DNA from: an uncultured Flavobacteriales bacterium
GTDB taxonomy: Bacteria; Bacteroidota; Bacteroidia; Flavobacteriales_E; Vicingaceae
Assembly (NCBI GenBank): GCA_905479995.1
Contig: CAJQON010000030.1
Span: 62,001 to 126,000, forward strand
Direction: 5' to 3'
Length of the DNA stretch: 64,000 bases
Shown: in pieces, positions 1-64,000 of the stretch
How positions within the stretch are numbered: the first letter of the stretch is position 1
Layout: each line of letters starts with the position of its first letter
The notes under the pieces: model-generated
The model's database searches: none
What the model saw: the letters and a program-made list of their open reading frames with translations, nothing else
What the model was told of the DNA's origin: nothing
Translations under genes and position numbers: made by a program

Positions 1-1658
1 TTATTCCAAACATTTGACTTAGTAATCCCCTTGCACAGCTTAATAATAGATTCATCACAACCTAAAACTTTTTCATCTGGATGATAAACTGATCCTTTAC
101 GATTATTCGTAAAGGATTGATACCCAAACTCGATAATGTCTGCCTTTAAATTACTCTTGGTAAAATTTAACAAATCTTCTAAGGCATTTTCTTCATAAAA
201 ATCATCAGAATCCAAAAAAGCAATGTATTCTCCTTGTGCAATATCTAACCCACTATTTCTTGCTCCTCCAAGTCCTTTATTTTCCTCATGTTCTACCAAA
301 TAATATGGTGTTTGAACATCCTTCATAAAAGCCTTCACTTTTAGCCAAGAATCATCGGGAGTACAATCATTTACAATAATAATTTCAAATTGATTCAACA
401 CCTCTTCACTCGTACTAAAAACAGAATTTAAACATTGCTCTATATATTCCGAAACATTATAAACCGGAATGATGATTGAAATTATTGGTTTAACACTCAT
501 TTGTTGTTGTTTGTTTAGCTTCTCTTTAAAATTTATTTCCTTAAATGCTTCTTTCAAAACTGATGAATTTTCAATATCCGTATTCTCAAAAGCAACTTGT
601 ATTTCTTTTAGATAATCTATCTTATCTGAAAGAATATTATTCTTTATTGACTTTACGCAGGTTAAAACCAACTCATCAATTATCTGCAGGTCTTTTTCAG
701 TGATATTGTTTTTTCTAAAAACCTTTTTATTTTCTGGAAATAATTTTTCTCTTCCTTTAAAGTATCTTTTACATACTGCACTATTCGATTCAAGAAACTC
801 TTCTTCTAAAGCATAATATTCTTGCTCTTCATAAGCTGCTCCCTTTCCTTTAAATTTAATAGAAAACAAATCCATCAGTTCCCTATTAATTGTACTCCAT
901 TTTTTTCCATTTGTAAAATGCGGTTCAATGTGATTAACTGACCATCCAAAAGCTTGACCAATTAATGATAATGACTCATTATCACTCAAGTCTATATTAG
1001 AAACATCAACAGCATCCATATCAATAGCATTCATAAAATCCTTGATCAAACTTCCTTCTACAAATTCATTCTTATCAAAAATTTTAACTATAATATTATT
1101 TATTCCAAAGACATTCTCCCAATTCGTTAGAAAAACATCAAAATTAAAATACACATTATCTTTATTACAATCCTCCTTATACTGACTAAAACGTTTGAGT
1201 TTACCTACTTTAATATGCGTGGAATATAAAGATTCCGACATTTTACTTTGCTCTCTTAAATACGTTAAAATAGTTACCTCTTCAAAGAACCCAGACAGCA
1301 AGCTTTTTAAATTCTGAATTTCTTCTGTAGTTGTTAACCTCGAATGAAAGTGCTCACAAGATGAAATTACGGTGTGAATATTAGCAGGAAGATTAGCAAG
1401 TTCAATTGAAAGATCAACATAACACTTATCTTTAAATACCTGTTTCTTTTCTAAGTTATCAATATCCCTAGTAATAAAAAAATCATCATATCGATCATCT
1501 TTATAACAGTATGAGGCCAAATCTCTATTACACTCTTCTCCAGGAGATTGCAAAAAATAAAAACCTTTTGCATTTAACTTATTCTGGTTTGAGTGTAAAA
1601 ACTTTTGAATAGAAGTTGACCCTGTTTTTTCAGTACCTATATGAACAATAATTTTCAT
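1..1658 (-). CDS. Sulfotransferase-like domain fused to GT2 glycosyltransferase (partial, 3' end outside window)
   Basis: An unbroken minus-strand frame runs from the ATG at 1658 to the left edge (552 codons visible). The N-terminus begins MKIIVHIGTEKTGSTSIQKF, a P-loop-like PAPS-binding signature of bacterial sulfotransferase-like proteins, and LREQSKMSESLYS further on also fits that group. From about residue 387 a second domain starts (PIISIIIPVYNVSEYIEQCL, then FLDSDD near the edge): a family 2 glycosyltransferase with a DxD-type metal site. The C-terminus is not visible. It lies 17 bases upstream of the methyltransferase stop and is probably last in the polysaccharide operon. Inference: it adds a sugar and perhaps a sulfate to a surface glycan. 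The GT2 call is firm; the sulfotransferase activity is a similarity-based guess. Confidence 0.8.
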   Translation of the reverse strand, partial: MKIIVHIGTEKTGSTSIQKFLHSNQNKLNAKGFYFLQSPGEECNRDLASYCYKDDRYDDFFITRDIDNLEKKQVFKDKCYVDLSIELANLPANIHTVISSCEHFHSRLTTTEEIQNLKSLLSGFFEEVTILTYLREQSKMSESLYSTHIKVGKLKRFSQYKEDCNKDNVYFNFDVFLTNWENVFGINNIIVKIFDKNEFVEGSLIKDFMNAIDMDAVDVSNIDLSDNESLSLIGQAFGWSVNHIEPHFTNGKKWSTINRELMDLFSIKFKGKGAAYEEQEYYALEEEFLESNSAVCKRYFKGREKLFPENKKVFRKNNITEKDLQIIDELVLTCVKSIKNNILSDKIDYLKEIQVAFENTDIENSSVLKEAFKEINFKEKLNKQQQMSVKPIISIIIPVYNVSEYIEQCLNSVFSTSEEVLNQFEIIIVNDCTPDDSWLKVKAFMKDVQTPYYLVEHEENKGLGGARNSGLDIAQGEYIAFLDSDDFYEENALEDLLNFTKSNLKADIIEFGYQSFTNNRKGSVYHPDEKVLGCDESIIKLCKGITKSNVWN

Positions 1659-1675
1659 CTAACAAACGTAATAGT

Positions 1676-2287
1676 TTATACTCCTATTTTTCGGATAAGT
1701 ACATCGCAAAACATTTCTGGGTGGAGCGCAAAATAGAGCATTTCAAAGTTGTTGGCTAACATAAACTCATTGGTTGCTTGAACAACACCATATTCTTCAT
1801 TCGTAAAATGATCAAACATAATATAATCGTTCATTACAAGAAATCCGTTGGGTTTTAAAACTCTTAAACATTGAGCTAAATCTTTTTTTACAGATTCATA
1901 ATCATGTGCTGCATCAATATACATCCAATCAAAATAATGATCTGGAAATTCTGCCATTGTATTCCACGACAATCCCTTTTTAACTTTTACTTTGTCACCA
2001 TAGCTCTCAAATTTATTTTTAATGTAAGCTTCATGGTTTCCTTTTTTAAATCGGTTTTTATGAGGATAATCATTAGAGTTAAAAGTATCTCCTAAAACTA
2101 ATTCACTTGGTTCAGTAATGTCTAACAAATGCTGAGACCAATCGCCTCCTAAAACACCAATCTCTATTCCTTTTCCATTTTTAGGTAAATGCTGAAGGAT
2201 ATGATATCTATCGGTTAAAAGCTTACAATTCCCCACCATTTCATGTGACAAACGTGGCACATTTATTTTATTTTCTATATCGCTCAT
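1676..2287 (-). CDS. Class I SAM-dependent methyltransferase (Methyltransf_24 type)
   Basis: This 203-residue cytoplasmic protein has the Rossmann-fold methyltransferase pattern. A glycine-rich SAM loop, GIEIGVLGGDWS, lies near residues 40-51, and an acidic strand end followed by the MYIDAAHDYESVKKDL block lies near residues 121-136, typical of Methyltransf_24 proteins from glycan and cephalosporin hydroxylase-like families. LRVLKPNGFLVMNDY follows. Its ATG overlaps the stop of the upstream glycosyltransferase (ATGA), so the two are translationally coupled. In this context it probably methylates a sugar or other substituent of the exported polysaccharide; the acceptor cannot be read from sequence. 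Confidence 0.82.
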   Translation of the reverse strand: MSDIENKINVPRLSHEMVGNCKLLTDRYHILQHLPKNGKGIEIGVLGGDWSQHLLDITEPSELVLGDTFNSNDYPHKNRFKKGNHEAYIKNKFESYGDKVKVKKGLSWNTMAEFPDHYFDWMYIDAAHDYESVKKDLAQCLRVLKPNGFLVMNDYIMFDHFTNEEYGVVQATNEFMLANNFEMLYFALHPEMFCDVLIRKIGV

Positions 2288-3246
2288 TTAAATAATTTAA
2301 AAATTTTACCTAATTTAATGTACCAATTTGGCAGGTAATCAAATCTGTTACTGTACCATTTTTTTTGTGTTGAAAATTCATTTTCATACCAGGAAATCAA
2401 CTCACTTTTTTCAACTTCAAAGTTAGTTACCTTATCCGACAATGCCTTAATTAAATCTCCTTTAAATTTTATGTAAATATCCGGATCAATATCTTTTTGA
2501 GGAATGAACACTCGTTGTTTATCTTGTATTATTTCTTCCTTCCGTTTTCTGTTAAATTCATCATAGGCAGCAGTTGTACTATTTGGTAATACACTTTTGT
2601 AATCTTGTTTGGTTGCAGAAATGTATTGATTACTATTTAATACATCCCATGGTGTATCTTCATTTGTATATCCAGCCCTGGCACATCTCATAGAAAAGTC
2701 AACATGTCCCATACCTCTAAAACCAAAAGATTGAGTATCCATAGAACCAACTTTTTTAATTACTTCTGGAGAAAAAGTGTAAAAGAATCCATGCGCATGT
2801 AACATTGGAACATTTCCAATTAATGTTTTTTCAGTTTTCGGTTTTTCTAAAAATTGCTCAGAACACCAATTTTCATCACAAAATATTAAATGATGACTCC
2901 CTGTTTGTTGTGCAGTTTCATAATACAATTTATCCCAACCAGGCTTCAAGAAAGTAATGTCATCATCTACTTTAAAACAAAAATCGTAATCGGTATTTTC
3001 CAAAGAACTCAATATTGTATTCATTTGTTGATGAACTCCTAATCGGTTATTTTGTAGTATAACAATTGTAGTATTTTCAATATTTAATGAAGATAAATAG
3101 TCTAATGTTCCATCAGTAGAACCATCATCGGCAACTACCAATACCCAACTTACATTATTGTTTTTTGTTTCTACCCAAGTATGAATACATTTTTTTAAGT
3201 ATTCTACTCTATTGTAGGTTGTTATGGCTATGACAAAGTTTTTCAT
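2284..3246 (-). CDS. Family 2 glycosyltransferase with conserved C-terminal tail
   Basis: This 320-residue GT2 (GT-A fold) enzyme opens with VIAITTYNRVEYLKKCI, has DDGSTDGT near residue 42 and a metal-binding VDDDI near residue 96. A HAHGFFYTFSPE segment and GFRGMGHVDFSMRCARAGY resemble the acceptor side of polypeptide- or rhamnosyl-type GT2 enzymes. The last 24 residues (WYSNRFDYLPNWYIKLGKIF and a basic end) resemble the tail of the next upstream gene product. The start ATG shares one base with the stop of that upstream gene. Likely a cytoplasmic enzyme working at the inner membrane on the lipid-linked glycan; donor and acceptor unknown. Confidence 0.85.
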   Translation of the reverse strand: MKNFVIAITTYNRVEYLKKCIHTWVETKNNNVSWVLVVADDGSTDGTLDYLSSLNIENTTIVILQNNRLGVHQQMNTILSSLENTDYDFCFKVDDDITFLKPGWDKLYYETAQQTGSHHLIFCDENWCSEQFLEKPKTEKTLIGNVPMLHAHGFFYTFSPEVIKKVGSMDTQSFGFRGMGHVDFSMRCARAGYTNEDTPWDVLNSNQYISATKQDYKSVLPNSTTAAYDEFNRKRKEEIIQDKQRVFIPQKDIDPDIYIKFKGDLIKALSDKVTNFEVEKSELISWYENEFSTQKKWYSNRFDYLPNWYIKLGKIFKLFK

Positions 3247-6200
3247 TAAAACCTTTTTTTAACTTTTATTCTTCTAAATATTGCACCTATTTTTAAAAAC
3301 CATAAAGGTAGGTGGTCATACGTATCTGAATACCATTTGTTCTCCTTTACTAACTTTTCTACTTCATGCTTTTTTTGTTCCAAGTTAGTTCCTAATTGAG
3401 ATTGGGAAGACAATTTAACTCTACTCTCTTTAAGTTGATGTCTCATTAAAGAGTTTTCATTTTCAGCATTTTTCAATTCCTCAATATGTACTTCATCATT
3501 ATCATCCGCAACTTTTGTTTTAACGTGTAAACTAGGACTTGATATGAAGAGATTTTTTATCGCTATTGGGGAACCTAAATTTTCTCTAGAGTTACAATAA
3601 GAAGAAAAAGAATCAAAATCTCTGAAACTTTTTAACGCTTCTAACCAGTTTTCATGATAAATAATTTGTTGATGCTCTAAAGGGTATTTTCTAATAGAAC
3701 TTTCAAATCTTGTTAAGAATTTTTCTTTAAGCTTAAATAAATTATTGTTATCAAGCTTATTACTAACTGTAGAGGGCATATGGTTTAGTTCAACTAGTGT
3801 TTCATTTACAACATCAATTTCAAAGTGTTCAAAATACCGTAAATTAAACTCTAAATCTTGGTGTCTAACAAAGGTTTCATCAAATCCATTTAAAAACTCT
3901 ATTGCAGACCTCCTATACAATGCAGTATTTGTATTGAGATAATGAGACTTAAAATCCAAAGACAATAGTTCAAAACTTAAATCGCCTTTTTTATATCGAT
4001 TAAGGTCATTTGTTTGTGAATTCCATCCTTTAAACCCACAGTAAACAGCATTTGTTAGCGTTTTTTTGGATTTATTAAGAACACGAACAGACTCCTCAAT
4101 TTTAGCTGGATAATAAATATCGTCATCATCTAAAAAACAAATAAACTCACCAGTAGAATGAATAACACCTGTATTTCTAGCAGCAGATCCGTTTAAATTC
4201 ACAGGATGAGGAATCAGTTTTATATTCTCTTTATACCTTTCAATTATTTTTAAAACTTCACTAGAATAAGGGGAATCTAACCCATTATCATCAACTACTA
4301 TTATTTCTACTAAATCATATGTTTGATTGACAATAGAACTTATTGCATATTCTAAATTATCATTTCGCTTATAGGTAGGAATTATAATGCTAACCAAACC
4401 CTTAACTGGCTCCTGACCTTTTGTCTTTAAAGTACTTAAATCTAATATATCTCCTTTTTGGGTAAGAGAAGCTATAGGTTCTTCATTGGTATATTTAGCA
4501 CCTAATAAAGAAATGATTTTATCATAAATTAATTCTTCGGTTAAAATTAAGTCTTCAGTTAAAAGTAATGTGAAATCAGTATTTAATTGAAGAAAATCAG
4601 CATCAACATATGTAGATGTAAGATTAGCTTTTAAATTATTTAAATATTCATTTTGATGCAGCGGCCTAATCCCATATTCAGTATTTAAAAACCACCTAAT
4701 ATTATAAACTGTATTTAAATCGGTGCTTAAAATATCTATATACTTCAAATTTAAATCTGAAGTTATTACAATTGAAATTGAAGCTTTTTCTAACGGAAAA
4801 GGGTACTTCGTTAAATTCCATTTCATTTTTTCTCCATGCGAAAATTGATCACGACCAGATCTTATTGTACTTGTACTAACATCTGGAATACAAATATTAG
4901 GAAAAGCAACAAAACACTTATCGGCATATTTTTTATATAAACTTCCTAAAGGAATATGATCAAACGGAGCATCAAAAAAAGATTGAACTTCAATTAACTC
5001 ATCATAAATAGAATTATGAATACCAATTGCAAATGAACCACAAGTTTTTACTTCTAACGGAGTGTAGAATTTATTGGCAATAGATTTTTTCTCATCAATA
5101 TCTTCCCACCCATATTGAGAAGCTCCTAGTTGAATGATTTTCCAATTTTTATTGATAGAAGAAAGAAATAGTTTAAACCTATCTTCAAAATCATCACCCA
5201 AAATCACATCGTCTTCAAGTATTAATATTGATTCATAATTATTTTTTTTAGCGTCATTTAAAATAGAGATATAAGTAAGTATATACCCTAGAGCTCCTTC
5301 GGAATCAATAAATTTAGTTCCCCTATATTTTTCAAGTTCCTCAAACTCATGAAAATGTTCAAATTTACCTACACCTCTGCTTTTATACGCTTCATATTTT
5401 GCACTATTTTCAGGGAGATAACCATTTGTAGCTTCCCAAAATCCAAAATCTACACCATGGCCTATAAGCTGTTTTGCTATTGTACATTTCTTTTGAACCT
5501 CATTTTTAAGGTTAACGACATAAACATGATCAAAAACCTCATTAACAATTGAAATAGAATTTTCAGTATCGCCTATTTTTTTCAAAACTTCTTTTTTCAG
5601 TTTTTCAAACTGAACATTGTAACTAGAAGTATTGAATCTTTCTTTTAATAGAGTAATTAATCGCTCGCCATATCCAATATCTAAATCAATCTCTTTATCA
5701 TTAAAAAATGAATCTAATTGCAACAATGCAAACGACTTAAGTTCATTACTTAAATCCCAAGCGCCCAACAAATACCTCCATCTATCAAAAAATAATATCG
5801 AAAATATTTTACTATTATTTAAATTGGAGTTTACTTGCCTTAGAACAAACACTAAGTCTTCAATGTGTTTTTGTTTCGTTTTTTGACGTGTAATTGAAGT
5901 GCCCTCAAGTCTATAATTAAATAATACTTTAGAATCCATTTCAATGTTTTCCGACAAGTTAATTGCTATTGGAGTAAATTCTAAATCTTCATAATAAATA
6001 TGCTCTTTAAAATTGATTTTTTTAAACAATACAGCCGGAAATAATTTATTACATGCAGATGGTGTGATTTTTCCTTCAGCAAATAATTCTAAAGCCTTCT
6101 CACTTGTTAAAGATTCATTTTTAGGAATATAATCCCAAACTACTTTATCCTCTTTTTTTGCTTCAAACCCAAATATAAAAATAGAGTTTGGATTGATTTT

Positions 6201-6539
6201 TTTTACTTTAGATACTAAATAATCAAGTGCTCCTTTATTTAACCAATCATCAGAATCTAAGAAAAATAAAAAATCGCCTTTTGCATTTTTAATACCCGTA
6301 TTTCTTGCTCCTCCTAACCCTTTATTCTCAGAATGTTGTATTAAGCGAATATTTTTTTTAGGATTTCTTTTTATGTACTGACTAAATAAATATGCTGAGT
6401 TGTCAGGAGATTTATCATCAATTCCAATAATTTCAATATCATCAAACGTTTCTTCTTTGTTTCCATCAATAATTGAATCCAAACAAAACTCGATATAACT
6501 TTCAACGTTATATATTGGGATTATAAGACTTATTTTCAT
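3246..6539 (-). CDS. Three-domain glycosyltransferase GT2-GT25-GT2
   Basis: A 1097-residue protein starting at the ATG at 6539; a TTG two codons upstream is also in frame but less likely. Three domains are visible. The first is a GT2 at about 1-300 (LIIPIYNVESYIEFCL, FLDSDD near 93-98, YYEDLEF near 182). The second is a GT25-like LPS glycosyltransferase at about 335-575 (HVYVVNLKN, GALGYILTYISIL, ILEDDV near 440). The third is another GT2 at about 715-955 (LVSIIIPTYKRNDNL, VVDDNG, FLDDDD near 803). A charged, probably coiled-coil stretch leads to the tail WYSDTYDHLPLWFLKIGAIF plus basic residues. It probably adds two or three successive sugars in one polypeptide. Sugars are not predictable. 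Confidence 0.87.
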   Translation of the reverse strand: MKISLIIPIYNVESYIEFCLDSIIDGNKEETFDDIEIIGIDDKSPDNSAYLFSQYIKRNPKKNIRLIQHSENKGLGGARNTGIKNAKGDFLFFLDSDDWLNKGALDYLVSKVKKINPNSIFIFGFEAKKEDKVVWDYIPKNESLTSEKALELFAEGKITPSACNKLFPAVLFKKINFKEHIYYEDLEFTPIAINLSENIEMDSKVLFNYRLEGTSITRQKTKQKHIEDLVFVLRQVNSNLNNSKIFSILFFDRWRYLLGAWDLSNELKSFALLQLDSFFNDKEIDLDIGYGERLITLLKERFNTSSYNVQFEKLKKEVLKKIGDTENSISIVNEVFDHVYVVNLKNEVQKKCTIAKQLIGHGVDFGFWEATNGYLPENSAKYEAYKSRGVGKFEHFHEFEELEKYRGTKFIDSEGALGYILTYISILNDAKKNNYESILILEDDVILGDDFEDRFKLFLSSINKNWKIIQLGASQYGWEDIDEKKSIANKFYTPLEVKTCGSFAIGIHNSIYDELIEVQSFFDAPFDHIPLGSLYKKYADKCFVAFPNICIPDVSTSTIRSGRDQFSHGEKMKWNLTKYPFPLEKASISIVITSDLNLKYIDILSTDLNTVYNIRWFLNTEYGIRPLHQNEYLNNLKANLTSTYVDADFLQLNTDFTLLLTEDLILTEELIYDKIISLLGAKYTNEEPIASLTQKGDILDLSTLKTKGQEPVKGLVSIIIPTYKRNDNLEYAISSIVNQTYDLVEIIVVDDNGLDSPYSSEVLKIIERYKENIKLIPHPVNLNGSAARNTGVIHSTGEFICFLDDDDIYYPAKIEESVRVLNKSKKTLTNAVYCGFKGWNSQTNDLNRYKKGDLSFELLSLDFKSHYLNTNTALYRRSAIEFLNGFDETFVRHQDLEFNLRYFEHFEIDVVNETLVELNHMPSTVSNKLDNNNLFKLKEKFLTRFESSIRKYPLEHQQIIYHENWLEALKSFRDFDSFSSYCNSRENLGSPIAIKNLFISSPSLHVKTKVADDNDEVHIEELKNAENENSLMRHQLKESRVKLSSQSQLGTNLEQKKHEVEKLVKENKWYSDTYDHLPLWFLKIGAIFRRIKVKKRF

Positions 6540-6580
6540 TTTCAAAATACTAATTTGAATTAATAAAAGACTTTAATTGT

Positions 6581-9500
6581 CTAGTGACTGCTTTTTCCAT
6601 ATACCTTCCCATATAATAGTTCATTTACATTTTCACTATTTTCTTTTAATCTTTCGTCATTAATAACAATAGATGATCTTTTCTCTAACAAATAATTACC
6701 TCTTTCGTTTAATTCCTTAACATTTAACCATGCTGGGCCAAATTCACTTTTTTTCTGAAAAACAGCAAGATTCAATCTATTACTCTTTAATTCCAACGAA
6801 ACAATATCAACTTTAGAAAAATCCTTAACACTTAAACCTATCTCAGAATTTTCAACAGAAATTTTATCCCCCTTTATAAAAGTCCTTTCGCCAGCACTAA
6901 TACCTTTATCTCCTGAATTACTTATTGAAACATCAAACATTTGCAAACTTTTTCCAGAAATATCAATCGCATCATTACCAATGTTATCAAATTTTACATG
7001 CTCTATTTTACCAGTAGAAAAATCTGCATCAAGAGCATCTGAATACACATTATGAAAATATAAATTCTTTATGTTATAATCCGATCTTATTATATTAAGC
7101 ATATCTTCAGAATAATTATCAAACAACTCACAATTGGTTAATTCTACATCCGACTCATAAAACGTAAGCATTCCAGTCAAATTTATTCCAAACTGATTAA
7201 GAGCTCCATTATTAGAAAAGTTAACGTAATTAAATAACGATCGTTTTTTTGCATTTAAAACAACTATTCCATTACCTGTTTTATCTGAAGAAACTATTTG
7301 AACCGGATGGTCTTTTGTCCCTTTAAAATTCAGAGAAGAATATGAGAATAAAAAAGAATTATTAATAAAATTTAATACAACATTTCCATGACAAAAAACC
7401 GTATATCCTTCTGGTATTTTTATTCCAGAATCTATTGTCCAGTTGCCTTCCTTAATCCAAATCTCCTTTTTTTCTTCTTTCACTTGAACAAAATCAAACT
7501 CCCTAAAATTTGCATCTTGTCTTACAATATTGCTATCAAAAAAATTGCCCTCATAAAAATTCCAAGGGAACACTTCTTCCGATTTATTATTGATTGCTCC
7601 TGGATAACGAAAGTTAAATTGTAATCCCTTAATCATATTTTCATCCCATGGAAAATTCATTTCCACTTTCTTAGGATAATCTTTTCTTAATGATGGCACT
7701 TCAAATGTTAATTCTTTATTCCTTGGAAATTTTACTGGTCGACTTCCTGCTATATAATACTTTTCAACCGGTTTAAATATCTTTCTATTATTATATCTTA
7801 CATCAATCACTTCTAATATTTTAGAGGTTGTATTGACAACAGTAAGAGTAATGGCATTATCCTTTTCAGAATATTTTTTAAAGAACACCTTAATACCAGA
7901 CACAGTTGAATTATCTACATATGCTGTTTGCTCTAATTTTTCAATCCGTTTTTTAAGTTCTTCATCAGACACTTCTTTATTAAAATTTGAATGATCTATT
8001 TCATGATTCGGCACAATAGACAAGGAATTCTTACATTTCCAATCATTATTCGCATCCATTTTTATGGATTCTGTAGCACGAATAGATTCAAGTCCAAAAA
8101 GGTTCATATTAACATTTATTTGTGCTGGAACTTTCCCCTTATACTTAAACTCTAATTGCGCGTATTGATTTTTATTCATAAAAGGCTGTAAAACAACATC
8201 TGAATCCAAATAAACAGTATCTATTCCAACTATTAACGAATTAATTTCTATTGCTAAGGTTTTAGTATTAAGCAATCGAATTGTAGTTACCCCATCCTTA
8301 CTTCCAACAATTTCACCCTGAATATCGCCCGAATGAAAACTTAAAACACTATCTCTAATATAAGCCACATTATCAAGAACAACTTGTCCCCCTTTAAAAG
8401 AATATTTTGGATTTGAAGACCTCAATAATTCTTCTCTTTTTTGAATAGCAGGTTTCATTGACAAAAGCAATGAATCGACTACTTGCTCACGAACAAAATA
8501 ATTTAAACTCTGAATATATTGCTTATAAAAATCTCGGCCTCTAAACAATGCCTTATATTGGAACCTGTTCATATACCGGTCTATACTAGAAGGTTTTGGT
8601 AGATACAATATTCTTTCAATAGATTTTTTTTCTCCCATTATCCCTTGTATCGAAATAGGTTTTATTGTCTGATTATCATATCCAATTGGTTCTATTAAAG
8701 AAGTTACAGGGTTTAAATAGAGTTTCATGTTATCATTATAACAAGCATGATGGTGCCCCAACAAATCTATAATAGCATAAAATGAAGCAAGTTTTTGTGT
8801 GTTAAAAACCTTATCGGGAGTTAAATTCCCTAATTGAAATTGAGTTATTAAATTTCTTACAATCTTAAATTCTTCTCTAAGTTTCTCATCTTTAAGTACC
8901 TTTTTCATTTGATAGGGCAATATTCTAGCCCCAAAGAAAGGAGCAACTAACCCTACCTTACTCCCATAAGAATTCCAGTAATCTTTGTTTGAAAGTTGAA
9001 AAACAAGCCCCTCTCTTAATTCATTATTCTCAATTAGGTTTTTATCAAAATTCTCTTCAACAGCATACACTGGTGACAAGGCTACTTCATTTACCTTAAC
9101 GTTTAAGAAATCATACCGAAGCGAGATTAATCCTTGTGATTTCAACAATTGATGGAACAACCATTCGTTTATCCCACTCCGAACTTCAGAACGTTGTAGT
9201 GCAAACTTTCTCATTCCGAGAAATGTTCCTCCTCCTTTTAACTTAACTTTAAAAGACCATGCATTTTTATCAATCCAATGGTCATAATAATCACCCTTTA
9301 GTCTAACTTCAGCATCCGAAGTATCACTTCTATAAATAAACTTTGCTTTTACCCAGTCATCATCTCCTACAGATAAATAACCATCATATAACGCCAGCTC
9401 TCTCTTCTCCTGTAATTTCAACATTGCCTTATCTGAAATAACAAGTTGAACAGAACCAATAGAATCATTTATTAAAAAATTACTAGAGTTTAAGGAATCA

Positions 9501-9598
9501 TCTTGAATATAATTTTCAACAGAAGCCTCACTAGAATTACAACTTACAATTATTATTAATGTAACTACAACTACTCTTACAATACTATTTATGCTCAT
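6581..9598 (-). CDS. CotH-like lipoprotein with C-terminal parallel beta-helix
   Basis: This 1005-residue protein has a lipoprotein signal ending IIIVSC (cysteine 20), so it should be anchored in the envelope. Residues from about 45 to 400 resemble the CotH family: AEVRLKGDYYDHWIDKNAWS, a FLGMRKFALQ block, and HHACYNDNMKLYLNP followed by IEPIGYDNQ, which corresponds to the family's metal/ATP-site region. Residues from about 730 to 980 form short repeats (ALDADFS, NDAIDISG, DKGISAG) typical of a right-handed parallel beta-helix. CotH proteins were described as secretory-pathway protein kinases in spore coats; here it sits inside a polysaccharide operon, so a glycan- or protein-modifying envelope role is inferred. 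Kinase activity is not established by sequence alone. Confidence 0.72.
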   Translation of the reverse strand: MSINSIVRVVVVTLIIIVSCNSSEASVENYIQDDSLNSSNFLINDSIGSVQLVISDKAMLKLQEKRELALYDGYLSVGDDDWVKAKFIYRSDTSDAEVRLKGDYYDHWIDKNAWSFKVKLKGGGTFLGMRKFALQRSEVRSGINEWLFHQLLKSQGLISLRYDFLNVKVNEVALSPVYAVEENFDKNLIENNELREGLVFQLSNKDYWNSYGSKVGLVAPFFGARILPYQMKKVLKDEKLREEFKIVRNLITQFQLGNLTPDKVFNTQKLASFYAIIDLLGHHHACYNDNMKLYLNPVTSLIEPIGYDNQTIKPISIQGIMGEKKSIERILYLPKPSSIDRYMNRFQYKALFRGRDFYKQYIQSLNYFVREQVVDSLLLSMKPAIQKREELLRSSNPKYSFKGGQVVLDNVAYIRDSVLSFHSGDIQGEIVGSKDGVTTIRLLNTKTLAIEINSLIVGIDTVYLDSDVVLQPFMNKNQYAQLEFKYKGKVPAQINVNMNLFGLESIRATESIKMDANNDWKCKNSLSIVPNHEIDHSNFNKEVSDEELKKRIEKLEQTAYVDNSTVSGIKVFFKKYSEKDNAITLTVVNTTSKILEVIDVRYNNRKIFKPVEKYYIAGSRPVKFPRNKELTFEVPSLRKDYPKKVEMNFPWDENMIKGLQFNFRYPGAINNKSEEVFPWNFYEGNFFDSNIVRQDANFREFDFVQVKEEKKEIWIKEGNWTIDSGIKIPEGYTVFCHGNVVLNFINNSFLFSYSSLNFKGTKDHPVQIVSSDKTGNGIVVLNAKKRSLFNYVNFSNNGALNQFGINLTGMLTFYESDVELTNCELFDNYSEDMLNIIRSDYNIKNLYFHNVYSDALDADFSTGKIEHVKFDNIGNDAIDISGKSLQMFDVSISNSGDKGISAGERTFIKGDKISVENSEIGLSVKDFSKVDIVSLELKSNRLNLAVFQKKSEFGPAWLNVKELNERGNYLLEKRSSIVINDERLKENSENVNELLYGKVYGKSSH

Positions 9599-9713
9599 AC
9601 TTAATTATTTTTAGTCTTCATGAAAAAGATTTCTTTAATAAAATTTAATTCGATCTTTTACAATCTTTCCAATAAATGAAACAATAATGTATAACTTAAG
9701 TATCATAATGCAC

Positions 9714-10964
9714 TTAAGTAATCTGTTCTTTCGTTCTGAAAACCAATACTGACGTAAGCAAGCTCATCAACACTACCCCTTGATTCCTTCCTAAAACATT
9801 TTCTGTTAAACATGCAATAGAAAACACAATTATCAGCCCCAAAAGTATTCCATTTTTCTCTTTTATAGCCTTAATTATCAAATAAATAAGTAGAAATAAA
9901 AATACCGCAAGACCAACAATACCATTTGATAGCATCACATCTAAGTATTGATCGTGGCAGTTGTAATTACTTTGAATAGCAAAAATAAAATTCTTTTCAT
10001 TATAATTTTTCATCAAATCATCTTGAACATCGCCTATTCCAGTGCCAAATAATGGTCGTTTTTTAATTTCATCCATTGCACAAGTCCAAAGCGCAATTCT
10101 GGTATTCAATCCATTCCAATTTTCTTTTTTAATTTCTCCATTAAAATGGTTGATAGGATTGGTATTGTCAAACTGAAATTCAACATGAGTAATACTATCA
10201 AACCTTTTTAGCACTTTTGGAAAAAACGCTACTAATCCTACAACAAAAAGAGCCAGTACACCCAACAACATAAGGGTCTGTTTTCTATTTATTTTATTTA
10301 AAATTAACAACGCTACAAAACTTGCAATAAGAAGAGCCATTGTTAAAATAGAGGTTCTTGAGGCTAATAAATATTGACTCACTATCAGAAACACCAAAAC
10401 AACTACAGAAATCATTTTCTCTAATTTGTTCAACTTATCGTTATACCAAAAATAAAACAGCCCAACCAAAGCAATGTTAACATACATGGCAAAATAAACC
10501 GCCTGCTTACCCACATATTGCACTATATTATCATTATAAAACCAACCACTATCGCCAGTATCCATATACTTGCCCCATTGGGTTAATATTCCCACTAAAG
10601 GAATTAAACAAACCAAACTAATAAAGGTTTTAAAAACGAGCTGAACTTGATTCTTACTTAATGGAGCAACACCATAAATAATAGGAAACAGCAACAAAGA
10701 CAGTCTTAATTCAATTACTTTCCATCCTTGTTTCGCATCTGTTGAATAAAAAACGGAAACAACAAAAATCAGAAACAAAGAGACTAATACCCAAAAATCT
10801 TTAGAGCAAAAAAACGTTTTCAATTTATACCCAATTTTCTTATCAATTAATGCGGTTAACATTAATGAGAAGACAAGCGCATTGGTTGTTACCAAAAAGC
10901 TCGACATTAAATGAAAGAATAATAACGCTATGGTCAAATATAGAAGTAATTTAGACCTAATCAT
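9714..10964 (-). CDS. O-antigen ligase/polymerase family membrane protein (Wzy_C type)
   Basis: This 416-residue protein has about ten to twelve hydrophobic segments and a large external loop (roughly residues 240-330) before GTGIGDVQDDLMKNYNE and the HDQYLDVMLSNGIVGL motif characteristic of the Wzy_C/O-antigen ligase superfamily. The histidine in NCHDQYLD corresponds to the conserved ligase/polymerase histidine. It would join or polymerise lipid-linked repeat units on the periplasmic side. The next gene upstream ends 3 bases before its start, so it is in the glycosyltransferase operon. Ligase (WaaL) versus polymerase (Wzy) cannot be separated by sequence here. Confidence 0.82.
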   Translation of the reverse strand: MIRSKLLLYLTIALLFFHLMSSFLVTTNALVFSLMLTALIDKKIGYKLKTFFCSKDFWVLVSLFLIFVVSVFYSTDAKQGWKVIELRLSLLLFPIIYGVAPLSKNQVQLVFKTFISLVCLIPLVGILTQWGKYMDTGDSGWFYNDNIVQYVGKQAVYFAMYVNIALVGLFYFWYNDKLNKLEKMISVVVLVFLIVSQYLLASRTSILTMALLIASFVALLILNKINRKQTLMLLGVLALFVVGLVAFFPKVLKRFDSITHVEFQFDNTNPINHFNGEIKKENWNGLNTRIALWTCAMDEIKKRPLFGTGIGDVQDDLMKNYNEKNFIFAIQSNYNCHDQYLDVMLSNGIVGLAVFLFLLIYLIIKAIKEKNGILLGLIIVFSIACLTENVLGRNQGVVLMSLLTSVLVFRTKEQIT

Positions 10965-10967
10965 CTT

Positions 10968-12065
10968 TTAAGATTTTTTAGATTTCTCACCCATTCTCTG
11001 AAGTGCAATATACAACTGCTGGTATTCTAATCCACACCTAAAATTATTATAATGCCGTTCATAAATGGTGCTTGAATTTTCAGAAATTTGTTTCAACTTT
11101 TTAGTGTGTGTTCGCAAAAACTCTATATAATCAATGGCTTTTTCTTTAGTATCAAATAAATAGCCGTTAACCCCAGTTGTTACGATATCTTGATTACCAC
11201 AACATTGGCTCAACACCAATGGCAACCCAAAAGAAAGCGCCTCTATAGTAGCCAGTGAAAGTCCTTCCCAGGAAGAAGTTGACAAATATAAATCTGCTGT
11301 CTGCAACGTTTTATAAACTTCACTTTTTGAACACCATCCGGTTATCTTTATATTTTTGCTTGTCAACGTATCTTTTAACTCACCATCACCAACCCACGTA
11401 AAAGCAATTTTTGGATCACCTTCATAGTATCTGGCTATTTCGTTAAATAGTTGCGGGTCTTTCTGAATCGTAATTTTACCACAAACAACCACGTTAAACA
11501 CATTAGAATCTTTCTCAATATCATTTAACTTACCTGGAATGGTTACCCCATTTTTTATCTTTTTGGTTTTAATCCCAAGCTTCTCATATTCTTCCAATTC
11601 AGAATTACACGAACTAACAATTACAGTATTGTTTTGGTGAATCACCTTTTCTATCCACTTATAAAGTAGCTTTTTACTGCTCGATATATCCGTTCTCAAA
11701 AAAGATGCTGCATTGGGAGTATAAACCACAGTTTTACAGTCTTTATTTTTTCGAATAAATTGACCTAAAACACCAGCTTTAGATGAATGAAGGTGTAAAA
11801 TGTCGTATCTATAATTTTTGAGAATTTTTTTCAATTCAAAAAAAGCTTTTAAATCTTTTGTCAAGCTAATTTCTCGCTTAGCATTTTCCCAACGTACAAA
11901 TGTTGCCACTCCTTTATATTCCGATTTTATTTTCTCGATGGCACGACAATCTTTCCGCTCTCCATGAACAATAATATGCTTATAGTTAGGCATACTAAAC
12001 ACCAATTCTTGTAAAAATGTGTTTATTCCGGTGGCAAAAGGCTCAACTACGTGAATTATCGTCAT
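10968..12065 (-). CDS. Family 4 (GT-B fold) glycosyltransferase
   Basis: This 365-residue glycosyltransferase has an N-terminal Rossmann-like half with DILHLHSSKAGVLGQ near residue 95 and a C-terminal half with VVVCGKITIQKDPQL near 195 and WEGLSLATIEALSFGLPLVL near 265-285. The last block contains the EX7E-type donor-binding region. This is the standard order for GT4-like enzymes using nucleotide sugars. Its start codon overlaps the end of the upstream GT2 gene by one base and it is followed at 3 bases by the O-antigen ligase. Cytoplasmic, peripheral to the inner membrane. Sugar specificity unknown. Confidence 0.88.
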   Translation of the reverse strand: MTIIHVVEPFATGINTFLQELVFSMPNYKHIIVHGERKDCRAIEKIKSEYKGVATFVRWENAKREISLTKDLKAFFELKKILKNYRYDILHLHSSKAGVLGQFIRKNKDCKTVVYTPNAASFLRTDISSSKKLLYKWIEKVIHQNNTVIVSSCNSELEEYEKLGIKTKKIKNGVTIPGKLNDIEKDSNVFNVVVCGKITIQKDPQLFNEIARYYEGDPKIAFTWVGDGELKDTLTSKNIKITGWCSKSEVYKTLQTADLYLSTSSWEGLSLATIEALSFGLPLVLSQCCGNQDIVTTGVNGYLFDTKEKAIDYIEFLRTHTKKLKQISENSSTIYERHYNNFRCGLEYQQLYIALQRMGEKSKKS

Positions 12066-12871
12066 TAGCTACTAAATATTTTAGTCTTAATTTTCATTAT
12101 AGTAGTAGCACTTAAACTCATTAACAACAGATTATATGGAACACCATATAAAAAATGAAAGTTTAATGGGCTGTAATCAAAAATAATCCGAAGCTTACTT
12201 TTGCTTTGTTCTTTTCTTCTAGACTGAGAAATTCCTTTTTCATTAAATTCTACAGAGGTTAAAAAAGAAGGGATATTAGCTGTTTTGGCTTTATTTGCAA
12301 TGTTAAAAAAATAAGCGTAATCTTCTGCAGCCTGATATTTGTCTGGATATTTCCCAACATCCTCAACAACCGATAAACGATACATTGTAGAAGGGTGAAT
12401 TAGCGAACATCTTATTGACATTTGTCTCCTAATTTTATTGTGTGTTGTTGGTGGTTTTTTGCAAAAAACTTGTTTGCCCGACTCATCCAACCACCTCACC
12501 CATGAGCCCACGATATCAATGTTTTTATTCTGCTCTAAAAAATTCTCTTGAACCTCAAATCGATCATCCACACATACATCTCCACAATCTATTCTAGCTA
12601 TAAATTGATGTTTTTTAACCTTTAAAATATGTTCTAAACCATGATTTAAAGCGTAAGAAATCCCCTTATTTTCGTTTAATTTTATAATTTCTAATAAAAC
12701 ATTTTGATTTAAACTATCATTTAAACGTTCTAAATCAGGGGTCTCGAGTTCATCACTTCCATCATCTACTATTAACACATCAATTCCATGAGCATGCTTA
12801 ATTGAACCTAACGTTTTTTTCAAACATCCTAAGTTATTGTAATGTGGTATAAGTACAATTGTCTTTATCAT
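12065..12871 (-). CDS. Family 2 glycosyltransferase
   Basis: A 268-residue GT2 enzyme and the first gene of this part of the polysaccharide cluster. Visible motifs are VLIPHYNNLGCLKKTL at the N-terminus, IVDDGSDE near residue 35, a metal site FIARIDCGDV near residue 92, and SIRCSLIHPSTMYR near residue 150, which resembles the acceptor region of Bacteroidota GT2 enzymes. A hydrophobic segment near the C-terminus (FLYGVPYNLLLMSLSA) may attach it to the membrane. It is divergent from galE across about 210 bases; no clear consensus promoter for either gene was found there. Confidence 0.85.
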   Translation of the reverse strand: MIKTIVLIPHYNNLGCLKKTLGSIKHAHGIDVLIVDDGSDELETPDLERLNDSLNQNVLLEIIKLNENKGISYALNHGLEHILKVKKHQFIARIDCGDVCVDDRFEVQENFLEQNKNIDIVGSWVRWLDESGKQVFCKKPPTTHNKIRRQMSIRCSLIHPSTMYRLSVVEDVGKYPDKYQAAEDYAYFFNIANKAKTANIPSFLTSVEFNEKGISQSRRKEQSKSKLRIIFDYSPLNFHFLYGVPYNLLLMSLSATTIMKIKTKIFSS

Positions 12872-13083
12872 TCAACCCAAATAGATAGTAAAGTAAAAGT
12901 ATAATAATTTTTCTACTTTACCACAGCTAAGCCCCCTAAAAGACTGAAAAAACAACATGAAAGGTTGCATCTTAAAATATTATATAACTTTAGGACGTGT
13001 CGTTTTTAAAAACGCTAATTTTACATTAAAATGATTTTTAAAGGACTAAAACATTTGATACAAACAAGTTGATACAGAGCAGC

Positions 13084-14121
13084 ATGAAAATACTTATTAC
13101 CGGAGGGGCTGGCTACATAGGCTCTCACACTATAATTGAGATATTAGAAAACACAGATTGGGAGGTTATCTCCATAGACAACTTCTCTAATTCATCGGAA
13201 CAAAATTACGATAGAATTCAACAAATAACAGGCAAAAAAATTAAGCATTATGCTATAGATTTAAAAGATTTAGCCGCAACAGAAACAGTTTTTTCGGAAA
13301 ATCCTGATATAATTGGAGTTATTCATTTTGCTGCACATAAAGCAGTTGGAGAATCTGTTGAACAACCTTTAATGTACTATGACAACAACCTAAATTCACT
13401 TAAAAACATTTTAACGTGTCAAGAAAAATATAAAGTTCCCTACCTAATATTCTCTTCATCGTGCTCTATTTATGGCAATGTAGCCGAACTACCGGTAACA
13501 GAAAAAAGCGCTATTGCAAAAGCAGAATCCCCATATGCTTACACTAAAATTATTGGTGAAACCATGATAAATGATATGAGCATGATTAGTGATACGCTAA
13601 AAGCCATTTCATTAAGATACTTTAATCCTGTAGGTGCACACCCTTCTGGATTAATTGGAGAATTGTCAATTCACAAACCAAACAACTTAGTCCCCTTTAT
13701 TACCCAAACCGCAATAGGCAAGCAAGAATCTTTAACTGTTTTTGGTAAAAATTACGACACAAGAGATGGTACTTGTATAAGAGATTATATCCATGTAAGT
13801 GACATTGCAAATGCACATATCTTAGCACTTCAACACCTTATAATTAACAACAAAAATCTTCCTCACGACATTATTAATGTGGGAACAGGTGTTGGAAGTA
13901 CTGTTTTAGAAGTTATCAATGCTTTTGAAAAAGTAAGCAACGAAAAGTTAAATTATACCATTGGCAATAAAAGGGCTGGTGATGTTGGTGCCATTTTCGC
14001 GAACAATGAGAAAGCAAAACAGCTATTAAATTGGGAGCCTAAAAGAAACATTGATGACATGATGAGTTCTGCCTGGAAATGGGAAAAACACCTATCATTA
14101 ACTATGAATGAACAATCCTAA
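13084..14121 (+). CDS. galE: UDP-glucose 4-epimerase
   Basis: A 345-residue short-chain dehydrogenase/epimerase that interconverts UDP-glucose and UDP-galactose and so feeds sugars to the neighbouring glycan cluster. The NAD-binding loop ITGGAGYIGSH is at residues 4-14, the catalytic serine region SSSCSIYGN near 120, the YxxxK pair in SPYAYTKIIGE near 147, and substrate contacts YFNPVGAHPSG and GKNYDTRDGTCIRDYIHV follow. The ATG at 13084 is preferred over an in-frame TTG at 13069 because it places the Rossmann loop at the usual distance. Length matches the family. A weak AATAAGC/GCTTATT hairpin lies downstream near 14130-14157. Confidence 0.95.
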   Translation: MKILITGGAGYIGSHTIIEILENTDWEVISIDNFSNSSEQNYDRIQQITGKKIKHYAIDLKDLAATETVFSENPDIIGVIHFAAHKAVGESVEQPLMYYDNNLNSLKNILTCQEKYKVPYLIFSSSCSIYGNVAELPVTEKSAIAKAESPYAYTKIIGETMINDMSMISDTLKAISLRYFNPVGAHPSGLIGELSIHKPNNLVPFITQTAIGKQESLTVFGKNYDTRDGTCIRDYIHVSDIANAHILALQHLIINNKNLPHDIINVGTGVGSTVLEVINAFEKVSNEKLNYTIGNKRAGDVGAIFANNEKAKQLLNWEPKRNIDDMMSSAWKWEKHLSLTMNEQS

Positions 14122-14187
14122 AAAGAAGATAATAAGCCCCACAAAAACAGCTTATTTTAAAGCATTTTTTCTTTTAAAAATAAATTG

Positions 14188-14217
14188 TTTGGTTTTTATA
14201 AAAAATTCATACATTTG
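14188..14217 (+). promoter_or_regulatory. Bacteroidota-type promoter of rpsT
   Basis: TTTG at 14188-14191, an 18-base spacer and TACATTTG at 14210-14217 match the Bacteroidota primary sigma consensus TTTG-N17/19-TAnnTTTG exactly. It lies 35 bases before the rpsT start codon, so transcription should begin near 14222-14225. Confidence 0.8.
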
Positions 14218-14252
14218 CAGTCCTTAAAAATTAAGAAATAAATTAGAGAGAT

Positions 14253-14504
14253 ATGGCTAATCATAAGTCGGCATTAAAAAGAATAAGACAAACAGCGACA
14301 AGAACGCTAAGAAATAAGTTTCAACACAAAACTACTCGTAACGCTGTTAAAGCTTTAAGAGACAGTACTGACAAAAAAGAGGCAGCAGCTATGTTACCGA
14401 AAGTTTCGTCTATGTTAGATAAATTATCTAAAAGAAACATTATTCACAACAACAAAGCAGCAAACTTAAAATCTAAATTAACGAAGCACGTTGCTAGTTT
14501 ATAA
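14253..14504 (+). CDS. rpsT: 30S ribosomal protein S20
   Basis: This 83-residue, strongly basic protein begins [22 protein letters not shown], the standard S20 N-terminus, and includes the [19 protein letters not shown] and [12 protein letters not shown] blocks that form the helical bundle binding 16S rRNA. Length is normal. It is a single-gene transcription unit: a consensus promoter lies directly upstream and a strong intrinsic terminator directly downstream. Confidence 0.98.
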
Positions 14505-14526
14505 GTTTTAGATTTAAAAAATATTG

Positions 14527-14557
14527 AAAAGGCTTTCTGAAAAGAAAGCCTTTTTTT
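14527..14557 (+). terminator. Intrinsic terminator of rpsT
   Basis: GGCTTTCT (14531-14538), loop GAAA and AGAAAGCC (14543-14550), extended by A/T pairs and followed by seven T residues. It starts 22 bases after the rpsT stop codon. Confidence 0.92.
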
Positions 14558-14592
14558 ATGCGTTATACTTACCTTTACTAAAAGCTTAATTT

Positions 14593-15584
14593 ATGATTAG
14601 AGTTGCTATAAACGGATTTGGAAGAATTGGTCGCTCCTTTACGAGAGCAATTCAAGAACACAACAACATAACGCTTGTTGCTATTAATGACCTAACTGAC
14701 GCGAATACTTTAGCCCATTTATTGAAGTATGATTCTGTGCATGGAAAGTTTAATGGAACAGTTTCATCTTCGAAAGAGGCTTTATACATTAACGGAAAAA
14801 GTATTCAAATTTTAAACGAAAAAGACCCCAAAAACTTACCTTGGAGTGATTTAAACATAGATATTGTTATAGAAGCTACTGGCCACTTTTTAACCAAAGA
14901 GTTGGCCAATGGCCACTTAATTGCTGGCGCAAAAAAAGTAATTCTTTCAGCTCCTCCAAAAAGCAACGACATAAGCACTGTTGTTTTAGGTATTAATGAC
15001 GAAATTATTACGGAAGATCAATTAATTGTATCTAATGCATCTTGCACAACCAACGCGGCTGCTCCTCTTAAAAAGTTTTGCACGACTTGTATCACATAGA
15101 AAGTGCCTACATTACAACAGTACATTCTTACACAAGTGACCAAACTTTGCATGATTCACCGCACAAAGACCTGAGGCGCGCAAGAGCTGGAGCACTCTCA
15201 ATTATTCCAACTACAACTGGTGCTGCTAAAGCCATTACAAAAATATTTCCTGATTTAGATGGGAAAATTGGCGGCTGCGGAATAAGAGTTCCAGTACCAA
15301 ACGGTTCTTTAATTGATATTAGCGTTATATTAAAAGAAAATCCAGATGTTAAGGCCATTAACAATGCATTTAAAACTGCTGCCGAAAACGAGTTAAAAGG
15401 TATTTTAAAATATACCGAAGAGCCATTAGTCTCGATTGACATTGTTGGAAATTCACATTCTTGCATTTTTGATTCTCAATTGACTTCCATTACCGGACAT
15501 ATGGTAAAGATTATGGGTTGGTACGATAATGAAATGGGTTATTCTAACCGATTAGCCGATTTGGTTATTAAGATTTCCAACTAA
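14593..15584 (+). pseudogene. gap: Glyceraldehyde-3-phosphate dehydrogenase, interrupted by a single-base frameshift
   Basis: Two overlapping frames together encode a full-length, about 330-residue GAPDH. The first (14593-15099) has the NAD-binding INGFGRIGRS and the active-site SNASCTTN, then breaks after AAAPLKK. The second frame carries the continuation (VLHDLYHIES, TVHSYTSDQ with the catalytic histidine, HKDLRRARAG, IIPTTTGAAKA, WYDNEMGYSNR) to 15584. The break is a run of five A residues at 15070-15074: a sixth A would restore LKKVLHD in one frame. All catalytic residues survive, so this is either a very recent mutation, a sequencing error in a homopolymer, or less likely a programmed -1 frameshift. 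The stop overlaps the convergent aroA stop by three to four bases. Confidence 0.9.
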
Positions 15585-16810
15585 TCAATTGAAAACCCAA
15601 CCAGAGAAAGATCCTTCCAAAAGTTAGGATAAGATTTCTTTACCACATCAGCATCCTCAATTTTTATTGGCTTAAACAGTGCTAAAGGAGCAAAAGACAT
15701 TGCCATACGATGATCATCGTAGGTCATAACACGCTTTATTTCTATAGATTTTTTTTGGAGTGATGGGAAAATCAAAATATCATCCTTTTCAACTTCAACA
15801 GAAAAGCCCAACTTGCTCAATTCATTCTGTAAGGCCGAAATCCTATCTGTCTCTTTTATTCTTAATGTTTTTAGTCCTGTGAAGCGCGCATTAACACTTA
15901 ATGCTGCACATGTTACAGCAACCGTTTGAGCAATATCTGGACAATCTGTAAAATCAAGTTCTAGCACTTTAAAATTAACTTCAGCATTCTTAGTTAGCTT
16001 AATTCCTCCATCTATAAAGGTGGTTTCAACCCCCATCTTTCTATAAACACCCGTAACAGCCGAATCACCTTGCAAACTTTCTTTTTTTAATCCATAAAGT
16101 GTAATACTTGCCTCCTTTGATAAGGCTACCACACCATACCAATAAGATGCAGCACTCCAATCTGCTTCAACCGTAAAGTTTTTTGCCTTATATTGAGATT
16201 TAGCAACCTCTACTCCTTCATCAAACCAGTTAACATTAACTCCAAAATGAGCCATCATTTCAGTTGTCATTTTAAGGTAAGGTTGAGAAATTAATTCTCC
16301 TTCAAAACAAATTTTCAATCCTTGTTTTAATCGAGGTGCAATCATCAACAAAGCAGATATATACTGACTACTAACACTACCATCAATAGTTAAAATTCCG
16401 CCAACCAACTCCTTTCCTTTAATCTTTAATGGAGGATAACCTTCTTCTTCTATATACTTAATGTCAGCGCCTATTTTTTGCAAGGCCTCTACAAGAACTT
16501 TTATTGGACGCTGCTTCATTCTGTCAGCTCCTGTTAACAACCAATCTCCTGGAGTAATGGCTAAATAAGCTGTTAAAAAACGCATTGCAGTTCCTGCCAA
16601 ACCAACATCTAAAGTTGTGTTTCCAGTTTCTATGAGGTTCAACAAGTTCTTAAGAACGTTGGTATCTTCTGCTTCAGCCAGATTATCAATAACAAAATCT
16701 TCACCACATAAAGCCTGCACAATTAGCGCTCGGTTACTCTCACTTTTAGAAGCCGTTAATTTTATTTGACCAGCCAATTGAGCTGTAGTATGTGACAATA
16801 GAATATCCAA
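15581..16810 (-). CDS. aroA: 3-phosphoshikimate 1-carboxyvinyltransferase (EPSP synthase)
   Basis: This 409-residue enzyme transfers enolpyruvyl from PEP to shikimate 3-phosphate, the sixth shikimate-pathway step. Visible motifs: LTASKSESNRALI (residues 17-29, phosphate binding), GLAGTAMRFLTAYL near 70, SSQYISALLM near 147, DFTDCPDIAQTVAV near 280, RIKETDRISAL near 315 and YDDHRMAMSFAPLAL near 368. No ATG or GTG fits the N-terminus; a TTG at 16810, three bases after the aroB stop, gives the expected start. It forms an operon with aroB. It is slightly shorter than the E. coli protein, as usual for Bacteroidota. Confidence 0.94.
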   Translation of the reverse strand: MDILLSHTTAQLAGQIKLTASKSESNRALIVQALCGEDFVIDNLAEAEDTNVLKNLLNLIETGNTTLDVGLAGTAMRFLTAYLAITPGDWLLTGADRMKQRPIKVLVEALQKIGADIKYIEEEGYPPLKIKGKELVGGILTIDGSVSSQYISALLMIAPRLKQGLKICFEGELISQPYLKMTTEMMAHFGVNVNWFDEGVEVAKSQYKAKNFTVEADWSAASYWYGVVALSKEASITLYGLKKESLQGDSAVTGVYRKMGVETTFIDGGIKLTKNAEVNFKVLELDFTDCPDIAQTVAVTCAALSVNARFTGLKTLRIKETDRISALQNELSKLGFSVEVEKDDILIFPSLQKKSIEIKRVMTYDDHRMAMSFAPLALFKPIKIEDADVVKKSYPNFWKDLSLVGFSID

Positions 16811-16813
16811 AAC

Positions 16814-17887
16814 TTACGCAATTAATGAATTGTAATAATCCAAAGATGCTTCGATTATCTTTTTATCAACTGTTTGATTGATGATTCCTTCGCCCACATT
16901 ACTCAACAATGAAAAGTTAATGTCCTCATTTTCATTTTTTTTGTCATTCTCCATTAATGCAATCAACATTGGATACAACTCTTTTTCAATTATATAAGGC
17001 TTGTAAAACTCTAATACGGTATAACAAACATCTTCAAGTTGAGCCATTTCTAACCCACAAGACCTATAGGAAATGTATGCCTCACAAATCATCCCAATGG
17101 CAATAGATTCACCATGTAAAAGAGGTGATTTGTCATTTTCTAAAGAGTAACTTTCTAGTGCATGTCCAACAGTATGACCAAAATTGAGCAACTTCCTTTC
17201 ACCCTTTTCCAAAGGATCAGAAAGTACAATCTTGTTTTTTATTTTTACAGAAGTCGTAATCAACATTTCCCATTGATTGTCTTCAAACAACATCCCTCCT
17301 TTTAATTCTTCCCAATAATTGCTATCACAAATTAATGCATGTTTTAATGCTTCAGCATAACCCGAAAGCATTTGACGTTTATCTAAGGTCTTTAAAAAGT
17401 TAGGGTTAATAAATACTCCTTTTGGCTCTTTAAATAAACCTATCATGTTTTTTAATCCTTCAAAATCTACGCCTACTTTACCTCCAACAGAAGCATCAAT
17501 TTGAGAAAGCAACGTGGTAGGAACATTAATAAAATCTATACCACGTTTATATGTCGAGGCAATAAAACCACCCATATCGGTAATAACTCCTCCTCCTAAA
17601 TTAACCAACAATGCTTTTCTATCTGCTTTATAATCGGATAAAGTTTTCCATATCTGGTAACAAATATCAAGTGTTTTATTCTCCTCTCCGCTATCTATTT
17701 CTATAATTTCTGCTCCTTGAAGCATTTCAACATTGGCAATTAATTCCGTAGCACAATTACTCAAAGTGTTTTCATCTACCAAAATAAATAGTTTACTTGG
17801 AGCCAAACGAACCAAAATTTCATTTAAACAAACAAGTACTTCGTTGCCAATAAATACTTCGGAATTAGTAGTACTAATTTTCTCCAT
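16814..17887 (-). CDS. aroB: 3-dehydroquinate synthase
   Basis: This 357-residue NAD- and metal-dependent enzyme converts DAHP to 3-dehydroquinate, the second shikimate step. The nucleotide-binding region ILVDENTLSNC is near residue 35 and the signature GGGVITDMGGFIASTYKRGI near residues 98-117. TTLLSQIDASVGGKVGVDF follows, and the metal-binding histidines fall in LNFGHTVGHALE and LLHGESIAIGM. Length is typical. It leads the aroB-aroA operon and is divergent from the proline dehydrogenase gene across 116 bases. Confidence 0.95.
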   Translation of the reverse strand: MEKISTTNSEVFIGNEVLVCLNEILVRLAPSKLFILVDENTLSNCATELIANVEMLQGAEIIEIDSGEENKTLDICYQIWKTLSDYKADRKALLVNLGGGVITDMGGFIASTYKRGIDFINVPTTLLSQIDASVGGKVGVDFEGLKNMIGLFKEPKGVFINPNFLKTLDKRQMLSGYAEALKHALICDSNYWEELKGGMLFEDNQWEMLITTSVKIKNKIVLSDPLEKGERKLLNFGHTVGHALESYSLENDKSPLLHGESIAIGMICEAYISYRSCGLEMAQLEDVCYTVLEFYKPYIIEKELYPMLIALMENDKKNENEDINFSLLSNVGEGIINQTVDKKIIEASLDYYNSLIA

Positions 17888-18003
17888 TTTTTAATAGAAT
17901 CAGTAAACAATTAATAATGTGTAAAAATAGCTTATTTATGATGGAGTAAAATCATATTTTGTACTAATTTCGTGAGGTAATATTTTAGCATAATTTTATT
18001 CTA

Positions 18004-19164
18004 ATGGATTTTAACAACACCGAAATAGCTTTTTCGGGAATGAGCAACAAAGATTTAAAGCGCAGTTATTGGCTTTTTAAAATTATTGGCTGGAATTGGT
18101 TAATTAGCATCAGTCCTTTGCTTTTAAAAATTTTTATGCCTCTTTGGTTTCCTGTCCCCATAATAAAAGCTACTATTTTTAAGCAATTTTGTGGCGGTGA
18201 AAGTATTGACGATTGCCAAAAAACAATAGAAAAATTAAGTCAACAAAATGTCAATACCATTTTAGATTATTCCGTTGAAGGAATTGAAGATGAAGCTATT
18301 TTTGATGCAAATGTTAAAGAAGCGTTGAATGCGATTAAAAAAGCAAAAAACAATCCGAACATACCATTTAGCGTATTTAAAGTAACTGGTTTTGGACGAT
18401 TTGATTTGTTAGAAAAGATCAATTCTAAAAAAGAATTGTCTGCAAACGAAACACAAGATTTTGAGACTATAAAAGGAAGAATTGACGAAATGTGCCAGTA
18501 TGCTTTTGACAATGACATTCCCATTTTTATTGATGCAGAAGAAACTTGGATACAAGATACTATAGATGACATTGCGCTAGAAATGATGCGCAAATACAAT
18601 ACAAGTAAAGCTATTATTTACAATACCACTCAATTTTACCGCTGGGACAGACTAACCTATTTACAAGAATTAAAACAGGTTGCCGAAAAAGAAGGTTTTT
18701 ACTTGGGAATTAAATTGGTTAGAGGCGCTTATATTGAAAAGGAACGAGAACGGGCAGCAAAAATGGGATACAAAGACCCAATGCAGTCCACCAAAATCAA
18801 TACTGACAAAGATTTCAATTTGGCTTTAAAATATTGCATTGAGAACATTTCGCGTATATCGTTTTGTTGTGGGTCTCATAATGAAGAAAGCTCAACTTAC
18901 CTTGCTCAATTAATGAAAGACCATCAAATATCATCAAACGACAGCAGAATTTACTTTGCTCAATTGCTCGGAATGAGCGACCATATTAGCATGAATATGA
19001 GTGCTGCAAATTACAACATAGCAAAATATGTACCTTATGGGCCAGTAAAAAAAGTAACTCCTTATCTCATCCGAAGAGCGCAAGAAAACACCTCTGTTGC
19101 TGGTCAAACTGGCCGAGAGCTTTCATTAATACTGAAAGAGCAAGCACGCAGAAAAGCGAGCTAA
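18004..19164 (+). CDS. Proline dehydrogenase (monofunctional)
   Basis: A 386-residue FAD enzyme of the PutA/PRODH barrel family that oxidises proline to pyrroline-5-carboxylate and passes electrons to quinone. Typical strands are SVFKVTGFGRFDLLEKI near 120, IPIFIDAEETWIQD near 172, GIKLVRGAYIEKERERA near 232 and SHNEESS near 297. The C-terminal PYLIRRAQENTSVAGQTGRE carries the two arginines that bind the proline carboxylate. There is no P5C dehydrogenase domain, so that step must be encoded elsewhere. The hydrophobic stretch near residues 25-55 suggests membrane association. lnt follows after 20 bases and is probably co-transcribed. Confidence 0.92.
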   Translation: MDFNNTEIAFSGMSNKDLKRSYWLFKIIGWNWLISISPLLLKIFMPLWFPVPIIKATIFKQFCGGESIDDCQKTIEKLSQQNVNTILDYSVEGIEDEAIFDANVKEALNAIKKAKNNPNIPFSVFKVTGFGRFDLLEKINSKKELSANETQDFETIKGRIDEMCQYAFDNDIPIFIDAEETWIQDTIDDIALEMMRKYNTSKAIIYNTTQFYRWDRLTYLQELKQVAEKEGFYLGIKLVRGAYIEKERERAAKMGYKDPMQSTKINTDKDFNLALKYCIENISRISFCCGSHNEESSTYLAQLMKDHQISSNDSRIYFAQLLGMSDHISMNMSAANYNIAKYVPYGPVKKVTPYLIRRAQENTSVAGQTGRELSLILKEQARRKAS

Positions 19165-19184
19165 TTTTTTCATTACATTTACTT

Positions 19185-20804
19185 ATGCTAAAACTTAAAC
19201 TTACCGGATTATCAATTTTAGGCGGCTTGCTTATGGGTATAAGCTGGCCAGCAACAGGGAATTTAGCCCCGCTGTTTTTTGTTGCATTAATTCCACTCTT
19301 ATTTGTGGAATATACGGTATGCCAGAATTCCGATCAACTAAAATCTAGGCATTTATATTGGTTTGCTTTTATTGGATTTTTAACTTTTAATACTTACACC
19401 ACTTGGTGGATATGGAACGCCTCGGAAGCAGGAATGCTGATGGCTGTAATTTTAAACTCCATTTTTATGGGTATTATCTTTTTATGGTTTCACTCCATTA
19501 AAAAGAATTTTGGCAATAGAAAAGGATACTTAGCCCTCATTTTTTTATGGATTGCTTTTGAATGGAATCATTACGACTGGGAGTTTTCTCATCCGTGGTC
19601 TACCTTTGGAAATACTTTTGCCAACTACACCGAATTGATTCAATGGTATGAATATACCGGAGTATTGGGAGGAACGTTATGGGTTTTATTAACCAACATC
19701 TTAATTTTTGAAGTTTTTAGGAAGGTGGTAATCCTTGGAAATTCATTTAAAACTGAAGCGAAGACAATTGCATTAATTTCAGCAATTATTGTTTTTCCTA
19801 TTTGCATTTCAATGGTAATGTATCTCAACTTTGAAGAAAAAGATAATCCAACAGAAATAGTATTAATTCAACCCAACATTGATCCTTATACCGAAAAATT
19901 TGGAACAATGAGTGAAGCAGAACAGGTGGATCGAATTTTATCGTTGGCTAGAACAAAAATCACTGCCAACACCAAATATGTTATTGCTCCAGAAACTGCA
20001 ATTCCTAGAGGATCTATTGAAGCAGAACTAGAATACAATTACGGCATTGTAAAAATTAGAGAATTAATAGCCGAGTTTCCTCATATCCAATTTTTAATTG
20101 GAGCTTCTACTTATATCAATTATCAAAAAGGCGGACCAAAACCAACGGTTTCTGCAAGACAAAATCCACAAACAAAAATTTGGTATGATGCGTTTAATTC
20201 AGCACTTCTTCTCGACAATTCACCTGGCATTCAAATTTACCACAAATCGAAATTGGTTTTAGGTGTGGAACGTTTGCCTTTTGCAAAACTACTAGCTCCT
20301 CTAGAAGATGTTGCCATTAATTTAGGCGGAACTTTTGGTAGCCTAGGAACTGCAGCTGAAGCCGAAATTTTTAATGCTGAAGCTGATGTTGCTATTGCTC
20401 CTATTATTTGCTATGAGTCTATTTATGGCGATTACTTTGGCGATTTTGTATCTAAAGGAGCTAACTTAATGGTTATTATTACAAATGATGGTTGGTGGGA
20501 AGATACTCCTGGATACCAACAACATTTATCGTATGCACGCTTAAGAGCAATAGAAAGCAGACGAAGTATTGCGCGATCGGCCAATACTGGTATTTCCTGC
20601 TTTATTAATCAACGAGGCGATGTTTCTTTACCAACCAAATGGTGGCAACAAGATGTTATTAATGGAACTATAAACAGCAATAATAAACAAACTATTTACA
20701 CAACGTATGGTGATTATATCGGCAGAATTTTTGCCGCAATTGCTGTCATTATGCTGTTGTGGAACTGGGTGTTTATTGCCAAACGTAAATTTGGAAACCT
20801 TTAA
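19185..20804 (+). CDS. lnt: Apolipoprotein N-acyltransferase
   Basis: A 539-residue inner-membrane enzyme that adds the third acyl chain to lipoproteins, relevant here because the window encodes many lipoproteins. About six N-terminal transmembrane helices precede a nitrilase-type domain from about residue 220. The catalytic triad is visible as Glu in IAPETAIPRGS, Lys in YHKSKLVLGVERLPF and Cys in PIICYESIYGD. NDGWWEDTPGYQQHLSYARLRAIESRRS is the conserved lipid-handling block. A final transmembrane helix lies at the C-terminus. Length is normal for Bacteroidota. Confidence 0.95.
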   Translation: MLKLKLTGLSILGGLLMGISWPATGNLAPLFFVALIPLLFVEYTVCQNSDQLKSRHLYWFAFIGFLTFNTYTTWWIWNASEAGMLMAVILNSIFMGIIFLWFHSIKKNFGNRKGYLALIFLWIAFEWNHYDWEFSHPWSTFGNTFANYTELIQWYEYTGVLGGTLWVLLTNILIFEVFRKVVILGNSFKTEAKTIALISAIIVFPICISMVMYLNFEEKDNPTEIVLIQPNIDPYTEKFGTMSEAEQVDRILSLARTKITANTKYVIAPETAIPRGSIEAELEYNYGIVKIRELIAEFPHIQFLIGASTYINYQKGGPKPTVSARQNPQTKIWYDAFNSALLLDNSPGIQIYHKSKLVLGVERLPFAKLLAPLEDVAINLGGTFGSLGTAAEAEIFNAEADVAIAPIICYESIYGDYFGDFVSKGANLMVIITNDGWWEDTPGYQQHLSYARLRAIESRRSIARSANTGISCFINQRGDVSLPTKWWQQDVINGTINSNNKQTIYTTYGDYIGRIFAAIAVIMLLWNWVFIAKRKFGNL

Positions 20805-20812
20805 TCAATAGC

Positions 20813-21178
20813 TTATTCTTCTATTTCTTTAGGCTTAGATTCATTTAACTCAACCTGCTCTGCGGTAAGTTTCACAACTACGCTTTCGTAAATCCCTTTC
20901 ATTATTAAAGGGTCTTTACAGTAAAACGCCAAGTTTTCATTAAACTCTTCAGCCGATATTTGCTGACGTTCGTACACTTTATTAAATTCTGTGCTCAAAT
21001 CTTCTTTTACACCTTTGGTAGCCGATTTAAACTTAATTGTGGCTTGTGCTTTTTCCATCTCTACTAACACTTTTATCATTTTTGGTTTACTCCAAATTCC
21101 TTCGGGCTGAACTTGTTCACTCGAGCAAGCAAACAAACCAAAAAACAAAACGAGATATGATATTTTAAGCAGTTTCAT
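20813..21178 (-). CDS. DUF4296 family lipoprotein
   Basis: This 121-residue protein has a lipoprotein signal ending GLFAC (cysteine 18). The body (KMIKVLVEMEKAQATIKF, VYERQQISAEEFNENLAFY, MKGIYESVVVKL) matches the small helical DUF4296 family common in Bacteroidota, whose function is unknown. It converges on lnt with 8 bases between the stops. A terminator for the upstream lipoprotein separates it from that gene, so it probably has its own promoter, although I see no consensus one. Confidence 0.78.
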   Translation of the reverse strand: MKLLKISYLVLFFGLFACSSEQVQPEGIWSKPKMIKVLVEMEKAQATIKFKSATKGVKEDLSTEFNKVYERQQISAEEFNENLAFYCKDPLIMKGIYESVVVKLTAEQVELNESKPKEIEE

Positions 21179-21183
21179 AGTAT

Positions 21184-21219
21184 AAAAAACCCTGAAAATT
21201 TAGAAAAATTTCAGGGTTC
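21184..21219 (-). terminator. Intrinsic terminator downstream of the 21243-21791 lipoprotein gene
   Basis: Read on the minus strand, AACCCTGAAA pairs with TTTCAGGGTT across an 11-base loop, and a T-rich tract follows. It lies 24 bases after the stop of the upstream lipoprotein gene. Confidence 0.8.
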
Positions 21220-21242
21220 TTAATTTAATATTTTACGATTAA

Positions 21243-21791
21243 CTAAACTACTGCTTCTGGAGCAGCTGTTTTTAATGTTCTAGCAGCATCAAGCATTTTC
21301 TCAATCATCCCTGATCCAAACTCACCTTCCATAATATCTCTTACTTCGTAAATGTCTGAACCAACAACAGCTTTATAAAAGAAATGGTTTTGCGTTTTAA
21401 CTCCTGAATCTGGTATGTCTTGAGTGTAAATTAAAGAATTTGCATCTTCTTTTAAAATCTCTGATTTAAATACTAGATTATCCTTAAGATCAGCTTTTAA
21501 CAACTCAATATCTCCTTCTCCAAACATAATTTCAATTCCGAACTCAGTTCCCACCAATATTTCTAACGCACCACTTTCTGTTAAAACTACTTCTGGAGCA
21601 CCATGAATTTCAGCTTCAGGAACTAAAACCGTTAAGTTAAATCCCCACTCGTTTAAATTCAATTCTTCAAACCCTTTAAGGTTCACTGTTTCTGTAACAG
21701 TATTTTCTGGGTTTTCTGCATCTGAAGTTCCTCCACAACTAGTAACGAAAAGCACTGTAATAAGAGAGAATAAATATATTAGTAGTTTCAT
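21243..21791 (-). CDS. Hypothetical lipoprotein
   Basis: I do not recognise this 182-residue protein. It has a clear lipoprotein signal (ITVLFVTSCGG, cysteine 19) followed by an acidic linker (DAENPENTVTE) and a small soluble domain with alternating beta strands: WGFNLTVLVPEAEI, GALEILVGTEFGIEIMFG and FFYKAVVGSDIYEVRDIM. The overall charge is strongly acidic. It is predicted to sit in the envelope facing the periplasm or surface. Flanking genes are the DUF4296 lipoprotein and the alpha-2-macroglobulin, both envelope proteins, but its own terminator suggests separate expression. Confidence 0.72.
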   Translation of the reverse strand: MKLLIYLFSLITVLFVTSCGGTSDAENPENTVTETVNLKGFEELNLNEWGFNLTVLVPEAEIHGAPEVVLTESGALEILVGTEFGIEIMFGEGDIELLKADLKDNLVFKSEILKEDANSLIYTQDIPDSGVKTQNHFFYKAVVGSDIYEVRDIMEGEFGSGMIEKMLDAARTLKTAAPEAVV

Positions 21792-21846
21792 ATGAAATTA
21801 TTTTATGAGCAAATATAAATTAAAAAAGTTATATGTTAAGCAATTA

Positions 21847-24800
21847 TCACTTCGATTTTACAATCAATCTTTCCCCTTTAGAATGTGCGGTAAACTCAGG
21901 AGCATACATACACTGAATACTGGTTATTCCGTTAGAAAAATTACCAGCCATATTCACTCTTAGCGGATATTCAAAAACATAAGTTCCCTTTGCTAAGAAA
22001 TCAAAAAAGAAATTAGTTGAGGCATCTTTCGTGCTTTCGTAGTAACCTAATCCACCTTGATAACGATATCCAGAAAAAACATTAATAGGTTCAAGTCCTG
22101 CTGCTCTCATATCTTTCATGTGAACATATTCCATATCTCGATCAACACGCAATTCTATTCTCACTTTAATTTTATCACCAGGCACCAATTTAGTACCTGC
22201 AACTATTGGCAAAATTACTGGACCCGCAGCACTATTTTTTTGAACAAATAACGCTTTCTTCAATTTTAAAGGAGTCTCATGTGGTGTAATCTTATCCAAT
22301 TGTTCAAAATATTGCCAATACAATGCTCCCCAAGCAACTCCATCGTCCTTTTTAGTTACCGTTACATTACCCATTGACGGAGTAATGGCCGATTTGCTCC
22401 ACGCTGTTTTAAAATAACCTGTTCCTGCCTCCACTTTTACACCATCCATTTTTTTAGGGTCAATCACCTTGTTCCCTACTTTAATTTCAACTAAGTCATC
22501 ACTTGCCAATAAATCAGAACCACTTAACAGCAATGCATAACAAGCTTCTGTTGTTGCTTTAGTTGTCTTCCAATCTTGTGTTTGTTTTTGCTTCAACAAC
22601 CAAACCTTCATGGCTTCAACACTTTCTTTATCATCCATCACCTCATCAAAAGCCTCAATTAATAAAGCCTGTGTTTCAATTGGAGCCTGATACCAATAGT
22701 ATCCTCCTTTATTGTCTTTCCAATACATTCCTAACTCATCGTTATTAATAGCATTTTCTTTTAAGGAAGCCATAATTTTATGCTCAACATGAATACCTGT
22801 TTTCGGTTGTAAATCCCTATGCAAGGTTAATGCGATCATTCCTTGCATGTAACGGCTTTTATTTAACCAATATTTTTGAGTTTGTTTGTGGTAATAATTG
22901 TAGGCTTCTTTGTTAGATGATTTTACTGGAACATCAGCTAAAAAGTAACTCCGGGCATATAAATACTGAATGATTTCATAGTTTAAATAATCTTTTTCTA
23001 AGTCAGCACTGTACTTTTTTAACCGTTTGTAATCCTCATTAATTCTATCATCTAAATACAACACCGCTTTTTTAACCATGCTCCAGGTTTTGGCATTTTT
23101 TCTAATATTTTGCACTCCCAAGTTATCCAAATGACCCATTCCAGTAACAATGTGCTGTGTCATGTACCTACTCTCTGGCATCCCTTTAAACCAAGTCCAG
23201 CCGCCATTAGATACTTGCAGTTGTTCCAGCTTTTTTAATGCTTTACCCAATTCATTGTTCATTTTATTCAAATCAAACAATAGTCCAACTCTTCGCTTTC
23301 TTTCCGATTCATTTTGAGAAGCCAACACCCAAGGTGTTTCTTCTAAAACCAACGCTTTTAACTCTTGATTTTTTTCAAGATTAGATAGAAATGAAGCTGG
23401 ACTGCTATTTTTCCAACTTTCAAATACTGCTGAAATTTTAGGATTAGACTGAGCAATATGTGCTGCTATCGCATTGGCATAAAATCGACTAAAGGTTTGC
23501 TCTGCACATTCGTAAGGATACTCCATTAAATAAGGTAACGCTTGAATAGCATACCATGCCGGATTTGAAGTAAACTCTAATGTTAAACTGTGGTGTTTTA
23601 GTGAAGCAGAACTTGCTGAACCTAACAGCTTATTGAATTTAAAATTGGTCACTCCTTTTCCTCTAACTGGTAAAGGCATCGATTCTGTTACCAACATTCT
23701 ATTGGTTAATACCGGAATAGCCATTTCTTCTCCATCAGTAAAGTTACCTGCTTTAGCCACAACTTTATATGTAATTGCCGAAAACCCTTCTGGAATATTA
23801 ATTTGCCAACTCACTTGAGTGCTCTTTCCTTGCTCAACTTTAAACGAAACCTTTTCTGCACTTTGAAGAACCGTGCTCGAAATTTGTTTCATGGTTAAGG
23901 CATCGTAAAAGAAAACTTGAGCATCACCCAACAAATCTTTATCGGATAAGTTGGTAATTTTTGAACTAAAAGTCATTTGATCGCTTTCTCTAAAAAAACG
24001 TGGTGCATTTGGATAAACCATTAAATCCTTTTGAGTCACCGTTTCACCATAAAGCATCCCTGTTTTTAAATCTTTGGTATGTGCCAATCCCATAAATTTC
24101 CATCGGGTTAAAGATTCAGGTATGGTAAATTCAATAATTACCTCTCCCAAACTATTGGTGGCTAAGTGTGGATAGAAAAATGCCGTTTCGTTGAAGTTTT
24201 TTCGAGCTTTTACTTCAGCCAAATCAATATTTCCTTCTTTAGTTTTATCATCAACAAAGCTAGAAGCATTTGATACTGAAGCAATGGCATCTCTTTTCAC
24301 TTTCGGGCTTGAATTTTTCATCGATTTATCACCTCTTACAGATTCTTCAGTAACCTCTTCCATTTCGTCTTCAGAGTATAACATTCCCCCACTAACATTC
24401 CTATTATCCTCCCATGAGTAGCGACCTCCATAGTAATAGCCAAACCAATTTAATTTGTCATAAATTTTACTTCGAACAAATGACATACTAGGGTTCCAAT
24501 GACTTGAAAATAATTGAGAGTTGGTTGCCGAAAATGAACTATTATTCTGCCAATTTCTGTTCGTATAATTATAATGATGCACATTTAACCCCCAATAATT
24601 TGGTTTAAACGCATCTAACGATGCATCATATAAAGCAGCTACCATTTCGGCCGCAACCTTTTCGCCTTTATTGCCTTTAATTTTTACTTTCCACGTTTCT
24701 TTTTGTCCTGGCAGCAATTTATTTCTAAAGGTTTCAAACTCCAACTTAAGTTGTTTATTGCTATGCGGAACATTAACGGTTGACTGATAAGTGAACGACC

Positions 24801-27800
24801 TGCCATGTTTTACAAATGTAAAATAGACCTGAAAGTTTCCTCGATGCTTTTCTAAAATAGGAATACTAACTTTTTGTTGGCTTGCACTTAATTTAATCCA
24901 CTGTTTTTTTACAATGTTATTTTGATGTTCAACCTCATACCAAACCTCAACATCTTTTGCTGCCGAAGCAATTAAAAATTCTGCATTTTCGCCTGGTTCG
25001 CCCTTAATTTTTAACGGAATAAATGAAGCTATTTGGTTTGTTGATGAGTGTTTCTCAAATTCGTTAAAAACCGTAAAGTATTTAATCGCCTTAACCTCTT
25101 GTCCAAACTTATCCTTGCCTATTGCTTCTATAACATAGTAACCTGTTTCCCACTCAGGAAGATGAAAAAGTTCTAATGATTTTTGGTTAGCAGTATTAAA
25201 ATTATGATCATATACTTTAATATGCTTTTCCCATTTGTACTTGTTATTCTCGTCTTCATATTCATCTAAAGGAAAATGCTTTTCAAATACCTCTTTATCC
25301 ATAAAATGGATATCTGATTTATCCCACAAGGATTTTCGATATATATTACTTGGCATTTTCAGCGCCCAAACTTTAACATTCCCTTCAGCCGACTCATGTA
25401 CCCCATTTAAATTAGTAGTGGTAAATTTAATGGTGTCTATTCCATTTTTATTTACATTTTCTGGAATACTAATATTAATATTTAAGGCATTGTAACCAAC
25501 GTTAACATAAGTAGAAGAACTATGCGTTTCTCCATTAATATCAATTACATCAGCATAAATTTTATACGAGTAAGTTGGTGAATACTTTTTATGAATAGAT
25601 TGATCTGGTTGGGCAATGAAATCAATTTTAAATTCACCATTATCATCCGTTTTGGTTGTTCCATTCTTTAGCTCTTTTTCTCGTGAATAAGGCGAAAAAC
25701 CCCAATAGTATCTGCACCAATAAGGAAATTCAGCATCTCTTACCACCCTATAGTTTACTTCTGCTCCATCTAATACTGCTCCAGAATATGTCTTGGCATT
25801 CCCTACTACATTTACTTTTTCATCTAGTTTATATGTTCCTTTTATTGGATTAAATTTTACCTCAAATTTTGGCCGTTTATATTCTTCAACCGAAATGTAT
25901 TGATATCCATTCCCATCCGATAAACGCATTTGACCATTTAAACCATTATTGGGTGCTACAAAAGAGCCACTATACGTTCCGTACTCATTAGTGGTTAATA
26001 AAAGCCCACCTACTTTTTGACCATTTACATCGTAAAATACAACGTTGGATGAAAAGTTTGCCTTGATCTTGTTTTTGTTTCTTCCATCTGATTCCAATAC
26101 AATTCCTTTAAAGTAAATTGTTTGGCCTGGACGATAAATAGCCCTATCGGTAAAAAAAACTGTTTTGGTCTGGCTTTTTCTACTCCTCCCATAACGGTAT
26201 TGATAGTGCGAACTTTCGTTATTGAACCGATCATCACCAATCGACAAATCTGCATAAAAATTTTGGTTATTAGCATTTGGTAATACTTTAAAAAAACCAT
26301 TGTCATCTGTTATTTTTGTACCTAAAGATTTTGTCACACGTCTTCTTACATCATAATCATATTTTTTGTAGTACAAACTGGCTTTAACTCCAGCAATCGG
26401 TACTCCTTTGTTACGATCCAACACAAAAAAATCAACATCTCCTTTCTCATTGGTTCTAGATAAATAGCTTAAATTGGTTACCCAAAAAGGATTTACAGCT
26501 ACTGCTTCCTTTTCTTTCGTAAATTTTTCGGTTGTTCCTGTAAGCAGTAAATAAAAGCCTTTGGTTAATGCATCTATTTTTATGTCGCCACTGTGCTCCC
26601 TAAAATCTCCGTCATTGGGCAAACTATCTGTCCATTCTGTAACTGTTTTAGCCGCTCTAATCTTCTCAAATCGATCATCGTAGTTTAGGTTTTTATTCCA
26701 TGCACTGAAATCATCAAAGTTTACTTGTACTATTTTGTAATAAACTTTTCTAAAGTTTTTAAAAGTTAACTGAGCTCTAATTGGTTGGTTGGGTACATTT
26801 GCTTTTTCAATTTTAACTTTTAATGCTTTCGTCTCTATGTTTAATTTTAGCTGTTTACACAAGTCAGCTCCATAACTTCCGGGGTATTTATTAATCGCAT
26901 TCTTACACAAGGTAACTGCAGTTTTTAAATCCCATTTATACTTTAATGGGTCAGAAAATTTATAGGCGTTACCTCTCGATTGATAAATTTTAGCCATTTC
27001 GCACACAATTTCTGCAGCAGAAGAATGTTTTGGATGTTGCTTATATAAACTTGTTACTGCATTATAATAAAGCGTATCTGAATTTTCAAATAAAGCATTA
27101 TTTCGCACAAACTTTAAGCGTTTTAGCTCGATATCTATTAATGCTTTTGGATTAGAATCGGGAATATGATTTACGGTTAAGTTTTGAAGAATCTGCAATG
27201 CATAATATTTCAATGACATCGAATCTTTAGTCTGTATTTTGGTTAAAACAAACTGATCATAAGGCATTATATAAGAAGAATCATCTAATACAAATTCATC
27301 AATTGGTCGAGTTAAATTTGTTTCTTCATTTATAAAATAATCTGCTGCTCTGTGCGCTAAAAAGTCATACAAATAAGGACGATAAGCTCTTGCATTGTTT
27401 GCTGAAATAATTTCGTCAAACGTTTCAACAGGTGTCCGTTTTAAACTATCAATATTTACAAGTGACAACATATAATGCTTTATGCTTGCATCAGTAATCT
27501 GTGCAACACTCCATGTATTAATATCCGTATTATCAAAGTTTACCGTTTGAGACCTGTTCTGAAATTTCCATCGATTATTTTGGTAAAACATATGGTACAT
27601 TTCTGCAATAATAGAATGCAACAGAGGCTTTAACGGATATTTTGCCCGACTAGCCTCCAAGTTCAACTCATTTATTGTAGCCACAAATGCCCCTTCCTCT
27701 ATTTTACTTTGAAATTTTGCTTTAACAATTAAGGCCTTAATAATTTGCTCGTGACTGTTTTCTTTCTTTGATTTTTCAAGTATTTTTTTTACTTCAACTA

Positions 27801-28020
27801 AAGCCGATTTTGATAATCCGTTGGTTTCTAATGAATCAATAACTCTCCATTCTTTTTTATACGTATTGCCTTTCGCATAATTTAATTCGGGTTGAAGCTG
27901 CAATCCAACTTGATCACCTTCTAGCATGTCGTTAGCCGAAGAACAATTGTAATAGGTTATTCCTATTATAAATACTACAAGGATAATTAGTCTGTTTCTG
28001 TTGTTGGTTTTCTGCTGCAT
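21847..28020 (-). CDS. Bacterial alpha-2-macroglobulin family protein with thioester motif
   Basis: This 2057-residue envelope protein starts at the ATG at 28020; an in-frame TTG at 28038 is less likely. The N-terminal hydrophobic segment ends in YYNCSS, a poor lipobox, so lipidation is uncertain. The first 400 residues are helical and repeat-like. FFTDRAIYRPGQTIYFKGIV is the MG2/macroglobulin strand set, and SLTRWKFMGLAHTKDLKTG is the A2M core. PYECAEQTFSRFYANAIAAH contains the CAEQ thioester, followed by an alpha-helical toroid (GGWTWFKGMPESRYMTQHIV) and a C-terminal receptor-binding-like domain. Such proteins trap proteases covalently in the periplasm or at the surface. No peptidoglycan synthase PbpC gene is adjacent, unlike the proteobacterial arrangement. 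Confidence 0.92.
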   Translation of the reverse strand: MQQKTNNRNRLIILVVFIIGITYYNCSSANDMLEGDQVGLQLQPELNYAKGNTYKKEWRVIDSLETNGLSKSALVEVKKILEKSKKENSHEQIIKALIVKAKFQSKIEEGAFVATINELNLEASRAKYPLKPLLHSIIAEMYHMFYQNNRWKFQNRSQTVNFDNTDINTWSVAQITDASIKHYMLSLVNIDSLKRTPVETFDEIISANNARAYRPYLYDFLAHRAADYFINEETNLTRPIDEFVLDDSSYIMPYDQFVLTKIQTKDSMSLKYYALQILQNLTVNHIPDSNPKALIDIELKRLKFVRNNALFENSDTLYYNAVTSLYKQHPKHSSAAEIVCEMAKIYQSRGNAYKFSDPLKYKWDLKTAVTLCKNAINKYPGSYGADLCKQLKLNIETKALKVKIEKANVPNQPIRAQLTFKNFRKVYYKIVQVNFDDFSAWNKNLNYDDRFEKIRAAKTVTEWTDSLPNDGDFREHSGDIKIDALTKGFYLLLTGTTEKFTKEKEAVAVNPFWVTNLSYLSRTNEKGDVDFFVLDRNKGVPIAGVKASLYYKKYDYDVRRRVTKSLGTKITDDNGFFKVLPNANNQNFYADLSIGDDRFNNESSHYQYRYGRSRKSQTKTVFFTDRAIYRPGQTIYFKGIVLESDGRNKNKIKANFSSNVVFYDVNGQKVGGLLLTTNEYGTYSGSFVAPNNGLNGQMRLSDGNGYQYISVEEYKRPKFEVKFNPIKGTYKLDEKVNVVGNAKTYSGAVLDGAEVNYRVVRDAEFPYWCRYYWGFSPYSREKELKNGTTKTDDNGEFKIDFIAQPDQSIHKKYSPTYSYKIYADVIDINGETHSSSTYVNVGYNALNINISIPENVNKNGIDTIKFTTTNLNGVHESAEGNVKVWALKMPSNIYRKSLWDKSDIHFMDKEVFEKHFPLDEYEDENNKYKWEKHIKVYDHNFNTANQKSLELFHLPEWETGYYVIEAIGKDKFGQEVKAIKYFTVFNEFEKHSSTNQIASFIPLKIKGEPGENAEFLIASAAKDVEVWYEVEHQNNIVKKQWIKLSASQQKVSIPILEKHRGNFQVYFTFVKHGRSFTYQSTVNVPHSNKQLKLEFETFRNKLLPGQKETWKVKIKGNKGEKVAAEMVAALYDASLDAFKPNYWGLNVHHYNYTNRNWQNNSSFSATNSQLFSSHWNPSMSFVRSKIYDKLNWFGYYYGGRYSWEDNRNVSGGMLYSEDEMEEVTEESVRGDKSMKNSSPKVKRDAIASVSNASSFVDDKTKEGNIDLAEVKARKNFNETAFFYPHLATNSLGEVIIEFTIPESLTRWKFMGLAHTKDLKTGMLYGETVTQKDLMVYPNAPRFFRESDQMTFSSKITNLSDKDLLGDAQVFFYDALTMKQISSTVLQSAEKVSFKVEQGKSTQVSWQINIPEGFSAITYKVVAKAGNFTDGEEMAIPVLTNRMLVTESMPLPVRGKGVTNFKFNKLLGSASSASLKHHSLTLEFTSNPAWYAIQALPYLMEYPYECAEQTFSRFYANAIAAHIAQSNPKISAVFESWKNSSPASFLSNLEKNQELKALVLEETPWVLASQNESERKRRVGLLFDLNKMNNELGKALKKLEQLQVSNGGWTWFKGMPESRYMTQHIVTGMGHLDNLGVQNIRKNAKTWSMVKKAVLYLDDRINEDYKRLKKYSADLEKDYLNYEIIQYLYARSYFLADVPVKSSNKEAYNYYHKQTQKYWLNKSRYMQGMIALTLHRDLQPKTGIHVEHKIMASLKENAINNDELGMYWKDNKGGYYWYQAPIETQALLIEAFDEVMDDKESVEAMKVWLLKQKQTQDWKTTKATTEACYALLLSGSDLLASDDLVEIKVGNKVIDPKKMDGVKVEAGTGYFKTAWSKSAITPSMGNVTVTKKDDGVAWGALYWQYFEQLDKITPHETPLKLKKALFVQKNSAAGPVILPIVAGTKLVPGDKIKVRIELRVDRDMEYVHMKDMRAAGLEPINVFSGYRYQGGLGYYESTKDASTNFFFDFLAKGTYVFEYPLRVNMAGNFSNGITSIQCMYAPEFTAHSKGERLIVKSK

Positions 28021-28095
28021 ATTGGGAAGATTTATCAAATAAATTATTGTCTGGTATTAGGATGCTGATTAGTTAAAATTGCATAAAATTTAGCA

Positions 28096-28136
28096 CAAAA
28101 AAAAGCATCCCTATTTTTAGGAATGCTTTTTTTTAG
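28096..28136 (-). terminator. Intrinsic terminator of tonB
   Basis: On the minus strand AGCATTCCTA pairs with TAGGGATGCT (one G-T pair) around a four-base loop, flanked by A and T runs. It lies 14 bases after the tonB stop. The A/T runs would let it act in both directions. Confidence 0.85.
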
Positions 28137-28149
28137 TTTCTTATGTGAT

Positions 28150-28818
28150 TTACCTCAACGAAAAGTTAATTGGTAAGTTAAACGATACTTTTACCGCTTT
28201 ACCTCTTTGTTTTCCTGGTTTCCATTTTGGAAATGATTTCACAACTCTTAAAGCTTCTTTATCCAATAACTCATGAACACCTCTTAATAGCTTCACATTG
28301 GTTATAGAACCATCTTTTGCAATTGTAAAGTTAACATACACTTTACCCTTTATTCCATTTGCTTTTGCAGCTGGTGGATATTTCATGTTGTCATTTAAGT
28401 ATTTCATCATTTTTGCGGCTCCTCCAGGAAATTCCGGCATATTTTCTACCACTGTAAAAACCTCTTCTTCCACTACTTCTTCTTCCTGTTCAAAAGTTTC
28501 AACAACCGTTTCAGCATCGGCCTCAGTATCTTCAATCTCAAGATCTTCTACCTCAACATCATCTTCCACAATTTCAATAATTTCTGGAGCTGCTGGTGGA
28601 GGTGGTGGTGGAGGTGGTGGCGTATTTTGCTCTGTAATTGGAATAATATCCTCTTCTTCTTCCTCCATCACAAGCTCTCCTAGATCAGATGCTTGCACAT
28701 CATAAAATTTCCAGTTAATCATTGTGTAAATTAAAAACATTGAAACAACTAGCCCTGCAAGGGTAAATGTTCCTCTTAAGTTTTCTAAATCTGCCTTTGG
28801 GTTCTTCTTTGGTTCCAT
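28150..28818 (-). CDS. Energy transducer TonB
   Basis: A 222-residue inner-membrane protein that couples the proton motive force to outer-membrane TonB-dependent receptors. A short cytoplasmic N-terminus precedes one transmembrane helix (TLAGLVVSMFLIYTMI, about residues 17-33). A periplasmic linker rich in Glu and Pro follows, with nine consecutive prolines near residues 67-75, then a C-terminal TonB domain (GKVYVNFTIAKDGSITNVKL and FPKWKPGKQRGKAVKVSFNL). No exbB or exbD is adjacent. It stands as a single gene between the alpha-2-macroglobulin and VanZ genes. Several TonB paralogues are usual in Bacteroidota, so no gene symbol is assigned. Confidence 0.92.
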   Translation of the reverse strand: MEPKKNPKADLENLRGTFTLAGLVVSMFLIYTMINWKFYDVQASDLGELVMEEEEEDIIPITEQNTPPPPPPPPPAAPEIIEIVEDDVEVEDLEIEDTEADAETVVETFEQEEEVVEEEVFTVVENMPEFPGGAAKMMKYLNDNMKYPPAAKANGIKGKVYVNFTIAKDGSITNVKLLRGVHELLDKEALRVVKSFPKWKPGKQRGKAVKVSFNLPINFSLR

Positions 28819-28880
28819 AATCTTAATGTTTCAAGTTCTAAAATTAACAATTTTTTAGGGTAATTTATTGTTATTTTCCA

Positions 28881-29273
28881 TCAACTAATATTCGGTAGCA
28901 TTTTTTTTATTATCGGAAAAACAAAAACACCAATAATTGCACCTAATCCGTTGGCCAAAAAATCTTGCCAATTACCACTTCTATTTATAAAGATGTTATG
29001 CTGTAAAATTTCCATAAACCCTCCATAAGTTATTCCAAATAAAACAACCAAAACCCCCAGCTTAACCCTGTTTGATTGGATAGAATAGTAATTTGAAAAA
29101 CCCATTAAAATTAGAAGGGTAAGTACTAAGTAAATTCCAGAATGTACTAACTTATCAAAGTGCCAAATGGCAACTTTTGGCACTTTATCTCCGGGAAAAC
29201 CGCTAACAACAGTTATTACCAACAACCAAAAAATTGCGGGTAACAACCTTAATATTTTGTTTTTAAAAACCAT
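28881..29273 (-). CDS. VanZ family membrane protein
   Basis: This 130-residue protein has four hydrophobic segments and the VanZ-like pattern: FWLLVITVVSGFPG near the N-terminus, WHFDKLVHSGIYLVLTLLIL near residue 45, and a C-terminal GLGAIIGVFVFPII. The ATG at 29273 gives a plausible start; a TTG three codons upstream falls next to the gcvH terminator. VanZ of enterococci gives low-level teicoplanin resistance, but most family members have no known role. The order gcvH-vanZ next to sprA recurs in Bacteroidota; a strong hairpin separates it from gcvH here. Confidence 0.82.
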   Translation of the reverse strand: MVFKNKILRLLPAIFWLLVITVVSGFPGDKVPKVAIWHFDKLVHSGIYLVLTLLILMGFSNYYSIQSNRVKLGVLVVLFGITYGGFMEILQHNIFINRSGNWQDFLANGLGAIIGVFVFPIIKKMLPNIS

Positions 29274-29281
29274 TAGTAACA

Positions 29282-29318
29282 AAATATCCCCTTCTTATTA
29301 TATAAGAAGGGGATATTT
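29282..29318 (-). terminator. Intrinsic terminator of gcvH (17-bp perfect stem)
   Basis: AAATATCCCCTTCTTAT (29282-29298) is the exact reverse complement of 29302-29318 with a three-base loop. It begins 14 bases after the gcvH stop and abuts the VanZ start. The flanking T run on the minus strand is short. Confidence 0.85.
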
Positions 29319-29331
29319 ATTTAATAAAATT

Positions 29332-29709
29332 TTAACCTAAAATTTCTTTGTATTGATCTGCTGATAATAAATCATCTAATTCAGACAGGTCACTCATTTT
29401 CACTTTAATCATCCAACCCTCTCCATATGCATCATTATTTACTGATTCTGGTGCACTTTCAATAGCTGTATTAAATTCAATTACTTCTCCTGAAACAGGC
29501 ATAAACAGATCTGATACAGTTTTTACTGCCTCAACAGTACCAAACACTTCTTCTTTTGCCAATGTCTCTCCTTCTGTTTCAACTTCAACATAAACAATAT
29601 CACCTAATTCTCCTTGAGCAAAATCGGTAACACCGATAGTCGCTATATCACCATCTAAACTAATCCACTCGTGATCTTTAGTATATTTTAATTCTGCTGG
29701 TACATTCAT
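29332..29709 (-). CDS. gcvH: Glycine cleavage system H protein
   Basis: This 125-residue lipoyl carrier shuttles the aminomethyl group between the P, T and L proteins of glycine cleavage. It begins [17 protein letters not shown], continues [19 protein letters not shown], and has the lipoylation site lysine in [20 protein letters not shown] near residue 63. The C-terminal [20 protein letters not shown] is typical. Length is normal. The other glycine cleavage genes are not adjacent. A near-consensus promoter lies upstream and a strong terminator downstream. Confidence 0.96.
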
Positions 29710-29740
29710 TTCTTTTGTATTATTTGATTATTATTATCTG

Positions 29741-29771
29741 TAAATGTATAATTCATTAATTGTTTTTCAAA
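29741..29771 (-). promoter_or_regulatory. Probable promoter of gcvH
   Basis: On the minus strand TTTG (29771-29768), 19 bases, then TACATTTA (29748-29741), one mismatch from the Bacteroidota consensus TTTG-N17/19-TAnnTTTG. It lies 32 bases before the gcvH ATG. Confidence 0.5.
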
Positions 29772-29774
29772 ACA

Positions 29775-32700
29775 TTATTGTGCCAATGTAAATCTTAAAC
29801 TAATTCCTGCATTGGTATTTGATGTCGGGAAAGTTGTTGAAATATAAGGTTTTGTAGAAACAAAGTCGTAAAACATTCTAATGTTTAAGGTTTTACTTAC
29901 TCTATAATCGGCAGTTAATTTTACAGAAAACACTCTAGATCCTGCTGTTAATTGATTCACTTCTTCTACTACTTTTCTAATTATAGTATTGTTTTTTCTA
30001 ATTACAAAATCAATTCTAGTATCAACATCACTCTTTACAACTCTATTTTTAGAGAATGGCATTCTTACTTGTCTAAATTTATAACCAGTACCAATAGACC
30101 ACTCACTTCCTTTTACCTCAGTAATTTGATTATTAGCCATACTTAAAGAAGCGTTTCTATCGCGTTTATATTCTACCCTAACTAACATGTTATTATGCAT
30201 TGTCATATCGGCTCCTAATAAAGGTGCAAATTGCTCAGACACAGAAACTGTAGATATTTGTAATTCTGGAATAAAGTTATTGGATATATCTCTAGCTAAT
30301 GCACCTTGATCGTTTTCTTCGTACAATAAATTAGATGTAAATGAACTTACATTTAAGGTAGATTTATACGAATGAGAAAGTGTAAATTTCTTAAATAGCC
30401 TGTTTACAAATTTCATCTTACTTAACCCATCAAAAGTTACTCTCCAGTTTGGCAATGGGATGTATTTAGTAAAGGATTCTAACGAAACGTCATCTCCACT
30501 TTTTCCTGAGTATGCAGCTACAAAAGTTGGCACCAATACATCTTGAGAAGTCCCTCCGTATCCATCTGAATAACCGGTTGGCGTACCAAATGAATTACCA
30601 TTTTCTAAGGCTAATCTTTGCGAAATTTTTTCTCTTTCAGCTAAGAAACTTGCAAAAACAGAAGATGATCTATCCAGTTCATTATCTCCTACAAAAGCTG
30701 TGTTAAATGACCAAAAGGACATACTAAAACTACCAGTTTCTACAGGTTCTACAAAATAATAGTCGTCTCTTAAATCACCTCCTAAAGTATCAACAAAAGT
30801 TGTTGGATCAATTTGAAAGAATTGTTGTGCTAAATTGGTAGAGTAAGTTCTATTGGCATTTAACTGTATTCGCAATGTTTTTATTGGCCTTATTGTAGCT
30901 CTAATGTTATAATTTTCGGAGAATGTTGTTGCGTAATTATATACCAATCCAGCGCTAGGATCATCAATAGTTGTCAACCATTCTCTTTGAGCTGCTGCCA
31001 AAGCAAAGTCGTCTTCTTGAATACCTGTAACAAAGTTAAATCCTGGAGCTTCAAAACCATCATTAAATCCAAGTAATTCTGTTTCATTTCCATAACCGGG
31101 CAATAGTGTTCCTCGGTTTCTAGTATAAGTTCCCGATATGTTTTTAGGGCTCATTAAAGTTAACCAAAATACATCCATTGGTTTAAATGGAAGTTTCTTT
31201 CTCCACAAATCTACCCTAGTTGTATCACTATCTTTAAACGATTTGTCATCAAATTTAATTTCTAAAGGAGGAAGTCCTGGTTTCCAACCTCTAGCTTTTG
31301 CATTTTCTGCTTGAGTTTTATTTTTGTTAGGTTTTAAATTGTTTTGTACTCGTCTTGTTTGACGCTCTCTTGCTCTTTTTTGTACTTTCTTTAAAAATCC
31401 AACTTGATTGTGCAGTTTGGTCATATTAAACTGAGAAGACAACGAGACTGTATTGGAGTTTTGGATGGTATGCCCTAATGAATCGGCACCAAGTGGAGCA
31501 CGCTGCCAATCATAGTTTCCAGAATATTTAGAGGTAAGAGTTATAAAATCTAAATAGGGTAATTTGTTAATTGGCACACCATAATTAATGTTAAAATTAT
31601 GCATGTAATGTGTGTTGGTTCCAAAGTCTCTTATGTTTTGCATTACTGTATCTTGCCATGATGCATATTCATCAGCATAATAGCTATCTACCCTACCACC
31701 TGTTTCAATGCCATTAAAGGTTAATGGCTCTTCAACAGTTGCATTATTGGTTGCATTAAAATCAAACTTAAGCGCTTTGGTTAAGTCGTATTTCAATCCA
31801 TAAATTCTGTTCCAATAAAAATGTTTTTGGTAATAGGTTGGCAAATTAAATGTAAAACCAGTATTGTTTCTTGTTCTTCTTTCAGAATACATTCTATCCA
31901 TATCGGTTTGGAACGTAAGCTGCTTAGGAGCAATAAAAAAGTTAAAATCACTAATTAGCTTGAAAGCTTTTTTAGACGCAAATTTACCCTTACTAAATGG
32001 CTTATAATTTTTAGGTTTGTTGCTAAATGCGTAGCCAAAACCTCCTCGATAATTTTTCTTATTGTCAAACTCAGTATTAATATCTCTGTATTTAGTTTCA
32101 GAAAAACCATAATTAAAGGAGAAGTTTGAAATGTCATAAAATCTAGATTTCTCCCTTCCTTCTGGCCTAATTTTTCTAACGTTGGTAAAGTTAATGCTCC
32201 TTCGTTTTGTATATTCTTGTGTTCGTTTACCAATAGAATCTCTATCAGATTGAGATAAAATATCGTTATTTAATAAGTCGTTCAATTCCAAATCAGGATC
32301 CAAAGGATTATAACGTGGAGTTACAACTCCTTCCGAAAGGTTGTAATACATAGGAATACTAATCCCTATCTTTTTAGGAATAAATTTACCTAATTCAACA
32401 CTTGTAGAAAGGTCATAACTTTTTCTTGTTTCTTGCTGACGCTCATTTAATTTTTGCTCTACACTACCCCAACCCGGAGTACTATAATCTCCAGCAATTG
32501 TTACATTACCTAAGTCGGCAATTTGTGTTGTAATTCGAGCTATAGAAGCCCAACCACCTTCATTATCAAATTCTGCCATTCTTAATTCATTCACCCAAAT
32601 TTCTGCACATTTAGCCAAACCATCATCTCCTGGAGATAATGGACTTTGTTTCGGATTTCTTATCCCTATCATAAATACCCTAACGCTACCAATATTAGGA

Positions 32701-35700
32701 TTCCCTTTAATCCGCATCGTGTTTTGACCATCCACTGCTTCGTAAGGCTTAATTAATTGAACTCCACTAGAACCATCCGACAACAAACTGTTTCTCAAAA
32801 TCTTCATGTCTGTTAACTTGCTAAATTGAAGGTCTATGTCATTTGCTTCTGGCCATACCACATATCGGTCATTTTCATTGCTATTGTTATCTGTATTGTA
32901 AGAGCCATTTGGAGTTATTGTTAATGGCACTTCATATTCGTAATAGTTATCATTAAAATCGGATCCCATTCTTATAAAAACCGATAAATCTTTATCTGCC
33001 AATGGAAAAGATGGATCACTTTCTTCAGCATGAATAAACATTTTTAAACGTTTGTATCTTCTAATATCAATGTCCATAACTTTATATGCACCTCTCGCAT
33101 TTCCATCATTTAAATTACAGACATCTAATACTAAAGATTGCTCGTTTAATTGCTGTACTGTACTTCCTGAGGATGGGTTTGGATTTATTTCTCTATCAAT
33201 TCCTGGAGGGATAATATAGTTAACTGGCGTTTTGTTACTATTTTCTTCAACGTTAACAGCTGCTATATTAAATGTCGTTTCATCATCATCATTCCCAATA
33301 AAATCTCCTGGACTTAATAAGTTTCCAGAATACTTTCTCCACTCTCCTCTAACTAACTCTAATCTTGCAAAACGTAATACTATTTCCTTGTCAAATCCTT
33401 TCATAAACATTCTCATAAAACGAATGGATTTAAAATCTTGAATATCTCCTATTACAGATTCCGGTTCTCTAATTGGAATTTTAAATTGATACCATCTAAT
33501 TCTTCTAGGAGTTCCATCCGGGGTTGTAACGGTTGTTTCTAATACATTGGTAATAAAGTTGTTTCCTACATTAGATGGATTTACATCTGATGGATTAAGG
33601 TTTACAGAATATTGGAAATAGCTCTCTCTAAAATCAAGGTTATTGTTGTTGTTAATGTCTTCAATATCTGGACGAGTAGTGGCTGATGTTGAGTAACTTT
33701 CTGTAAACTGATCTGATGTTGGCGAGTTACCCTCTAAACCATTAAACATTTTATACCTTCTCAAAATATCATACGCTTGAGAATCGTAAAATGAACTTCG
33801 GTAATGATTATAATTATCGGCAGAAGGATCCAAGTTACCATTTAAATCTGTTTGTGTACTAAAGTTTGGAAAGAATACACTTTCATCAGCATTGTTTAAT
33901 CCATCCATACCAATATCTTGGAAAGGACGAGTACTAGGGGTATTGTCGAAAGCATTTACCAAAGCCTGAACAGTTGGCACTCTACCCCAAATTGTGGTAT
34001 CTACCAAGTTAGCATTAGCACTATTTATTGCTGAAGTTGGAAGCCCATTTTCATACGATTTACGCGAATCTTTTAAAATATCTTCCGAAATATTACCTAA
34101 ATTAAAAAACAAGGTTCCTCCAGAATGGTTAGGATCTCCATCTTCATCATTAAATGGGTCCATTACCCAAAACTGAATAAATTCAACATTAGAAGATTCA
34201 AAATCGGTTGTTTCTACTTTTCTCATTATACCTGCCCATCTTGTTGCAGGGTTAATTAAATTACCAGAACCATCAAGTCCAGAACCAACTCCAGTTCCAT
34301 CATCAAAGTTATATGGCCCACGCTCATTTGGATAGTAAGCTAAATCCATAGTGGAAATATTTTGTGTTGTTCCGTTTTGCTGTGATTTAAATGGAAAAAC
34401 TTCGGTTTGTAAAACCTCTCTCATGTAGTGATTTGATTGCATAACTAAATCGTTGGAAATATGATTTGGAGTTCTTGAATCGTTTCTCCAGAATAATGGG
34501 TCAATGTTATACCATCCAAGTCTCGATCTATTAAATCCATATTCCAAGGTATTAGACAAAGGCAATTCTCCTTCAGGAAAAAGTGTAGGCTGTCCTTGTG
34601 GTGTAGAGGCCAATTTCCATTGAAAAACGGTTCTCATATCTATGGAAGACTGACTTCCTTCAAAATCATCTAAATAAGCTACTCCATCTTTGGTAATGGC
34701 CCCAGGGTTTCCTGGTAAAAGTCTAGCAAACTCTCCCTCTATGGTAATGCTCGATTTTTCTTTAGTACTATAAATTGGAAGCTTATCTGCCAACCTTGTT
34801 AAAAATGGAGCATCTCTTTTATAGGTTAAATCAAAACCAAAAACAGTATTATTAATCGGTTCATCGCCAATGTTAATCTTACTAGTTAACGGTCTTTCAG
34901 ATAGTTTTAAAATAGTACCACCTATGTTAAAATCATCACTTACTTTGTAATCAAACCTAGAACCCATTAACGTTTTGGTTTGAATATTAAATAAAGACTG
35001 ACTCTCTAATGAAATCTTTATTGGAGTTCCCGACTGTAAAATTCCTTCATTAATAATTCTTACACGCCCTAAGTTATAATCAACAGTAAAATCAACATTT
35101 TCTGTTAATGCAGCACCACCAGCAGTTACACTAACAGATCCTTCTGGAACGTTCATGGCATTTAACGAAATATCTGAAGTAGTAGCAGATGAATATTGTC
35201 CTTTTATTCTAAATCTATTTTTAGTTGCATCTTGCTCAGCCAAAGTTTGTGTGGTTACATAAAGCGTATCAAAAGCAAACTTATCTGCTGTTTGTTGATT
35301 AGAAAACTTACTTCTTAAATGAGAACCAAACGGTTCGAGTACAGGAAAATAAACCCTACCATTATTTGAGTTTATAGTTACACCGTTAATGTAATCAAAC
35401 ACTCCATCCGAGCTGGCCTGGTTGTTAGCATTTAATCGATCTAAATTTAACACACTAACCAATGGAAGTCCATTTACTTCTCCTTCTGGAATAAATGGAA
35501 TTTCTACTCCAGTTGCAGGGTTCATGTAAAACACATCTAAATAAAAATCGGTTGGTGAAATATTAAATGCACCAAGCGCATAAACATTCTTCATCATTAA
35601 ATCCCAAGTAGGAATTCTAGTATTTATAGTAGTTCCTTTTAAGAGTTTAACATAAAGTGCATCCTGTCCAGAAACTCCATCTGTAGAAAATTCACCAACC

Positions 35701-37193
35701 TGATAAACCTGACCGTCTAAAGTATATTGAAAAGCAACTGCTAAAATATTATCGAGATTTAAAGAGGAACTCAATGAAATATATCCCAATTGAGAATTGA
35801 GCGTATATTCTGATGAGCTTAACAACCTAGCTTGCTCGTATTTTTCAAAATCCGTTCCATTGGTAAATCCTTGCAACTCTAATTCTTGACTAGAGTTTAC
35901 AAAGCCTCTAATATCTGCCGTATTATAAGGTGATGCTCCAGTAGTATCCGACACATCAAAATAAAGGTTATTCGCAGTATTAAAAGGAAAGTTAAACTGA
36001 GGATTAATGTTTGCATCAATTACCAAAGGGTCATTATAAATATTGTTTTGAGTGGCTTCCCCCATGTCCATAAATCCAATAATGTTTTTAGTATTTTGGG
36101 TAGAACTATTAATATTTGACACCCAAATTTCAACTTTAGAAATGGTTGCTCGTGAAGTTATCATTGGTGGAGTAGCTAAAGAACTTTCATAGGTATCTCT
36201 AAAATATTGAGATAAGAAAAAGTGTTTATTCTCTTCATAATCAGAAGCTTCTTTTTCGAATTTTTGAATTTGAGCTCCTCCTTGAATGTTAATCTCTTTT
36301 TTCTCTCCTTTTTCCTGCGACAAAACACTTGTAACAGTCATTCTACCAAAACGCAATTCTGTTTTAAGTCCAAATAAAGTTTGACTACCTGTTATTAACT
36401 GCCCTTTTAATGGCAAGGATACGTTACCGGCTTCAATTTTCTGAATAATTTCATCTTCATAACCTGTGTATTCAATTTTCATTTGATTTTCAAAATCAAA
36501 TGTGGCTTCGGTATTATAGTTCATCGAAACTTTTAACTTCTCTCCTATATTTCCAATTACGTTTAATTGAATTTGCTGGTTAAAATCGAAAGTTGTGGTA
36601 CTTCGCTGATTGGCTGGTAAAGCAGGATTATCTCTTGTTGATCGATTTATACCAAACGACAATTGAGCCGATCCTTGAGGACGAATATCAATTACATTTC
36701 CTCCAAAAATTCGATCAAAAGCTTCTCCTTTCACAACCAATTGAGGTCTAAACCCTTTGGTTTGGTTTAAGTCATCTGCCGAAGATTTTTGCTTCCAGTA
36801 ATCTTGAAGCGATTGTTTTGAATCATACTTAATGTATTCATCAAAATCCATATAAGTTGGATATTTAAAATACCGATCTCCAATTTTTTCGTAATAATTA
36901 TAGGTTCCTGTTTCAGGGTCATATTCAAATCCGGATGTTACATTACCTGGATTTTTCAAATACAAACCTCCTTTATTAGTACTTGATGGCCCACCATTAT
37001 CATCTTTAAAAGGATAAGGTAAATCAATTTCAGGAGAATCTACAGGCAATACCATGTTCTCAAAAGCCAAAAAATTATTCTGACCCGAAGCTATCGTTTT
37101 TGTTGGATTAAATGCAGCATTGAGTAACACAATACCAATCGCAAAAGCAACCACCAATAGGATTTTGTTATATGTAGTAGATCTTAATTTCAA
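29775..37193 (-). CDS. sprA: SprA/Sov, translocon of the type IX secretion system
   Basis: This 2472-residue giant outer-membrane beta-barrel is the channel through which type IX cargo crosses the outer membrane; SprA of Flavobacterium and Sov of Porphyromonas are the reference proteins. A signal sequence (NKILLVVAFAIGIVLLNAAF) opens the protein. Family blocks include FDRIFGGNVIDIRPQGSAQL near 160, EKLKVSMNYNTEATFDFENQ near 215, GNVSLPLKGQLITGSQTLFG near 255 and YLDDFEGSQSSIDMRTVF near 830, with many amphipathic strands to the terminal LRFTLAQ. No ATG precedes the signal; the TTG at 37193 is the likely start, 15 bases after ruvA. Four type IX cargo genes lie in this window. The maeB-ruvA-sprA order is common in Bacteroidota. 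Confidence 0.96.
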   Translation of the reverse strand: MKLRSTTYNKILLVVAFAIGIVLLNAAFNPTKTIASGQNNFLAFENMVLPVDSPEIDLPYPFKDDNGGPSSTNKGGLYLKNPGNVTSGFEYDPETGTYNYYEKIGDRYFKYPTYMDFDEYIKYDSKQSLQDYWKQKSSADDLNQTKGFRPQLVVKGEAFDRIFGGNVIDIRPQGSAQLSFGINRSTRDNPALPANQRSTTTFDFNQQIQLNVIGNIGEKLKVSMNYNTEATFDFENQMKIEYTGYEDEIIQKIEAGNVSLPLKGQLITGSQTLFGLKTELRFGRMTVTSVLSQEKGEKKEINIQGGAQIQKFEKEASDYEENKHFFLSQYFRDTYESSLATPPMITSRATISKVEIWVSNINSSTQNTKNIIGFMDMGEATQNNIYNDPLVIDANINPQFNFPFNTANNLYFDVSDTTGASPYNTADIRGFVNSSQELELQGFTNGTDFEKYEQARLLSSSEYTLNSQLGYISLSSSLNLDNILAVAFQYTLDGQVYQVGEFSTDGVSGQDALYVKLLKGTTINTRIPTWDLMMKNVYALGAFNISPTDFYLDVFYMNPATGVEIPFIPEGEVNGLPLVSVLNLDRLNANNQASSDGVFDYINGVTINSNNGRVYFPVLEPFGSHLRSKFSNQQTADKFAFDTLYVTTQTLAEQDATKNRFRIKGQYSSATTSDISLNAMNVPEGSVSVTAGGAALTENVDFTVDYNLGRVRIINEGILQSGTPIKISLESQSLFNIQTKTLMGSRFDYKVSDDFNIGGTILKLSERPLTSKINIGDEPINNTVFGFDLTYKRDAPFLTRLADKLPIYSTKEKSSITIEGEFARLLPGNPGAITKDGVAYLDDFEGSQSSIDMRTVFQWKLASTPQGQPTLFPEGELPLSNTLEYGFNRSRLGWYNIDPLFWRNDSRTPNHISNDLVMQSNHYMREVLQTEVFPFKSQQNGTTQNISTMDLAYYPNERGPYNFDDGTGVGSGLDGSGNLINPATRWAGIMRKVETTDFESSNVEFIQFWVMDPFNDEDGDPNHSGGTLFFNLGNISEDILKDSRKSYENGLPTSAINSANANLVDTTIWGRVPTVQALVNAFDNTPSTRPFQDIGMDGLNNADESVFFPNFSTQTDLNGNLDPSADNYNHYRSSFYDSQAYDILRRYKMFNGLEGNSPTSDQFTESYSTSATTRPDIEDINNNNNLDFRESYFQYSVNLNPSDVNPSNVGNNFITNVLETTVTTPDGTPRRIRWYQFKIPIREPESVIGDIQDFKSIRFMRMFMKGFDKEIVLRFARLELVRGEWRKYSGNLLSPGDFIGNDDDETTFNIAAVNVEENSNKTPVNYIIPPGIDREINPNPSSGSTVQQLNEQSLVLDVCNLNDGNARGAYKVMDIDIRRYKRLKMFIHAEESDPSFPLADKDLSVFIRMGSDFNDNYYEYEVPLTITPNGSYNTDNNSNENDRYVVWPEANDIDLQFSKLTDMKILRNSLLSDGSSGVQLIKPYEAVDGQNTMRIKGNPNIGSVRVFMIGIRNPKQSPLSPGDDGLAKCAEIWVNELRMAEFDNEGGWASIARITTQIADLGNVTIAGDYSTPGWGSVEQKLNERQQETRKSYDLSTSVELGKFIPKKIGISIPMYYNLSEGVVTPRYNPLDPDLELNDLLNNDILSQSDRDSIGKRTQEYTKRRSINFTNVRKIRPEGREKSRFYDISNFSFNYGFSETKYRDINTEFDNKKNYRGGFGYAFSNKPKNYKPFSKGKFASKKAFKLISDFNFFIAPKQLTFQTDMDRMYSERRTRNNTGFTFNLPTYYQKHFYWNRIYGLKYDLTKALKFDFNATNNATVEEPLTFNGIETGGRVDSYYADEYASWQDTVMQNIRDFGTNTHYMHNFNINYGVPINKLPYLDFITLTSKYSGNYDWQRAPLGADSLGHTIQNSNTVSLSSQFNMTKLHNQVGFLKKVQKRARERQTRRVQNNLKPNKNKTQAENAKARGWKPGLPPLEIKFDDKSFKDSDTTRVDLWRKKLPFKPMDVFWLTLMSPKNISGTYTRNRGTLLPGYGNETELLGFNDGFEAPGFNFVTGIQEDDFALAAAQREWLTTIDDPSAGLVYNYATTFSENYNIRATIRPIKTLRIQLNANRTYSTNLAQQFFQIDPTTFVDTLGGDLRDDYYFVEPVETGSFSMSFWSFNTAFVGDNELDRSSSVFASFLAEREKISQRLALENGNSFGTPTGYSDGYGGTSQDVLVPTFVAAYSGKSGDDVSLESFTKYIPLPNWRVTFDGLSKMKFVNRLFKKFTLSHSYKSTLNVSSFTSNLLYEENDQGALARDISNNFIPELQISTVSVSEQFAPLLGADMTMHNNMLVRVEYKRDRNASLSMANNQITEVKGSEWSIGTGYKFRQVRMPFSKNRVVKSDVDTRIDFVIRKNNTIIRKVVEEVNQLTAGSRVFSVKLTADYRVSKTLNIRMFYDFVSTKPYISTTFPTSNTNAGISLRFTLAQ

Positions 37194-37208
37194 ATTACCT
37201 TTTTCTAC

Positions 37209-37790
37209 CTACAGGCTTTTTAATGTTCGTTTAATTAATTCTTCCAACGTTAGCTCTTCGCCAGATGATATAATTTTATTTAGTGCTTTTTCTGCTGAGC
37301 TTTTATTAAAACCTAACATAACCAGAGCACTTAACGCTTCATCTTTAACAGTATTGCTTTGAGATAAAGAAATACCTCCCGAATTTTCAACCTTAGAAAT
37401 TTTATCTCGTAAATCAATTATGATTCTTTCTGCTGATTTCGCTCCAATTCCTTTAACCGATTTCAAGGTGCTTACATCTCCCGTGAGTATCGCATGCATG
37501 GTATCATTAGGAGACAATGACGAAAGTATCATCATAGCTGTACTTGCTCCAACACCAGAAACAGAAATCAATAATCTAAAGAGTTGTCGTTCACTGGTTT
37601 CTTTAAAACCGTATAACAACTGAGCATCTTCTCTTACTACAAAATGCGTGTATAAAGCACATAACTCATCATCTCCAATACCTGAATATGTATTTAAGGA
37701 AATGTGAATTTCATAACCAACGCCACTACAATCTATAATAACATAGGTTGGCGTTTTCTCTATTAATCTCCCTTTAATTTGAGCTATCAT
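37209..37790 (-). CDS. ruvA: Holliday junction branch migration protein RuvA
   Basis: This 193-residue DNA-binding subunit holds four-way junctions as tetramers while RuvB drives branch migration. Domain I starts MIAQIKGRLIEKTPTYVIID. Domain II has the two helix-hairpin-helix motifs LLISVSGVGASTAMMILSS (near 71-89) and LKSVKGIGAKSAERIIIDL (near 109-127). The C-terminal RuvB-contacting domain has LVMLGFNKSSAEKALNKI. It starts 3 bases after the maeB stop and is followed at 15 bases by sprA, forming one operon without functional relation. Confidence 0.96.
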   Translation of the reverse strand: MIAQIKGRLIEKTPTYVIIDCSGVGYEIHISLNTYSGIGDDELCALYTHFVVREDAQLLYGFKETSERQLFRLLISVSGVGASTAMMILSSLSPNDTMHAILTGDVSTLKSVKGIGAKSAERIIIDLRDKISKVENSGGISLSQSNTVKDEALSALVMLGFNKSSAEKALNKIISSGEELTLEELIKRTLKSL

Positions 37791-37793
37791 TCT

Positions 37794-40064
37794 TTATTTT
37801 CTTGTTTGTGCATCAGTAACAGCAATAGTTACCATGTTAATAATTTCTCTAACATTACTTCCCAATTGTAAAATGTGAACTGGCTTTTTCATTCCCAATA
37901 AAATTGGGCCAATAGATTCTACTCCACCCATTTCTTGCATTAATTTGTATGCAATATTTCCAGATGACAGATTAGGAAAAATAAGTGTATTGGTATTTTT
38001 TCTTGCCAATTCCGAGAATGGGAAAATTTCATCTCTCAACTCTTTGTTTAAGGCAAAATTGGCTTGAATTTCGCCATCCACTATTAAATCTGGATGCTGT
38101 TCATGCAGCATTCTTGTTGCTTCTCGCATCTTAATGGCATCATCGCCCTCTGAAGAACCAAAATTAGAATACGACAATAAACCTATTCGAGGTACGATTC
38201 TAAATCGTTGAATTATTTTTGCTGCTAAAGCTGTAATATCAACAATATCTTGTGCTGTAGGATTCACATTTACGGTAGTATCTGCAAAGAAAAAAGGACC
38301 ATTTTTTGTAAACAAAATGTACATACCTGCAATTTTCGTCACATCATCATCCGTACCAATTACCTGAAGCGCAGGTCTAATGGTATCTCTATAATTACGT
38401 GTTAATCCAGAAATTAAAGCATCCGCCTCACCCAACTCAACCATAGCCGACCCGAAGTAATTTCTACTTCGCATCATTTCTTTGGCTTCAACCAATGTTA
38501 TACCTCTACGCTTTCTTTTTTCAAAAAGCAATTCTGCATATTTATTTTTTCTCTCTCGTTCGCTAGAGCTTCTTGGGTCAATAATTGGAATGTCAGAGAT
38601 ATCAAGACTATACTCTTCTACCACTTCTTGAATCTTCTTCACCTTTCCTAATAATATAGGCTGCGCAATACCTTCTTCGTAAACAATTTGAGCAGCTTTT
38701 AATATTTTATAATTATCCGCTTCAGCAAAAACAACTGTTTTAGGGTTTTTCTTTGCTTTTTGGGTAATGTTTTTCAATAACTTGTTGTCTAAACCTAATC
38801 GTTTTGAAAGGTTTTCACTATAAGCATCCCAATCTTTAATTACATGTTGAGCCACTCCAGAACTTATTGCTGCTTTTGCAACCGCAGGAGCAACTGTTGT
38901 TATCAATCTTGGATCTAGTGGTTTAGGGATAATAAAATCTCTCCCAAAAACAATGTTTTTTTCATCATAAGCTTCATTCACTACTTCAGGAACCGGTTCT
39001 TTTGCCAAATCAGCAATTGCACGAACTGCAGCCAATTTCATCTCTTCATTGATGGCGGTTGCACGCACATCTAAAGCTCCTCTAAAAATAAATGGAAATC
39101 CTAAAACATTGTTAACTTGGTTAGGATGATCTGATCTTCCTGTTGCCAAAATGATATCTTCTCTAGATGCAATAGCATCTTTGTATGGTATTTCTGGATC
39201 TGGATTGGCTAAGGCAAATACAATTGGATTTTCTGCCATAGTAAGCACTAATTCTTTACTCAAAATCCCTCCTCTCGATAAGCCCAAAAACATATCTGCA
39301 TCTTTCATCGCGTCTTCCAATGTTGAAATATCTCTAGAACTGGCAAACAGTTGTTTTGATTTAGACAATTCTTTTCGATCAGCTCTAATGACTCCTTGAC
39401 TGTCAATCATTACAATGTTTTCTCTTTTTACACCTAAAGAAACATATAGTTTTGCACACGACATTGCCGAAGCTCCTGCACCACTAATAACCAATTTTAA
39501 TTTGCCAATCTCTTTTTCTGCCAATTCAACGGCATTCAACATAGCTGCAGATGAAATAATAGCTGTTCCATGCTGATCATCGTGCATTACCGGAATGTTT
39601 AACTCTGCTTTTAACTTCTCCTCAATTTCAAAACATTCTGGAGCTTTAATATCTTCCAAATTAATTCCACCAAAAGTCGGTGCCATTGCTTTTACTACAC
39701 TTACAAAATGATCTACATCTTTGGCATCCAATTCTATATCAAAAACATCAATATCTGCAAAAATCTTAAACAACAAGCCTTTACCTTCCATTACTGGCTT
39801 TGATGCTTCGGGCCCAATATCCCCTAAACCTAACACAGCAGTTCCGTTAGAAATAACGGCTACCAAGTTTCCTTTGGCGGTATATTTATAAACATCTTCT
39901 TTGTTCTCAGCAATTTCCAAACAAGGAATTGCTACTCCCGGAGAATATGCTAGAGATAAGTCTCTTTGCGTGCTGTAAGGCTTCGTAGGAACTACCTCAA
40001 TTTTACCAGGTTTTCCTTGTGCATGATACTCTAGCGCCTCTATATCTTTTCGTGTTTTTGCCAT
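37794..40064 (-). CDS. maeB: NADP-dependent malic enzyme with phosphotransacetylase-like C-terminal domain
   Basis: This 756-residue enzyme decarboxylates malate to pyruvate with NADP reduction. The N-terminal malic domain (about 1-160) contains [18 protein letters not shown] and [20 protein letters not shown]. The NAD(P)-binding domain (about 165-400) has [17 protein letters not shown] and [12 protein letters not shown]. From about 430 a PTA-like domain follows ([57 protein letters not shown]), which in E. coli MaeB binds acetyl-CoA as an allosteric regulator and is not catalytic. Length fits the hybrid class. First gene of the maeB-ruvA-sprA operon. Confidence 0.94.
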
Positions 40065-40169
40065 ATAATTTCAATTCTACTAAAACCTGTAAAAATACCA
40101 ATAAATTTGCTGCTATCATAAACAAAAACAACAATATACGTGTGCAAAATAACAATGGAAAAACATCGC

Positions 40170-40199
40170 TTTGTAATTAATTGAAAATGAATAAATTTG
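40170..40199 (+). promoter_or_regulatory. Bacteroidota-type promoter of the sirtuin gene
   Basis: TTTG at 40170-40173, 18-base spacer, TAAATTTG at 40192-40199: an exact match to TTTG-N17/19-TAnnTTTG, 21 bases before the ATG at 40221. It implies a short leader of about 15 bases and rules out the upstream TTG at 40197 as the start, because that codon lies inside the promoter. Confidence 0.75.
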
Positions 40200-40220
40200 C
40201 AACGCAATCAACCCATTAAA

Positions 40221-40913
40221 ATGAAAAAAATTATTGTCTTTTCTGGAGCAGGAATTAGTGCTGAAAGTGGTCTTTCTACATTTAGAGACAGTGATGGTTT
40301 ATGGGAAAAATACAAAATTGAAGATGTTGCGACTCCTGAAGCTTGGAAGAAAAACCCAAAGCTAGTATTACAATTTTACAACGAAAGAAGAGCTCAAGTA
40401 TTAAAGGCCAAACCTAACATAGCGCACACTGTTTTAGCTGAATTACAATCCATATTTAACATCCAAATTATCACTCAAAATGTTGACGACTTACACGAAC
40501 GTGCGGGCTCAAAAAACATTCTGCACTTGCATGGAGAAATAGTAAAAGCCAGGAGTTCAATTTCAAATAAAACATTCCCAATTAAAGGAGACTCACTTGA
40601 TATTGGACAAAACTGTAATGATGGAGCACAATTAAGGCCAGATGTTGTATGGTTTGGGGAAGACGTCCCAAATATGATTAAAGCTGAAGAGCTATGTCGA
40701 GATGCCGATATTTTAATTATTATTGGAACTTCATTAACCGTTTATCCAGCAGCCAATATCTTAGATTTTGTACCTAGTTCTACCATTAAATATATTGTAG
40801 ACCCAAAAGAAATTCCGGCCTTAAGCAAAGAAAACTTAAATTTCACAAAAGAAAAAGCGAGTATTGGCATGCCAATACTCGCTAATATTTTAAAAGAGAA
40901 ATATATTACCTAA
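40221..40913 (+). CDS. cobB: NAD-dependent protein deacylase, SIR2 family (class III type)
   Basis: This 230-residue sirtuin removes acyl groups from lysines using NAD. VFSGAGISAESGLSTFRDSD (residues 5-24) is the NAD pocket, TQNVDDLHERAG and LHLHGEI carry the catalytic histidine, and IIGTSLTVYPAANI completes the Rossmann fold. FYNERRAQV near residue 52 contains the Tyr-x-x-Arg pair that in SIRT5 and CobB selects succinyl and malonyl lysine. The usual four zinc cysteines are missing: only one cysteine (GQNCNDGAQLRPDVVWFGE) is present between the histidine and the WFGE motif. The start is set at the ATG after the promoter. The 3' end overlaps the convergent type IX cargo gene by 8 bases. Confidence 0.9.
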   Translation: MKKIIVFSGAGISAESGLSTFRDSDGLWEKYKIEDVATPEAWKKNPKLVLQFYNERRAQVLKAKPNIAHTVLAELQSIFNIQIITQNVDDLHERAGSKNILHLHGEIVKARSSISNKTFPIKGDSLDIGQNCNDGAQLRPDVVWFGEDVPNMIKAEELCRDADILIIIGTSLTVYPAANILDFVPSSTIKYIVDPKEIPALSKENLNFTKEKASIGMPILANILKEKYIT

Positions 40914-41649
40914 TACTAACTCTTTCTGTTTTTATTGCTTTTCCATCTGCATTTATCGTGTAAAAGTAAACTCCTGCATTTAACGAACTCACATCAACTT
41001 TTAGTGTTGCTTTTTGCTCATTTAACTGATGAGACATTACCTTTTTTCCAACTATATCAAAAACATCTACAGTTGCTACATTTACATTTGTCTTAAAATT
41101 GTAGTCAAGGTTTAATACATTAGTTGCTGGGTTAGGGTAAGCTGAAAAATTCACATCATTAGCAGCTATCTCATCAACAGAAACACCCTGAACTTTCCAT
41201 TTAACAATTGCAAAAGTACTATCCTGAACATTTGCAGTGTCATAAACAACCACTCTCCAAGTAGCTTCGTCACCTGAGCTCCATCCAAAAGCAAAAGGTG
41301 CTACTTTAAAAGTATTGTCAATTTGATTAGCAAGTAAACTTAAATATCCAGTATTTGTTTGAGCTCCAGAAACACCAGCAGTAGCTGTAAAACAAGCCAC
41401 ACCATAACAAACTTGCAAATCAGAACCGGGCACATTAGTAACCTCATATACTTTACAAGAATAAACAGCAGAATTGTTACTAACATTTTGTACATGAAAC
41501 TTTGTTTCAGAAATTGATGCAGCTGTTCCCGCTCTCTCAATAGTCATTCCATCAATATTAACATTATTCTCATCCAATAGCTCAAATGTTTGAGCTGAAG
41601 CATAACCTCCAACAAAAATAGCTGTTATAAAAAGTAGTTTTTTTATCAT
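40906..41649 (-). CDS. Small type IX-secreted protein with type A sorting domain
   Basis: This 247-residue protein has a signal peptide (KKLLFITAIFVGGYASAQ) and a C-terminal type A sorting domain. The latter is marked by FSAYPNPATNVLNLDYNF near residue 165, the VDVFDIVGKKVMSHQL strand, LNAGVYFYTINADGKAI and a basic end. The central region of about 140 residues resembles no family I can name; it has a NVSNNSAVYSCKVYEV segment and three cysteines near one another (SCKV, VCYGVACF). It is exported through SprA and the outer-membrane machinery encoded partly in this window. It is divergent from the Omp28-like gene across about 220 bases; a 16-bp tandem repeat lies just upstream of its start. Confidence 0.85.
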   Translation of the reverse strand: MIKKLLFITAIFVGGYASAQTFELLDENNVNIDGMTIERAGTAASISETKFHVQNVSNNSAVYSCKVYEVTNVPGSDLQVCYGVACFTATAGVSGAQTNTGYLSLLANQIDNTFKVAPFAFGWSSGDEATWRVVVYDTANVQDSTFAIVKWKVQGVSVDEIAANDVNFSAYPNPATNVLNLDYNFKTNVNVATVDVFDIVGKKVMSHQLNEQKATLKVDVSSLNAGVYFYTINADGKAIKTERVSIR

Positions 41650-41658
41650 AATAAAAGT

Positions 41659-41690
41659 TTTTAGAATTAATAGGTTTTAGAATTAATAGG
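41659..41690. repeat. 16-bp perfect tandem duplication
   Basis: TTTTAGAATTAATAGG occurs twice head to tail (41659-41674 and 41675-41690) and a third copy begins with TTTTAAT. It lies 10 bases upstream of the start of the minus-strand cargo gene, in its untranslated leader. Function unknown. Confidence 0.85.
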
Positions 41691-41871
41691 TTTTAATTTT
41701 ATACTCTGTAAATTTAATCATTTATTTAAAAGCTTCCTTTAATAACACCATTAAAAATGTCTATTCAATTTAATTAGGAATCCAACATTTTAAAATAACT
41801 ATGTGCTATTATGAAAATACAAATCGATATATTTGATAAAAATTAAACTATTTAAAACAAAACCTATCATT

Positions 41872-43881
41872 ATGAAAAAATTATTACTATCCGCCTTTGG
41901 CGTTTCTTTAGGATTAAGTGCTTTTGCTCAAGTAAGCCAAGTGGCCGAAAACAGGCATGCTGTTCTTGAAGAATTTACAGGAATTAACTGTCAATTTTGT
42001 CCAGATGGACACGCTGTTGGTAACACACTAACTGCTGCAAACCCTGGAAAATTTCATAAAATCCATATTCACGCAGGAGGTTATGCAAATACTACTCCTG
42101 ACTTAAGAACTACTGAAGGTACTACAATCGCTAACAACTCTGGTTTAGGTGGTTATCCTGCTGGTGGAGTTAATAGAGGTGGTGGATCTTGGGGTGTTGG
42201 TAGAGGAAGCTGGTCTGGCTTAGCTAGTAGCGTAATGGGTGCATCTTCTCACGTAAATGTAGCTGTTACTGGTTCTGTTGTTTCTGCAACAAGACAATTA
42301 ACTGTTGACGTTGAGATATACTACACAGGAACTTCTCCTAACGCTACAGAATATTTAACTGTTGCTTTATTACAGAACAATATTGGTGGAGCTCAAATTG
42401 ATGCTGGAAACTACAATCCTTCTGGATGGAAATGTCAGCCTACAGTATATAAGCACTCTCACGTTCTTAGAGACTTAGTAAATACTGGTGGTACAGCTGG
42501 TGATGCTATTACTCCTGGAGCTGGTGTAATTACAAGACAATACGTATTGACTTTACCAACTGCTATTGCAGGTACTGATTTAGAATTAGGTGAATTAGAA
42601 TTGGTTGCTTTTATCCAAGATAACAACAGCTTAACTACTGGAACAATCATTACTGGTAATGAAGGTCAAGTTGATGTTGTATTATCTGGACAAACTGTAG
42701 CTGACATGTCATCTACTGACAACCATGTTGCTCCTGCTGGATTATGTGACAATCAGTTCACTCCAAAAATGGATGTAACAAACAACTCTGCTACATCTAT
42801 TACAGGTGTTGATGTTTCTTATACATTAAATAGCGGAACTCCTGTTACTGTTAGCTTACCTTCTCAAGTTATAGCTGCTGGAGCAACTTACACACACACT
42901 TTCTCAGTAACAACTTTGTCTGCTGGAAGTAATCAAATTGATTATGAAGTAACATTAACTGACGGAACAAAAGCTGATTTATCTGCTTTAAACAACACTG
43001 CTTGTCCATCATTTATTAATGTAATGCCTTCTTCTACATTTGGTACAGTTCATTCTGAATCTTTCGAAAGCATGGCTTTAGGAGATGACGAACCAGTTCA
43101 CTCTATTTATGTTGAGCCAACTGATATTAGAGCTTATGTTGTAAACCAAGGTATTTCTACTGGAGTTTCATGGAATATTGGTGGATACGGTACTTCTGCT
43201 AATTCTTATAGATGGGATTTTTATGCTATCAATGCAGGTGAATACAGTGAAATTATTTGGGAAAAATTAGATTTTACTAATGGAAGCCACGCAATGACTT
43301 TTGACATTGCTTACGCAACTTACTCTGGATCTGAGCAAGATAAAATTGAAGTACATGCTTCTACTGATTGTGGTGCTACTTGGACTTCAGTTTTTAATGA
43401 GGCTGGAAGTACTTTAGCTACTGTTGCTCCTGTTGGAAACAACGCAAGATACTACCCTGCTTCAGGTGCTGGTGACTGGGTAACTAAAAATGTTGATTTA
43501 ACAGCATATGACGGAAGTGCAGAAGTAATGCTTAGATTAAGAGGAACTGGAGATAACGGTAACTCTGCTTATATTGACAACATCAACATTCATGCTTCTG
43601 TAGGAATTGATGAGGTTGCAAATGCAAACAACGTATCTATTTTCCCTAATCCAACAAACAATGCTTCTGCAATTACATTTAACTTAAACGAATCAAGTAA
43701 TGTAAACATGGAAGTATTTAATACTATGGGAACTTTAGTATATACTTCAGGATCAAAAATGATGAATGCTGGATCTCAAAAATTAATTTTTGATGGTACA
43801 GAATTATCAAGTGGTATTTACTTTGTAAACCTAACGGTTAACAACAGTGTAATTACTAAAAAACTTTCTTTATTAAAATAA
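41872..43881 (+). CDS. Omp28-related thioredoxin-like protein with type IX sorting domain
   Basis: This 669-residue protein starts at the ATG at 41872; an in-frame TTG at 41833 lies inside a TATATTTG promoter-like element at 41828-41835. After a signal peptide (LLSAFGVSLGLSAFAQ) comes an Omp28-like domain: VLEEFTGINCQFCPDGHAVG with a CxxC pair near residue 41, HIHAGGYAN and a cis-proline-like GGYPAGG. A CARDB-like beta domain (about 290-375), a MAM/choice-of-anchor-like lectin fold (about 395-575) and a type A sorting domain (IFPNPTNNASAITFNL to the end) follow. It is presumably surface-exposed or released and thiol-active. It is first of a four-gene plus-strand group with TlpA, a barrel protein and a second Omp28-like protein. 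Confidence 0.85.
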   Translation: MKKLLLSAFGVSLGLSAFAQVSQVAENRHAVLEEFTGINCQFCPDGHAVGNTLTAANPGKFHKIHIHAGGYANTTPDLRTTEGTTIANNSGLGGYPAGGVNRGGGSWGVGRGSWSGLASSVMGASSHVNVAVTGSVVSATRQLTVDVEIYYTGTSPNATEYLTVALLQNNIGGAQIDAGNYNPSGWKCQPTVYKHSHVLRDLVNTGGTAGDAITPGAGVITRQYVLTLPTAIAGTDLELGELELVAFIQDNNSLTTGTIITGNEGQVDVVLSGQTVADMSSTDNHVAPAGLCDNQFTPKMDVTNNSATSITGVDVSYTLNSGTPVTVSLPSQVIAAGATYTHTFSVTTLSAGSNQIDYEVTLTDGTKADLSALNNTACPSFINVMPSSTFGTVHSESFESMALGDDEPVHSIYVEPTDIRAYVVNQGISTGVSWNIGGYGTSANSYRWDFYAINAGEYSEIIWEKLDFTNGSHAMTFDIAYATYSGSEQDKIEVHASTDCGATWTSVFNEAGSTLATVAPVGNNARYYPASGAGDWVTKNVDLTAYDGSAEVMLRLRGTGDNGNSAYIDNINIHASVGIDEVANANNVSIFPNPTNNASAITFNLNESSNVNMEVFNTMGTLVYTSGSKMMNAGSQKLIFDGTELSSGIYFVNLTVNNSVITKKLSLLK

Positions 43882-43902
43882 GATAAAGTATCTAATTAAA
43901 GA

Positions 43903-43954
43903 GAATCAGTAGTTTGGCATCAAATTTGCCAATCACTACTGATTCTTTTTTTTT
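43903..43954 (+). terminator. Intrinsic terminator downstream of the Omp28-like cargo gene
   Basis: GAATCAGTAGT (43903-43913) pairs with ACTACTGATTC (43935-43945) and a nested TTGGCA/TGCCAA pair forms the top of the stem, followed by nine T residues. It lies between the cargo gene and the TlpA-type gene, so that gene depends on read-through or its own promoter. Confidence 0.92.
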
Positions 43955-43973
43955 AACTTAAAATTAAACTACA

Positions 43974-44489
43974 ATGAAAAAAAACTTTCTATTATTAGTT
44001 CTATCAGTATTCACTATTAGTTTGTTTGCTCAAACAGAATCTAGAACAATCCCTTCAAGTAATTTAAAAGACCTTAACGGTAAAACTGTAAACACAACTA
44101 GTTTTAGCAATGATGGAAAGCCAATGATTATTAATTTTTGGGCCACATGGTGTACTCCATGTAAAAGAGAATTAAACAACATTGCTGAGGTCTATGATGA
44201 TTGGGTGGAAGAAACTGGTGTTAAGTTAATTGCAATATCTATTGATGATGCAAGAAATGCTGGAAAAGTAGCTCCGTATGTCAATGGAAAAGGTTGGGAA
44301 TACGAAGTTTATATCGATGCTAATCAAGATTTTCAACGAGCAATAGGGTTTCAAAACCCACCTTTTACTTGCTTGGTTGATGGCAATGGTAAAATTGTAG
44401 CAACGCACACTGGCTACCAAGAAGGTGACGAAGATGCGCTATATGAAGAACTAAAGAAATTAATTGCTGGCGAAAAATTATCACACTAG
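43974..44489 (+). CDS. TlpA-type thioredoxin-fold protein
   Basis: This 171-residue exported protein has a signal peptide (FLLLVLSVFTISLFAQ) and an AhpC/TSA-Redoxin fold of the TlpA/ResA type. The active site is NFWATWCTPCKRELNN near residues 55-70 (CxxC = CTPC), LIAISIDDARNAGKV follows, and the cis-proline loop is FQNPPFTCLVDGNGKI near 125. ResA/TlpA proteins reduce or exchange disulfides outside the cytoplasm, often on apocytochrome c or secreted cysteine proteins. The flanking Omp28-like proteins each carry a CxxC pair and are candidate partners. Strong hairpins lie on both sides of the gene. Confidence 0.9.
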   Translation: MKKNFLLLVLSVFTISLFAQTESRTIPSSNLKDLNGKTVNTTSFSNDGKPMIINFWATWCTPCKRELNNIAEVYDDWVEETGVKLIAISIDDARNAGKVAPYVNGKGWEYEVYIDANQDFQRAIGFQNPPFTCLVDGNGKIVATHTGYQEGDEDALYEELKKLIAGEKLSH

Positions 44490-44519
44490 AAAATAAGATT
44501 TCAATAATACATTGATATG

Positions 44520-44544
44520 GCCCGAAAATTTTATATTTTCGGGC
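44520..44544 (+). terminator. Intrinsic terminator of the TlpA-type gene
   Basis: GCCCGAAAAT (44520-44529) and ATTTTCGGGC (44535-44544) form a 10-bp perfect stem with a 5-base loop. The downstream tract is interrupted (TTACTTTTACC), so termination may be partial. Confidence 0.75.
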
Positions 44545-44584
44545 TTACTTTTACCATATAATTTAACCTTGTATTTTATTTAAA

Positions 44585-46249
44585 ATGAGCGTAAAAAATT
44601 TAATCGTACTATCGGCATTAACATTACTAACCTATTCAGCTTATGGACAAGGGCTAGATAAAATTTTATCTAATGGGGAGGTTCACGGAAGTTTTCAATT
44701 AGATATGCAATACTATCAAGAAGACACAGTAATTGGAGCTGCTGATGTGCCTGAAGATGTTCTAATGAATGGCTTTGCCAACATTAACTACACCAATGGA
44801 AATTTTTCTGCTGGTTTTAGATACGAAAGCTACTTAAACACAATGCTTGGATTTCCTCCAGGTTATAAAGGCAATGGAATAGGTTACCGCTACGCTTCTT
44901 TTACCAATAATGACTTAAATGTTACAGTTGGTAACTTTTACGAACAATTTGGGAATGGCTTAATCTTTAGAAGTTATGAAGCCAGAGGGCTTGGTTATGA
45001 TAATGCTATGGACGGTATTAGAGTTAACTATAAACTAGCAGAAGGTTTAAATGTTAAAGGTATTATAGGTAAACAACGTTTATATTTTGATTTTGGCGAA
45101 GGTATTGTTAGAGGTATTGACGGAGAACTTTTATTAAATGATTTCATTGGTGGTTCCCTATTAGAGTCTAAAACAAGAATTACTGTTGGAGGTAGTTTTG
45201 TAAGTAAATATCAAGTAGATGAAAATTCTCAATATAACTTACCCGAAAATGTTGGCGCTTCAGCAGGAAGATTAACTATACAGCAAGGTAAATTAAGATT
45301 TAGTGGAGAATATGCTCGGAAAATAAATGATCCTTCGGCTGACAACGGATTTATTTACAAAGAAGGTGAAGCATATTTTGTTGAAACAGCATATTCAACA
45401 AAAGGTTTTGGTATTTCTTTATCTGCTAAGTCAGTTGACAATATGAGTTACAGGTCGGATAGAAACGCCAGCTTAACCGACTTGCAAATGAATTATTTAC
45501 CCGCACTAACTAAACAACACACTTACAACTTATTAGCTACACTATATCCATATGCAACTCAACCAAATGGAGAAATTGCATTTCAAGGAGAATTAATTTA
45601 TAAGTTTAAAAAGAAATCATTTTTAGGTGGTAAATATGGTACAGGTATTTTATTAAACTACTCCACTGTTTATAACATCGATTCTACCGCAATACCAACA
45701 GCAGTAGATACTAACTTATTAGGTTATGAATCGAACTTATTTTCTTTAGGAGACGAAAAATACTACGAAGAATTTAACGTAGAGATTAGTAAAAAGTTTA
45801 GCAAAAAGCTAAAAGGAACTTTTACTTACTCTAACATTATGTTTAATCAAGCTGTAATTCAAGGAAAAACAGCTTTTGACCATCCGGATATTTATGCTGA
45901 TGTTGGTATTATAGATATTACCTACAAAATTTCTAAAAAGCATGCCCTAAGAATGGAAGTTCAAGGCCTATTTACTGAACAAGACCAACAAGATTGGGGA
46001 ACAGTATTATTGGAATACACCTATTCTCCTCATTGGTTTATTGCCGTATTAGATCAATACAATTATGGGAACAATGACAGCGAAGATAGAATTCATTACT
46101 ATTTCGCTTCTGCTGGTTATGTAAAAGGAACCAATAGAATTGCCCTAGGATATGGTAAACAAAGAGCTGGAATATTTTGTGTTGGAGGTGTTTGTAGAAA
46201 CGTTCCTGCCGCAAGTGGTTTAACCTTAAGTATAACAAGTAGTTTTTAA
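44585..46249 (+). CDS. DUF6029-type outer-membrane beta-barrel protein
   Basis: This 554-residue protein has a signal peptide (LIVLSALTLLTYSAYGQ) followed throughout by alternating aromatic/polar strands typical of an outer-membrane barrel: GSFQLDMQYYQED, FSAGFRYESYLN, LNVTVGNFYEQFGNGLIFRS, YGTGILLNYSTVY and a terminal LTLSITSSF ending in Phe. The beginning and the GNFYEQFGNGL block agree with the Bacteroidota family DUF6029, recalled from memory, so the family name is less certain than the fold. It is 11 bases upstream of the Omp28-like lipoprotein gene and is surely co-transcribed with it. It may serve as its outer-membrane partner. Function unknown. Confidence 0.78.
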   Translation: MSVKNLIVLSALTLLTYSAYGQGLDKILSNGEVHGSFQLDMQYYQEDTVIGAADVPEDVLMNGFANINYTNGNFSAGFRYESYLNTMLGFPPGYKGNGIGYRYASFTNNDLNVTVGNFYEQFGNGLIFRSYEARGLGYDNAMDGIRVNYKLAEGLNVKGIIGKQRLYFDFGEGIVRGIDGELLLNDFIGGSLLESKTRITVGGSFVSKYQVDENSQYNLPENVGASAGRLTIQQGKLRFSGEYARKINDPSADNGFIYKEGEAYFVETAYSTKGFGISLSAKSVDNMSYRSDRNASLTDLQMNYLPALTKQHTYNLLATLYPYATQPNGEIAFQGELIYKFKKKSFLGGKYGTGILLNYSTVYNIDSTAIPTAVDTNLLGYESNLFSLGDEKYYEEFNVEISKKFSKKLKGTFTYSNIMFNQAVIQGKTAFDHPDIYADVGIIDITYKISKKHALRMEVQGLFTEQDQQDWGTVLLEYTYSPHWFIAVLDQYNYGNNDSEDRIHYYFASAGYVKGTNRIALGYGKQRAGIFCVGGVCRNVPAASGLTLSITSSF

Positions 46250-46260
46250 AAGAAACGATT

Positions 46261-47100
46261 ATGAAAAAGATTTTAATAATAATGGCTGCAGCAACTATTG
46301 GATTAACCAGTTGTGATAAAATAGACGACCCAACACCAAATGATACTGTATCAACTGAAGGTATAATATGGGATGACTCTTTACACATAACATCATCGCC
46401 AACGGTTAGGAAAATAATTATTGAAGAATTTACAGGACAACTTTGTACATATTGCCCTGATGGAGCAAGAGAAATTGATCGCCTCAGTGCATTGTACAAC
46501 AGTCAATTTATCCCAATATCTATTCATGCTGGAGGTTTCGCAAACCCAGGGAATGGTGCACCAAATGATTTTAGGACAACTGCGGGAGATGCTTATAACA
46601 TTGCATTTGGCCCATCTGGCTTTCCTGCCGGAACCGTTTCTAGGTTAAACAATGCGGCTCCAACAGGACTTGCTCAATGGGAAATAGACATTCAGTCTAT
46701 CATAAGTGATGTGCCAAAAGTAAGTCTTGGGTTAACCACATTGTATGATGACTCCACAAGAACTCTAAAAACAGTGGTTAATACTGAATGGTTAAGTACA
46801 GAGGCTGGAACATATAATGTTCAGCTCTATTTATTACAAGATAGTATTGTAGCTTATCAACTAGATGGTGGTACACCAATGCCGAATTACGTGCATAGAC
46901 ATATGCTTAGAAAAGCTATTAATGGTTCATGGGGCGTACCAATACCTTCTTCTACAATTGGTGATATGGACACTACTGACATTGCAATAACTTTAGATCC
47001 TGCTTGGGACAAAGACCACTGCATCGTAGTTGCTTTTGTTTATGCTGGATCACCAAATTACGAAGTACTACAAGCTGAAGAGCTTCATATTGTTCATTAA
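46261..47100 (+). CDS. Omp28-related lipoprotein with thioredoxin-like CxxC site
   Basis: This 279-residue protein has a lipoprotein signal ending GLTSC (cysteine 18). The Omp28-like domain shows IIEEFTGQLCTYCPDGAREI near residues 50-69, SIHAGGFAN near 88 and a GFPAGTVSR cis-proline-like loop near 122. These blocks match those of the 41872-43881 product, so the two are paralogues with different export routes: lipid anchor here, type IX secretion there. The C-terminal half (NVQLYLLQDSIVAYQLDGG, HRHMLRKAINGSWGV) is the usual Omp28 beta domain. It likely sits at the outer membrane beside the barrel encoded upstream. A strong terminator follows. Confidence 0.86.
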   Translation: MKKILIIMAAATIGLTSCDKIDDPTPNDTVSTEGIIWDDSLHITSSPTVRKIIIEEFTGQLCTYCPDGAREIDRLSALYNSQFIPISIHAGGFANPGNGAPNDFRTTAGDAYNIAFGPSGFPAGTVSRLNNAAPTGLAQWEIDIQSIISDVPKVSLGLTTLYDDSTRTLKTVVNTEWLSTEAGTYNVQLYLLQDSIVAYQLDGGTPMPNYVHRHMLRKAINGSWGVPIPSSTIGDMDTTDIAITLDPAWDKDHCIVVAFVYAGSPNYEVLQAEELHIVH

Positions 47101-47121
47101 CAATTACTTCTTGATGAAATA

Positions 47122-47156
47122 AAAAAAGGTCTAACATTAATGTTAGACCTTTTTTT
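47122..47156. terminator. Bidirectional terminator between the Omp28-like lipoprotein gene and infB
   Basis: AAAAAAGGTCTAACA, TTAA loop, TGTTAGACCTTTTTT: a perfect palindrome with A and T runs on both sides, located between two convergent genes (stops at 47100 and 47177). It can end transcription in both directions. Confidence 0.92.
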
Positions 47157-47176
47157 ATTTCATATAATATTTGAAG

Positions 47177-49879
47177 TTATTTCAATTTCTGCTTCACTTC
47201 CACTTCTTCGTAAGCTTCTACAATATCATCAACTTTTATATCATTGTATTTTTCAATGTTCAGTCCACATTCATAACCTTTACCAACTTCCTTAACATCA
47301 TCTTTAAATCGTTTTAATGATCCTAGCTCACCAGTATAAACAACAACACCTTCTCTAATCAATCTAATTTTGCTGTTACGGTTAATCTTACCGTCCTGAA
47401 CCATACAACCTGCAATAGTACCAACTTTAGAAACTTTAAATATTTCTCTAATTTCTACTGTAGCAACAATTTTCTCTTCGATTTTAGCTGCTAACATACC
47501 TTCCATTGCATCTTTAACTTCTTCAATGGCATCGTAAATTATAGAATATAATCTAATGTCTATTTGTTCTTTTTCTGCCACTTTTCTAGCACTACCAGAA
47601 GGCCTTACTTGGAAACCAACAATAATTGCATCAGATGCTGCAGCTAACATTACATCAGATTCTGATATTTGTCCAACTGATTTATGTATAATGTTTACTT
47701 CAATTTGTTCGTTAGAAAGTTTTTGTAACGAATCGGACAATGCTTCAATAGAACCATCAACATCACCTTTAATAATAACGTTTAATTCTTTAAAGTCTCC
47801 AATTGCTAATCTTCTACCAATTTCATCAAGCGTAATGTGTTTCTGCGTTCTAACACCTTGCTCTCTTTGTAATTGCAATCTTTTTTCTGCTATAGATCTG
47901 GCTTCTTTCTCATCATCCATTACATGGAATTTATCTCCCGCACTTGGCGCTCCGCTCAATCCTAATAATGAAACTGGTGTAGATGGCCCAGCTTCTTCAA
48001 TGTTTAAACCTCTTTCGTTAAACATTGCTTTAACTCTACCACTATATCCACCAGCTAAAATAACGTCTCCAATTTTCATTGTTCCAGACTGAACTAACAA
48101 TGTAGAAACATATCCTCTACCTTTATCTAATTCAGACTCTATAACAGTACCTCCTCCATTTTTATTTGGATTGGCTTTTAATTCTAATAATTCAGATTCT
48201 AACAACACTTTCTCCAACAATTCATCAACTCCCATTCCTGTTTTTGCAGAAATTTCTTGAGATTGAAATTTACCACCCCAATCTTCTACTAATATATTCA
48301 TAGTAGAAAGTTCTTCTCTTAACTTGTCTGCTGTAACTCCATCTCTATCCATTTTATTAAATGCAAATACGATAGGCACACCAGCCGCTTGAGCGTGATT
48401 GATTGCTTCTTTTGTTTGAGGCATTACATTATCATCTGCTGCAATTACTACAATTACAACATCAGTAACTTGTGCACCCCTTGCTCTCATGGCAGTAAAT
48501 GCCTCGTGACCAGGAGTATCTAAAAATGCCATTCGTTTACCGCTATCTAATTCTACAGAATATGCACCAATGTGCTGAGTTATCCCTCCTGCTTCACCAG
48601 CAATAACATTTGCTTTTCTAATGTAATCCAACAATGAAGTTTTACCATGATCAACATGTCCCATTATGGTTACAATTGGAGCTCTTTCAACTAAATCTTT
48701 TGGATCATCTTCAACTTCTAATTCAACTTCATGATCTTCAGAGGCTGAAATAAACTCTACAGTAAAGCCATTCTCTTCTGCAATAATTGCTAAAGTTTCA
48801 GCATCTAATCTTTGGTTAATAGAAACAAGCATTCCTAAACTCATACAAGCCGAAATAATTTCTGTAACTCCTATATCCATCATTGCAGCTAATTCACTAA
48901 CTGTAACGTATTCTGTAACTTTAAGAATCTTTTTCTCAAAAGCTTCTATTTCTATATCAATATCCTTTTGCTCACTAGCAGCAAGCCTTTTATCTTTTCT
49001 GTGTTTTGCTCCTTTATTCTTTCCTCCGCCAGTTAATCGAGCCAATGTCTCTTTAATCTGATCTTGAATTTGCTGTTCTGTTAATTCTGCTTTTTTCTCA
49101 ACTCTACCACCTTTTCTATTAGGGCCATTATTCCCTCTAGGGCCTTTACCGTTTCCGGGACCAGCAGTAGTTCTTTTTTGAGCATTATTAGCTACATCAA
49201 CTTTCCGCGTAATTCGCTTTCTTTTCTTTTTATTGCTACTATCAGTACCTCCAGAACCTGATGTCGCCACAGGTTTTTTAGCCGGCAAATCAATTTTACC
49301 TAATATTTTAGGAGCATCTAATTTTTCGTATCTCGTTTTAATCTCTTCTGGAGCTGATGATTTTGTTGCCTTTGGTTCCTCTTCCTCTTTCTTCGTCTCA
49401 ACAGGTTTTTCTTCAACTTTCTCAGGAGCCTTTTCAACTGGCTTTGCTTCAGGTTTCTTCTTATCTGGTCTGGTTTTTAAATTTAGTTTACCCAAATCAA
49501 TTTTACCAATAACTTTTAAGTCATCACTTTTCTCTTCTTCAACCGCAGGCTTTTCTTCTACCTTTTCCACGACAGGCTCAGCAGGAGCAACAGGCTCCTC
49601 AACCTTAGGCTCTTCTTTTTCAGCAGGAACTTCTTGAACTTGTTCTAACGTAATGGTTTCTTTTTCAGTACCTATAGAAACTTTTTCAGATTCTTCTCTA
49701 GCACTTTTTTCAGATTGAAATTCACCACGCAATAACTGATAGATTTCGTCATCAATTTTCGTGTTCGGATTATTCTCAATCTCCGTACCTTTAGATGCTA
49801 AGAATTCAACAAGCGTTTGTATTCCTACATTAAACTCTCTTGCTACTTTACTTAATCTTTTTGTTCCACTTCCAGCCAT
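47177..49879 (-). CDS. infB: Translation initiation factor IF-2
   Basis: This 900-residue GTPase brings initiator fMet-tRNA to the 30S subunit. A short N-terminal IF2-N motif ([20 protein letters not shown]) is followed by a long Glu/Lys/Pro/Val-rich low-complexity linker to about residue 300. A second IF2-N domain follows near 325. The GTPase domain begins [16 protein letters not shown] near 405, with [18 protein letters not shown] and FAFNKMD. Domains II to IV end at VKQKLK; the tRNA-binding C2 part shows the [19 protein letters not shown] block. Third gene of rimP-nusA-infB, 77 bases after nusA. Confidence 0.97.
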
Positions 49880-49956
49880 TTGCTTTTTTTACTCTTAATT
49901 CAATCTTTATACACACTAAAGTATATATTTTCTTTTAATCTACTTCAATATAGGTC

Positions 49957-51195
49957 TTAATCTTCGAATTCTTGTTTCAATACTCTCCGAACATCCTCTA
50001 CTGTTTCAACTTCTAAATCAGTTCTTTTTACTAATTCTTCTATTGAAAGTTCTAGTACACTTTTTGCAGAATCACAACCTACTGACTTTAACTCAAGGAT
50101 AACCCAGTCTTCTATTTCATCTGTAAATTCGTCTAATGCTACATCATCTGCATCATCATCCATATCTCTGTAAACATCTATTTCAAATCCAACCAATTTA
50201 CCGGCTAGCTTAATGTTAAATCCTCCTCTACCAATAGCCAATGAAACTTGGTCTGGTTTTAAGAACACTTCAGCACGCATTGTTTCTCTGTCTAATTTAA
50301 TAGCAGTAATTTTTGCTGGACTTAAAGCTCTTTGAATGTATAATTCAACATTTCCTGTAAAGTTAATTACATCAATGTTTTCGTTTCTTAATTCTCTAAC
50401 AATACCATGAATTCTTGCACCTTTCATACCAACACAAGCTCCTACTGGATCTATTCTATCATCGTAAGACTCTACAGCAACTTTTGCTCTTTCTCCTGGC
50501 TCTCTAACAATATTTTTAATGGTAATTAATCCATCATAAATTTCTGGAACTTCCAATTCAAACAATCTTTCTAAGAACAATGGAGATGTTCTTGATAAGA
50601 TAATTAATGGCTTGTTGTTTTTCATTTCAACTTTTACCACAACTGCTCTTACGTTATCTCCTTTTTTAAATCTATCGTTAGAGATTTGCTCTGTTTTAGG
50701 TAGAATCAACTCATTGTCTTCATCATCTAGAATCAAAATTTCTCTTTTCCAAACTTGGTAAACTTCTCCTGTAATTAATTCACCAACTCTATCTTTATAT
50801 TGAGCGTAAAGATTATCTTTCTCTAATTCAAGAATTTTAGACATTAAATTTTGTCTCAATGATAAAACAGCTCTTCTTCCAAAGTCTTCCATTTTTACTT
50901 CTTCCGAAACTTCTTCTCCAATTTCAAAGTCAGGCTCAATCTTAATTGCATTAGAATAAGAGATTTCTTTGTTATCATCTTCTACTTCTCCGTTTTCAAC
51001 AATCTCTCTATTTCTCCAAATCTCTAAATCCCCTTTGTCAACGTTTACAATAAAATCAAAGTTATCATCGTCTCCGAATCTTCTTTTAATTGTACTTCTA
51101 AATACGCTCTCTAATATATTCATTAGCGTAGCCCTATCTATATCTTTAAATTCTTTAAATTCCTGAAATGAATCTATTAAGCTTAAACTTTCCAT
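49957..51195 (-). CDS. nusA: Transcription termination/antitermination factor NusA
   Basis: This 412-residue RNA polymerase-binding protein modulates pausing, termination and antitermination. The N-terminal polymerase-binding domain covers about 1-125. An S1 domain follows (GELITGEVYQVWKREILIL near 135), then KH domains with VDPVGACVGMKGARIHGIV near 258 and VSLAIGRGGFNIKLAGKLVG near 325. A short acidic C-terminus replaces the repeats of E. coli NusA, as usual in this phylum. It lies between rimP (6 bases) and infB. In E. coli NusA autoregulates its operon through leader terminators; a terminator-like hairpin occurs in the leader here too. Confidence 0.96.
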   Translation of the reverse strand: MESLSLIDSFQEFKEFKDIDRATLMNILESVFRSTIKRRFGDDDNFDFIVNVDKGDLEIWRNREIVENGEVEDDNKEISYSNAIKIEPDFEIGEEVSEEVKMEDFGRRAVLSLRQNLMSKILELEKDNLYAQYKDRVGELITGEVYQVWKREILILDDEDNELILPKTEQISNDRFKKGDNVRAVVVKVEMKNNKPLIILSRTSPLFLERLFELEVPEIYDGLITIKNIVREPGERAKVAVESYDDRIDPVGACVGMKGARIHGIVRELRNENIDVINFTGNVELYIQRALSPAKITAIKLDRETMRAEVFLKPDQVSLAIGRGGFNIKLAGKLVGFEIDVYRDMDDDADDVALDEFTDEIEDWVILELKSVGCDSAKSVLELSIEELVKRTDLEVETVEDVRRVLKQEFED

Positions 51196-51201
51196 TTTTG
51201 T

Positions 51202-51672
51202 TTATTTATTAAACGATATTATTAATGTTGTTTCTTTTATATTATCAAACTTGATCTTTTCTTCTTTTACAATTACTTGCTTTTTCTTACGTCCTTCTAT
51301 TCGTTCCTTGTAAGAATATTCCACTATAATCCCTTCTTCTTCAACAGCTTTCAGTTCTCCTTCAACTTTCCCTCCTTCTTTAAGGGTTACCTTAACTTCT
51401 CTACCAATATTTTTAAGATACTGCTGATTAACTCTAAACGGCTTATTAATCCCAGGTGAAGAAACATGCAATTCATAATCTTCTATCTCTCTATCCAAGC
51501 TATTATCAACAGCTTTACTAAAATCCACACAGTCCTGAATTGTAAATCCATTCAAGCTATCTATTTCTAAAGAAATCTTATTCCCAGTAGCAATCTCTAA
51601 TTCCACCACAAAGCAATCTTTCTCCAACAATTTGTCGGCAATTAACTCTTGTACGTGTGCTGCTTTTATCAT
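51202..51672 (-). CDS. rimP: Ribosome maturation factor RimP
   Basis: This 156-residue protein is needed for 30S subunit assembly. The N-terminal domain has LLEKDCFVVELEIATGNKIS and the family's core LNGFTIQDCVDFSKAVDNSLDREIEDYELHVSSPGI region near residues 38-75, followed by a C-terminal Sm-like domain (GREVKVTLKEGGKVEGEL). Length and position upstream of nusA are as expected. A consensus promoter starts the leader about 60 bases upstream, and the leader holds a terminator-like hairpin ending 12 bases before the ATG. Confidence 0.95.
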   Translation of the reverse strand: MIKAAHVQELIADKLLEKDCFVVELEIATGNKISLEIDSLNGFTIQDCVDFSKAVDNSLDREIEDYELHVSSPGINKPFRVNQQYLKNIGREVKVTLKEGGKVEGELKAVEEEGIIVEYSYKERIEGRKKKQVIVKEEKIKFDNIKETTLIISFNK

Positions 51673-51683
51673 TCTTTTTCCAT

Positions 51684-51709
51684 AAAAAGAGGGAACTAAT
51701 CGTTCCCTC
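51684..51709 (-). terminator. Terminator-like hairpin in the rimP-nusA-infB leader (possible attenuator)
   Basis: On the minus strand GAGGGAAC, loop GATTA, GTTCCCTC followed by TTTTT: an 8-bp GC-containing stem with a U tract, lying between the operon promoter and the rimP ATG. No other gene lies between promoter and hairpin, so any transcript of the operon must cross it. Confidence 0.7.
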
Positions 51710-51735
51710 GTTTATTCTCTCTGTATTTCTACGTA

Positions 51736-51766
51736 CAAATATAGTTATATTATTAAGTTATACAAA
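51736..51766 (-). promoter_or_regulatory. Bacteroidota-type promoter of rimP-nusA-infB
   Basis: On the minus strand TTTG (51766-51763), a 19-base spacer and TATATTTG (51743-51736), an exact match to TTTG-N17/19-TAnnTTTG. Predicted transcript start near 51730, giving a leader of about 57 bases. Confidence 0.8.
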
Positions 51767-51776
51767 CATATAACAT

Positions 51777-51807
51777 AAAAAAAGCCTTGCAATTGCAAGG
51801 CTTTTTT
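51777..51807 (-). terminator. Intrinsic terminator of the acyl-CoA dehydrogenase gene
   Basis: AAGCCTTGCAATTGCAAGGCTT is a perfect palindrome with A and T runs on both sides, 18 bases after the stop of the acyl-CoA dehydrogenase gene and just upstream of the rimP promoter. It insulates the two units. Confidence 0.9.
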
Positions 51808-51824
51808 ATACTCCATAACTTATG

Positions 51825-53030
51825 TTATAAATTTTTCAACTGCGATCCATCATTTACAAATGCAGGAATACCTGTTACATCCAAACCTGTAATTAACAAA
51901 TGAATGTCGTGTGTTCCTTCATATGTCACTACCGATTCTAAATTCGCCATGTGCCTCATAATTGGATACTCACCAGTAATTCCCATTCCACCATGCATCT
52001 GTCTTGCTTCTCTCGCAATTTTCAAAGCCATATCTACATTGTTTCTTTTCGCCATAGAAATTTGTGCTGAAGTTGCTCTACCTTCTTCTCTCAAAACACC
52101 CAAACGCCAAGTTAACAATTGTGCTTTTGTAATTTCTGTAATCATTTCAGCCAACTTTTTTTGTGTTAATTGAAATGATGCTACAGGAGCTCCAAACTGA
52201 ATTCTTTCCTTTGTATATCTTAAAGCAGAATCATAACAATCCATAGCTGCTCCAATAGCTCCCCAAGCAATTCCAAAACGAGCAGAATCTAAACATCCAA
52301 GTGGTGCTCCTAAACCTGATTTATTTGGCAATAAATTCTCTTTAGGAACTTTTACATTATCAAATACCAATTCTCCAGTAATACTTGCTCTTAACGACCA
52401 TTTATCGTGGGTTTCTGGAGCTGTAAAACCTTCCATTCCTTTTTCTACTAATAATCCATGAATTCTTCCTTCTTCATTTTTTGCCCAAACTACAGCAACA
52501 TCCGCAATAGGAGCGTTGGTTATCCACATTTTTGCACCATTTAACAAGTAATGATCGCCCATGTCTTTAAAATTGGTAATCATCCCACTAGGATTCGATC
52601 CATGATCTGGTTCAGTTAAACCAAAACAACCCATAAACTCACCTGTAGCCAACTTTGGTAAAAAACGCATACGCTGCTCTTCGTTTCCATATTTCCATAT
52701 TGGATACATTACCAACGAACTTTGTACTGAAGAAGTGGATCTTAATCCAGAATCACATCTTTCTAGTTCCTGCATAATTAAACCATAAGAAATTTGATCT
52801 AACCCTGGTCCGCCATATTCTGCTGGAATATAGGGTCCAAAACCACCAACCTCTGCCAATCCAGGAATAATGTGACTAGGAAATTTTGCCTTTTGAGCAT
52901 AATCTTCGATAATTGGAGAAACCTCCGCTTTTACCCACGCTCTTACTGTATCTCTAATTAATTTGTGCTCTTCCGTTAAAAGATCATCTAATTGATAATA
53001 ATCCGGTGCTTGAAATCTATCTTCTGCCAT
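51825..53030 (-). CDS. Acyl-CoA dehydrogenase, glutaryl-CoA dehydrogenase-like
   Basis: A 401-residue flavoenzyme. The ATG at 53030 (MAEDRFQAPDYYQLDDLLTE) is the better start; the longer frame from 53090 would include the promoter. FGLTEPDHGSNPSGM and LLNGAKMWITNAPIADVAVV are FAD/substrate contacts, and RQMHGGMGITGEYPIMRH and VVTYEGTHDIHLLITG carry the conserved region with the catalytic glutamate in YEGTHDIH, as in glutaryl-CoA dehydrogenase. The family oxidises and decarboxylates glutaryl-CoA from lysine and tryptophan breakdown, but Bacteroidota often have such genes outside that pathway, so the substrate is uncertain. Stands alone. Confidence 0.88.
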   Translation of the reverse strand: MAEDRFQAPDYYQLDDLLTEEHKLIRDTVRAWVKAEVSPIIEDYAQKAKFPSHIIPGLAEVGGFGPYIPAEYGGPGLDQISYGLIMQELERCDSGLRSTSSVQSSLVMYPIWKYGNEEQRMRFLPKLATGEFMGCFGLTEPDHGSNPSGMITNFKDMGDHYLLNGAKMWITNAPIADVAVVWAKNEEGRIHGLLVEKGMEGFTAPETHDKWSLRASITGELVFDNVKVPKENLLPNKSGLGAPLGCLDSARFGIAWGAIGAAMDCYDSALRYTKERIQFGAPVASFQLTQKKLAEMITEITKAQLLTWRLGVLREEGRATSAQISMAKRNNVDMALKIAREARQMHGGMGITGEYPIMRHMANLESVVTYEGTHDIHLLITGLDVTGIPAFVNDGSQLKNL

Positions 53031-53052
53031 AATTATATTATTTTTAAGAGTA

Positions 53053-53083
53053 CAAAAATATGTATTAATCTGTAAGTTTGAAA
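53053..53083 (-). promoter_or_regulatory. Probable promoter of the acyl-CoA dehydrogenase gene
   Basis: On the minus strand TTTC (53083-53080), 19-base spacer, TATTTTTG (53060-53053): a perfect -7 element and a one-mismatch -33 element, 22 bases before the preferred ATG at 53030. It lies inside the longer possible frame, supporting the shorter start. Confidence 0.5.
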
Positions 53084-53129
53084 TATTCATAACATTTTTG
53101 AATCGTAACGTTTAATTTTTAACAAAAAA

Positions 53130-53996
53130 ATGCCTTCTTCTGACATAAATAAATTTGACATTGTTAAAAATAATCCAGACTGGATGTTCATTATTCGCGA
53201 CCTCAAATTTGACTATCAAGACTACGATGAATCGCATCCTCACAAGCACAAGTTTTATCAATTTATATTGTTTGAAAAAGGGGATGGCACTCATTTAATT
53301 GACGAGAAGGAATATCCACTCAAAGACAAATCCATTCATTTTATTTCTCCCAACCATGTCCATCTATTAAAAATTTCATCGAAAACAAAAGGAATTATAT
53401 GCATGTTTAAAGAAGACCTCTTTTACATCAACAATGAAACACAAAAATTTTTAAACGATTTAAATTTATTTTCAAATTGGAACAATCGTCCAACACTTAA
53501 AATAGATACTCATCAGTTTGAATCGTTTCACCAATTATTGGTTTCTTTAAAAAATGAGTACAATAGTCAAGAACGCAACAAAAATGAAGTTCTATTAATG
53601 CTACTTAAATTGTTTTTAATAAAAGCTTCTCGTTTAAGTTCTAAAAACAAAGAAAAAAAAGTAAGTAGGAAACAAATACTTATTGATCAATTCTTAGGAT
53701 TAATAGAAGAAAATCACGCCAACAATATCCCAGTAAATATTTATGCAAAACAGTTAAACATATCGGCTCCATATTTAAATAGACTCATCAAAGAATTTTA
53801 CGATAAAAATGCCAGTGACTTTATTAATGACAGAAACATTTTAGAAGCTAAACGTTTTTTAAAATTCTCCCCAAAATCAATAAAAGAAATTGCTTTTGAC
53901 TTGGGCTTTGATGATCCATCCTATTTTTCTCGATTTTTTAAGAAGAAAACAGAACTAACGCCACTCCAATATCGCAATCAAAACATTAAAAAATAA
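53130..53996 (+). CDS. AraC-family transcriptional regulator
   Basis: This 288-residue regulator has an N-terminal cupin-like sensing domain (HPHKHKFYQFILFEKGDGTH near residues 32-51, HFISPNHVHLLKI near 70). Its C-terminal AraC DNA-binding domain has two helix-turn-helix units: IPVNIYAKQLNISAPYLNRL near 210 and SIKEIAFDLGFDDPSYFSRFFKK near 250, with the TPLQYRNQ ending. The ligand is unknown; the HxxHxF pattern is common in this group. It is divergent from the acyl-CoA dehydrogenase gene and upstream of the heme-protein group, with a long inverted repeat between. Either neighbour could be its target. Confidence 0.9.
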   Translation: MPSSDINKFDIVKNNPDWMFIIRDLKFDYQDYDESHPHKHKFYQFILFEKGDGTHLIDEKEYPLKDKSIHFISPNHVHLLKISSKTKGIICMFKEDLFYINNETQKFLNDLNLFSNWNNRPTLKIDTHQFESFHQLLVSLKNEYNSQERNKNEVLLMLLKLFLIKASRLSSKNKEKKVSRKQILIDQFLGLIEENHANNIPVNIYAKQLNISAPYLNRLIKEFYDKNASDFINDRNILEAKRFLKFSPKSIKEIAFDLGFDDPSYFSRFFKKKTELTPLQYRNQNIKK

Positions 53997-54077
53997 AGTG
54001 TCTTACAATTAGTCAATCACCTTATCCCAACTAGCTCTGAAGCGTTAAAATCAAACTCATTAATCTCTGATTTTATT

Positions 54078-54116
54078 TTTGTGCACTATTTGTGCAATTA
54101 GCAAATAGTGCACAAA
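54078..54116. promoter_or_regulatory. Perfect 15-bp inverted repeat, candidate operator
   Basis: TTTGTGCACTATTTG (54078-54092) is the exact reverse complement of 54102-54116, with a 9-base centre. TTTGTGCA occurs three times: 54078-54085 and 54089-54096 direct, 54109-54116 inverted. A perfect -7-like element TATTTTTG (54074-54081) overlaps the left edge, but no TTTG lies at the expected distance upstream. No T tract follows on the plus strand, so it is unlikely to be a terminator. It lies 62 bases before the first heme-protein gene and 82 bases after the AraC gene. Confidence 0.7.
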
Positions 54117-54177
54117 TTCAACATTTAGCCTAAACTTGATTTAGTTTAAAACTTATCATGCACTAAAACCAAATTCC

Positions 54178-55053
54178 ATGAAAATAAAATTACTTGCCGC
54201 CTTCACAATAACAGTTTGCTGTATAATTGCTATAACATTCACCCTAACTACATCAACCAAAGGAGCGTACATGGTTTACGCTCACTCTAATGGAAGTTTA
54301 GGAGGTTACACCAACTCCTTTAGAGATGCAAAATCTGCGCCAACAGGACAGGCTGCCAACTGCACAAGGTGCCATACTGGAGCCCTAAACACTCCCATTA
54401 ATACTGTTATGAGCATAGAGTCTCCTTTGTTAGTTGGGGGATATATTCCAAACAAGCAATACACCATAATTGTTAAAGCAAATAATATTGATCCTAGCAT
54501 TGAAAAAATTGGGTTTGAGGCAACTGTAGAACAGAACAATACTCCATGGGCAAAAGCAGGAACAATAATTATTACAGACCTTACAAGAACTCAAACCACT
54601 AACGCAGGAAATGCTATCACCCATAAAATTTTAGGAACAACAGTGAGCACAAGCAACAATATATCATGGAGTTTTGATTGGATTGCACCAGCGGCTCAAA
54701 CTGGACCAATTACCTTTTATGCTGCTTTTAACATTAGCAATAATGACGGAACTGAAAAATCAGACGCAATTTATACTCGCTCTTTTTCTGCAATTGAAAC
54801 AATAGAAACTGCTATACGCCATCCTAACAATGAAACTCCCTATATGATTTACCCAAATCCCGTAAAAGACTTTTTAAACATAAAGTCCACCCAACAATTG
54901 GACAAAATAGAACTATATAACACAGATGGGAAACGCATTTTTAGCGAAACAAACCCAAAAAAAATTGATCTATCCAATGAAGCTGCAGGAGTCTATTTTA
55001 TAAACATTACCCTAAACAATAAAACCAGCATACAAAAGCTCATTAAAAATTAA
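54178..55053 (+). CDS. Surface heme-motif protein: choice-of-anchor V/Reeler-like domain with type IX sorting domain
   Basis: This 291-residue protein has a hydrophobic signal segment (AAFTITVCCIIAITFTLT). Next comes GYTNSFRD...AANCTRCHTG near residue 62, with one CxxCH c-type heme motif. A beta-sandwich domain follows (KQYTIIVKANNIDPSIEKIG, WSFDWIAPAAQTGPITFYAA) of the choice-of-anchor V/Reeler-like kind. Last is a type A sorting domain (MIYPNPVKDFLNIKSTQ, AAGVYFINITLNNKTSIQKL). It is predicted to be exported through SprA and attached to the cell surface, possibly carrying one covalent heme. It is first of five plus-strand genes; the next is a paralogue. The family name is from memory; the motifs are directly visible. 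Confidence 0.83.
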   Translation: MKIKLLAAFTITVCCIIAITFTLTTSTKGAYMVYAHSNGSLGGYTNSFRDAKSAPTGQAANCTRCHTGALNTPINTVMSIESPLLVGGYIPNKQYTIIVKANNIDPSIEKIGFEATVEQNNTPWAKAGTIIITDLTRTQTTNAGNAITHKILGTTVSTSNNISWSFDWIAPAAQTGPITFYAAFNISNNDGTEKSDAIYTRSFSAIETIETAIRHPNNETPYMIYPNPVKDFLNIKSTQQLDKIELYNTDGKRIFSETNPKKIDLSNEAAGVYFINITLNNKTSIQKLIKN

Positions 55054-55213
55054 ACAACTTATAAATAGCAATCCTACAAATGGTTCTATTTGTCCTATTT
55101 TTAAATTATTTTTAGCCTTACCTTTACCTTAAACATAACAACCGAAGTTTTACATCATCACCAAAATGTAGAACTTGAATGCCAAACATTTTAAACTGAT
55201 TAAATTTAAAAAT

Positions 55214-56065
55214 ATGAAAACAAAATTACTTGCTACACTTATTTTAACTACCATTTTTGGAATGATTATTACGTTAACATCAACATTTTCAAGCTCAACA
55301 GCTCACTCAGCTTATGCCAGTACTGGCGGCAGCCCTGGAGGAAAGACCAACTCTCCTGGCGATGGAGCAAATTGTACTGGTTGCCACAATGGTACAATTA
55401 ATAATCCGAGCGTTTTTACCATGCAAATTGGTTCTGCAGGATTAAGCGGAGGATATGTTCCTGGACAAACATATACTATCGCTGCTGGAGTATCAGGAAC
55501 AACATCTGCCAAAATCGGTTTTGAAGCCACTGCAGAAGCTGATGCTAACAATGCAAAAACAGGAACCATTGTAATTACAGACGCTACTAGAACAAAAACT
55601 GAAAACGGTGGCACTGCAGCTACCCATACAGCGGCAGGAACTGTTGCTAGTGCTGGCGCAAATGCATGGAGTTTTGATTGGACCGCTCCTAGTGCTGGAA
55701 CTGGAGACGTAACTTTTTATGCTGCTTTTAATGTAACTGATGGTGCAGGAACAGGACTTGGTAACAGTAGCGGGGATCAAATTTTTACAAGAAGCTTTCA
55801 AGTTTCCGAAGCTACTCCTGCAGGAATTGAAGATTTAACTAATAACAGTTCTTTTAACACATATCCTAATCCAGTAGTTAGTCATGTTAACATTAACTCA
55901 ACCGAAGCAATAACTAAAGTTGAAATATTTAACACTTCAGGACAAATGATTTATGCTGGAAACGAATCAAACAAAATTGATTTATCAAAACAAGCAGCTG
56001 GAATTTATTTTGTTGGCGTAACTATTGATAGTCAACTAAGCATACAAAAAATAATTAAAAAATAA
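55214..56065 (+). CDS. Second surface heme-motif protein, paralogue of the preceding gene
   Basis: This 283-residue protein starts at the ATG at 55214; an in-frame TTG at 55175 is less likely. The order is as in the upstream paralogue. A signal segment is followed by SPGDGANCTGCHNG near residue 53 with one CxxCH motif, a Reeler-like beta domain (GYVPGQTYTIAAGVSGTTSA, WSFDWTAPSAGTGDVTFYAA) and a type A sorting domain (YPNPVVSHVNINSTE, AAGIYFVGVTIDSQLSIQKI). It is richer in Ala, Gly and Thr than its neighbour and lacks the insertion before the heme motif. The cytochrome-like lipoprotein follows after 2 bases, so they are co-transcribed. Confidence 0.83.
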   Translation: MKTKLLATLILTTIFGMIITLTSTFSSSTAHSAYASTGGSPGGKTNSPGDGANCTGCHNGTINNPSVFTMQIGSAGLSGGYVPGQTYTIAAGVSGTTSAKIGFEATAEADANNAKTGTIVITDATRTKTENGGTAATHTAAGTVASAGANAWSFDWTAPSAGTGDVTFYAAFNVTDGAGTGLGNSSGDQIFTRSFQVSEATPAGIEDLTNNSSFNTYPNPVVSHVNINSTEAITKVEIFNTSGQMIYAGNESNKIDLSKQAAGIYFVGVTIDSQLSIQKIIKK

Positions 56066-56067
56066 CA

Positions 56068-56421
56068 ATGAGAATAGTAATTATAGCGCTATTAAGCTGC
56101 TTATTTTTTTCATGTAAATACAACCAAGAAGACCCGTTTCCGTCTCCAGTTACTGGAGACGGATCTGGCTCTTCAATTACTTATACCAATTTTGCAAAAA
56201 GTGTAATCGACAACAATTGTGTTATTTGTCATGCTCCGAATATAACCTCTCCACAATCGCCATACCTCACCACCTACAACGAAGTAAAACAACAGGCTGA
56301 TAACGGCAGAATTCAAGCAAGATGCATAGACGGGCCTAGTTTTATGCCTCCATCAGGAAAAATGTCACAACCTATTATAGATACTTTGCAACTATGGATC
56401 AATCAAGGAGCACTGCAATAA
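56068..56421 (+). CDS. Small cytochrome c-like lipoprotein
   Basis: This 117-residue protein has a signal ending LFFSC (cysteine 16), an acceptable Bacteroidota lipobox, then a Gly/Ser linker. The cytochrome-like domain starts FAKSVIDNNCVICHAPN near residue 43, with one CxxCH heme motif. The segment GPSFMPPSGKMS near residue 92 offers a methionine as the likely sixth ligand, and the last helix is IIDTLQLWINQGA. This is the arrangement of small class I cytochromes c in Bacteroidota. It probably carries electrons at the periplasmic side or outer membrane. It sits between two surface heme-motif proteins and a YceI protein in one operon. Confidence 0.86.
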   Translation: MRIVIIALLSCLFFSCKYNQEDPFPSPVTGDGSGSSITYTNFAKSVIDNNCVICHAPNITSPQSPYLTTYNEVKQQADNGRIQARCIDGPSFMPPSGKMSQPIIDTLQLWINQGALQ

Positions 56422-56435
56422 TCAATTCATAAATT

Positions 56436-56981
56436 ATGAAAAAAATACTTCTATTACTTTCCATCGTTTTTGGAACGGCAACACTTTATTCTCAAGACCT
56501 ATACAAGGCAATTGATGGCAGCATTGCTTTTTTCTCGGAAACTCCAATGGAAAACATAGACGCTGTAAACAAAACATTAAAGGCTTTACTCAACACTAAA
56601 AATGGTGAAATGGCTTTTGTTGTTACCAATGTTGGCTTTGTATTTGACAAACCTCTAATGGGTGAGCACTTTAATGAGAACTACATGGAAAGTGACAAGT
56701 ATAAAGTCTCTATTTTTAAAGGTAAAATAACAGAAACAATAGACTACACTAAGAATGGCGAACATGATGTTACTGTTTTAGGAAGTCTGGATGTACATGG
56801 CGTTTCACAGGAACGTAGCATTACAGGCAAAGTATTAGTTAAAGATGGCACAATTATTCTTAACAGTAACTTTGACATCAAGTTAAAAGATCATAAGATT
56901 AAAATTCCTAAAATTGTAACTGAAAACATTGCTGAATTTGTTAACGTAAAAGTGAATATTACGCTCACGCAAAAAAAATAG
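56436..56981 (+). CDS. YceI family protein
   Basis: This 181-residue exported protein has a signal peptide (ILLLLSIVFGTATLYSQ) and a YceI lipocalin-like barrel. Strands are DGSIAFFSETPMENIDAVNK, GEMAFVVTNVGFVFDKPLMG, HDVTVLGSLDVHGVSQERSI and a terminal VNVKVNITLT. YceI proteins bind polyisoprenoids or similar long amphiphiles in the periplasm, and quinone-like ligands are known for some. Next to heme proteins, a quinone or isoprenoid role in electron delivery is an attractive but unproven inference. Gaps to its neighbours are 14 and 6 bases. Confidence 0.9.
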   Translation: MKKILLLLSIVFGTATLYSQDLYKAIDGSIAFFSETPMENIDAVNKTLKALLNTKNGEMAFVVTNVGFVFDKPLMGEHFNENYMESDKYKVSIFKGKITETIDYTKNGEHDVTVLGSLDVHGVSQERSITGKVLVKDGTIILNSNFDIKLKDHKIKIPKIVTENIAEFVNVKVNITLTQKK

Positions 56982-56987
56982 ACCTAC

Positions 56988-57884
56988 ATGAAATTTCATA
57001 TTACTCTTTTACTCCTTACTTGTTCGTTTGCTTGTTTTGCTCAAGATGATTTATTGGACATGTTGTCTAGTGAAACAGAAGATCAACAACCAGAAAAAGT
57101 AGCTTACACATTTAAAGCCATTAAGCTAATTAATGCCAACACGATTGAAACTACTAAGAAGAAAACGATGGACTTTAGAATTACACATCGTTTTGGAGAC
57201 ATGAAAATTGGTGAGCCAGAAGGAAAGCATACCTTTTGGGGAATGGATAATGCTGCAAACATTCGATTTTCATTAGACTATGGTGTTACCGAAAAACTAA
57301 GTATTGGAGTAGGTCGTAGTAAAACAAAAGAACATATAGATTTCAATTTAAAATTCCGCTTCTTAGAGCAAAAAACAAAAGGTATGCCCATATCTGTTGC
57401 TTATTTTACCAATGCAGCAATATCTCCAGTTGCAATTATTCCAGATGATGAATTTGCCAACCGCTGGTCGTATACACACCAATTAATTATTGCAAAAAAA
57501 ATTAGCCGCGGAATCTCATTAGAAATCTTACCGACTTTAGTGCATCGAAACTATGTACTCAACGATGTTCATCCAACAAACAACTCAACAGATGAAAATG
57601 ATCTTTTTGCCTTAGGATTTGGAGGAAGGTTTAAAGTTTCTAATCGAGTAGCTATGGTTTTTGACTACTTTTTACCTTTTTCAGATTTTAGAACTTCAGC
57701 CAATGATTATTATGATTCTTTCGGTGTAGGTGTTGAAATTGAAACTGGAGGACACGTTTTCCACATTAACTTGAGCAATTCTGCAGGAATCATTGAAAAT
57801 GATTTTATACCTGACACCAGAAGTTCTTGGGAAGATTCGGAGTACAAATTAGGGTTTAATATTTCTAGAGTTTTTAGTTTCTAA
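56988..57884 (+). CDS. DUF5777-type outer-membrane beta-barrel protein
   Basis: This 298-residue protein has a signal peptide (HITLLLLTCSFACFAQ). The core looks like an outer-membrane barrel: FKAIKLINANTIETTKKKTM and FRITHRFGDM near residues 38-70, then paired strands NIRFSLDYGVTEKLSIGVG and HIDFNLKFRFLEQ, to a C-terminal FNISRVFSF ending in Phe. The FRITHRFGD region is characteristic of DUF5777, recalled from memory; members often lie beside YceI and cytochrome genes in Bacteroidota. It may form the outer-membrane conduit or anchor for the group. Its stop overlaps the convergent O-antigen ligase-like gene by 4 bases. Function unknown. Confidence 0.8.
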   Translation: MKFHITLLLLTCSFACFAQDDLLDMLSSETEDQQPEKVAYTFKAIKLINANTIETTKKKTMDFRITHRFGDMKIGEPEGKHTFWGMDNAANIRFSLDYGVTEKLSIGVGRSKTKEHIDFNLKFRFLEQKTKGMPISVAYFTNAAISPVAIIPDDEFANRWSYTHQLIIAKKISRGISLEILPTLVHRNYVLNDVHPTNNSTDENDLFALGFGGRFKVSNRVAMVFDYFLPFSDFRTSANDYYDSFGVGVEIETGGHVFHINLSNSAGIIENDFIPDTRSSWEDSEYKLGFNISRVFSF

Positions 57885-59446
57885 TCCTTTTTTTCTTGCA
57901 ATAGCAATATGCTATTAAAAAAAGAAAAGAATACAATTCCGGCTTGAGATTCAAGCGTATCTTCAGTAAGCATAGATAATGCTATAATAATAAAAAATGC
58001 CAAATACAAAATGGATATTCTTTCTTTTGATTTAAAAAAAGGGTAAATCAAGTAAATCAAAATCCAACACAACCCAAACACTCCAAAACTCACTGCGTAA
58101 GTTACATATTGATTGTGAGCTCTTAAACGATGACTATCTGTTAGCATGGATTTTTCTAGATTATATTGCGTATCAAATGCCTCTTGAAGGTCTCCTGTTC
58201 CAACACCGAGCCAAAAATTATCAGCAAAAATATGTACCGCTGTTTTTAAATATGCCCATCGCATAACCACAGAGTGCCCATTAAAATCTCTCCCCTTTTT
58301 ATAGTTATCAAATTCCCAAATAATTTTGTTCAACCTTCTATCAACTGCATTCATTGAAAGGTAATTCACATTACTCACACCTTTTTCAATTGCCTCTATC
58401 TCACTAGGAGTTAAACGCAATATTGCAGCTTCATCTTTCAACTCTCCTTTAGAACTTAAAAACCGAACCAAGGTCGTTCCTAGCACCTGCCCTTTAAGAT
58501 CTTGCCCTTCAAACCTGAGTTTACTCCGCTTTTCCCATGCTTGTTTTAGTTCTTCCCGAGCTATATTCCTCCAAATAAAATAGCCGTTCTCTTTGTCATT
58601 TTTACGTTCACTATATGTATCGTGTTCATATAATGCTCCGTTTTCAGTTACTGTTTTAAACTCTTGCTCTCCAATATTTTGATCTCCATAAAACGAAGAA
58701 ATGCTATTGCTTACTACATAAATTGAGAATAACACAATAACTAAAGCTCCAGCCGCTGTTGATATTTTAATTGCCTTTTTATAAGATCGGAATACAATAA
58801 TGAGCAACAGCAATAACGTAGTAATAACTAGCACTACAATCCCAGTAAACATACTTGACAAAAACAAAAACACCGAAAGCCAAGCCGCAACAATTAACCA
58901 AACAAAACCATATTTAGGCACATCTTTTCTAAAGTAATAATAAACAGAACCGAAAATGGCAAAACAAATTTCTAATCCAAATCTAATGTGTGAGTTATAC
59001 CTTGACAATTCACGTTTATCTAGAATAACTTCATTGGTTGCGCCAAGCATAACAGCAATGCTCCACAAAGAAGAAAATATTACCCAAAACACATAAGCTT
59101 TAAAAACTAGTAGAACTTCTTTTTTTGTTAATGCTGGAAAGCTAGCAATAAGAAAAGGCAAGGAAAACAAGTGTAATTTCCGCCTAAGATCTCCACCCGC
59201 AAATTCAAAATTGGAAGTATTTAATAAACCCAATAAAGACAAAAAGAAAATAGAACAAAGTACCAAAGCGATTTTATTGTCATAAAACCGTTTGAATTTT
59301 TGCTTGTAATTTCCGGTAAATATCCAAAGTGCCAAAAGGCACAATTGTCCCAAAACCATTAACGGCTTTGAAACCGACAATCCTGTAGCTACTAGGATTA
59401 AGCAAAAAAGGTAAAGATTTCTAACTTTAAAAAAGGTTTTATACAC
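57881..59446 (-). CDS. Second O-antigen ligase family membrane protein
   Basis: This 521-residue protein has about ten transmembrane segments and the Wzy_C-type motif FWLGVGTGDLQEAFDTQYN with RAHNQYVTYAVSFGVFGL near residues 415-460, where the histidine of HNQYVT is the conserved one. Between about residues 245 and 400 lies an unusually long, highly charged extracytoplasmic loop (RKNDKENGYFIWRNIAREEL, EAIEKGVSNVNYLS). The start is GTG at 59446; no ATG fits before the first helix. It lies far from the glycan cluster, upstream of no sugar genes. It may polymerise or ligate a different glycan, or glycosylate protein as some WaaL-like oligosaccharyltransferases do; undecided by sequence. Confidence 0.82.
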   Translation of the reverse strand: MYKTFFKVRNLYLFCLILVATGLSVSKPLMVLGQLCLLALWIFTGNYKQKFKRFYDNKIALVLCSIFFLSLLGLLNTSNFEFAGGDLRRKLHLFSLPFLIASFPALTKKEVLLVFKAYVFWVIFSSLWSIAVMLGATNEVILDKRELSRYNSHIRFGLEICFAIFGSVYYYFRKDVPKYGFVWLIVAAWLSVFLFLSSMFTGIVVLVITTLLLLLIIVFRSYKKAIKISTAAGALVIVLFSIYVVSNSISSFYGDQNIGEQEFKTVTENGALYEHDTYSERKNDKENGYFIWRNIAREELKQAWEKRSKLRFEGQDLKGQVLGTTLVRFLSSKGELKDEAAILRLTPSEIEAIEKGVSNVNYLSMNAVDRRLNKIIWEFDNYKKGRDFNGHSVVMRWAYLKTAVHIFADNFWLGVGTGDLQEAFDTQYNLEKSMLTDSHRLRAHNQYVTYAVSFGVFGLCWILIYLIYPFFKSKERISILYLAFFIIIALSMLTEDTLESQAGIVFFSFFNSILLLQEKKD

Positions 59447-59466
59447 CGCTCTATTGGTTGGTTGTC

Positions 59467-61125
59467 TTATTTTTTAAATGTTCCTGCTAAAATAGATTGA
59501 TACTTAGCCGCATCATTCAAGGTTGAAATAGCTTCTTCTAAAACAGGATCATACTTAAGCGAAACTTCAACCTGTCCTTTTTGATAATGATATCTCGAGA
59601 CAATTTCATTCTCTAAAATCTGTTTGATCTCTTCCTTAAATTTATACAAATCATCTTTTTTATTATGATTTAATTTTTTTTGTAACGCAGCATACTCCTC
59701 TTTTACATCGTCAAAATATTTATCCGCTTTAGCTGCCTTTTCAAGCTCCACCAATATATCTTCACTTTCTGTTGTATAAGCATAGTCCTTATCTGCTAAG
59801 AAAGAAACAAAGTCTTCATAATTGGCATCGCTCAACTCAAACTCTTTTGCTGGACTTATAGAATCATGTTTAATTTTATAATTGGTAGCATAATCAAAAA
59901 ACAAGCTTTTTAATAATAAACTAGCCGAGATATCACTCAATGGCAACCCTTCTACTTTTAAATCTGGAGCAACACCCTTTCCATCAAAAACTGGTCGATT
60001 GCTTTTTAGCGTTTTGAATTCTGTAATCAAAGAATCTGGCACCTCTTCTGCTTTACCATTCGTTTTATTCGAATAATCTAATTTCTGAATACACCTACCA
60101 CTAGGCGTATAATATTTAGCAACAGTAATTTTTAACTTCGAATTGTAACTCAGCGGTAATACATTTTGCACCAAACCTTTCCCAAAAGATCGAGTCCCTA
60201 AAATTATTGCTCTATCATTATCTTGCAAAGATCCTGAAACAATTTCTGACGCTGAAGCAGAACCTCTATTAATCAATACTGCCAACGGAATTTCCATATC
60301 TACTGGATCATTTAAAGCCTTATAACTCTTGTTCCAATCTTTAATTTTTCCTTTGGTATAAACCACTTCACTTCCTTTTTCCAAGAAAAGATTTACAATG
60401 TTAACTGACTCAGTCAATAGTCCTCCACCATTCCCTCTTAAATCTAAAATAATCGATTTTGCATTTTGTTCTTTTAATGCCAATAAAGCCGACTTTACCT
60501 CAGCACTCGCTGACGAAGTAAATCCAGTTAACCGAATATAACCTACATCGTTTTTTACCATTCCATAATAAGGAACATCTTTAATCTTAACCTCTTCTCT
60601 AGTAACTACCTTGGTTAGAATTCCTTCAGTTCCTGGTCGTTCAATTTTAATTTCAACTGTTGTCCCTGGTTGACCCAATAAAAACTCTCTAATTTCATCT
60701 GAATTTTTCCCAATCGCTGTAATCCCATCTATCTCAATAATCTTATCTCCAGCAAGCAAACCTGCCTTATCTGCACCAAAACCTTCATAAGGTTCAGATA
60801 TCATTACCCTATCTTTTCGTGTTTGAATTAAAGCTCCTATACCACCATACTGACCAGTAGTCATCATCTTATAATCCTCCATCTTAGACTCTGGAATATA
60901 GTTGGTGTAAGGATCTAAAGATTCCAACATAGCATCAATACCTGTTTTCATCAACTCCCCCGGATCAGCGTCATCTACGTAGTAAATATTTAACTCTCTA
61001 AATAAAGTAGCAAAAATGTCTAGATTTTTAGACACCTCAAAATAGCTCTCCGTATAAGAACTAAACGAAATTGATCCAACCAATAAAGCTAGACCGATAA
61101 TAATTTTTTTGAAATGCTTCTTCAT
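59467..61125 (-). CDS. S41 family C-terminal processing peptidase
   Basis: A 552-residue exported serine protease. After the signal segment (KIIIGLALLVGSISFSS) there is a PDZ domain at about 85-170 (YGGIGALIQTRKDRVMISEP, AGLLAGDKIIEIDGITAIG). The S41 core follows (VGYIRLTGFTSSASAEVKSA, SIILDLRGNGGGLLTESV). The nucleophile serine is in NRGSASASEIVSGSLQDNDR and the general-base lysine in RSFGKGLVQNVLPL. A long C-terminal helical extension follows (about 400-552). It cleaves protein C-termini in the periplasm, comparable to Prc/CtpA. The order rnpA-yidD-S41 protease is common in Bacteroidota. Confidence 0.93.
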   Translation of the reverse strand: MKKHFKKIIIGLALLVGSISFSSYTESYFEVSKNLDIFATLFRELNIYYVDDADPGELMKTGIDAMLESLDPYTNYIPESKMEDYKMMTTGQYGGIGALIQTRKDRVMISEPYEGFGADKAGLLAGDKIIEIDGITAIGKNSDEIREFLLGQPGTTVEIKIERPGTEGILTKVVTREEVKIKDVPYYGMVKNDVGYIRLTGFTSSASAEVKSALLALKEQNAKSIILDLRGNGGGLLTESVNIVNLFLEKGSEVVYTKGKIKDWNKSYKALNDPVDMEIPLAVLINRGSASASEIVSGSLQDNDRAIILGTRSFGKGLVQNVLPLSYNSKLKITVAKYYTPSGRCIQKLDYSNKTNGKAEEVPDSLITEFKTLKSNRPVFDGKGVAPDLKVEGLPLSDISASLLLKSLFFDYATNYKIKHDSISPAKEFELSDANYEDFVSFLADKDYAYTTESEDILVELEKAAKADKYFDDVKEEYAALQKKLNHNKKDDLYKFKEEIKQILENEIVSRYHYQKGQVEVSLKYDPVLEEAISTLNDAAKYQSILAGTFKK

Positions 61126-61149
61126 AGTATCTATTTTTTATAAACTCGT

Positions 61150-61359
61150 TTAGGGAACTGGATCATGTCCTTGTCCGCCAAAAGGGTGACAAGAAAAAAT
61201 TCTCTTGAGGGCTAACCATCCGCCCTTAAATGGCCCATATTTTTTAATTGCTTCTATACTGTATTGAGAGCAAGTTGGTGTAAATCTACAACTTTGGCCC
61301 AAAATAGGAGAGATACTTAATTGGTAAAATCTAATTATTACAATAAATATTTTACTCAC
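61150..61359 (-). CDS. yidD: Membrane protein insertion efficiency factor YidD
   Basis: A 69-residue protein from the GTG at 61359 (73 residues if a GTG at 61371 is used). It contains the invariant cysteine-bearing core [30 protein letters not shown] and the [15 protein letters not shown] ending. YidD assists YidC-dependent insertion of inner-membrane proteins; an amphipathic helix binds it to the membrane. The start chosen overlaps the last codons of rnpA (GTGAGTAA), implying translational coupling. yidC itself is not in the window. Confidence 0.92.
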
Positions 61360-61753
61360 TAACTGTCCCACTCAGCTCTATTAAACGTGATAAAATTACT
61401 TTTATTTTCTCTTCAAGCTCCTTATATTCTAATATTTGTTTAGAACTATAAAGAAACATAATATCGTACCCAATCCCTTTGTTTTTTAGTTCTAATTTTA
61501 ATGCTCCATTATTTAATCGATAGGCTTCTCTCACTCTACGTTTAATTAAATTTCGAGTAACCGCTAACTTCACATTCCTTTTAGGTACACTTACTCCAAC
61601 ATTAATATATCCCTCTTCAACAGACTCTTTTTGTTGATAAACAATTCTTAACGGATAGGCATTAATTGTTCGTCCTTTTTTAAAAAGTAACTCAATCGTT
61701 TTCCTGCTCTTTAGCTTTTCAGCCTTGCCAAATGTATGTCGTATTGTTTCCAT
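61352..61753 (-). CDS. rnpA: Ribonuclease P protein component
   Basis: This 133-residue basic protein is the protein subunit of RNase P, which matures tRNA 5' ends. Family features are [20 protein letters not shown] at the N-terminus, the [29 protein letters not shown] region near residues 52-82 (RNR-type RNA-binding motif) and [10 protein letters not shown] perfect -7-like element TATCTTTG (minus strand, 61769-61762) lies only 9 bases before the ATG, without a TTTG at the -33 position. If real, the leader is nearly absent. rpmH is not adjacent. Confidence 0.94.
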
Positions 61754-61848
61754 TTACACAACAAAGATAGTGAGATAAAGTCTTTATTCTTTTCTATCGC
61801 TAAAGTTTATAGTTATTGTTATTTTTGTTTGCATAAATAAGCTTTATC

Positions 61849-62433
61849 ATTCTTAACGATTTAATACATATTGATGTAGATATATTCCTGTTTTTAAACG
61901 GGTTTCACAACTCCTTTTTTGATGAGTTTTTCTACTGGGTAACGAGTAAGACGTTTTGGATTCCGCTTTATCTTTTCCTTATCTTTTTGGTAGGCAAAAA
62001 ACACCGTAAACAAACCGCTGTAGTTGGGCTATTTATAGGCCTCGTATTCTTAATTGGAGACAGATCTTCTGTTGTGTTATTTAAAGATATGTTTCAACGA
62101 CTTCGTCCTTGTCATAATCCTGAAATAACAAACTTAGTACACACATTAGATGGCCATTGTGGCGGTCAGTATGGATTTGTTTCTTCTCATGCTACAAATA
62201 GTTTTGCATTAGCAATATTTTCTGGTCTTTTATTAAAAAAACAATATCCTAAGCTCCTACTCATTATGCTGTTATGGGCCGCACTAGTTTCTTACAGTAG
62301 AATTTATGTAGGAGTTCATTATCCAGCCGATATTTTAGGTGGTGCAATTTTGGGCACAACTGTTGGCCTATTAACTTTTTGGCTAATGCGCCTTTTCAAT
62401 AAAAAACTTAAGCTTAACTTAAAGGACATTTAA
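61849..62433 (+). CDS. PAP2 family phosphatase with apparent non-standard (ATT) start
   Basis: A membrane phosphatase of the PAP2 superfamily, probably acting on undecaprenyl pyrophosphate or phosphatidic acid. Motif 1 is in FQRLRPCHNP (KxxxxxxRP-like), motif 2 is SSHATNSFALA and motif 3 is SRIYVGVHYPADILGG. The open frame upstream of the TTG at 61987 continues with LIHIDVDIFLFLNGFHNSFF, DEFFYWVTSKTFWIPLYL: clear first-helix sequence. It must begin upstream, yet no ATG, GTG or TTG exists between the stop at 61834 and that helix. ATT at 61849 would give I/M-LNDLIHID, which fits the usual N-terminus. A TATTTTTG element at 61820-61827 precedes it. About 194 residues. Confidence 0.83.
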   Translation: MLNDLIHIDVDIFLFLNGFHNSFFDEFFYWVTSKTFWIPLYLFLIFLVGKKHRKQTAVVGLFIGLVFLIGDRSSVVLFKDMFQRLRPCHNPEITNLVHTLDGHCGGQYGFVSSHATNSFALAIFSGLLLKKQYPKLLLIMLLWAALVSYSRIYVGVHYPADILGGAILGTTVGLLTFWLMRLFNKKLKLNLKDI

Positions 62434-62801
62434 TGACAAATTTATTAGCCATATTTATTGGAGGTGGGCTTGGCAGCTTATGTCGTTACGGTATATCAAA
62501 ATTAGTACTTAAATTTTCTGCCACTAATTTTCCGTTGGCAACCTTAATTTCCAACACCCTTAGCTGTGCAATTTTGGCCATTTCGGTAGTTTATTTTTCA
62601 GGTAAAATAACAGATAGTATAGCTTTAAAGCTATTTATTATTACTGGTTTTTGCGGTGGTTTTAGCACATTTTCAACTTTTAGTTTTGAAACTTTTGAAC
62701 TCTTAAAACAAGGAAATTATATTGTTGCTTTATTAAATATTTTGACAAGTGTCTTAGTCGGTGTTTCCCTCATTTATTTTCTCGTAAAAAATCAATCTTA
62801 A
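62433..62801 (+). CDS. crcB: Fluoride efflux channel CrcB/Fluc
   Basis: This 122-residue, four-helix membrane protein forms dual-topology dimers that export fluoride. GGGLGSLCRYGISKL lies near residues 10-24, an asparagine-bearing TLISNTLSC near 38, and the signature FCGGFSTFSTFSFETFELL near residues 72-90 with the Phe-box. Length is normal. The start shares bases with the stop of the PAP2 gene (TAATG) and its stop overlaps the next start in the same way, so three genes are translationally coupled. No fluoride riboswitch is visible upstream. Confidence 0.94.
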   Translation: MTNLLAIFIGGGLGSLCRYGISKLVLKFSATNFPLATLISNTLSCAILAISVVYFSGKITDSIALKLFIITGFCGGFSTFSTFSFETFELLKQGNYIVALLNILTSVLVGVSLIYFLVKNQS

Positions 62802-64000
62802 TGAAAAATTTAGTTGCGCTACTTATTTTAATCCCAGCATTTTCACTGGCTCAAAAGCCAAAACTGGTTATTGGAATAGTTGTTGACCAAATGCGTTATG
62901 ATTATTTAACGCGATATTGGGATAGATATGAAGAAGATGGTTTTAAAAAACTGATTAGAGAAGGATACAATTGCAAAAACACACATTACAATTATATGCC
63001 AACTTATACTGGTCCTGGTCATGCCTCTATTTTTACTGGAACAACACCAGAAAATCATGGAATTATATCCAACCATTGGTACGATAAAGTAAATAATGTA
63101 GGTACTTACTGTACAGGCGACAGCACTTTTAATACGCTTGGTAGCGACTCGGATCACGGGAAAATGTCTCCCAATAAAATGCTAAGCACCACTATTACAG
63201 ACGAGTTGAAATTGGCCACCAATTCTAAAGGAAAAACCTATGGAATTTCTATAAAAGATAGAGGCGCAATACTTCCTGCCGGACACAATGCCGATGCTGC
63301 TTATTGGTTTGAAGGTGGCGAAACTGGAAAATGGATTAGCAGCTCATTTTACATGGAAAACCTACCCAATTGGTTAACCCAATTAAATGATAAAAACCCT
63401 TCAAAAAAGTATTTAGAGCAATCCTGGGAAACACTCTACCCAATTAACACTTACACCAATAGTATTGAAGACAATAACCCATATGAAGTATTGTTCAACA
63501 CAGAAACAACATCGTCCTTTCCTCACAACTTACCTGCATTAGTAGATAGCAATAATCATTACAGTTTAATAAAAGCTACTCCTTTTGGAAATAGCATTCT
63601 AAAAGAACTGGCTTTAGCTTTAATAAAAAATGAAGCATTAGGAAAGGATGATCACACTGATTTTCTATCCATTAGTTTTTCTTCACCAGATTATATTGGG
63701 CACCAATTTGGACCAATGTCTGTTGAAATAGAAGACACTTATTTACGATTAGACAAGGATATTGCAGAGATTATCAATTACCTTGAAAAAAATATAGGGG
63801 AAGAAAATGTTTTACTATTTCTCACAGCCGATCATGGAGCGGTAAATGTTCCTCAATATTTAATTGACAACAATTTGCCAGGCGGATATTTTAACATGCA
63901 TGTACTCGACTCCAACCTACATGAATTTGTTAAAAAGGAGTTTAAAGTAGATTCGTTAATCAAAAACGTTTCTAATTATCAAGTATTCTTGAATCATAAG
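62801..64000 (+). CDS. Alkaline phosphatase family protein, PafA-like (partial, 3' end outside window)
   Basis: 400 codons are visible from the ATG at 62801, open to the right edge. A signal peptide (LVALLILIPAFSLAQ) precedes LVIGIVVDQMRYDYL, which has the first metal-binding aspartate. MPTYTGPGHASIFTG holds the threonine nucleophile near residue 66, FSSPDYIGHQFGPMS lies near 310, and LLFLTADHGAVN carries metal ligands Asp and His near 345. This is the pattern of calcium-tolerant PafA-type phosphatases of Flavobacteria, which release phosphate from organic monoesters in the periplasm. Its ATG overlaps the crcB stop. No Pho-box-like site was found. Confidence 0.9.
   Translation, partial: MKNLVALLILIPAFSLAQKPKLVIGIVVDQMRYDYLTRYWDRYEEDGFKKLIREGYNCKNTHYNYMPTYTGPGHASIFTGTTPENHGIISNHWYDKVNNVGTYCTGDSTFNTLGSDSDHGKMSPNKMLSTTITDELKLATNSKGKTYGISIKDRGAILPAGHNADAAYWFEGGETGKWISSSFYMENLPNWLTQLNDKNPSKKYLEQSWETLYPINTYTNSIEDNNPYEVLFNTETTSSFPHNLPALVDSNNHYSLIKATPFGNSILKELALALIKNEALGKDDHTDFLSISFSSPDYIGHQFGPMSVEIEDTYLRLDKDIAEIINYLEKNIGEENVLLFLTADHGAVNVPQYLIDNNLPGGYFNMHVLDSNLHEFVKKEFKVDSLIKNVSNYQVFLNHK

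Follow-up and report, generated by a model that had tools for sequence, protein, structure and literature searches.

A conserved Bacteroidota gene set of a small redox protein, YceI and a DUF5777 barrel with a probable role in outer-membrane electron transfer

Introduction

Bacteroidota are major degraders in the sea, in soil and in the gut, and their means of electron exchange across the outer membrane are little known. A group of five closely spaced genes in an uncultured Flavobacteriales bacterium (Table 1) raises the question of whether it encodes such an exchange, and by what route. The group lies in a stretch of 64,000 nucleotides, all of which was analysed and is referred to here as the window. 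The original prediction read it as a surface electron-transfer chain, in which a quinone carried by YceI would deliver electrons to a lipoprotein cytochrome and, through a barrel, to Reeler-heme proteins on the cell surface that reduce ferric iron or another extracellular acceptor. In open-access papers we found no mention of DUF5777, no report of Reeler domains together with type IX secretion (T9SS), and nothing relevant on YceI with Rieske proteins in Bacteroidetes beyond an iron regulon of Bizionia in which Rieske and cytochrome c genes, their locus tags adjacent, occur together (PMC9478572).

The gene group and its regulator

The description of five plus-strand genes, three of them with exactly one CxxCH motif each, was borne out by the sequence, and the spacings of 2, 14 and 6 bases given for the last four genes proved exact; the two Reeler-heme genes are 160 bases apart. 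When ORFs of at least 100 amino acids were considered in the 64 kb window, just 3 out of 44 contained CxxCH and all three belonged to the group, the chance of three random ORFs out of 44 being neighbours being about 0.003.

Table 1. Features of the gene group and its upstream region, in window positions.
Feature	Position	Strand	Basis or remark
AraC-family transcriptional regulator	53130..53996	+	HTH_18 76 bits, AraC_binding 34 bits
Perfect inverted repeat TTTGTGCACTATTTG-9-CAAATAGTGCACAAA, 15-bp arms	54078..54116	.	candidate operator or terminator
Reeler-type (choice_anch_V) protein, T9SS-exported, one CxxCH	54178..55053	+	profiles; signal peptide and CxxCH by sequence
Second Reeler-type protein, T9SS-exported, one CxxCH	55214..56065 (first ATG)	+	profiles; AlphaFold model folds
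c-type cytochrome lipoprotein, monoheme (C51-X2-C54-H55, Met93)	56068..56421	+	sequence; 119 orthologues
YceI-family lipocalin with signal peptide	56436..56981	+	Pfam PF04264 29.3 bits (cut-off 23.7); conserved neighbour
DUF5777 outer-membrane barrel, predicted to have 12 strands and a basic lumen	56988..57884	+	PF19089 296 bits; model; strand parity

The suggested AraC switch also found support. The AraC-type gene lies upstream of the interval covered by the original prediction and in the same direction as the group, and this synteny is kept in three congeners; the encoded protein is probably the regulator of the gene group. The original interval starts at the first base of the inverted repeat, which lies in the space that separates the regulator gene from the first heme gene. 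No further copy of this repeat was found within the window, and it was rejected as a conserved operator, the matching gaps of four congeners containing no equivalent.

The surface Reeler-heme proteins

Both Reeler-type proteins matched NCBIfam choice_anch_V (82-83 bits, cut-off 42). The Pfam Reeler profile PF02014 had no match at E ≤ 1 in either of them and was reached by the orthologue from one of the congeners (31.8 bits, cut-off 21, E 2.4e-7). The presence of a Reeler-like domain was confirmed by fold: the three best PDB matches to the AlphaFold model of the second protein were the F-spondin Reeler structures 3coo, 2zot and 2zou (Z 13.5-12.5), and the next unrelated sandwiches in the same comparison had Z about 9. 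The type IX sorting domains ascribed to both proteins were recovered as C-terminal type A tails (PF18962/TIGR04183) with scores of 53 and 47 bits (cut-off 27); the model of the second protein also matched a T9SS CTD (Z 11.6), and the same genome encodes the T9SS component SprA (550 bits). In the alignment of the Reeler proteins CxxCH was invariant and His137 (alignment numbering) nearly so, the latter being a candidate heme ligand.

The cytochrome lipoprotein and its replacements

The two cysteines and the histidine of the heme motif were present in 100% of the 119 cytochrome orthologues, and Met and Trp were each conserved in 99%. As judged from sequence, the lipoprotein family has both C-Xn-CH and the conserved distal ligand of a c-type cytochrome, the unusual spacing C-X4-CH occurring in nearly half of its members. 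A cytochrome c assembly protein is encoded in the window's own genome. The proteins of the group that have a heme motif are putatively loaded with heme.

The redox position of the gene set is usually taken by such a His/Met monoheme cytochrome c. Elsewhere it is occupied by a Rieske protein (38.5 and 31 bits at two loci) or by a plastocyanin-like lipoprotein (37 and 36.6 bits at two others). These three kinds of protein have unrelated folds, and the only property common to all of them is electron transfer. Moreover, two genomes, each from a different family, have the cytochrome and DUF5777 fused in one reading frame: the G075 fusion has 411 amino acids and comes from a single-contig 4.5 Mb genome, and the G289 fusion is 55% identical to it over 370 amino acids.

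Acidic residues follow the lipobox cysteine of the cytochrome lipoproteins at +4 in 62% and at +7 in 46%, in comparison to 29% and 20% in other nearby lipoproteins, an enrichment that weakly resembles the Bacteroidetes surface-export signal (PMC5080379) and may hint at surface export. In other families, a 340-amino-acid diheme cytochrome adjoins DUF5777 (five loci); this protein was rejected as a TsdA/SoxA-type enzyme, as NCBIfam, Pfam and PDB gave only generic cytochrome c.

The DUF5777 barrel and YceI

The assignments of YceI and of an outer-membrane barrel were upheld by Pfam matches above the cut-offs. PF19089 (cut-off 23.1) was matched over positions 1-247 of 247, and in the YceI match the N-terminal 40 profile positions were unmatched. 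Among solved structures, neither DUF5777 nor the YceI protein of the window had a sequence match. Structure prediction from 14 sequences gave a 12-strand barrel for DUF5777 (pLDDT 83), whose best fold matches were the anion porins KdgM/NanC (Z 17-18); LpxR (Z 15.9) and, lower, OMPLA (Z about 12) were also among the matches. With sides assigned by strand parity and not from coordinates, the conserved R68, R93, K122, R159, K171 and R214 are predicted to face the lumen, and the invariant H67, H186 and H256, near the strand ends, have lipid-facing parity.

Conservation across Bacteroidota

DUF5777 was present in 82 of the 198 Bacteroidota genomes sampled. The same gene run contained a redox protein at 126 of the 149 DUF5777 loci, YceI at 113 and both at 96, as counted with profiles built partly from the same neighbourhoods and over loci and genomes that are not phylogenetically independent. 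YceI stood without a recognised redox neighbour at 17 loci and neither was found at 6, some of these being contig ends. The gap between YceI and DUF5777 had a median of 7 bases (108 pairs), and the YceI gene was absent from 13 of the 29 loci of the order. Because the profiles derived partly from the neighbourhoods being counted, a motif-only test was run without them: C-X2-CH or C-X4-CH occurred in 143 of 550 small ORFs within 2.5 kb of DUF5777 and in 5 of 398 beyond 3.5 kb (Fisher P 4e-31).

Thus, the co-occurrence that the original prediction had proposed to look for is strong for the cytochrome, YceI and DUF5777. The Reeler-heme protein stands beside this core in scattered lineages (eight loci), and in most genomes Reeler-heme genes are not beside DUF5777. 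The core goes back further and is more widespread than had been assumed, with the Reeler-heme proteins of the surface as a lineage-specific addition to it. T9SS-exported neighbours of the core also include plastocyanin (two loci) and a DOMON-like protein (one locus, E 4e-5). The gene set occurs across the phylum and is not known to have been described before.

Discussion

Electron transfer at the outer membrane is the probable function of the gene set. We propose a Bacteroidota outer-membrane redox module in which a small porin and a redox protein, similarly to Cyc2, exchange electrons with a small compound, and we give this explanation about an even chance of being correct. The core would consist of a small redox protein that is tethered to or retained at the outer membrane, a periplasmic YceI and the 12-strand DUF5777 barrel. 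The latter would form a narrow pore, its lumen positively charged, and admit a small, probably anionic, redox-active compound, and the redox protein, in contact with one mouth of the pore, would exchange single electrons with it in one direction or the other, as is thought for the Cyc2 cytochrome and porin. YceI may hold an isoprenoid (quinone-type) cofactor or a lipid and link the redox protein to the remaining periplasmic chain. In this lineage, the two surface-exported Reeler-heme proteins would continue the module beyond the cell, with control by the AraC-type regulator.

Cyc2 is a monoheme cytochrome fused to a 16-strand porin (PMC8406198). As in Cyc2, one c-type heme motif per protein is joined to a porin-type outer-membrane barrel, by fusion in G075 and G289 and by operon elsewhere. 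In contrast, the DUF5777 model has 12 strands, and the cytochrome and barrel are encoded by separate genes in the window and in nearly all genomes, the single chain being confined to the two fusions. Unlike the iron oxidase Cyc2, the set usually has YceI as a partner, may use a Rieske or copper redox protein, has a basic lumen and shows no link to iron oxidation. A barrel encoded alongside c-type cytochromes is also found in the MtrCAB/PioAB conduits; however, the DUF5777 group lacks a multiheme protein and its barrel is much smaller, and it therefore does not form a wire through the membrane. The Cellvibrio proteins Cbp2D and Cbp2E each have a YceI-type UQ8 domain, and the extracellular Cbp2D has c-type cytochromes as well (PMC8981238). 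Here too a YceI-type domain and monoheme cytochromes belong to a redox system that is exported, but as one multidomain protein with carbohydrate-binding modules and no barrel, whereas in the present group the proteins are separate and no carbohydrate-binding domain is present. Eukaryotic CYBDOM proteins (Reeler-DOMON-cytochrome b561, e.g. FRRS1/SDR2) place a Reeler fold in an extracellular redox context, and a DOMON-like neighbour occurs at one of our loci; the present group differs in having no b561 domain, in its separate proteins, and in a Reeler with an N-terminal c-type heme motif and a T9SS tail.

The basic lumen and the anion-porin fold would also suit an uptake system, in which DUF5777 is mainly an anion porin that imports a reduced acid, inorganic or organic, and electrons from the enzyme oxidising this acid are taken up by the periplasmic redox lipoprotein, sulfite or thiosulfate being the first candidate. 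In the three congeners with conserved synteny, the gene of a SorA/SoxC-type sulfite dehydrogenase comes after the group (best NCBIfam score 238 bits, short of the equivalog cut-off), as do that of a rhodanese protein and, in two congeners, that of a SorB-like cytochrome; the adjoining diheme cytochrome of other families points the same way. However, no oxidising enzyme is common to the other loci, and simple uptake has no need of a cytochrome-barrel fusion. Sulfite oxidation as the general function was dropped because the window's own genome contains no Oxidored_molyb protein, and we regard the uptake reading as a whole as unlikely.

The surface chain of the original prediction has all its members present, exported and in the order envisaged. 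An extracellular family with a YceI-type ubiquinone-8 domain and c-type cytochromes in Cellvibrio and a Saccharophagus relative (PMC8981238) and the acidic enrichment behind the lipobox are consistent with it. The analogy to ferric reductases was rejected as evidence because it rests on the Reeler domain, whose own role in the CYBDOM proteins is unknown (PMC10691727). Moreover, no member has more than a single heme motif and there is none in the barrel, leaving no hopping path of the usual spacing across the membrane. Proteins with one such motif each and a narrow barrel of 12 strands cannot span it by hopping, and a continuous chain through the barrel is not supported; the absence of Reeler-heme genes beside DUF5777 in most genomes also speaks against it. 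What stands is a conserved redox gene group partly built for surface export, and the chain as a whole appears distinctly unlikely. Outer-membrane maintenance, with DUF5777 as a lipid-handling barrel or enzyme like LpxR or OMPLA, YceI serving lipid and the redox protein disulfide, metal or lipid-peroxide chemistry, could draw on those fold matches and on the lipid-facing histidines, but twelve-strand barrels resemble one another and the mutual replacement of heme, copper and Fe-S proteins is left unexplained, making this reading very improbable.

The outer-membrane redox module may be taken one step further, to one barrel served by three exchangeable carriers (heme c, Rieske iron-sulfur and blue copper) in an undescribed, phylum-wide trans-envelope electron exchange with T9SS-exported Reeler, DOMON and plastocyanin surface outlets; this we put forward tentatively, as something that could well prove wrong. 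If the module works as proposed, Bacteroidota would have a small porin-cytochrome of their own, many annotations such as "YceI", "cytochrome c", "Rieske" and "choice-of-anchor V" would become interpretable together, and the proposal would be directly testable in cultured bacteria, among them Chitinophaga, Dyadobacter and Pedobacter.

The gene group in the window

The positions and descriptions originally given for the five plus-strand genes, which encode two Reeler-type heme-motif proteins, a cytochrome lipoprotein, a YceI protein and a DUF5777 barrel, agreed with the sequence, and the spacings of 2, 14 and 6 bases between the last four genes were exact. The first and second genes are separated by 160 bases, and the first may therefore have its own transcript. 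Among the 44 ORFs of at least 100 aa in the window, CxxCH was confined to the three heme-motif proteins of this group. The original prediction had also included a possible AraC switch. An AraC-type gene is indeed present, but it lies just outside the proposed interval, which begins exactly where a perfect 15-bp inverted repeat does. The repeat has a 9-base loop and falls downstream of the AraC gene, ahead of the first heme gene; it occurs only once in the window, and no counterpart was found in the corresponding gaps of the congeners.

Features of the window discussed in the text
Feature	Window position	Genome location	Strand	Score
SprA, T9SS translocon protein	32274-33830	G000:C30:94274-95830	-	550 bits
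AraC-type gene	53130-53996			
Inverted repeat	54078-54116			
Five-gene group	54178-57884		+	
Cytochrome lipoprotein gene	56068-56421		+	
Ligase, protease and RnpA genes	57881-61753		-	

A redox protein, YceI and DUF5777 form the conserved core

DUF5777 was encoded in 41 of 46 genomes in the order survey and in 82 of 198 Bacteroidota genomes in the phylum sample. When 149 DUF5777 neighbourhoods were compared (29 order loci, 79 named-genome loci, 40 phylum loci and the window), the same gene run held a redox protein in 126, YceI in 113 and both in 96; YceI and DUF5777 were direct neighbours 108 times, separated by a median of 7 bases. A motif-only control agreed with the counts of redox proteins: C-X2-CH or C-X4-CH was present in 143 of 550 small ORFs located within 2.5 kb of DUF5777 versus 5 of 398 located more than 3.5 kb away. 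In the open-access literature searched, we found neither a mention of DUF5777 nor a description of this gene composition.

In distant Bacteroidota (L117, L108, L110, L116, L120, L102) the module is followed, as judged by eye, by HemD, RnpA, a CtpA-type protease and O-antigen ligase, and in the window the ligase, protease and RnpA genes adjoin it on the opposite strand (also by eye). The shared flanking genes suggest an old inherited locus. A small OB-fold protein recurs beside the module (L065, L067, L082, L150, L208, L209, L214, L216, L219, L233); that of L067 is PF12869 tRNA_anti-like (78 bits).

The redox position accepts different proteins

Most often the redox position is filled by a cytochrome lipoprotein 110-140 aa long. 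Cys, Cys and His were present in all 119 such lipoproteins, and Met and Trp in 99%; judging from the retained Cys, Cys, His and Met, the family is a minimal His/Met cytochrome c. The heme-motif spacing was C-X2-CH in 61 and C-X4-CH in 47, with 3, 5, 6 or 7 residues in the remainder, and such variation among orthologues is unusual within a single family. A Rieske lipoprotein replaces the cytochrome in L151, L154, L174, L175 and others, and a plastocyanin-type lipoprotein in L068, L069 and L081. That one genetic position is filled by proteins of three folds, unrelated and with nothing but electron transfer in common, argues more strongly than any other observation that the barrel and YceI require an electron carrier.

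Several families also encode a diheme c-type cytochrome of 340 aa, either adjacent to DUF5777 or close to it, in which the stretch 'LCA..CS.GR' is conserved (L061, L062, L066, L070, L073, L085, L145, L220, L223, L247); a search for a close named relative of it found none.

The surface proteins are accessory

Both T9SS-tailed heme-motif proteins matched NCBIfam choice_anch_V at twice the cut-off. The Reeler-like domain originally proposed was borne out by the AlphaFold model of the second protein (pLDDT 74), the best fold matches of which were three F-spondin Reeler structures (Z 13.5, 13.0 and 12.5); T9SS C-terminal domains ranked next (Z 11.6-9.5), and the remaining beta-sandwiches reached only about 9. 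Its CxxCH lies in a low-confidence segment N-terminal to the sandwich, which is expected because AlphaFold does not place heme. Across 18 Reeler-heme proteins C-Xn-CH was invariant (n = 2 in the window pair, up to 5 elsewhere), and one nearly invariant sandwich His is a candidate second heme ligand. The T9SS is represented in the window by SprA, and the genome also encodes a cytochrome c assembly protein.

In the genus of the window (G016, G017, G019, G021, G027, G028) and in scattered loci elsewhere (L104, L105, L109, L112, L114, L135, L138, L225), Reeler-heme genes lie next to the core. Other T9SS-tailed neighbours are a plastocyanin (L064, L214) and a DOMON-like protein (L224; E 4e-5, under the Pfam cut-off). 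A choice_anch_V protein was encoded in 55 of the 198 phylum-sampled genomes, and it was next to DUF5777 only in the window's own genome and G086. Hence the surface part is accessory and the core is not: the co-occurrence across Bacteroidota that had been proposed as a check on all five families holds phylum-wide for the redox protein, YceI and DUF5777, and in scattered lineages for the Reeler proteins.

Proposed function of the module

The closest folds to the DUF5777 model were the KdgM and NanC porins, and the conserved residues predicted from strand parity to face the lumen are mostly basic. In G075, a genome on a single 4.5 Mb contig, one protein of 411 residues combines the cytochrome domain with DUF5777, and a second such fusion, in G289 of a different family, is 55% identical to it over both domains. 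These fusions have the domain order of Cyc2, a porin fused to a monoheme cytochrome (PMC8406198). However, Cyc2 has 16 strands whereas the DUF5777 model has 12, and the cytochrome and barrel of the window are not fused. The module may work like a small porin-cytochrome, although it departs from Cyc2 in strand number and, in the window, in fusion.

A SorA/SoxC-type sulfite dehydrogenase adjoins the module in three congeners (L076, L078, L079), which makes sulfite only a lead as a possible substrate; none was found in the window's own genome. Two of these loci, L078 and L079, also have a SorB-like cytochrome, and L078 additionally encodes a rhodanese that is fused to a domain of the fatty-acid-hydroxylase type.

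The original prediction had envisaged a chain from an isoprenoid or quinone carrier through the lipoprotein cytochrome and barrel to the surface heme proteins. Such a wire across the membrane is unlikely because none of the proteins has more than one heme motif. Beyond the gene set, its conservation, the exchange of the redox protein, the fusion and the folds, all established here, we propose that the redox protein would sit at one mouth of the barrel and exchange electrons with a small compound inside the pore. A YceI-type domain from Saccharophagus has been crystallised with ubiquinone-8, and Cbp2D, a related protein of Cellvibrio, contains c-type cytochromes as well (PMC8981238, PMC12542752); by analogy, YceI could carry a quinone or lipid.
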